From the IMG/VR virus record IMGVR_UViG_3300036832_001125, positions 1 to 25,702 of that record: a stretch of 25,702 bases of DNA; one strand, given 5' to 3'. Numbering within the stretch: the stretch's first letter is position 1; every line of letters begins with the position of its first letter. The stretch comes from a virus. A program made the position numbers and the translations under genes. Below the pieces are notes generated by a model that saw nothing but the letters and a program-made list of their open reading frames with translations, was not told the origin of the DNA and did not search any database. Shown piece by piece: positions 1-25,702 of this stretch.

Positions 1-2
1 CC

Positions 3-287
3 ATCCAAGCTCCGTTCAATATTGCGGAAGAGGTGGCCGCGGACACTATGGATCAGTCCGACTACAAGGCCATCGTCAGTCTTCGAGCGGCCATCGTCAA
101 TCATCTCGTCGCCACGGCCAGGCCGCTTCCGAGCTTGCTGTCCTATTGGTTCGGCACTCCGCTGCCGAGCTTGGTCATCTCTCAGAGGCTCTATGGGGAC
201 GCCAGTCGATACGATGAGATACGCGAGGAGAACAAGGTCATTCATCCGGCCTTTTGTCCCCAGTCAGGAGTGGCGCTGTCGTCATGA
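3..287 (+). CDS. Mu gp43-like tail/DNA circularisation protein, C-terminal part
   Basis: This is the 3' end of a gene whose start lies left of the window; about 94 codons are visible and the frame is open to the window edge. The tail reads as an (R)LYGDASR...DEI..ENKVIHPAF pattern near residues 65-85 of the visible part. That pattern is typical of the C-terminus of Mu gp43 / N-type 'DNA circulation' proteins, which join the tail tube tip to the baseplate hub. The stop overlaps the ATG of the next gene (ATGA at 284-287), and the next gene is gp44-like, which is the expected Mu order. The assignment rests on the short motif plus synteny. It could be another tail-terminal protein of the same position. 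Confidence 0.65.
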   Translation: MQAPFNIAEEVAADTMDQSDYKAIVSLRAAIVNHLVATARPLPSLLSYWFGTPLPSLVISQRLYGDASRYDEIREENKVIHPAFCPQSGVALSS

Positions 288-1546
288 CCAATGGTCGCCT
301 CCGCATCGACGTCCCTGTAACTAGAACTCCGACCCAGCCTGCTCCGACGGCTCCGCCGAGCAACGTGACTACCTATACCGTCCCGACGAGACCTGGCAAC
401 GCCACCGACGATCACGAGCAGGCGTCGATCATCGTAGGGGACACGGTTTTTCGAGATTGGGAGAGCGTGTTCGTCCAGCTTCGGTGGGCCGACGCTTTCG
501 CTTACTTCAAGTTTACCAGTGTGGAGCGGGACGCCCCCGGCAATTTTCAATTGCCCTCCGCGGCAACCTGGTACCAGGACCCGCAGTTCATGCCTGGGAC
601 CCCGTGCGAAATCCTGTTGGGTCAGGTCTTGGTCATCAAGGGTTACATCGAGACCAGACAGGTGGCTTACGACGCTAATCGCCACGGCATCGAGCTCCAG
701 GGCAAGAGCTGGACAGCGCCGATCGCCAGGAGCAGCGTGAACACGACGACTGGAAGCTTCGACGGGATGTCATGGAAGCAGGTGGCGGATAAGGTGACAG
801 CTCCGTTTGGGATCAACGTCATTCCCATCGGGAATTTGAACAGCATTCCGTTCGACAAGCTTCAGAACCAGATCGGAGAACCCATCTGGGACTTTCTCGA
901 GCGGATCGCGAGGCCCAGAGGCATCATCCTGGGCAGCGATAGCTTCGGAAATTTTCTTGCGATAGGTGACCACAACTTTCCGGTGATCAACACCCAGCTC
1001 ATAGAGGGCCAGAACATCAAGTCCTGCCAGTGCGTGTTTCATAAGGAGCACGTCTACGAGGAGTACAAGACCACGGGCCAGGCCGCTGCCAGCAACGACA
1101 ATGCGTTCACGAAGGCGAGCGAGATCGAGGGCAGATGGGGCGGCTCCGGCTATCATGGAAGCATCCTGATCACACCAGCGGAGCAGCCCGTCAAGAGCGT
1201 CCAGGAGATGATCGACAGGGCCAAAAACGAGGCTCTGTGGCACGAGGGCACGACGGTCGAGGCTACCATCACCGTCCAGGGATGGTTCAGGGACGACAGC
1301 AATTTGTGGTGGCCAGGCGACAACGTATTCGTCTACTCTCCGATGTGTCCTTTGAACCAGATGATGAAGATACAGACCGTCACGTTCACTCAAGACAACA
1401 ACAGTGGCACTCAGACCACGTTGGAGCTCAAGCAGCCGTGGGCGTTGAAGGACTCCGGCGAGCTCAATACTGAGCCAGTTCAAAATTCCACCGCCACTCC
1501 TGGTCCAGACCAGATATCTCCGGCGGACGCCGTTCAGCCGATATGA
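284..1546 (+). CDS. Mu gp44-like baseplate hub protein (gpD/gp27 fold)
   Basis: Predicted baseplate hub of 420 aa. In Mu-like phages gp44 forms the trimeric hub that links the tail tube to the spike and has the T4 gp27 / P2 gpD fold. The sequence has the family's central stretch around residues 200-235 (PIWDFLERIARPRG followed by ILGSDSFGNFLAIGD). It also has a proline/aspartate-rich C-terminal tail. I chose the ATG at 284, which overlaps the previous stop; an upstream TTG at 254 in the same frame lies inside the preceding gene and is less likely. An AGGAG at 266-270 is a somewhat distant ribosome site. The gene is followed after 13 bases by the spike gene. Family assignment is confident and length is normal. 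Confidence 0.88.
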   Translation: MTNGRLRIDVPVTRTPTQPAPTAPPSNVTTYTVPTRPGNATDDHEQASIIVGDTVFRDWESVFVQLRWADAFAYFKFTSVERDAPGNFQLPSAATWYQDPQFMPGTPCEILLGQVLVIKGYIETRQVAYDANRHGIELQGKSWTAPIARSSVNTTTGSFDGMSWKQVADKVTAPFGINVIPIGNLNSIPFDKLQNQIGEPIWDFLERIARPRGIILGSDSFGNFLAIGDHNFPVINTQLIEGQNIKSCQCVFHKEHVYEEYKTTGQAAASNDNAFTKASEIEGRWGGSGYHGSILITPAEQPVKSVQEMIDRAKNEALWHEGTTVEATITVQGWFRDDSNLWWPGDNVFVYSPMCPLNQMMKIQTVTFTQDNNSGTQTTLELKQPWALKDSGELNTEPVQNSTATPGPDQISPADAVQPI

Positions 1547-1559
1547 TGGAGAAAGTCAA

Positions 1560-2333
1560 ATGCATCGAGCTACGCCAGCCAACTCCTCGTTTCGAGCCTT
1601 CGCCGCGGGCGGGTCCAGGGTGACCATCCCGGAGGTCGACGACAGCAAGTGGATGCAGGAGAGCATGGGCAACTTCCACGGGAACGAGTCCAGGAAGGGC
1701 ATCGAGGCGCCTCAGAACTACGGCTTCACCAGCGTGGTGGCCGACGCCACGAAGGACGCCCAGGGCAAGATCCAACAGTGCGCCGAGAGCTTCGCTCAAT
1801 TCATGGGGGGAAATCGAAGCTTCCCGGTCCTTCAGAACATGGACGACCGTCGCCACCGGCTCTCGGGATTGGAGAAGGGCGACACGGCGATGTTTCGCCA
1901 GGCGCTGGACAAGCTGCAATTCCACTTCAGCACCGACGGAGGGTTCTTGACCGGCCCTCGAGACAAGACGGTGCGGATGCACCTGCTAGACGAGGACAGC
2001 GGCAAACAGTCGCAGCAGGGTCAGAGCGGTGCCCAGCAGATGGGCGCGAGCGGCGGCAGTTCCTCCTCTTCTGGGCAAAGCGGTAGTCAGCAGATGGGCC
2101 AGCAGGCCAGATACAAGGACGCCCAGAAGTCATATCGCTTCGTCGATGTTACCAAGGACCAGACCCGCGTCAGCGGCAACGAGTGCCACTCGATGCTCAG
2201 CGACGGAAACACCTACGTACACGTCAACAGCGACAAGCAGGTGTATCTCGGGGCTCAGGCCGGGAAGGCCACGTTCGGGTACGTCGTCACGACCAAGGGA
2301 CCTTGCAAAAATACTCTAGGAAAAGTGGGGTGA
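1560..2333 (+). CDS. Mu gp45-like baseplate spike / assembly protein V
   Basis: Predicted central spike (257 aa) that tips the hub and pierces the host outer membrane. Residues about 85-145 (SFPVLQNMDDRRHRLSGLEKGD and the RMHLLDED stretch) match the OB-fold region of Mu gp45 proteins, in which a DxxRHR.xxLxxGD pattern is conserved. Residues about 185-257 resemble the C-terminal beta-helix region (NTYVHVNSDKQVYLG). The family's usual paired-histidine iron site is not obvious: only one His is seen at 221. Between these parts, residues about 146-184 form a Gln/Ser/Gly-rich linker with a doubled QSG(A/S)QQMG motif, unusual for the family. The start has a GGAGAAAG site just upstream. The gene sits in the expected place between hub and wedge genes. 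Confidence 0.85.
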   Translation: MHRATPANSSFRAFAAGGSRVTIPEVDDSKWMQESMGNFHGNESRKGIEAPQNYGFTSVVADATKDAQGKIQQCAESFAQFMGGNRSFPVLQNMDDRRHRLSGLEKGDTAMFRQALDKLQFHFSTDGGFLTGPRDKTVRMHLLDEDSGKQSQQGQSGAQQMGASGGSSSSSGQSGSQQMGQQARYKDAQKSYRFVDVTKDQTRVSGNECHSMLSDGNTYVHVNSDKQVYLGAQAGKATFGYVVTTKGPCKNTLGKVG

Positions 2334-2336
2334 GCC

Positions 2337-2897
2337 ATGCCGGGTCTGCCAGCATCTTCGTCTCCCTACTATCTTCACGCAGAGACGATCCTCGATCCGC
2401 CTGATATCAGGACGGTGCAGAACGTCTTTTTTCCGAAGTATAACGTCACGATCGATTGGTCCCTGTTATCTGATGGAACGCTAGATGACAGCATGGCGCT
2501 CGCTACCGCAGTAGTCGTTGCTCTGGGCACTAACGCTTTGGCAAGCGTGGATGACCGACTTCCTGATCCTGACTCAGCAGATCGAGAGGGATGGTGGGGA
2601 GACATGGATGCCGATGTCATTTGGAATGGGTGGCCAATCGGGAGCAAGCTGTGGCTCCTGCGACGTAGTGCCATTGAGAGCGCCGACTCAAAATGGGGAT
2701 CAACTCAGACTTACGTCATGAACTACATCCAGACCTGCATCCAACCATTTGTTGATCGTAGGATTTGCACCAGGTTTGAGGTCATCTCGATGAGAGTCAC
2801 CAAGCAACAGATCAATGCGGTAGTTCGTCTCTACAGGGGACCGACTGCAGCAATCGATCTCATGTATCAAGCACTCTGGCAAGGGATTGCGACATAA
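2337..2897 (+). CDS. Mu gp46-like baseplate wedge protein
   Basis: Predicted baseplate wedge component of 186 aa, equivalent in position and family to Mu gp46 and probably sharing the T4 gp25-type role of tying sheath to baseplate. The hallmark region is residues about 77-110: DRLPDPD, then DREGWWGD, then PIGSKLWLLRR. The ATG lies three bases after the previous stop, and the stop TAA overlaps the next ATG (TAATG at 2895-2899). These overlaps point to translational coupling within the baseplate operon. No anomaly was seen. The N-terminal 40 residues are longer than in the shortest family members and may be a phage-specific extension. Confidence 0.88.
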   Translation: MPGLPASSSPYYLHAETILDPPDIRTVQNVFFPKYNVTIDWSLLSDGTLDDSMALATAVVVALGTNALASVDDRLPDPDSADREGWWGDMDADVIWNGWPIGSKLWLLRRSAIESADSKWGSTQTYVMNYIQTCIQPFVDRRICTRFEVISMRVTKQQINAVVRLYRGPTAAIDLMYQALWQGIAT

Positions 2898-4009
2898 TGC
2901 CGTGGTCAACGCCGACGCTGAGGGAAGTCCGTTCTCTGGTCAGGGACAACATCCATGGCTCGTTGCCAGGAAGCGATGCGACAATTCCCAATAGCGTCCT
3001 GAGAGTCATGAGCGACGTCCAGGGCGCGTTGTGCTTCTTGACCTTGGAATATGTAGACTGGCTCTCGCTCCAGTTGCTTCCGGACACGGCGGAGAATGAG
3101 TGGCTCGACAGGCACGGTGACATCTGGCTGGTCAATGCCGATGGCACGGTTGGACGAAAACAGGCCACGCTCGCGATCGGCAGCTTTGCCCTCACGGGAA
3201 TAGAGGGGAGCATCGTTCCTGCGGGAAGCGAGCTCGGTGCCACGTCGCTCAATGCGGGATATCAGATCACCGAGCAGGTGGTCATTGGGCCTGGACCGAC
3301 GGTAGCTCCGGCTACGGCCTTGTTCCCAGGGACCGATGGCAATCTCGATCCCGAGAGCCAGGTGTCGTTCCTCATTCCTCCTCCAGGGGTGGACGGTGGC
3401 GCGACCGTGGTCACCATGGACGGAGGCACCGAGATCGAGACTGACGACGAGCTTCGCAGTCGCGTTCTCGCTCGCATCCGACAGCCACCGATGGGTGGAG
3501 ACCAGAGCGACTACGTAGTCTGGGCGACGTCCATACCAGGAGTCACTCGCGCGTGGGCCAACAGCGAGATGGGCATCGGCACCATCACCCTTCGCTTCAT
3601 GGAGGACGACCTGCGAGCCGATAACGACGGCTGGCCGTACGAAGAAGACGTCGAGATGGTTCAGGACGTCATCGACCAGAAGCGGCCGGTGACCGTGAAG
3701 GATTGCTTCGTGCTCGCGCCGATCAAACAGATCATCGACGTCACCATTGCCGATTTGGTTCCTTACAATTCTTCGGTGTTGGCCGAGATCGAGCTGGCCA
3801 TTCGGGACATGTTGAAGGTCAAGGCGGCGCCTGGTCAGACCATCTACGCCTCGTGGATCTCATACGCCATCATGAGTTCGCCGGACGTCGTGTCGTTCGA
3901 CCTCATCAGCAACCAGGACTACGTGATGCTGTCGATAGGCAATATGGCCTCGCTCGGCACGATCTACGCAAGTCCTCCAATTGGAATAAGTGTACCACCA
4001 TCGCCATGA
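2897..4009 (+). CDS. Baseplate J-like wedge protein (Mu gp47)
   Basis: Predicted baseplate wedge protein of 370 aa in the gpJ / Mu gp47 / T4 gp6 family, which forms the ring of the baseplate around the hub. The N-terminal part has the TLREVRSLVRD and ENEWLDRHGDIWLV stretches typical of the family. Around residues 175-215 is the diagnostic GGTEIETDDELRSRVLAR, then PPMGGDQSDYVVWA and IPGVTRAW. The start ATG is coupled to the previous stop, and the end overlaps the next ATG (ATGA at 4006-4009). Length is typical and all family landmarks are present. Confidence 0.93.
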   Translation: MPWSTPTLREVRSLVRDNIHGSLPGSDATIPNSVLRVMSDVQGALCFLTLEYVDWLSLQLLPDTAENEWLDRHGDIWLVNADGTVGRKQATLAIGSFALTGIEGSIVPAGSELGATSLNAGYQITEQVVIGPGPTVAPATALFPGTDGNLDPESQVSFLIPPPGVDGGATVVTMDGGTEIETDDELRSRVLARIRQPPMGGDQSDYVVWATSIPGVTRAWANSEMGIGTITLRFMEDDLRADNDGWPYEEDVEMVQDVIDQKRPVTVKDCFVLAPIKQIIDVTIADLVPYNSSVLAEIELAIRDMLKVKAAPGQTIYASWISYAIMSSPDVVSFDLISNQDYVMLSIGNMASLGTIYASPPIGISVPPSP

Positions 4010-4713
4010 GTGATCGCCACGTCCGCAGAACTGGCAGCGACTATCGGGAAGCATTCCTCAACTTGCTTCCCAATGGTCAAGCTTGGCCGAGGCACGCGCT
4101 GGACGCCGTGCTGTGGGAGACCTGCGACGGATTGTGTGAGTACTGGGGTTTCGTAGACGGACGGGCGGCCGATCTTCTGGAGCGAGAGAGCGACCCGAGG
4201 ACGACTCTCGAACTGCTCCCGGACTGGGAGCGCAACTGGGGTCTCCCCGATCCGTGCTTCAAGACTCCCCAGACGATCCCGGATCGGCAGCGACAGCTCG
4301 TGTTCAAGATGACGCTGCTGGGTGGGCAGTCTCGGGAGTTCTTCATCAACGACGTCGCGCTCGGCATGCTCGGTTATACGGTAACGATTTCCGAGTACGC
4401 TCCATTCATGGCCGGGGTCTCTCACGCAGGTGACACCAGGACGCCGCCGACCGATCCGGACCCGTTGATCGGAGACTATCGATGGTACATCGGTCCGGCC
4501 GAGATGCGGTACTATTGGACCGTGCACGTGACCGGTGCGAAGTTGACTTGGTTCAGGGCATCCAGCGGTCGAGCCGGAGTAGACCCACACTTGACCATCG
4601 GCAAGTTCGATGACTTGGAGTGCCTGTTCAATCGCTGGAAGCCGGCGCACACCCAGATCGTGTTCGACTACTCCAATCTCAGTGAAAACAACTCGATGGC
4701 CGGCACGCCTTAA
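4006..4713 (+). CDS. Mu gp48-like tail protein (DUF2313/YmfQ family)
   Basis: Predicted 235-aa protein of the YmfQ/DUF2313 family (Mu gp48), which links the baseplate wedge to the tail fibre. Residues 10-30 contain the diagnostic LNLLPNGQAWPR. Residues about 65-85 carry DPRTTLELLPDWERNWGLPDPC, also typical. The C-terminus has CLFNRWKPAHTQIVFDYS, the usual ending, in which a Cys-containing helix precedes the kpahT motif. The start was set at 4006 because it overlaps the previous stop; the open frame extends further upstream but lies inside the gp47-like gene. The gene ends the baseplate block, and fibre genes begin 21 bases later. Confidence 0.92.
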   Translation: MSDRHVRRTGSDYREAFLNLLPNGQAWPRHALDAVLWETCDGLCEYWGFVDGRAADLLERESDPRTTLELLPDWERNWGLPDPCFKTPQTIPDRQRQLVFKMTLLGGQSREFFINDVALGMLGYTVTISEYAPFMAGVSHAGDTRTPPTDPDPLIGDYRWYIGPAEMRYYWTVHVTGAKLTWFRASSGRAGVDPHLTIGKFDDLECLFNRWKPAHTQIVFDYSNLSENNSMAGTP

Positions 4714-4734
4714 CCTCATAAGTGAGAGCACGCC

Positions 4735-5958
4735 ATGCGTTACCAACAGCCATATGGCATTAACGATCCCAATGCCTCATATATCAACGGCAACCCGGCT
4801 GCTGGCATCGAGGGCTCGATCCCGCCCGCAGCGTGTTTCGAGGAGCCGCAGCGAGAGATCGTTAACTTCATAACTCTGTCCGGGCAAATTCCCTCGGACA
4901 GCGACCTCCAGCAACTCGCCAAGGCGTCTCAATACCAGGCCGGCAACTTCGCAGTCGATAGCGGTGGCGTCAATGCTCTCGTCGGGACCTTTCAGCCCGG
5001 GATCACGACGTATACCCCAGGCCTTCCGCTCAGGTTGAAGATCGCTCACGCCAACACCGGGGCCACGACCTTCAACGGAGGAGCCGGCGTCGTCGCAGTC
5101 AAGCGCCCGGGTGGCGCCGACCTGATCGCCAACGACGTCCTGTCTGGCGGAGTTGCCACGCTGGTCTACGACGGGACGTTCTTCGAGCTCAACAACTTCC
5201 AAGGTGCCTCCGGCACCGGCGGCGCGGTCAACAACTATACGATCAAGATCCCGTTCTGCGTCGACACCAGCGCGACCGTAAATACAGTCACGGCCAACTT
5301 CGTTCCGGCGATGATGTCCCAGGCCGAGGGCGACCCGATCGCCGTTCGCATAGCCAACACGAACACCGGCCCGGTGACGATCACCTGCAACGCGCTAGCG
5401 GGCGTCCCGCTCAACCGCCAAGACAACACGGCGCTCCAACCTGGCGACGTCATCGCTGGAGAGATCGCCTTCATGTTCTTCCGGGGCACGTACTACCAGT
5501 TAGTCAGCGTGCCGTGGTCGATCTGGAACCACCCGATCAAGATCATGCACGCGAAGTCCAGCGACACAATTCCCCCGGGGTGGGTGGACACGCTCATATC
5601 GCACTACACCATCGACCAAAACTCGCTCGGCGTGACGATGGCCGGCAACAGCACCTTCACGATGCCGTTCACTGGCTGGTATGAAGTCAGTCTCTACCAA
5701 GAGAACGACGTCGGAAACGGCATCTACCTCATAGTGGTTCGAGAAGGTCCGGGAGGCACCCAGCTGGACGCTGCGGCCCTCGGTCTGAACGGCTACATGA
5801 ATTACGTGGAGTCGAACGGAGGCACGTTCTCGATCATGATGTTCTTCAACGCTGGGGACCTCCTCCTTACTTATAACGCGACCAACTGCTACAACAACCC
5901 CGCTTACCCGTTCGCTGTGACTACGGTCAATCGCTTGACAGTCAAGAAGATGGGGTGA
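4735..5958 (+). CDS. Tail fibre protein with conserved fibre-anchor N-terminus
   Basis: Predicted 407-aa tail fibre or baseplate-attached adhesin. It follows directly after the gp48-like gene, where Mu-like phages place their fibre. The N-terminus (residues 1-45: PYGINDPNASYINGNPAAG, then GSIPPAACFEEPQREIV) is a conserved attachment segment in Mu-like phages of GC-rich hosts. The middle is beta-rich with two related Asn/Thr-rich repeats (IAHANTGATTFNG near 105 and IANTNTGPVTITCN near 205). The last 110 residues resemble a compact jelly-roll tip (GWYEVSLYQENDVG, then a Gly/Asn-rich end) and may be C1q-like; that part is inference. An alternative name would simply be host-specificity protein. 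Confidence 0.72.
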   Translation: MRYQQPYGINDPNASYINGNPAAGIEGSIPPAACFEEPQREIVNFITLSGQIPSDSDLQQLAKASQYQAGNFAVDSGGVNALVGTFQPGITTYTPGLPLRLKIAHANTGATTFNGGAGVVAVKRPGGADLIANDVLSGGVATLVYDGTFFELNNFQGASGTGGAVNNYTIKIPFCVDTSATVNTVTANFVPAMMSQAEGDPIAVRIANTNTGPVTITCNALAGVPLNRQDNTALQPGDVIAGEIAFMFFRGTYYQLVSVPWSIWNHPIKIMHAKSSDTIPPGWVDTLISHYTIDQNSLGVTMAGNSTFTMPFTGWYEVSLYQENDVGNGIYLIVVREGPGGTQLDAAALGLNGYMNYVESNGGTFSIMMFFNAGDLLLTYNATNCYNNPAYPFAVTTVNRLTVKKMG

Positions 5959-5964
5959 CCCAAA

Positions 5965-6498
5965 ATGGCAAAGACCTTCAATTTGAAGCTCTCCGACTTG
6001 GCGGACCTGATAGCCTTGATCCCGTCACCGCCGGGAATGCGCAGACGAAGCGGTTTTTCCTATGACGGCACTACGCTGACCGTCAAGGACGACGCGGAGG
6101 CGGCCAAGGTGGCCAGCATCATCAACGATCGCCAGTGGCTGAGCAGGGCCAAGGTGGCCAAGCTGAAGGGCTACGCGGCCAACGCGAGGTTCAACAGGGA
6201 GGTGGCCGGGATCGTGGTCGATGGCATTTCCGTCGGGACCACGCGGGAGGACCAGGCCAGGATAGTGGCGGCGCAGTTGATGGCCGCGGCCAATCCTCAG
6301 CTGACCTTCCACTGGAAGAAGCCGGACGGGAGCTTCGCCCGCCTGACCTCCGAGCAGGTCGTCTCGATCGGAGAGAAAGTCTCGGCCTACGTCCAAGCCT
6401 GCTTCGCCGTCGAGGATACCGTGGGAACGACCATCGCTCAACCGACCTCGATGACCGAAGCCCAGATAGACGCGGCGTTCGCAACAGTCAAGGTCTAA
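5965..6498 (+). CDS. DUF4376-containing protein, tail-fibre locus
   Basis: A 177-aa protein whose C-terminal ~95 residues fit DUF4376. The fit is a G.SVGTTREDQARIVAAQLMA stretch, then LTFHWKKPDGSFARLTSEQV, then a helical ending with AYVQACFAVEDTV. DUF4376 is known mainly from phage fibre or fibre-assembly proteins. The N-terminal ~75 residues are of unknown type, with a short basic helix-rich segment. The ATG is six bases after the fibre stop, so it is probably co-translated with it. A likely role is fibre assembly or attachment, but that is inferred from the domain's company and from location only. Coding is well supported by the length of the frame and the operon spacing. Confidence 0.75.
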   Translation: MAKTFNLKLSDLADLIALIPSPPGMRRRSGFSYDGTTLTVKDDAEAAKVASIINDRQWLSRAKVAKLKGYAANARFNREVAGIVVDGISVGTTREDQARIVAAQLMAAANPQLTFHWKKPDGSFARLTSEQVVSIGEKVSAYVQACFAVEDTVGTTIAQPTSMTEAQIDAAFATVKV

Positions 6499-6503
6499 AT
6501 CCT

Positions 6504-6857
6504 ATGCCCGCTATAGTCGATATCACGGTCGAAAATGACGGCGATTTCTATTACAACTTCGCCTGGCAGGACCCCAGCGGCAACCCGATCGACTTGACCG
6601 GTATGGTCGAGATGGTCATGAAGTTGCGCAGGCAAGCCGAGGACGCGATCGCCGTGCTCGAGCTCTCGACCGATGCCCAAGACATCAAGATATATGACCC
6701 GGTTAACGGGCTATTCTCGATCACGGTCTTGCAATCGACGCTGGTCGTGATGGAGCTAGGCACCTACGACCAATCCCTAGTCGCCACGTACCTGCACGGC
6801 GTCAAGGTCCCGATCTGGTCCGGCAGCTTTACCATCAACGCTGGTGCATCGCGATGA
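6504..6857 (+). CDS. Conserved phage tail-locus protein, beta-sandwich type
   Basis: A 117-aa protein with a pattern common in phage tail loci: an acidic start with FYYNFAWQDPSGNPIDLTG at residues 15-33, then MVMKLRRQAEDAIAVLELST, then IYDPVNGLFSITV. Such proteins resemble the immunoglobulin-like or BppU-type N-terminal domains found in fibre and baseplate accessory proteins, but no exact function is established. The start ATG at 6504 lies five bases after the previous stop. The end overlaps the next fibre gene (ATGA at 6854-6857), so it is probably translated with that fibre. A connector or chaperone role for the collagen-like fibre is only inference. Confidence 0.7.
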   Translation: MPAIVDITVENDGDFYYNFAWQDPSGNPIDLTGMVEMVMKLRRQAEDAIAVLELSTDAQDIKIYDPVNGLFSITVLQSTLVVMELGTYDQSLVATYLHGVKVPIWSGSFTINAGASR

Positions 6858-7966
6858 GCAATGGCAACACACCGCAAAGCGGTGACGTGAACCTCGGCGG
6901 GAGCACCCCGACCGTAACCGTCACTCAAGACCCATTGGCTCCCTCCCTCGTCATCGCCAGCGACCAGGGACCTCCAGGGATACGCGGCAATTCGGTGCTG
7001 AATGGGACCAGCAACCCGGTTGGCACCGTCGGCATCGACGGCGACTTCTACATCAACATCACTACGAACTACATGTGGGGCCCGAAGGGCCAGGTGACCT
7101 CCGGGAGCTGGCCGACTCAGGGCTTTCCGCTTCAAGGTGCCCAAGGACCTCCCGGCGTGGGCATCCAGGGACCTCCTGGCCAGAACGGTAACACGCTGCT
7201 CAACGGCACCGGTGCTCCGACCAACGCGGTCGGCAACAACGGCGACTTCTATCTCGACACCGCAGGGTCGGTGATGTATGGGCCGAAGGCCAACAACGTG
7301 TGGCCCGCGACCGGGACCTCGGTCATAGGTCCTCCTGGTCCCGTCGGTCCTCTGGGCGGCACCTTCCCGGACGCTCCCAGCGACGGCAAGACCTACGGTC
7401 GCATGAACGCCGTTTGGAACAGCATCGTTCCCGACGCCCCCAACGACGGCACGCTGTACGGCAGAAAGAGCCAGGCCTGGTCTTCAGTGCCGCCGCCCGG
7501 CATCGCCGATGCCCCGAACGACGGCAATCTATATGGTCGCAAGAGCCAGGCCTGGTCTCCAGCGACAGTCTTGCCCAGCGGCAGCGTCATGCTGTTCCTC
7601 CAGGCGACCGCCCCGACCGGTTGGACGCGCTCGGCTGCGTATGATGACGCGCTGCTCCGCCTTGTGGGCTCCGGCGCGCCGGGGTCCGGCGGCAGCAACG
7701 GGTTCGTCGCGACCTACAACAACGTGTCGGCGGTCGGTGGCACGACGTTGTCCGTCGCCGGGACGCCGTCTCACGTTCACACATTGGCCGGTGGCGACTC
7801 TGGCCCCATAGGCGTTCCCAATACTCCAGTAAGCATCTACTGCGTGCAGTCGAACGGCTCTGCAAATAGCACCGGCACGCTTCCTACAGGTGGCGGCGCC
7901 TCTCACGCGCATGCCTTGGTCAGGTCCATCAAGTACGTGGACGCTCTAGTAGCGGCGAAGAACTAG
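6854..7966 (+). CDS. Collagen-like tail fibre with phage tip domain
   Basis: A 370-aa fibre made of recognisable modules. Short collagen-like Gly-X-Y runs lie near residues 39-45, 97-110 and 159-166. Two copies of a globular insert of the type GN(S/T)xLNGTxxP...G.(D/N)GDFY......(W/Y)GPK lie at about 45-80 and 112-147. Three copies of DAPxDGxxYGRxxxxW start near 173, 194 and 219. The C-terminal domain (about 241-370) includes LFLQATAPTGWTR and two His-x-His motifs (SHVHTL, HAHAL). That domain is shared with the protein at 10178-10699. His-x-His pairs bind iron in the T4 gp37 fibre tip, so metal binding is plausible here. The ATG overlaps the previous stop. Confidence 0.85.
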   Translation: MSNGNTPQSGDVNLGGSTPTVTVTQDPLAPSLVIASDQGPPGIRGNSVLNGTSNPVGTVGIDGDFYINITTNYMWGPKGQVTSGSWPTQGFPLQGAQGPPGVGIQGPPGQNGNTLLNGTGAPTNAVGNNGDFYLDTAGSVMYGPKANNVWPATGTSVIGPPGPVGPLGGTFPDAPSDGKTYGRMNAVWNSIVPDAPNDGTLYGRKSQAWSSVPPPGIADAPNDGNLYGRKSQAWSPATVLPSGSVMLFLQATAPTGWTRSAAYDDALLRLVGSGAPGSGGSNGFVATYNNVSAVGGTTLSVAGTPSHVHTLAGGDSGPIGVPNTPVSIYCVQSNGSANSTGTLPTGGGASHAHALVRSIKYVDALVAAKN

Positions 7967-7979
7967 CAAAGGATCAGCC

Positions 7980-8282
7980 ATGACGAAACCTCCGCACGCC
8001 GATCCAGGACTGTACTGCCCGCTGTGGAAGAAGGACGTGTCGAAGGTCTGCCACACCTGCCCGTGGTACATCCAGCTCAGGGGCACCAACAAGAACACCG
8101 GCGAGAACTTGGACGAGTGGGGCTGCGCGGTCGGCTTCCTGCCCGTGCTGCTGTTGGAGAACGCCGCCATGTCGCGGGGCACGGGCGCCGCGGTGGAGAG
8201 CTTCCGCAACGAGATGGTGGACGCCAACAGAGCGACGCTGAACGCGTTGATCCAGGACCCATCGAAGTTGCTCGGGCGATGA
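7980..8282 (+). CDS. Small cysteine-containing phage protein, unknown function
   Basis: A 100-aa protein with a Cys pattern that could bind zinc: C13, then CHTC at 24-27, then C49. The CHTCPW and LDEWGCAVGFLP segments look conserved by eye in fibre loci of related phages, but I cannot name a family with certainty. The C-terminal half is helical and charged. It lies 13 bases after a fibre gene, and its stop overlaps the next start (ATGA at 8279-8282), so it belongs to the fibre cassette. It might be a structural accessory or fibre-maturation factor; no catalytic motif is visible. Confidence 0.7.
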   Translation: MTKPPHADPGLYCPLWKKDVSKVCHTCPWYIQLRGTNKNTGENLDEWGCAVGFLPVLLLENAAMSRGTGAAVESFRNEMVDANRATLNALIQDPSKLLGR

Positions 8283-8506
8283 TCATCGAGATACTCTTTC
8301 GCCTCATTGTTCTGCACGGACCGGGAGGCCAAGTGATCCAAGTCAATCCCGACGCCATCGTCTCTATGCGGGTGCCTCGCGGCGACGAGGGCCACCTCCA
8401 AGCCGGAGCGAAGTGCATCGTGAATACTGCCGACGGGAAGTTCAGCGCGGTGATTGAGACCTGCCAGGCCGTGCGCGAGATGAGCGAGAAGCCAGAAGAG
8501 AGGTGA
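8279..8506 (+). CDS. Small FlbD-like phage protein
   Basis: A 75-aa protein with a hydrophobic N-terminus ([13 protein letters not shown]) followed by [10 protein letters not shown] and an [12 protein letters not shown] ending. The arrangement 'xVNPDxIVSxR ... V.T.DGKF..V.ETC..V' resembles the small beta-barrel FlbD family. It is also seen by eye in short proteins from phage fibre cassettes. The function in phages is unknown. The start overlaps the previous stop and the next fibre begins four bases after this stop. The first ~14 residues are hydrophobic, but probably a beta strand rather than a membrane helix. The reading is supported by the tight overlaps on both sides. Confidence 0.65.
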
Positions 8507-8510
8507 AGGT

Positions 8511-10178
8511 GTGTCGATCGTCCCGTGGGAATGTGCGCTCGGCGACTCTCCGGCCGTTACCCTGCCGTGCGCAGCCACGGTTGCCCTCTCTCCGCCAGAC
8601 GACAGCGTAGACACCAACCACGTCGCGATCACCGGTAACGGCACGATCACCAGCTTCGGTCCGTCTCCGGTCAGTCCCATGGACGGGACCTCGCTGGGTG
8701 TGACCAAGCAGGTCACGTTCCTCCCGACGAGCACCTCCTCGCCTATCATCTTGCAGAACGGCGCGGCGTTGTCGTTGCTCGGGGCAGCTAATCGCACGAT
8801 CGGCCACAAGAGCATCGGTACGTACTCCTGCGACGCTTCCGGCAATTGGATCGAGCAGAGTTTCGCGGACACCTCCCAGGCCCCTGGCGGTGGCGGTGGC
8901 TCGCAAGGTCCACCGGGGCCGACGGGACCGACCGGGCCAGCAGGTCCGACGGGACCAGCCGGGACTCCTGGCAACACGGTGCTCTACGGCACCACCGATC
9001 CGGTGGCTGCGACCGGCGTCGACGGCAACTTCTACATCAATACTACCACGCACTTCATGTTCGGTCCGAAGGCGAGCGGTGCGTGGCCAGCTGGTACCTC
9101 GCTGATCGGCCCGACTGGTCCGCAAGGACCGATTGGAAATACTGGCGCGACCGGCCCGCAGGGACCGCAAGGTCCAACTGGCAACACCGGCGCGACCGGC
9201 CCGCAAGGTCCGATCGGAAACACCGGAGCGACTGGCGCCCAAGGACCTCAGGGCCCGATCGGCAACACCGGCGCGACCGGTGCTCAAGGTCCGACGGGTC
9301 CGACCGGCGCCGCCGGCAACACCGTGCTGTACGGCACCAGCGATCCCGTCGCCGGCACCGGTGTCGACGGCAATTTCTACATCAATACGACCTCGCACTT
9401 CATGTTCGGCCCGAAGGCCTCGGGAGCGTGGCCAGCGGGCACCTCGCTGATCGGTCCTCAAGGTCCGATCGGAAATACCGGCGCCACTGGTCCGCAGGGA
9501 CCGACTGGAAACACCGGCGCGACCGGCCCACAAGGTCCGACCGGCGCGACAGGTCCAACCGGTCCGCAGGGTCCGCCTGGCACGTCGGCCGCGATCGCGG
9601 TCGGTGTCACCCCGCCATCGAGTCCGGCCGACAACACGCTGTGGTGGGAGAGCGATACCGGCGTTCTCTACATCTATTACAACGATGGTACCTCGAAGCA
9701 GTGGGTCGTTGCGTCTCCCTCATTGGTAGGTCCACAAGGACCAGTCGGAAATACGGGCGCCACAGGTCCACAGGGTCCTGCCGGATCACCGGGGATCGCC
9801 GACGCGCCTTCGGACGGCAACATCTATGGTCGCAAGAACGCGGCTTGGCTCAATCTTGGTCCGCAAATTCGCGCCTCTGGAAGATTTCAGGTCAACACAG
9901 GCAGTTCGGCTCAAACGCTCATCGGCACTCCGTACAACGTCGCGGGCGTCACCAGAAATTCGGCAGGTAACTTTACGATCAACTTTACCAATCCGATGCC
10001 CGATCTCAATTATGGTATTGTCGCTACGACCTACGGCAATGCGTCATCCAGCAACACTTGGGCGCAAGAGACCTACACGCCGGCCGTTCGCACCACGACG
10101 TCTATCGGGATCGCCTGCTTGGTAGCCTATAATTCGGTCGGCGATCCCTACCAAGTCAGCTTCATGGTCTTTGAGTGA
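8511..10178 (+). CDS. Large collagen-like tail fibre
   Basis: A 555-aa fibre starting with GTG, chosen because AGGTGAAGG precedes it. Residues 1-125 form a beta-rich head. Collagen-like Gly-X-Y runs occupy about 132-153, 200-269, 315-358 and 408-428; many triplets are GPQ, GPT, GAT and GNT. A globular module ([13 protein letters not shown]..[11 protein letters not shown], ending [19 protein letters not shown]) occurs twice, at 154-200 and 269-315, and is related to modules in the fibre at 6854-7966. A different insert with [19 protein letters not shown] lies near 373-393, and one [16 protein letters not shown] copy near 431-446. The last ~100 residues (from [11 protein letters not shown]) form a distinct tip. 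Gly-X-Y runs in phage fibres form trimeric collagen-like stalks. Confidence 0.87.
8970..9455 (+). repeat. Duplicated globular module inside the collagen-like fibre
   Basis: Two copies, 8970-9110 and 9315-9455, encode nearly the same 47 residues. At DNA level they differ at many third codon positions (for example CTCTAC versus CTGTAC and AACTTC versus AATTTC). The protein is therefore conserved while codons have drifted, which reduces recombination between copies. The intervening ~200 bases encode Gly-X-Y repeats with recurring [11 protein letters not shown] blocks. Confidence 0.85.
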
Positions 10179-10699
10179 TGGCAGCGCTGGATTTTCCCAA
10201 CTCACCGACTGTGGGCCAGACCTATCCGTCGCCGCCCGTCGCCGGCGTGCCTACCTACACGTGGAACGGGACGTCTTGGAATACCACCTCCGGCGGGATT
10301 GAGTTTTCTTCTGGCACGGTGATGCAATTCGCCCAAGCTGCCGCGCCGACTAATTGGACTCGGGTCACGACTTACGACGACGCCCTGATCCGGATCGTGG
10401 GCTCTGCTACCCCGAGCTCAGGCGGCACCAACGGGTTCGTAGCTGTGTACAATACGGTAACTGCGACCGGCAACTTCACGCTCGCGACCGCGCAGATGGG
10501 GAGCCACAGTCACACGCTTCCAGGCGGCGATGCCGGCCCAGTCCTCGTTCCTAACTCTCCGCAATCCATCTATGCGGTTCAGTCGAACGGCAGCGCGAAC
10601 AGCACGGTTACTGGAGCGGCAGGCGGCGGTGGTGCGCACGGCCATTCCATCACGAGAAACATCAAGTACGTCGATATGCTGTTGGCGTCGAAGAACTAG
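10178..10699 (+). CDS. Stand-alone fibre tip, paralogue of upstream fibre C-terminus
   Basis: A 173-aa protein whose last ~130 residues parallel the C-terminal domain of the fibre at 6854-7966. Shared features are (S/F)SG(S/T)VMxFxQAxAPTxWTR, YDDALxRxVGS, a GGxNGFVAxYN stretch, His-x-His (SHSHTL), NxPxSIYxVQSNGSANST and a final IKYVD.L.A.KN. The first 45 residues (ALDFPNSPTVGQTY, then YTWNGTSWN) are a short adaptor common in phage fibre and neck proteins. The start was set at ATG 10178 (TGATG overlap with the previous stop); a GTG at 10175 is an alternative. It probably acts as a detachable or exchangeable receptor-binding tip, which is inference from the paralogy. Confidence 0.8.
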   Translation: MAALDFPNSPTVGQTYPSPPVAGVPTYTWNGTSWNTTSGGIEFSSGTVMQFAQAAAPTNWTRVTTYDDALIRIVGSATPSSGGTNGFVAVYNTVTATGNFTLATAQMGSHSHTLPGGDAGPVLVPNSPQSIYAVQSNGSANSTVTGAAGGGGAHGHSITRNIKYVDMLLASKN

Positions 10700-10708
10700 G
10701 AGGAGACC

Positions 10709-11044
10709 ATGCCCCACGTCACGATCATTCCCAGTGACCACTGCGTCTACATCGACCGCGAGGCGATGCAGGTCGACTGCTCCGACGTCGTCGACGAGGA
10801 GCGGCCAGAGCTCAGGGTCCACGCCGTCCAGTGGAACGGCAAGGTGGGTTGGATCGAGTACGAGAACGACCCGTTCGACGACAAGAACTACGTGCCCAAC
10901 CGCGAGATCAGGGACGTGGCTCAATTCCAGAAGTTCATCGACCAGTGGTCCTTCGTCAAGGCGAGGGTGGAGGCCGAGCGGACCGAGAAGGAGGAGGCCG
11001 ACAGGAAGATGAGGGAGGCGTTCGAGGCAGCGAGGAAGACGTAA
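10709..11044 (+). CDS. Conserved small phage protein with HAVQW motif
   Basis: A 111-aa protein beginning VTIIPSDHCVYIDREAM and carrying VHAVQWNGKVGWIEYEND at residues about 37-54. The combination 'xxIPSDxxVxIDGxx ... HAVQW ... G.IEY' is recurrent near fibre genes in many tailed phages, where it is annotated only as hypothetical or tail-associated. The C-terminal third is a charged helix, probably coiled coil (about 75-108, rich in Glu, Arg, Lys). It has an excellent ribosome site (AGGAGGAG) seven to nine bases before the ATG. No enzymatic motif was seen; a tail-fibre accessory role is inferred from position. Confidence 0.72.
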   Translation: MPHVTIIPSDHCVYIDREAMQVDCSDVVDEERPELRVHAVQWNGKVGWIEYENDPFDDKNYVPNREIRDVAQFQKFIDQWSFVKARVEAERTEKEEADRKMREAFEAARKT

Positions 11045-11054
11045 GGAGGGGGGA

Positions 11055-11273
11055 ATGGTCAGGAAGTTTCGCTACTGCAAAGAATGCGGGAGGGCGATCG
11101 GCTTAGAAGCGAAGTTCTGCGCGGGGTGCTTGGTCATAGAGCGAGCCATCGAGCAAGCGAGGCGGGAGCGGGCGAAGTGCCGCGCTCCGGTGAGGTCAGC
11201 CCAGGGCAGCAGACTGCGCGAGGGCAGGCAAACGCTCAGGCAAAGAGTGCTGGACGAACTATCGAGAAAGTGA
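11055..11273 (+). CDS. Small zinc-ribbon protein
   Basis: A 72-aa basic protein with a zinc-ribbon-like pair of knuckles, YCKECGR at residues 7-13 and FCAGC at about 21-25, followed by an Arg-rich helical tail. Zinc ribbons of this kind occur in small regulators and nucleic-acid-binding proteins, so a role in transcription or RNA binding is possible. The ribosome site is very strong (AAGGAGGGGGG just before the ATG). It lies between the fibre cassette and the lysis genes, an unusual place for a regulator. The family is not recognised. Confidence 0.68.
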   Translation: MVRKFRYCKECGRAIGLEAKFCAGCLVIERAIEQARRERAKCRAPVRSAQGSRLREGRQTLRQRVLDELSRK

Positions 11274-11281
11274 GGTGCGCC

Positions 11282-11488
11282 ATGATCGTGAGTTTGATTT
11301 ATCTGATCATCTACATCATCATAGTCGGCGTGATCCTGTGGTTGCTCGACTACCTGGTCAACGCCATCCCGCTGCCGGAGCCGTTCGCCAGAGTGGCGAG
11401 GGTCGTGATCATAGTCGTAGGCGTGTTGGTCATCATCCTGCTCCTGCTCAATTTCATCGGGGCCGTCCCGGAGCTCAGGCTGAAGTGA
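11282..11488 (+). CDS. Two-helix small membrane protein (Thivi_2564-like), candidate holin
   Basis: A 68-aa membrane protein. Two hydrophobic helices are clear (about residues 3-23 and 40-61), with a short loop PLPEPFARVAR between them and a short tail. The order 'hydrophobic helix, N.IP.PEPF..VA.VVI.V..VL..I..L' matches the Thivi_2564 family of small bacterial membrane proteins as I recall it. Two membrane helices, small size and a position just before the endolysin fit a class II holin, but holins cannot be assigned by sequence alone, so that role is inference. Start ATG 11282 follows GTGAGG. The previous stop is nine bases upstream. Confidence 0.72.
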   Translation: MIVSLIYLIIYIIIVGVILWLLDYLVNAIPLPEPFARVARVVIIVVGVLVIILLLLNFIGAVPELRLK

Positions 11489-11575
11489 GCTGCTCCACTT
11501 GCGAGCAAATGAGGGTGGCCATGTTGGCCGCCTATGGTAGAATTGCCAAAGCAATGAGAGCGAGAGGAGCCAGGC

Positions 11576-11758
11576 ATGGTCCAATTCAAAATCGTTCAAC
11601 ACCAGCCACTGATCGACCGCATGGAGGACATGGCGCTAGGCGACCAGTGGATGCGAGCGGCCGTCCAGTGGCAGGTGGTGGCGCTGTACGCGATCGCCGC
11701 CGGCTATGAGAGCCTGGCCGCGAGCATCGAGCGCAAGCTCGAGGAGCTTCAGTCGTGA
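11576..11758 (+). CDS. Small hypothetical protein preceding the endolysin
   Basis: A 60-aa, mainly helical protein (MEDMALGDQWMRAAVQW, then AIAAGYESLAASIERKLEEL). No known family is recognised, and there is no signal peptide or strong membrane helix. GAGAGGAG precedes the ATG with good spacing, and the stop overlaps the GTG of the endolysin (GTGA at 11755-11758), so the two are probably co-translated. That makes a lysis-accessory role possible, without direct evidence. The 87 bases before it hold no convincing gene. Confidence 0.62.
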   Translation: MVQFKIVQHQPLIDRMEDMALGDQWMRAAVQWQVVALYAIAAGYESLAASIERKLEELQS

Positions 11759-12753
11759 CTTCCCGTCCCACGGTGGGGCTGGGCAGCACCGGCAGCTTCG
11801 TCGCGACCGTCCAGCAGTGCCTCGACCTCGAGTCGGACGGAGACTTCGGCCAAGAAACCTGCGACGCGGTCCACCTCTACCAGCTCTCGGCCGACTTGCA
11901 GAGCGACGGCGTGGTCGGGGACGAGACTTGGGCCAAGCTCGAGAGAGACTTCAATCTGCCGCCGTATCCTCCCCCGCTGTTGCCTCCGATCAGGCCGGAG
12001 ATGGCCCAGCTCATCTGCGAGATGGCAGAGAGCAGTCCGGTAGCCACTTTCCAATGGGAGGACCGCGGCGTCGCGCCCATCGGCTACGTCAAGGGCATGA
12101 CCCTGGCCTGGGCGAGCGCGCTCCGCAACTGGGTCGCGGAGGACTCCAGCGCCAGGGAGATGGGCAAGGCGTGCGTCGGAAACGAGGACGAAGACGCGCT
12201 GGCGTGGTACGCGGACGTGTTCCGTGACCTCGGCATGGATAACTCGCGCGCTGGCGTAGACGCGCTGAGGCACTTGTTCGTTTTGCTTTTCGGTTTGGGA
12301 ATGAGGGAGAGCAGCGGCCGACACTGCGAGGGGCGGGACCTCTCCGCGGAGAACACCAGCGCGGAGACGGCGGAGGCCGGTCTGTTCCAAATGAGTTGGA
12401 ACGCGAGCTCGTGCTCGGACGAGATGCAGAAGTTGTATGACCAATACAAGGCCGAGACGCAGGACAAATATGATGCCACCGGAGGCTGCGAGCAGTGCCT
12501 GCTCGAGGTCTTCGAGGAAGACGTCGCGTGCTCGGAGCAGGAGTGGGAGAGCTACGGCGACGGAGCGGGCCGAGACTACCAGGACATGGCCAAGGCCTGC
12601 CCGCAATTCGCTGCGGAGATGGCCGCGGTGGGTCTGCGCAACCTCCGCCAGCACTGGGGTCCGATCAATCGCTACGAAGCTCAGGTCCTTCCGGAGGTCG
12701 ACCACCTGCTCTTCCAGGTCCAATCCCTCCTGCTGGAGCTGACCGAGGTATAG
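11755..12753 (+). CDS. Endolysin: peptidoglycan-binding plus lysozyme-like domain
   Basis: A 332-aa predicted lytic enzyme. Residues 5-65 fit a PG_binding_1 domain (VGLGSTGSFVATVQQCL, then DGDFGQETCDAV and DGVVGDETWAKLE), which anchors the enzyme to the cell wall. A Pro-rich linker (about 69-80) leads to a helical catalytic part. There GMRESSGRHCEGRD at about 182-195 supplies a probable catalytic Glu185, followed by AETAEAGLFQMSWNA, a lysozyme/transglycosylase-like arrangement. By my count it has ten cysteines (22, 36, 88, 140, 191, 220, 245, 248, 259, 282), many for a cytoplasmic phage enzyme. There is no signal peptide, so release would need a holin. It is the last gene of the rightward operon. 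The GTG start overlaps the previous stop. Confidence 0.82.
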   Translation: MTSRPTVGLGSTGSFVATVQQCLDLESDGDFGQETCDAVHLYQLSADLQSDGVVGDETWAKLERDFNLPPYPPPLLPPIRPEMAQLICEMAESSPVATFQWEDRGVAPIGYVKGMTLAWASALRNWVAEDSSAREMGKACVGNEDEDALAWYADVFRDLGMDNSRAGVDALRHLFVLLFGLGMRESSGRHCEGRDLSAENTSAETAEAGLFQMSWNASSCSDEMQKLYDQYKAETQDKYDATGGCEQCLLEVFEEDVACSEQEWESYGDGAGRDYQDMAKACPQFAAEMAAVGLRNLRQHWGPINRYEAQVLPEVDHLLFQVQSLLLELTEV

Positions 12754-12757
12754 GTAT

Positions 12758-12774
12758 CTGGGTAGGGTACCCAG
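12758..12774. other. Hairpin directly after the endolysin stop
   Basis: A perfect 7-bp inverted repeat (CTGGGTA, three-base loop, TACCCAG) four bases after the endolysin stop. On the + strand it is followed by A-rich sequence rather than T-rich, so it is not a canonical terminator for the late operon. It may shield the 3' end of the late mRNA. Confidence 0.5.
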
Positions 12775-12776
12775 GC

Positions 12777-12820
12777 AAAAAAAGCAAAAAAGGGGGGAAC
12801 CCTCGCGGGTCCCCTCCCCA
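12777..12820 (-). terminator. Strong leftward intrinsic terminator
   Basis: Read on the minus strand, GGGGACCC, a GCGA tetraloop and GGGTTCCCC form an 8-bp stem with one bulged U. The stem is followed by CC, six T, GC and seven T. This is a textbook rho-independent terminator with a GNRA loop, and it works only for leftward transcription because the + strand side has no T-run. The nearest leftward gene ends 1.26 kb away at 14081. The intervening array A is therefore presumably inside the transcript that ends here. Confidence 0.85.
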
Positions 12821-12858
12821 TGGCCCGCGGCAGCAGACGGCTGGTAAGCTGGTCAGGA

Positions 12859-13008
12859 GCCTGGGCTAGGAAGGTACCTGCCCAGGCCCCGGCCTATGTA
12901 CGGGCTTCCATGGCCTCCCTCCAGGAGGGTCCTTTAACAGCCCCCGGGACCTCCCTGGGAGCGGGGAGGCAGGAAGAGGTCCTTGGGTCCTTCCCGGCCC
13001 AAGGACCT
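12859..13008. other. Cluster of strong inverted repeats between endolysin and array A
   Basis: This gene-free stretch holds several hairpins. 12859-12866 pairs with 12880-12887 (GCCTGGGC/GCCCAGGC), with an AGGTACCT palindrome in the loop. 12917-12922 pairs with 12924-12929 (CCCTCC/GGAGGG). 12977-12987 pairs with 12998-13008 (AGGTCCTTGGG/CCCAAGGACCT, 11 bp) and is followed on the + strand by TTCT, a weak candidate for the rightward late terminator. The surrounding open frame (12820-13227, +) lacks a ribosome site and is not believed. No gene was seen from 12754 to 14080. Confidence 0.55.
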
Positions 13009-13044
13009 TTCTACGGGCTGGCCAGCTCTGCAGGGACCTGCCGG

Positions 13045-13945
13045 GAGAAGTCCTGTCGGGCTCAGCTGCGCCTAGCCGGCCTGGCCTCGCTCCGCCGTGA
13101 GCGGCTGTTCGCAGATGTGCCAGGCTATGCCCGCCTGGCTCGGCTACGAGATGCCCAGCTAAGACTTGCTCCGCGATGCTCAGCCCGCTCCGCCTCGCTC
13201 CGCTCCGCTAAACGCGCTTGGCTTTGACAGGAAGCGCCGAGCGTTGCCAGGCCAGCAGTGCCACGCCATGATCAGCAGAGGTGGCTAAGCCGGGGACTAC
13301 AGAGCCATGCCCGCTCTGCTCTGCTTTGCGGAGTTTGGCTGCGAGGTGCTACGATGTGCCTCGCCCGCTGCGGCGCGTTGCTCCGCTTTGCTTTCGAGAT
13401 GCCTAGCTGCGCCAAGCCCGCTTGCGCTCTGCTTGGCTATGACATACTCAGTCACGCTCAGCTGTGCTTTGCCTGCTTTGCTTGCCGCTGTGCTACGCCG
13501 GCAGTGCCACGCTGTGGTTTGGTCCTCTGCGCTCCGCTGGGCCGGGAAGGCTTTGCCCGCAGAGCCGCGCCCGACTAAGCTCCGGTTGGCTACGCCGTGG
13601 CAGCTCGGCGTCGCCGCGCCAGGACCAGCTATGATCAGCACGTCCTTGCTTAGCCATGCTCCGACGCGCTACGCTCCGCCTGCTCTGCATTGCTCAGCTC
13701 TGCTTGGCTCCGAGGGCTGAGCTGGGCTAAGCCTGCTAGCTCGCTCTGCTTGGCGATGCCTTGCATAACTACTGTCAGCTGTGCCTTGCCTGCGTTGCTC
13801 TACCGTGCCGTGCTCGGTCTAGGAGTGCCACGCTATGCCTGCTTTGCCGAGCCTGGATGCTGCGAGGCTAGGCTGCGCTATGCTCTGCCTGCTATGCGGA
13901 GCGGAGCCGCGCCCAACTGAGCCTTGGTCTGCTTCGCCTGCCATT
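13045..13945 (+). repeat. Array A: G-anchored pentamer array with ~54-bp super-period
   Basis: The sequence parses into consecutive five-base words beginning with G, usually GC (GCTCT, GCTTT, GCTAC, GATGT and so on). These are interrupted by four-base words GCCC or GCCT. Tetramers start at about 13129, 13183, 13309, 13363, 13416, 13471, 13555, 13678, 13731, 13788, 13837, 13887 and 13936. The runs 13129-13182 and 13309-13362 are exactly one tetramer plus ten pentamers with no exception. Inner bases differ from word to word, so it is neither a plain microsatellite nor a CRISPR array. Overlapping open frames exist but have no ribosome sites and show no protein-like composition. I read it as non-coding, probably transcribed leftward. 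Edges are approximate. Confidence 0.8.
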
Positions 13946-13950
13946 AGCAA

Positions 13951-13987
13951 CGGGGCGACAAGGTGACTATAATACCTTGTCGCCCCG
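13951..13987. other. Perfect 14-bp hairpin at the right edge of array A
   Basis: CGGGGCGACAAGGT (13951-13964) is the exact complement of ACCTTGTCGCCCCG (13974-13987), with a nine-base loop containing TATAAT. It stands between array A and the stop of the leftward HTH gene. Neither side has a T-run, so it is not a canonical terminator. It could be an RNA-processing signal, an RNA-stability stem or a dyad operator. No convincing -35 box accompanies the TATAAT. The bases from 13988 to 14080 hold nothing I recognise. Confidence 0.7.
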
Positions 13988-14080
13988 CGCTTCCCATTGG
14001 ACTTATTGCCGTGCTGGCGCATATGACTGCGGATCAGGAGCATTCTCGTCCAACAGAAATTACTCGCCATGTTTTGCCTG

Positions 14081-14371
14081 CTAGGTCTTTCGCTTCCTCC
14101 ACACCCGCTCGAAGCCAATCGAGCGGCCGGCCGCCTCCACGGTGGCTGAGGTGGGCCGCTTGGTCTTGCCGAAGAACCACTGCCGCATGGTCCCGAGCGT
14201 GGGACCTCCGGCGGTGGTGATCTCCTTCAGGTTCTTGGACGTGACCTTTTCTCCGAAGTAGTCCTCGGCCAAGGTCCGGAGCTCGTCGATCACCGGGTCC
14301 TTGTCTCGGAACACGTAGCTCCCGTAGACGGGCGGCACGTAGCTGCCTGACTTCGCGGCTTTCTTGGCCAT
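14081..14371 (-). CDS. Small HTH-type DNA-binding protein
   Basis: A 96-aa basic protein. Residues about 25-90 resemble short phage helix-turn-helix regulators: DPVIDELRTLAEDYFGE, then LKEITTAGGPTLGTMRQWFFGKT, then RPTSATVEAAGRSIGFERVW. In the middle segment the sequence after GG would be the recognition helix, and the last segment recalls the fifth helix of XRE-like folds. It is probably a transcriptional regulator of phage genes. The start ATG 14371 was chosen over GTG 14374 because GGGAGG lies seven bases before it; the previous gene ends at 14375. It is the last gene before array A, and its 3' side is followed by a 14-bp hairpin. Confidence 0.75.
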   Translation of the reverse strand: MAKKAAKSGSYVPPVYGSYVFRDKDPVIDELRTLAEDYFGEKVTSKNLKEITTAGGPTLGTMRQWFFGKTKRPTSATVEAAGRSIGFERVWRKRKT

Positions 14372-14374
14372 CAC

Positions 14375-14758
14375 TCAGCCTCCCTTCTTTTCGTGAGTGA
14401 GCCGCTTGACCGGGTGGTAGGTGGTCGCGCTGCTCTTGCCGACCCGCCTGACCAGTCTGGCCGCGATGGCCTGCTGGATCAGGTAGCTCGAGGAGCCAGG
14501 CGACTTGCCGATCGACTTGAGGAACTCCTTCACAGCGGCGGCCTTGATCGGCCCGTCCAGTTTGGCCACGTGCTCGGAGAACATGCCCAGCAACTTGCCG
14601 TTGGTCTTGGCTTTGAGGCCGGAGGGGTGCGGTTCCTCCTCCACGTTGACGACCGGCACCACGCTGGGCAGTCCTCGGACCAAACCCGAGAGTGCCCTCA
14701 GGCTGTCCGCCAGCCTCTTGTCTTCTACGAAATATTCGACTTTAAACAAGTTGAACAA
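14375..14758 (-). CDS. Putative winged-helix protein, TTG start
   Basis: A 127-aa protein of unknown family. Residues about 70-120 look like a winged helix: AAAVKEFLKSIGKSPGSSSYLIQQAIAARLVRRVG, followed by a beta hairpin with TTYHPVKR. The N-terminal part is mixed and includes a Pro/Val-rich strand. The start is TTG at 14758, decided by an AAAGGAG site seven bases upstream and by the absence of any early ATG. Its stop lies a few bases before the HTH gene, so the two are probably one operon. A DNA-binding role is inferred from the predicted C-terminal fold only. Confidence 0.68.
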   Translation of the reverse strand: MFNLFKVEYFVEDKRLADSLRALSGLVRGLPSVVPVVNVEEEPHPSGLKAKTNGKLLGMFSEHVAKLDGPIKAAAVKEFLKSIGKSPGSSSYLIQQAIAARLVRRVGKSSATTYHPVKRLTHEKKGG

Positions 14759-14831
14759 GATAGTCTCCTTTTGCTTGCTTCACAGTGATCTCCCAATCCC
14801 GGGCACAAGTCCTTACGCGACCGGGACACCT

Positions 14832-14866
14832 GGCGTGGAGGGCGCGAATGCCTCCACGCCTTTTTT
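14832..14866 (+). terminator. Rightward intrinsic terminator, possibly of a small antisense RNA
   Basis: GGCGTGGAGG (14832-14841), a nine-base loop, CCTCCACGCC (14851-14860) and six T form a perfect 10-bp terminator on the + strand, although the genes on both sides are leftward. A second stem (TCCCGG 14797-14802 with CCGGGA 14821-14826) lies just before it, so 14797-14866 could be the 3' part of a short rightward RNA. Alternatively it blocks late-operon readthrough. Confidence 0.78.
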
Positions 14867-14873
14867 GTGTCTG

Positions 14874-15044
14874 CTAATCCTCCTCTATCAATCGCTCGAC
14901 GATCCGTCGAAACGTGTCCGTCACGCTCTGGCTGCCAGTAACGTGGTTGTGGATGTCCCGCGCCATCTTCAGCGCGGTCTTGCGGTCCATGTACTTCCCC
15001 ATGATCTTGATGATTTGCTCTACGGTCTTCTTGCTGGCAACCAT
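14874..15044 (-). CDS. Small helical protein, unknown function
   Basis: A 56-aa, strongly helical and basic protein (TVEQIIKIMGKYMDRKTALKM, then DTFRRIVERLIEED). The open frame extends further upstream, but AGGGG stands about six bases before ATG 15044 and the upstream part overlaps the neighbouring gene, so I use the short form. No family is recognised; size and charge resemble small phage regulators or inhibitors. Seventeen bases separate it from the previous stop. Confidence 0.6.
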   Translation of the reverse strand: MVASKKTVEQIIKIMGKYMDRKTALKMARDIHNHVTGSQSVTDTFRRIVERLIEED

Positions 15045-15061
15045 TGCCACCCCTTTCGTTG

Positions 15062-15265
15062 TTACTTGAACGGGCTTTCGTATCCTAGCGGATTGCCGCA
15101 AGCCCGGCACACTATACCGCTGCGTCTGGATGGCTCCCAGCCCAAGCCATTGCACCGGACGCACACCAGCGGAGCCGCCTTCTTCGTTTGCGGAGCCAGA
15201 ACGTCGCTGTGACCCAGCTCCCTGCATCGCGCATTGATGGACTTGAAGTCAGTTACGATCGTCAT
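15062..15265 (-). CDS. Small zinc-finger protein
   Basis: A 67-aa protein with two CxxC knuckles, VCVRCNG (about residues 34-40) and VCRACGN (about 52-58), separated by 13-14 residues: a rubredoxin/zinc-ribbon-like spacing. The N-terminal half (DFKSINARCRELGHSD) is helical. GGAG lies eight bases before ATG 15265. It is the first gene after array B in the leftward direction, with a 10-bp hairpin about 28 bases upstream of its start. A nucleic-acid-binding role is plausible but not shown. Confidence 0.7.
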   Translation of the reverse strand: MTIVTDFKSINARCRELGHSDVLAPQTKKAAPLVCVRCNGLGWEPSRRSGIVCRACGNPLGYESPFK

Positions 15266-15292
15266 TCACTTTTCTCCTGGTTTTGTTTGGGT

Positions 15293-15316
15293 CCTCTGGG
15301 CACGGATGCCCAGAGG
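15293..15316. other. Perfect 10-bp hairpin at the left edge of array B
   Basis: CCTCTGGGCA, a CGGA loop, then TGCCCAGAGG. Read leftward it falls between array B and the ribosome site of the 15062-15265 gene, about 28 bases upstream of its ATG. No T-run follows on either strand. It could be a 5' leader stem, a processing site separating array RNA from mRNA, or a stability element. Confidence 0.65.
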
Positions 15317-15339
15317 TCTCACTTGCCGGCCGTGCTCCG

Positions 15340-16512
15340 GTTTGATGGGCGCGGCAACGCAACGCTCTGCTTTGAGCAGCGATGCTATGCCAAGCCGGCC
15401 GAGCTTCGCTCCGCCATGCTCAGTCATGCAACGCTTCGCTTAGGCCAAGCCTGCTCCGCTTTGCTCGATCAAGCCTTGCTACGCTACGCTTAGTCCAAAC
15501 ATGGCTTCGCCCGCCACGCTTTGCTTTGATGGGCCGCGGCTTGCCACGCCGGGAAGTCGCTAAGCCTGCTTCGCCGAGCCACGCCATTGGCAGGGCGAGC
15601 CAAGCTTAGCTTCGCTCAGCCTGCTCTGCCTTTGTCTGCTAGGCTAGATCATGCATCGCTACGCAGGGCTCCGCCCGCATCGCTAAGCTTTTTCTGCGTC
15701 GTCGCACTTGGTTTCGCTAAGCCTGCTGGGCCACGCCTTGATCGGACTCGCTCAACAGGGCTGCGATGCGAACCGCAGGACACGGCTTGGCCTGCCTAGC
15801 TCCGCCTCGCTTTGCGCTTGGGTGCGGAGCCGTGCCATGCCCGCTTTGCCGAGCCCTCTATGGGGCGCTGGGCAACGAGACGCCACGCCGGGTTGGGCCA
15901 TGCCTGCCAGGCTAGGTCGGGCTGGATCACGCAGCGACTTGATCCGCCACGCTTGGCGCGCCGCGCTTTGCTCGGTCCTCGCTCGGACTTGCGGGGCCGC
16001 GATCTGCTCAGCACGGGCTGCCGAGTTGAGCTTATCCCGGCGTTGCTCAGCAGAGCCGTGCTAGGCCTGCTTTGCTTGGATGTGCCAAGGTCTGCTTCGC
16101 TTTGCCTGCCATGCTTGGCTCGGAAACGCCATGCCGTGTTTCTGCTTGACACGGCTAGGGCGTGCTTAGAAGGCTGTGCTACGCCTGCTAAGCCATGCCG
16201 TGGTCGTCTGGGCTAGGACGAGCTTGGCCGTGCCCGCTCAGCTTGGCCGAGAGGTGCCATGCGATGCTCCTCTCCGCACAGCTCAGCGTGGCCTCGCATA
16301 GCTTGCTCAGTATCGCTGCACTATGCCGCTACCCGCCGCGCTCCGTTCGGCCAGAGTAGGCTTCGCCTCGCCTGCCATGCCTAGCCACGAGAGGCTCCGC
16401 AGTGCTACGGGCTGCCGGGCTACGCTCGGCCCGCTTGGCCATGCGAGGCTTTGGTTCGAGAGGCTTAGGTTTGCCTGCCTCGCTTTGCTGCGGTTTGCAG
16501 TGGAAAGCCTAG
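15340..16512 (+). repeat. Array B: second G-anchored pentamer array
   Basis: Same construction and same strand as array A: G-initial pentamers (mostly GCNNN) with GCCC or GCCT tetramers. Tetramers start at about 15449, 15509, 15564, 15619, 15673, 15721, 15790, 15839, 15902, 16065, 16104, 16183, 16232, 16370, 16429 and 16473. From about 16384 to 16500 the parse is almost unbroken. Spacings of 39, 44, 49, 49, 54, 59, 69 and 79 are all one tetramer plus whole pentamers. It starts immediately after the stop of the leftward 16513-17088 gene. No open frame within it has a credible ribosome site, and no other feature was seen. Confidence 0.8.
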
Positions 16513-17088
16513 CTAAGCTGCGGGACGATCTCTGCCTCTTCTCGGCTTACCTCCTCTCGGCTTACCTCCGTTTGGTTTCCTGCCGCCCTTCACCTTGTCC
16601 ACCTCCTTCCACACCGGCTCCAGTTCTCGGAGTCGGTCGTACTGCTCTTTGATCCGGTCCAAGTCGTTGAGCGCGTCCTGGAGCAGGACCTCGTAGAGGG
16701 TCTTGGACTTCATGATGTCGACTATGTCGCGATAGCCGCCGCCCCTCTTGTTGGCGCGGTCGATGGACAGGGAGTAGAACCGCTTCTGCCCACCGTCGTA
16801 GCTGATCTTCAGCGTGACGATCAGCTGCCGGATTTGGTTGATCCGGTGCTGCCTCGCTCCCTCCTTCTCGTTCCACTCCAGCCGCTGGGCCAGCTCCGAC
16901 TTGCGGTGCTTGGCCGCCCAGACCTCCGCCTCTTCCGCGATGATCAAGCCCTCCTCGTTCTGGAGGGCCAACAACTCACTCTCGATACTCACTGCGCTCT
17001 CCAATTCTGCTCTGAGAAACTCGGCCAGCTCGCTGTCCGAGTTTTGCTCCACGAAGGCCAGGACCTCCGCTACGGTCACTGGCCTCAT
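16513..17088 (-). CDS. Charged helical protein with basic GGKPx tail
   Basis: A 191-aa protein of unknown family. Residues 1-95 are helical and acidic (VAEVLAFVEQN, ELAEFLRAELESAVS and so on). A central segment near 98-125 (ISYDGGQKRFYSLSID, then GGGYRDIVDIM) is better ordered. It is followed by a probable coiled coil (DALNDLDRIKEQYDRLREL). The end is a disordered basic tail with three GGKP repeats and RRGRDR, suggesting nucleic-acid contact. The start ATG overlaps the stop of the 17085-17873 gene (ATGA), so the two are translationally coupled and may act together. Its stop abuts array B. The open frame further upstream is a shadow of the previous gene. Confidence 0.68.
   Translation of the reverse strand: MRPVTVAEVLAFVEQNSDSELAEFLRAELESAVSIESELLALQNEEGLIIAEEAEVWAAKHRKSELAQRLEWNEKEGARQHRINQIRQLIVTLKISYDGGQKRFYSLSIDRANKRGGGYRDIVDIMKSKTLYEVLLQDALNDLDRIKEQYDRLRELEPVWKEVDKVKGGRKPNGGKPRGGKPRRGRDRPAA
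16540..16569 (-). repeat. 15-bp tandem duplication encoding the GGKPR repeat
   Basis: TCTCGGCTTACCTCC occurs twice in immediate succession (16540-16554 and 16555-16569, + strand). It is in frame and adds one GGKPR unit to the basic tail of the leftward gene. A third, diverged unit lies next to it. This looks like recent slippage and could vary between related phages. Confidence 0.85.
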
Positions 17089-17873
17089 TGCTTCACCAGC
17101 ATCGGCTTGCGATTGTTTTGCTTGACGTCGTGTCTGACGTCGAACGTCCCCTTGCCCGTCCCGCCGCTCATCTTGGAGAACGGGCGGCCGGCCCCGATGC
17201 CCACTTGCCAACCGGCCCGCGCGAGCAGGTTGATGATGTCCTGGGCGTGAAAGACGTCGTCGTCCCAAGTGATCTCGAAGGTCGAGGACCACTTCACGAA
17301 CATGGCCCTGGCGGCCAAGTCCGTAGAGCCCTGGCCCACCTTCACCCTCTCGATGTGCATCTGGGGCTTGCCGTCTATCTTCACCAGAGGCTCGAGGTTC
17401 TCCTTGTCCCGGCCCTGCTCCACGATGAAGATGCACATCTTGGCCCTGACCATGTCCATCTCGGTCAAGCGACAGGCGTCGATCATCGCGTTGCGGAGCG
17501 CGGTGCAGGGGATGCCGTGCCAGCCCTCCGTGGAGATGTGCATGGAGCCCTCGTAGACCTTCTGGAAGTCCTTCGGAGGCTTGGCCTTCCTCGTCTTCTT
17601 GGCCGCGCTGCCCGCCTTCTGGGTGGCCATCATCTTGTCTCGGTTGGCCGAGGAGAAGCGGTTCTGGAGGTACGGGGCTTTGCCTATGATGGTGACCATG
17701 GCCGTAGCCAGCTTGGGCGGCGTGATCACTACCTTCTTCTCGATGATCCCCGCGGCCTGTCGCGCGGCCTTCTGGGTCGCGGTCAAGTGCTTGGCGTTGT
17801 CCTTCTTGTAGGCCTCGATGTGCTCGACCACGTCGGCGGACAGGGCGACCTTCTTCGCTGTTCTTCTCGTCAT
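17085..17873 (-). CDS. Conserved phage protein with RAMP/Cas7-like motifs (tentative)
   Basis: A 262-aa protein. The N-terminal ~100 residues are basic (TRRTAKK, then KTRKAKPPKD). From about 48 there is VVITPPKLATAMVTIIGKAPYL, an opening strand. GIPCTALRNAMIDACR at about 120-135 recalls the IPGSSLRGALR motif of RAMP-fold proteins (Cas7, Csm3, Csf2 families). The glycine-rich stretch at about 224-246 (GWQVGIGAGRPFSKMSGGTG, then KGTF) recalls their C-terminal G-rich loop. The family as a phage protein is unnamed to me; the RAMP link is inference from these two motifs. CAGGAG precedes the ATG. It overlaps the basic-tailed gene downstream by four bases, with array B beyond it. Confidence 0.65.
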   Translation of the reverse strand: MTRRTAKKVALSADVVEHIEAYKKDNAKHLTATQKAARQAAGIIEKKVVITPPKLATAMVTIIGKAPYLQNRFSSANRDKMMATQKAGSAAKKTRKAKPPKDFQKVYEGSMHISTEGWHGIPCTALRNAMIDACRLTEMDMVRAKMCIFIVEQGRDKENLEPLVKIDGKPQMHIERVKVGQGSTDLAARAMFVKWSSTFEITWDDDVFHAQDIINLLARAGWQVGIGAGRPFSKMSGGTGKGTFDVRHDVKQNNRKPMLVKQ

Positions 17874-17914
17874 GACTTTACTCTCCTGATTATTCCCCCG
17901 GTGGGAAAGACGCG

Positions 17915-17941
17915 GGGCGGGTCCGGGGGTCAGGCCCGCCC
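17915..17941. other. GC-rich stem-loop in the gap before the RAMP-like gene
   Basis: GGGCGGGTCC (17915-17924) pairs with GGCCCGCCC (17933-17941) with one bulged base. It lies in the 118-bp gap between two leftward genes. On the leftward strand it is followed by CGCGTCTTTCCC, too poor in T for a confident terminator. An attenuator or partial terminator that sets the level of the downstream pair is possible. Confidence 0.45.
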
Positions 17942-17991
17942 GCGCTCCCTCGACCCGACTACGCGAGATTAGGCGTCGGGCGAAGCTCTAG

Positions 17992-18354
17992 TTACTCAGC
18001 CAACCGCTCGATGCGGCGAGCCATCTCCTCATTGGTGATCACTCCACCGCAATCACACGAGAAGCCGTGGAGCTGGGCGCGGCTCAGCTCGAAGAACTTC
18101 ATCGCGTCCGCGGCGGTGCGGCCCAGACCCAGCGACGCAAACACCGGGTCATCGGCAGCTACGGTGAAGGCGGAGGCCGTCAAGATCCCCTCGGGTAGCA
18201 GAGCCTTCAGTTGGGCCTTGGTCCAATGCTCCAGGTTGTGGAAGAGGACCAGGCCCTTCCTTTCTTTGCGGATCAAATTGGCCCACCTGAGCAGTTTCTC
18301 CCTACGCGAGAGGGACACCGTAGTCGCAATTTTCGTTATATCAAGTTGCTTCAT
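17992..18354 (-). CDS. Conserved hypothetical phage protein
   Basis: A 120-aa soluble protein. It has a helical, basic N-terminus (SLSRREKLLRWANLIRKERKGLVLFHNLEHW), a middle (ASAFTVAADDPVFASLGLG) and a C-terminus containing FSCDCGGVITNEEMARRIE. The SCDCGG pair of cysteines could be half of a metal site. AAGGAG lies six bases before ATG 18354, which decides the start; the frame further upstream is a shadow. No family name can be given. The tight position in the small-gene operon suggests an early accessory function. Confidence 0.68.
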   Translation of the reverse strand: MKQLDITKIATTVSLSRREKLLRWANLIRKERKGLVLFHNLEHWTKAQLKALLPEGILTASAFTVAADDPVFASLGLGRTAADAMKFFELSRAQLHGFSCDCGGVITNEEMARRIERLAE

Positions 18355-18383
18355 ATCTAGCTCCTTGAGTTTGGGTGACCTAC

Positions 18384-18608
18384 TCACTTGACGACCCGCT
18401 TGCCCGTCACCCTTTTGGCATCGGGTATCCTCGTGCCTTGGTCCCACTTCAACCTGCGCATCCCTCCGTACTTGCGCCGCATGCTCTCGTGGGCCCAGCA
18501 CTTCTGACACAGCACCAAGGCGTCTCCTCCGGGGTACAGTCTGACCTCGCCCGCGGAGAAGCCGCACTTGTCGCTATCGCAATCAGGGTTTCGGTTGGGG
18601 TTGGGCAT
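18384..18608 (-). CDS. Small zinc-finger-like protein
   Basis: A 74-aa protein with cysteines in a C-x4-C ... C-x2-C pattern (DCDSDKCGF near 9-17 and LCQKCWAHE near 33-41), then a basic tail (MRRKYGGMRRLKW). The spacing fits a treble-clef or HNH-like zinc site, but the catalytic residues of an HNH nuclease are not evident. Its start overlaps the end of the upstream gene by 26 bases. Confidence 0.65.
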   Translation of the reverse strand: MPNPNRNPDCDSDKCGFSAGEVRLYPGGDALVLCQKCWAHESMRRKYGGMRRLKWDQGTRIPDAKRVTGKRVVK

Positions 18609-19164
18609 TGATCTCGGCCACCTCTTCTCTGACCGACAATCGGATCAGTTTCAACTTCATTTCGGTGAAGTTGGCCAACTGCTGGGCCAGCGGTTTGATG
18701 AACTCCAACCGCTTCTCGTCGGCGGCTATCAGCGGCATCATCACGCCGGATTGCAACTCCACTGCGGCCACTCCCTCATTGCCGTCCTCTGGGTCTACGG
18801 AGACCACCGCCCAAATCTGCTCGATCCGGGGCAAGGTGTTCTTGGGCTGGTGGAATATTCCATATTGATTCTTGACCATCTCCAGCTCCTTTCTCAAGCT
18901 GCTGTTCAAAGCGATGCTCTGGCCCAGTTGCCTGGCCAGCGAGAGGTCTACCCGCTCGCACCTCAACTCCGCCGCCGTCTTTTCCATGTGATTGAACGTC
19001 CGCTCCTCCTCCGCCCCGGCAATGAAGGAGATGCCCTGCTTTCTCATGATGAACTGGACCAGCGCGTCGGCCCACTCCTCCTCGTCTGTCTCGGCGTCCA
19101 CCAGCTCGGCCGCCTCCAGCTCCTCGCAGAGCTTCTCGTAGGCGGCCTCTGCTTCTCGCGTCAT
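18583..19164 (-). CDS. Acidic helical phage protein, unknown function
   Basis: A 193-aa acidic protein. Residues 1-35 are Glu-rich (AYEKLCEELEAAELVDAETDEEE). The middle has LARQLGQSIALNSSLRKELEMV, probably coiled coil. Then comes a beta-rich section with IWAVVSVDPEDG and VELQSGVMMPLIAADE, and last a charged helix (ANFTEMKLKLIRLSVREE). AAGGA precedes ATG 19164 by about seven bases. No family is recognised. The overlap with the small zinc-finger gene downstream suggests co-expression. Confidence 0.68.
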   Translation of the reverse strand: MTREAEAAYEKLCEELEAAELVDAETDEEEWADALVQFIMRKQGISFIAGAEEERTFNHMEKTAAELRCERVDLSLARQLGQSIALNSSLRKELEMVKNQYGIFHQPKNTLPRIEQIWAVVSVDPEDGNEGVAAVELQSGVMMPLIAADEKRLEFIKPLAQQLANFTEMKLKLIRLSVREEVAEINAQPQPKP

Positions 19165-19203
19165 TCCGTGTCCTTTCCATTGAATTGATGCCGAACTTCT
19201 TCG

Positions 19204-19380
19204 TCATGGCTTTTCCTCTTTCCAGACCTCCTTGGTGAACTGGAGGAGTTTGTCAAAGACCGCTGGCTCCAGCGCGATCTTGTGCCGACCGTTCTCGCGA
19301 TCAGTGTACAGCCACACGTACCATCCATCGAACGAGACATAGACGCCGTCCCCGATGTAGCTCTCGCGTTCTTCCGTCAT
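19204..19380 (-). CDS. Small conserved phage protein (YIGDGVYVSFDG motif)
   Basis: A 58-aa gene read by hand. It begins MTEERESYIGDGVYVSFDGW and continues through YVWLYTDRENG and KIALEPAVFDKLLQF to the stop TGA at 19204-19206. The pattern 'YxGDGVYxSFDGxxxWL ... IALEPxVxxxL' recurs in small proteins of many phages and mobile elements; the function is unknown. GGAGAAG lies just upstream of ATG 19380. A shadow frame starting at 19207 overlaps its stop and is not believed. Confidence 0.78.
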   Translation of the reverse strand: MTEERESYIGDGVYVSFDGWYVWLYTDRENGRHKIALEPAVFDKLLQFTKEVWKEEKP

Positions 19381-19393
19381 CTCTTCTCCTTCG

Positions 19394-19816
19394 TTAAAGA
19401 TGCGGGCGAGGCTCCGGCCAGCGCCAGATCACCTTGCCGTTGACGGCCATGTATGGCCGCTGGACCTCGCCTCGATCGATGGCCTCCTCGACCTGGAGCC
19501 AGCTGCGGTAGAACATCACCGCCGGCTTGGCGATCATGTCGATGGTGTCTCCGAGCTCGTTGGCCGCGTACAGCACGGCCCCGCCCTGGAACAGGCTCCC
19601 GCCCAGCGAGAAGTAGTGGCCCTGCTCCTTGGCCACGAAGTTGGAGTACTCGAACACCACGATGTTGACGGTCTGGCCTCCTTCGTAGCGATGCACGCAG
19701 CCGTGGTCTACCTCGTCAGGTTTCAGGCCTGCCATCGCGTAGACGTCCGTCAGCTCCTTGGCGCTGACCAAGTCCACCGTGCAGCTGATTGGATTTATCA
19801 TAACGAAGTGCATCAT
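19394..19816 (-). CDS. Hypothetical phage protein
   Basis: A 140-aa protein beginning with two Met codons (ATGATG). It is beta-rich with HFVMINPISCTVDLVSAKELTDVYAMAGLKPDEVDHG, VHRYEGGQTVNIVVFEYSNF, then YFSLGGSLFQGGAVLYA and a Trp-rich end (VIWRWPEP). The first ATG overlaps the previous stop, while the second (19813) has better spacing to the AGGAGG site, so the start could be either. No family is known to me. A domain of this layout (N-terminal sheet plus helix, then GG-rich loop) recurs in phage early regions. Confidence 0.68.
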   Translation of the reverse strand: MMHFVMINPISCTVDLVSAKELTDVYAMAGLKPDEVDHGCVHRYEGGQTVNIVVFEYSNFVAKEQGHYFSLGGSLFQGGAVLYAANELGDTIDMIAKPAVMFYRSWLQVEEAIDRGEVQRPYMAVNGKVIWRWPEPRPHL

Positions 19817-20013
19817 CGCCTCCTCTTTCTCACCACGAGGTTGGTAACGTAGTCCGCGTTGTTCGCGAACCTCCACGTCCGCTTGCTCAGCTTGTGGCCC
19901 CGCCTGCTCATGTACGTCTCCGCGAACAGGACCGCGTCGCTCTCCTCCTCGAACACCTCGATTTGGATGAACTCGTAAGGCGAGCGCTGCTCGATGCCTA
20001 CCACCCAGCTCAT
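19813..20013 (-). CDS. Small hypothetical protein
   Basis: A 66-aa protein starting MSWVVGIEQRSPYEFIQIEVFEEESDAVLFAETY with a very basic end (RKRRR). The alternating strands at the start and one helix resemble small phage proteins with a ferredoxin-like or SH3-like half-fold, but no family is recognised. It overlaps its neighbours by four bases at both ends (ATGA junctions), which is good evidence that it is real. Confidence 0.65.
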   Translation of the reverse strand: MSWVVGIEQRSPYEFIQIEVFEEESDAVLFAETYMSRRGHKLSKRTWRFANNADYVTNLVVRKRRR

Positions 20014-20204
20014 TGCGGGGTCTCGTCGATTATGGCTATGACCTCGGAGAGCCTCTGGCTGTACTGGACGGCCATCCTGCCCATCTGGCTGGCCAGCTCC
20101 TTGTCCTTGAGCGTGATCAGGAAGCTGATCAGCGCTACCCTGATGGCTATGCTCTGACCTTCACTCAATTCCTTGCCGTTAATGGTGATCCTAGCCTCGT
20201 TCAT
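20010..20204 (-). CDS. Small helical protein (INGKELSEGQSIAIR motif)
   Basis: A 64-aa protein: a short strand (ARITINGKEL), then SEGQSIAIRVALISFLITLKDKEL and a second helix (SQRLSEVIAIIDE). The motif 'GxxLsegQsmAiRvAL..Fl..L' is seen in small proteins of phages of GC-rich bacteria; the function is unknown. GGAGAGGAAGG precedes the ATG. It overlaps the previous gene by 14 bases and the next by four. Confidence 0.68.
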   Translation of the reverse strand: MNEARITINGKELSEGQSIAIRVALISFLITLKDKELASQMGRMAVQYSQRLSEVIAIIDETPQ

Positions 20205-20400
20205 GTTCCTTCCTCTCCTTCTCTTGCAGCCTGGCCAGGCACTCCGGGTGGGCGTACCCGACCTCGCCCCTGGCTATCTTGTAGCCGAAGTAGCCCAGGG
20301 CGGTGGTCGCGCCGTTGCCTCCGAGCTCTCCGCACACCCAGCAGCACCGCGCTTTGGGATTGACCTTGCCGGCGCGCCGCCTCCTCTTTGCGGTGTTCAC
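20191..20400 (-). CDS. Small zinc-finger protein, GTG start
   Basis: A 69-aa protein with a very basic N-terminus (KRRRRAGKV), then RCCWVCGELGG near 18-28 and YAHPECL near 49-55, giving a CxxC ... HxxC zinc site. The start is GTG 20400: GAGGAGG lies seven bases upstream and the GTG overlaps the previous stop (GTGA). It probably binds nucleic acid; no specific family is recognised. Confidence 0.67.
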   Translation of the reverse strand: MNTAKRRRRAGKVNPKARCCWVCGELGGNGATTALGYFGYKIARGEVGYAHPECLARLQEKERKEHERG

Positions 20401-20663
20401 GTCTTCGCCTCCTCCAGCTTGCCGATCAGTTCGGCCAGGTCGCAGGTGTCTATCTCGTTGTGGACCTCCTCCAGTTGGGTGGCTGCGTCATCGGCCTGGG
20501 TGCCCTTGTCGCCGCCCTTGAGGTTGTCGTTCATGTTGTCGTAGTATTCTCGCTCGGCCTCTCCGACCAGCAGGCAAATCTCCCGGACCTCATCCCACTT
20601 CGGGCTGATCTCCTGGAGCAAAGCTATGGCCTTCTCGATCTCCTTACGCCTTTCCTTATTCAT
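20397..20663 (-). CDS. Acidic coiled-coil-like small protein
   Basis: An 88-aa acidic protein composed of two amphipathic helices (RKEIEKAIALLQEISPKWDEVREI and DAATQLEEVHNEIDTCDLAELIGKLEEA) with a Gly-rich link. It resembles small phage proteins of the type 'MNK.RRK.I..A...L.......' with no known function. It overlaps both neighbours by a few bases. A protein-protein binding role is plausible. Confidence 0.66.
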   Translation of the reverse strand: MNKERRKEIEKAIALLQEISPKWDEVREICLLVGEAEREYYDNMNDNLKGGDKGTQADDAATQLEEVHNEIDTCDLAELIGKLEEAKT

Positions 20664-20958
20664 TCGTCTCTCCGATTACTTTCTTGGTCGTTCTTTTGTA
20701 TCCGTCTTTTCGTCGCTCCAAGGCTCTGGCGTATGAGGCTGTGATGTGGCCGGCTCTGGCCACAGCAAATCCAAATTGCTCTGCGTGTCTGATACTGCAG
20801 AAAAACTCATCGACGTAGCTTTCTCCGTCCCATTTGCCTTCATGGATGTATCTAGGAATATTCTTCCCACAGTATCGACACAACGGAGGATTGCGGTTCT
20901 GGTACGGATACCAATTGCTCCTTCGTCTTCGATCTATCGATAGGTCCAGCAGTTTCAT
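20656..20958 (-). CDS. Small zinc-binding phage protein
   Basis: A 100-aa protein with CRYCGKNIPRY at about 27-37 and FFCSIRHAEQFG at about 52-63, giving C-x2-C ... C-x3-H. This resembles treble-clef fingers in which the second pair is on a helix (as in MYM/FCS or HNH-like folds). The N-terminus is basic (IDRRRRSNWYPYQNRN), as is the C-terminus (ERRKDGYKRTTKK). GGAG lies eight bases before ATG 20958, which decides the start over the longer frame. Probably nucleic-acid-binding. Confidence 0.72.
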   Translation of the reverse strand: MKLLDLSIDRRRRSNWYPYQNRNPPLCRYCGKNIPRYIHEGKWDGESYVDEFFCSIRHAEQFGFAVARAGHITASYARALERRKDGYKRTTKKVIGETNE

Positions 20959-20963
20959 GTCAG

Positions 20964-21134
20964 CTACTCCGATGCTCTCTCCTTGGTAATGACTATGACT
21001 AGACTGGTGGCGGTCGGGTCCTCCACCAGGTGGGCGACCCACTCCAACAGCTTGCGCTCGCTCCCGAGCGTGACTGGACCGACTTCCCGCTCGTCCTCCG
21101 GATAGTTGATGGTCGCGTTGGCCGTGAACTTCAT
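20964..21134 (-). CDS. Small hypothetical protein
   Basis: A 56-aa protein: a beta-rich start (MKFTANATINYP), an acidic loop, then LGSERKLLEWVAHLVEDPTATSLVIVIT. ATG 21134 was chosen because it overlaps the stop of the upstream gene (ATGA) and is preceded by GAGGGG; a longer form from 21155 would overlap that gene further. No family is recognised. Confidence 0.64.
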   Translation of the reverse strand: MKFTANATINYPEDEREVGPVTLGSERKLLEWVAHLVEDPTATSLVIVITKERASE

Positions 21135-21352
21135 TTGCGTCCCCTCGCTTCCCAATAAACTCGTGGATTTCCGATGTAGGGATTGTCAGGCTCGGATGTA
21201 TACTTGCCCAAGTCCCATTCGTATTCGATACCGTAGCACAGTCGCCCAGCCAAGTTGGTGTACTCGACTATCCGCAGCACGGGCGGATCACCGGGATATC
21301 GGCCTTTCGAGGCGACCAGCCTGTCGGCCAAGTCTTTGTTGATGGTTGCCAC
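21131..21352 (-). CDS. Small hypothetical protein, GTG start
   Basis: A 73-aa protein: ATINKDLADRLVASKGRYPGDPP, VLRIVEYTNLAGRLCYGIEYEWDLGKY, then a Pro/Asn-rich loop and VYWEARGRK. I start it at the GTG at 21352, five bases after AAAGGAG; the in-frame GTG at 21358 lies inside that site and is unlikely. The pattern is seen in small phage proteins; the function is unknown. Confidence 0.64.
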   Translation of the reverse strand: MATINKDLADRLVASKGRYPGDPPVLRIVEYTNLAGRLCYGIEYEWDLGKYTSEPDNPYIGNPRVYWEARGRK

Positions 21353-21367
21353 AGTCACTCCTTTCGT

Positions 21368-22177
21368 TTACTTCCGCTTCAGTTTGTTCTCTTCCCTCAG
21401 GCCCCGGTTGTACCGCTTGCGCAGCTCCTCCGAGATGGCCTCGGTGATCGTGATCTGGACCTGCTCCGCGTACGCCCTGCTGGCAGTGAGCAGCTGGTGC
21501 GGCGTGGCTGCGATCCCCCTGGTGCCGGTTTTCATCACTTCGATCAGCCGCTTGTGGTCCATCGACCTCCACTCATTGACGAACGCCGCGAACCCCTTGA
21601 TCAATTCGCCGCCGAACGCGCCGGCGTCGCCCGGCCATATTTCGTCGATCACCATCAGGGTGCCCTGGAGCAGGGTCTTGCCGAATTTGTGATGGACGCT
21701 CTTCAGCGAGGAGACGGCCGACACGCAGTAGTCTCCCTTGGACTGGGCTATTCGATAACCCATCTTGTGGACCATGGTGTTGATCTCGGTCTCCGGCTCC
21801 CTGTGAGCGACGACCGCTATCATGAAGTGCTGGACGGGCTTGGTCGCCTTCCGCCCGGAGTTGATCCCGAGCCAAATCTCTGCGGCCCTGGCCGGGTCCT
21901 CCACGTCGACGATCCGGCACGGTATCTGCTGGTCGACGCCCAGGGCCAGCTTGGCGGCGTGGACCCTGTGCTGACCCTCGACCACGTGGTAGTGCCCGAC
22001 CCCATTGGGCTTGGTGATCACCGGGGGATCGAACTTGTCCGGATCGAACTCCTCCGCTATCTCCTTGGCCCACTTCTCATTGAACGGTCTCTGGGATTGG
22101 GCCCAGACGACCGACAGGTTCTCAATCGGAATGAAGGAGATTTTCACTTCCATCCGATCCGGTTCTCGCTTGGTCAT
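21368..22177 (-). CDS. ParB-like nuclease-domain protein
   Basis: A 269-aa protein. Its N-terminal ~110 residues fit the ParB/Srx (DUF6551-type) fold: the RPFNEKWAKEIAEEFDPDKF region, VITKP, then HYHVVEGQHRVHAAKLAL at about 62-80. This has the GQHR motif that binds the nucleotide in ParB-like proteins. The remainder is helical (ATKPVQHFMIAVVAHRE and so on, ending in a basic tail). In phages such proteins act as DNA-binding or nuclease-like factors; the exact role here is unknown. GGGAGG precedes ATG 22177. The upstream gene runs 56 bases into its start, an unusually long overlap. Confidence 0.82.
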   Translation of the reverse strand: MTKREPDRMEVKISFIPIENLSVVWAQSQRPFNEKWAKEIAEEFDPDKFDPPVITKPNGVGHYHVVEGQHRVHAAKLALGVDQQIPCRIVDVEDPARAAEIWLGINSGRKATKPVQHFMIAVVAHREPETEINTMVHKMGYRIAQSKGDYCVSAVSSLKSVHHKFGKTLLQGTLMVIDEIWPGDAGAFGGELIKGFAAFVNEWRSMDHKRLIEVMKTGTRGIAATPHQLLTASRAYAEQVQITITEAISEELRKRYNRGLREENKLKRK

Positions 22178-22907
22178 GCCTTCCTCCCTTTCCTTCGAGG
22201 AGTTCGCTTTGTACTTTCAGCAAGATCGAAGCTGCGGCGCACAATCTCGCAACCAACATGGCCCGATCGTCTTCCAGAACTAACTCGGAAGTCATGTCGG
22301 ACAGGTTGTCGCACATCTGGCAGGCTCGGACGACGGCGTGGGCGTACGTGTTCGCCGAGTTGATCTTCTTGGCCAACACCCGCTTGGAGACCTTGTGGTC
22401 GTTCAGCAGCGCCTTGGCCTGGGCGTAGAGGTGGCCGGGCATCCTCTTGCCCACGACGCTGGCCAATAGCTCGTCGATCTTCCGTCTGACGTCCTCGCCC
22501 ACGTCCTCCCTGGCCCTCAGTCTCCCCAGGGCCTCGTCGATGGCCCCGTGGCCCTGGGAGTTCAGCTTCCTCCAGGTGAACAGCTTGGCCCGATGGACCT
22601 TAGTTTCGTTGACGAACCTCAGTATGGCCTGGTAGCTGGAGCCGATCTCTCCCTTCGCGTCGATCAACTTGAGCCAGTTCTTGGCCTGGACCCTGACGTC
22701 CGGGTTCTTGTGCTGGTCCCGGAACACGATCAGCTGCCTGATCATTCGATAGCCATCGTCGTATATCCCTACGAGCTTGATCCCCTCCGCTATAGTGAAC
22801 CCGAGCCTCATCGTCTCCTCCACCCTGACCGTCAGAGGCTCCATCTCGGCCGGGAGGTTGTTGATCACTTGGCTCATGGTCAGAGACCTATCCAGTGTGT
22901 GCTTCAT
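22122..22907 (-). CDS. Helical phage protein, unknown function
   Basis: A 261-aa, almost entirely helical protein (INNLPAEMEPLTVRVEETMRLG, IKLVGIYDDGYRMIRQL, AKNWLKLIDAKGEIGSSYQ, IDEALGRLRAREDVG). Its C-terminal 19 residues (KGGRHDQARTGSDGSENLL) overlap the ParB-like start in another frame and may be an accidental extension from loss of an earlier stop. GGGAG precedes ATG 22907. No family can be named; it may be a structural or replication-associated protein. It is adjacent to the ParB-like gene and likely expressed with it. Confidence 0.68.
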   Translation of the reverse strand: MKHTLDRSLTMSQVINNLPAEMEPLTVRVEETMRLGFTIAEGIKLVGIYDDGYRMIRQLIVFRDQHKNPDVRVQAKNWLKLIDAKGEIGSSYQAILRFVNETKVHRAKLFTWRKLNSQGHGAIDEALGRLRAREDVGEDVRRKIDELLASVVGKRMPGHLYAQAKALLNDHKVSKRVLAKKINSANTYAHAVVRACQMCDNLSDMTSELVLEDDRAMLVARLCAAASILLKVQSELLEGKGGRHDQARTGSDGSENLLHSD

Positions 22908-22932
22908 GTCAGCTCCCTGTAGTTGTCGTTGG

Positions 22933-23082
22933 TCACTTCAAGCAATAAACGGCAAGTGCGAGCCAGCCCATGATTTCAAATTCTGTGTCGCCTTTGCCAT
23001 TCCATGCGCGTACGATGTGTAAGCTTGCACTGAGCAGCGCCACGGCGGCAACAGCTCCTCGAATGGCATATAGGACACCCAT
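22933..23082 (-). CDS. Very small membrane protein
   Basis: A 49-aa gene read by hand, MGVLYAIRGAVAAVALLSAS... to IMGWLALAVYCLK and TGA (22933-22935). AAAAGGAG lies seven bases before ATG 23082, a very good site. There is one clear hydrophobic helix (residues about 3-23) and a second short hydrophobic segment near the end (about 38-48), separated by a charged turn (RAWNGKGDTEFE). It is probably a small inner-membrane protein; in an early region this could be a superinfection or host-modifying factor. Function unknown. Confidence 0.7.
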   Translation of the reverse strand: MGVLYAIRGAVAAVALLSASLHIVRAWNGKGDTEFEIMGWLALAVYCLK

Positions 23083-23098
23083 CAAGCTACTCCTTTTC

Positions 23099-24551
23099 TC
23101 AAATCAACCATTCGCGATAGTCGTCTCCGGTTATCTGGCTGGCCAGGTCGATCTTCTTTCTCAGCGCCTGGATGATCTTCTCCTCCACGGTGCCGGGGAC
23201 GATCAAGTCCACGTACGCCGTGTTGTCCGTCTTGGCCATGTCCTTGGCCCGCTCCTGGCTCTGGTCTCTGTGCTCGAGGTTGTTCGTGCTGCTGTAGTAG
23301 ACTACGAGGTTGGCCACGTCCCACTTCCGTCCCCGTCCCCCGCTGCCCGCTGTGGCGATCATGAACCGGCAGTCGGGGTCACCAGTGAAGCGCTTGTCTT
23401 CCGCTTCACGGGTCGCCGCATTCCCGCCCCAAAACAGCGCGACGGAGTTTTCTCCGTAGCGCTTTGTGAGGGCAGCGGCGACCTTCCTGATCGAGTAGTC
23501 ATAGGAGCACCAGATGATCGCCTTGCCGTCGTACTCCTCGAGAAGACTGAGAAGCGCTTCCGTGCGCTTCTCAGGAATTTCCCGCAGAACCCCTTCGGCG
23601 TCCCGCGTGTACCCCATCAAGAGCTGGTGCAGCCTCAGCATCTGGACGATGACCAATTGAGCGGTGACCAGCCCGCCGTCCTCTAGCTCTGCCACGCAGT
23701 CCTTCTTCAGACTGGCGTAGGCTTTCTTCTGGTCTTCCGTCATTTCTACATGACGGAAGATCCAGGTCACCGGGAGGTCGACAATATCTTCTAACCGCAC
23801 TCGGTACGAATGCGGCTCGATGCTGGCGTACAGCTCGGGCAGGTTCTTGAAGCCTCGCACCATCGGGACGAGCCAACGGATGCCTGGCATCTGGACCTTG
23901 ACCACGATCGCGTAGCGGGCGCGAAACAAGGTGTAGCTGTTGTAGCCCAGGATGCCGTAGTCGAGGAAGGAGAACTGGCCGAACAGGTCCAGCGGGTCCC
24001 TCGGAGTCGGCAGCCCGCACAAGATGCGTCGATAGGAAGACAGCGGCTTCAGCTCTCTGACGGCGAACTTGGTCCGCTTGGTGTCGTGGCCCTTGATCGT
24101 AGTACTCTCGTCGATGATGACCTCGGCCCGCCTCTGGCCGACGAACTCCTTCAAGCAATCCCTGACCCTGTCCACCGTGCTGGTGGCCTCGATGTTGGCT
24201 AGCAGTAGTCGTGGTCGTCTGTTGTCGTTGTGGCGTGCTAAAAAGACGAAGAGCCTTGTCGTGGGCGGCCCCGCCTCGGGTCTCCCAGACGTGGACTAGT
24301 GATCTGTCGTAAAGGTCCTTGCTGGCGTGCTTCTCGAACTCGTCCCTCCAGGTCCGATACACTCCGGCAGGCGCCAACACCAAGAGGTCCTTGACCTCCT
24401 CCGCCAGCTCCATCGCGCCGAAGTCGTCGAGCGCAGTCTTGGTCTTGCCTGTCCTCATCGCCATCAAAAGAGCGAAGGCCTTTCGCCCCCTCATCTTCGC
24501 CTCTCCGGTGTGTTGGTGAGGACGACAGGGCAGAGCCGGTTGGTAGGTCAT
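23099..24551 (-). CDS. SNF2-type DNA helicase with a one-base frame break
   Basis: A predicted superfamily 2 (SNF2-like) helicase of about 483 aa if the frame is corrected. Motif I (AMRTGKTKTALDD) lies near residues 31-43 in the first frame. Motif II (VIIDESTTIK), a GLPTPRDPLDLFGQ segment, the C-terminal helicase domain (KAIIWCSYDYSIRKV, then TAGSGGRGRKWDVAN) and motif VI (QSQERAKDM) are all in the second. The two frames meet near 24235-24250 at a run of five T (minus strand), where one extra base is present. Frame 1 runs from ATG 24551 and stays open to 23571; frame 2 carries conserved RPRLLLANIEATST. Either a mutation, a sequencing or assembly error, or +1 frameshifting joins them. ATG 24551 overlaps the previous stop. 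Confidence 0.85.
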
Positions 24552-24823
24552 CTCCGCTTCTCCGTCCAAACTTCGATAGGCCACGGACCGCTCCGTTTGC
24601 CCTTTCTGATGCGGAAGGGCTCCCGGTTCTGATCGACCTTCCTGATCAGCTGGGTCAAGGTGGCCCGGATGATCGCTCTGGCGTTGAACGGCTCTCCTTC
24701 TTTGGCGTATCTCTTCAGCGTAATTTCCTCAGTGTTGATCCTGCTACCGTTCTTGGGAATGAGGTCGAGCAACTTCTGCTCGCCGTCCGAGTATGGTATC
24801 TTCGTCGCAGCGGTCATATCCAT
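24548..24823 (-). CDS. Small winged-helix protein
   Basis: A 91-aa protein: IPYSDGEQKLLDLIPKNGSRINTEEITLKRY, then NARAIIRATLTQLIRKVDQNREPFRIRKGKRSGPWPIEVW. This reads as helix-turn-helix plus wing and resembles short winged-helix proteins next to phage helicase genes. It would bind DNA, possibly as an accessory of the downstream helicase, whose ATG overlaps its stop. Two close Met codons (24823 and 24817) are both possible starts; GGGAGG and GGAG sites precede them. Confidence 0.72.
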   Translation of the reverse strand: MDMTAATKIPYSDGEQKLLDLIPKNGSRINTEEITLKRYAKEGEPFNARAIIRATLTQLIRKVDQNREPFRIRKGKRSGPWPIEVWTEKRR

Positions 24824-24855
24824 AGCTCCAATCCTCCCCGATCTTCTTATGTGAA

Positions 24856-24883
24856 ATGAGGGCGGCCGCGAGGCCACCCTCAT
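24856..24883 (-). terminator. Leftward hairpin, probable weak intrinsic terminator
   Basis: Read leftward, the RNA ATGAGGGTGGCC, a TCGC loop and GGCCGCCCTCAT form a 12-bp stem including one U-G wobble. On the + strand the same position is a C-A mismatch, so the hairpin fits leftward transcription. Only a short T-run (TTT) follows, so termination is likely partial. It separates the histone-like gene from the helicase group. Confidence 0.6.
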
Positions 24884-24906
24884 CTTTGCGCGGATTGCGG
24901 GCATGG

Positions 24907-25569
24907 TCAGCGACCGGACTTGGACGCCAAGGTGACCGTGGTCTCCTCGCCCCGGCCCTCGTACTCGACTGGCTTATAGGGCAGCCGCTTCTCCTCGATC
25001 ATCATGTTCAGACCGACGATCACGGCCTTGACCTTGAGACGGTTCTCGTCATCGCCCTTCCCGTAGACGCTCTTGGCGACTTCGGTCAAGGTCACCGGCT
25101 TGTTCTTCTTGGCGTGCAGGACGAGCAGGACCTTCTCTCGGTTGGTCCCCTCGCGGGTTCCGAACTCTCCCGCCGGTCCGTTGCGCTTTTCCGCCGCCGC
25201 CTTCTGAGCGGCCACCGGCTTGGCCCTCGCGGCCTTCTTCGCGACGACCTTCTTGGCGGCAGGCTTCTTGGCGGTCGATGACTTAACCATCTTTTTAGTC
25301 TCCTGGTTTGAGGGCGGAGGAGCTTCCTCCGCTGCTTCCTCGGGTGGTGCTGCAGTCTCTACTTCCCCAGAGGCGATCTTGGCCCGTTGGGCCTCGATGG
25401 CCTCGGCCAGAGCCTCGCAGCGTTTGGCTCCAGTCTCCGGGTCTCGGAAGCGCCGAGAGATTGGCTTGGCCGTCAACCCCAACGCCTTCGCTTCCTCGAC
25501 TAGCTCGTTGTACTTCTTGACGTGATCCTCCTCGCCCGATGGGGTCGCAGCATCTTCGTCACCAGTCAT
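24907..25569 (-). CDS. Histone H1-like/winged-helix protein with possible internal start
   Basis: A 220-aa protein. The N-terminal part (1-90) is acidic and helical, with EEDHVKKYNELVEEAKALGLTAKPISRRF and a Pro/Glu/Ala linker. The middle (about 94-130) is Lys/Ala-rich with repeated AKK/AAKK steps, like H1-type or HU-tail sequences that bind DNA without specificity. The C-terminus (about 140-215) fits a winged helix (EKVLLVLHAKKNKPVTLTEVAKSVYGKG, then LPYKPVEYEGRGEETTVTLAS). AAGGAG lies nine bases before ATG 25569. A second in-frame ATG at 25290 has its own AGGAG nine bases upstream and would give a 127-aa form of the Lys-rich and winged-helix part alone. The upstream frame to 25701 is not believed. 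Confidence 0.74.
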   Translation of the reverse strand: MTGDEDAATPSGEEDHVKKYNELVEEAKALGLTAKPISRRFRDPETGAKRCEALAEAIEAQRAKIASGEVETAAPPEEAAEEAPPPSNQETKKMVKSSTAKKPAAKKVVAKKAARAKPVAAQKAAAEKRNGPAGEFGTREGTNREKVLLVLHAKKNKPVTLTEVAKSVYGKGDDENRLKVKAVIVGLNMMIEEKRLPYKPVEYEGRGEETTVTLASKSGR

Positions 25570-25702
25570 GATGGTCGTCTCCTTGGTTTTTGCCTTCCCC
25601 AACCCTCGATCATAGTCCTGGGCGATCGATGGTCCAGAACTTTTTCTTTCTCTTTCATAGACGAGGTCGTCATTGGCGAACGCCTGGACGATCCCGATCA
25701 TC

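Follow-up and report, generated by a model that had tools for sequence, protein, structure and literature searches.

Two arrays of five-base words in a virus genome are very probably vrRNA guide arrays of the VIPR system, written with RGC anchors and likely to act in the silencing of immunity genes. Both lie in the window, by which is meant the whole stretch of DNA analysed, a 25.7-kb virus record (IMG/VR record IMGVR_UViG_3300036832_001125). The array, its strand, the neighbouring gene, the predicted fold, the anchor variant, the conservation of guides and the motif matches come from the sequence examined here, while RNA binding, the rule of one skipped nucleotide and repression are carried over from the main text of the VIPR preprint (PMC13142463).

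VIPR, a CRISPR-like system, has been known only since 2026, as a weapon of inter-phage warfare. According to that main text, it consists of a phage-encoded RAMP protein, Vipr, and vrRNAs, each of 9-16 YNNGG pentamers (the GGY/NN format). The NN letters base-pair with DNA and skip one base per pair. Vipr binds the vrRNA, the outcome is transcriptional repression and the targets reported are mainly inter-phage. Type II vrRNAs carry a structured, invariant 3' tail, and architectures vary among types (PMC13142463).

Array grammar and the VIPR locus

Up to 12753, the plus strand of the window carries a baseplate/tail-fibre module and an endolysin-like gene; minus-strand genes start at 14081. A collagen-like tail fibre gene at 8511-10178 contains tandem repeats of its own (9107-9575). 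The features of the locus are as follows.

13060..13943, minus strand: array A, putative vrRNA guide array, (RGC NN)n punctuated by 4-nt RGGC steps
13950..13990, no strand assigned: hairpin with a near-perfect 14-bp stem (-33 kcal/mol, z -6.9), without a T-run
14081..15227, minus strand: three small genes between arrays A and B, with homologues downstream of the array in the related locus L123
15334..16535, minus strand: array B, second putative vrRNA guide array, grammar as in array A, next after vipr and gene X in the downstream direction
15334..15393, minus strand: guide D, common to L123 and L124, decoding to P-F/L-G/D/E-RTTL-F/Y/H
15843..15901, minus strand: CapV guide of 12 NN pairs, one anchor with a 1-nt deletion
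16236..16300, minus strand: guide B, common to L123, L124 and L127, decoding to (W/C)(D/E)V(I/L/F)(I/M)PP(H/Q)(H/Q)(W/C)SY
16513..17088, minus strand: gene X, phrog_15946, without known function, abutting vipr
17085..17873, minus strand: vipr, 262 aa, RAMP fold (phrog_4652; AF2 model, Csm3/Cas7 Z 11.8), predicted vrRNA binder

An earlier note on this DNA had described array A as G-anchored pentamers (GCNNN or GNNNN) with tetramers at regular places, and had expected an autocorrelation peak at 5. The GC-dinucleotide autocorrelation at lag 5 is 0.47 in array A (z 14.4) and 0.45 in array B (z 14.9), far above dinucleotide shuffles, with secondary peaks at 39, 44, 49 and 54 that fit units of 4 + 5n. 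A word parse recovers the two blocks singled out in that note, 13129-13182 and 13309-13362, each as GCCC followed by ten G-initial pentamers. The proposed recurrence of a tetramer every ~54 bp stands as one frequent value but not as a strict period, the spread being mostly 29-79. The parse yielded 371 pentamers in the window. On the plus strand of array A, position 1 is G in 93% of words, position 2 is C in 83% and position 3 is T in 54% or C in 28%; position 4 is flat and position 5 almost so. The plus-strand word is thus G-C-Y-N-N, read on the minus strand as R-G-C N-N, and GCCT or GCCC accounts for 12 of the 24 tetramers.

A coding frame through the arrays was ruled out, as the step is of five with intervening 4-mers and no conserved protein frame runs through them. 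Both outcomes that the earlier note would have taken as a refutation, no excess of periodicity over shuffled controls and a conserved reading frame, are therefore contradicted by the data. Rfam and ARAGORN found no RNA family or tRNA in the arrays, a tandem repeat scan and the word parse found no CRISPR-type repeats (near-identical, ~20-40 bp, with unique spacers) and blastn of array B against phages gave no match. The hairpin lies between the small genes and array A, which it immediately precedes on the minus strand, and could be a processing site or a bidirectional terminator. Within array A, one guide occurs as two near-copies, at 13426-13474 (CT TG AT AT CA AC CA GT TT) and 13743-13791 (CT TG AT TT TA AC CA GT TT). 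The NN changes between them would be codon-conservative (I/F, H/Y), and they are perhaps duplicates that track variants of a target.

The reverse complement of GCCNN is NNGGC, that is, the GGY/NN format. A scan of IMG/VR for seven consecutive GCYNN words returned at least 120 contigs, so the word grammar, a search for which in related phages the earlier note had proposed as a check, is widespread; many of these contigs have cleaner (GCCNN)n blocks with locus-specific punctuation, e.g. GAAC, GTACCTT, GAGGTA or GCCT. A different type of punctuation is seen in L003 (654-1199), where guide blocks are parted by a conserved ~50-bp unit (ATTGCACGT.ATAAGGCGGT...) with an inverted repeat. An array detector passed 70 loci, including a copy of the window (L001), and 0 of 60 shuffled loci. 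An HMM seeded with the window and SUSP1 proteins detected Vipr in 56 of these 70 loci, which the DNA pattern alone had found. In 60 of 61 array-vipr pairs, vipr is encoded on the strand that reads GGC, and the median distance is 36 bp; the sole locus with the two on opposite strands, L118, has a Vipr match truncated by the locus end. Conversely, an array lies on the vipr strand in ~73 of 80 loci picked by Vipr similarity only, a set that includes copies of each other or of loci already counted. Clean units hold mostly 8-13 pentamers (mode 9), compared with the 9-16 described for VIPR. No conserved 3' tail with structure, such as SUSP1 has, was observed between units (fold z -0.5 to -0.8). A pattern search of bacterial genomes found no protein related to the Vipr of the clade.

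In Escherichia phage SUSP1 (KT454805, L122), two genes lie between GGU-rich arrays, and the 195-aa product of one belongs to phrog_4652 (E 1.4e-96); it is taken as Vipr because its position and size agree with PMC13142463. The window protein matches the same family (E 1.2e-17). Its AF2 model, built from 49 sequences, has a pLDDT of 88.4, and the PDB matches listed for it are all CRISPR type III/VII effector subunits, the best with Z 11.8 (VIA) over 156 residues and a Foldseek value of 1.3e-5; the predicted fold is thus that of a Csm3/Cas7-like RAMP. Gene X has a homologue beside vipr in 7/7 relatives tested and belongs to a different PHROG from SUSP1 vap1 (phrog_5926), which leaves it a candidate accessory (vap) gene.

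The strand bias and the Vipr evidence therefore place the arrays on the minus strand, in the order vipr, gene X, array B, the three small genes and array A. The strand, the vipr gene and its position beside the second array were absent from the first reading. That reading knew of no described element of this form, but VIPR guide RNAs are one (PMC13142463). Membership of the window locus in VIPR is well supported by these sequence comparisons.

The RGC anchor and the NN letters

In the window, as in its close relatives (L123-L127, L130-L131), the anchor reads A/G-G-C, most often with A; the neighbours on the Vipr tree have GGC and SUSP1 has GGU. The RGC clade (7 rows) has support of 100/100. 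On the same tree the RGC label undergoes four changes, with further cases in L189, L062 and, weakly, L047, the last two being long branches. AGC-anchored arrays adjoin Viprs outside the window's clade in L189 (5065-5248) and L062, and the anchor therefore probably arose more than once. No Vipr residues common to all RGC lineages were found. Units of the clade are separated by the 4-nt RGGC step, and anchors are strictest where they adjoin it. RGC is related to, but distinct from, the GGY of the main text of PMC13142463.

In homologous guides of the window, L123, L124 and L127, 55 of 538 NN letters differ, as against 230 of 807 anchor letters; guide pairs were picked by NN similarity, which lowers the NN count of differences but cannot raise the anchor count. 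An NN-shuffled null gave 0 shared guides. Since the NN letters are kept more than the anchors, the anchors are the drifting part, inside the consensus that would serve a RAMP protein for recognition. The earlier view that anchors are held while inner bases vary thus describes the spacing signature within an array correctly, but the relation is reversed between phages. Many NN changes appear to be codon-conservative (V/I, I/L/F), and we read the NN pairs as codon positions 1 and 2.

Searches gave no clear target for most guides of the window, and none for guides B-E. The guide B pattern has 0 matches in viral contigs and, in 289 genomes of the class of genome G002, no excess over a reversed-pattern control; peptide searches with guides B, C and D found none in plasmids. 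Guide C has 18 viral matches, an ambiguous result: 15 are close copies within a single gene family and 2 fall in Nmad2-domain proteins. One guide C-matching Nmad2-domain gene lies in an operon (L357, 953-3093) with ThsB-like TIR, 5-hmdU kinase-like and viperin-like radical SAM genes.

Guide matches to antiphage genes

The CapV guide of the window, whose plus reading is TT GA CT AT GC GG AC AC AC GG GG AT, agrees in 23 of 24 letters with codon positions 1-2 of FDLIAGTSTGGI in patatin/CapV phospholipases, the mismatch being a Ser codon TCN read as ACN. This score is reached in 107 of 131 loci, and 300 shuffles give at most 20/24. These loci are matches of the homologous guide in the sister phage L124. 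Spaced by one skipped nucleotide (TTNGANCTNATNGCNGGNACNTCNACNGGNGG), this guide matches exactly at 13 sites in viral contigs (rough chance expectation well below 0.1) and at no fewer than 118 sites in genomes. Each of the 131 sites is translated in frame as F(D/E)L(I/M)AGTSTGG, the active-site motif of patatin-like phospholipases, and 124 lie in ORFs of at least 150 aa. With a 2-nt skip, the same letters have 0 matches in viral contigs. Over the 131 loci, all clade guides together give 1255 near matches with the 1-nt skip, mostly to the selected motif itself. Other skips give 28-37 and shuffling 32-41.

Further matches come from sister phages, CapV being the only defence guide decoded in the window itself. 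A guide of L123 matches the second catalytic motif, DGGxxANNP, in 66 patatin ORFs. Another, in L124, matches EGAQFHMDV in a gene adjoining the patatin at four loci, with 18/18 letters in L318; PADLOC calls this gene a CBASS cyclase, the patatin a CBASS phospholipase effector and a neighbour an E2. A related cyclase lies inside the fetched DNA at 41 of the 131 patatin loci. A third L124 guide, common to L123 and L127, spells VVAQVHTHPG and fits a BilC-like JAB protease gene in 20/20 letters over 10 NN pairs; the operon of this gene, on a Mesorhizobium plasmid, also has BilB- and BilD-like genes. The guide was picked by reading the decoded motif, so its statistics are weaker than those for the patatins; the pattern has 0 matches in viral contigs, and in the 289 genomes of G002's class 6 genomes hold a match, against 4 control matches. 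The best-named cyclase and Bil matches are from Alphaproteobacteria.

A set of 1054 guides drawn from 127 other VIPR loci gives no excess at these defence loci, and a search for guide targets within the first 120 pattern-found phage loci plus the clade gave no rise of the 1-nt skip over other skips. On balance, the RGC-anchored guides of the clade would seem to form a battery against immunity, comprising two CapV motifs, a CBASS cyclase and a BilC-like JAB protease at conserved codons, a view that we hold with fair but not high confidence.

Other accounts of the arrays have to be set against these data. The low-complexity look of the arrays, and the resemblance to simple repeats of some other pattern matches (L036, L051, L066), might suggest a functionless degenerate minisatellite or an assembly artefact, but the same grammar recurs beside vipr, with a strict strand bias, in many more than 100 contigs, and guides decode, so that this explanation has a negligible probability. 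The earlier note had likewise set aside a decayed minisatellite, and kept word spacing with free inner letters does prove to be the signature of the arrays. TRAP binds triplets with 2-nt spacers, and blocks of ~10 such words resemble its targets; binding of the RNA or DNA by a TRAP-like protein that forms rings or filaments, and to which the NN letters would be uninformative, is nonetheless very improbable. The neighbouring gene is a RAMP, and such binding was rejected on the grounds that NN strings are kept above anchors between phages and decode to protein motifs.

A more serious alternative, though one that we consider unlikely, is that these are VIPR arrays aimed at rival mobile elements (satellites, prophages or plasmids) that carry CapV-, cyclase- or BilC-like genes. 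Targets in the main text of PMC13142463 are mainly inter-phage, the patatin motif is present in 13 viral contigs and the two Bil-type operons that turned up both belong to conjugative plasmids. Patatins occur outside CBASS too and in some viral contigs, so a rival element could be what is really targeted. Against this, the guides that could be recognised fall in catalytic or conserved motifs of defence genes, and these genes belong to two different systems; in 1.2 Mb of phage loci, no target of clade guides was found among structural or regulatory phage genes.

Proposed mechanism and comparison with known systems

As VIPR guide arrays directed at immunity genes, arrays A and B would be transcribed from the minus strand along with vipr and gene X. 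Vipr, a single-domain RAMP, would coat each block of ~9-13 RGC/NN pentamers, reading the RGC anchors and presenting the NN pairs, which would bind double-stranded DNA with one unread base between pairs. With that spacing, a guide would read codon positions 1 and 2 and ignore the wobble base. Several clade guides appear to be written against conserved motifs of the CBASS CapV phospholipase, the CBASS cyclase and the BilC-like JAB protease, and in the course of infection host (or rival-element) immunity would probably be silenced transcriptionally. Since clade guides can be decoded to immune genes of bacteria, phages of this group would seem to shut down host defences by RNA guides; we infer from the sequences that silencing of CBASS- and Bil-type immunity takes place and benefits the phage.

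If this is true, guides against CBASS and Bil codons make VIPR a programmable counter-defence. As the wobble base is skipped, one guide could strike a whole protein family and be insensitive to synonymous change. The RGC anchor, probably gained repeatedly, is a natural experiment in guide reading by a RAMP, and more immune genes could be found by way of the clade's guide lists.

Among known systems, phage proteins that defeat CBASS, as these guides would, include Acb1 and Acb2 (PMC9117128, PMC12043709); these degrade or sponge the signal, whereas the RNA guides of the window's clade would silence the genes instead. TIGR-Tas (PMC12045711) shares tandem guide RNAs and a phage-borne location and, going by its description, is set apart by its protein and array. 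CRISPR type III Csm3/Cas7 shares the RAMP fold (Z 11.8) and guidance by RNA, but Vipr is a single domain of ~10% identity, without CRISPR repeats and with a non-contiguous guide. The closest system is the VIPR of SUSP1 (PMC13142463), likewise phage-borne, with a Vipr of the same PHROG family, co-oriented pentamer arrays and ~9-16 pentamers per guide, and the predicted targets of the window's clade fit its 1-nt-skip rule. The window differs in its RGC anchors, A being commonest, in place of GGY, in long arrays whose blocks are split by a 4-nt RGGC step with no structured tail seen, and in gene X (phrog_15946) in place of vap1 (phrog_5926). In addition, guides of its clade appear to decode to CBASS and Bil genes, and CBASS is not mentioned in the main text of the preprint. 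Relative to VIPR as described, the variant anchor and the predicted use as an RNA-guided counter-defence are probably new.
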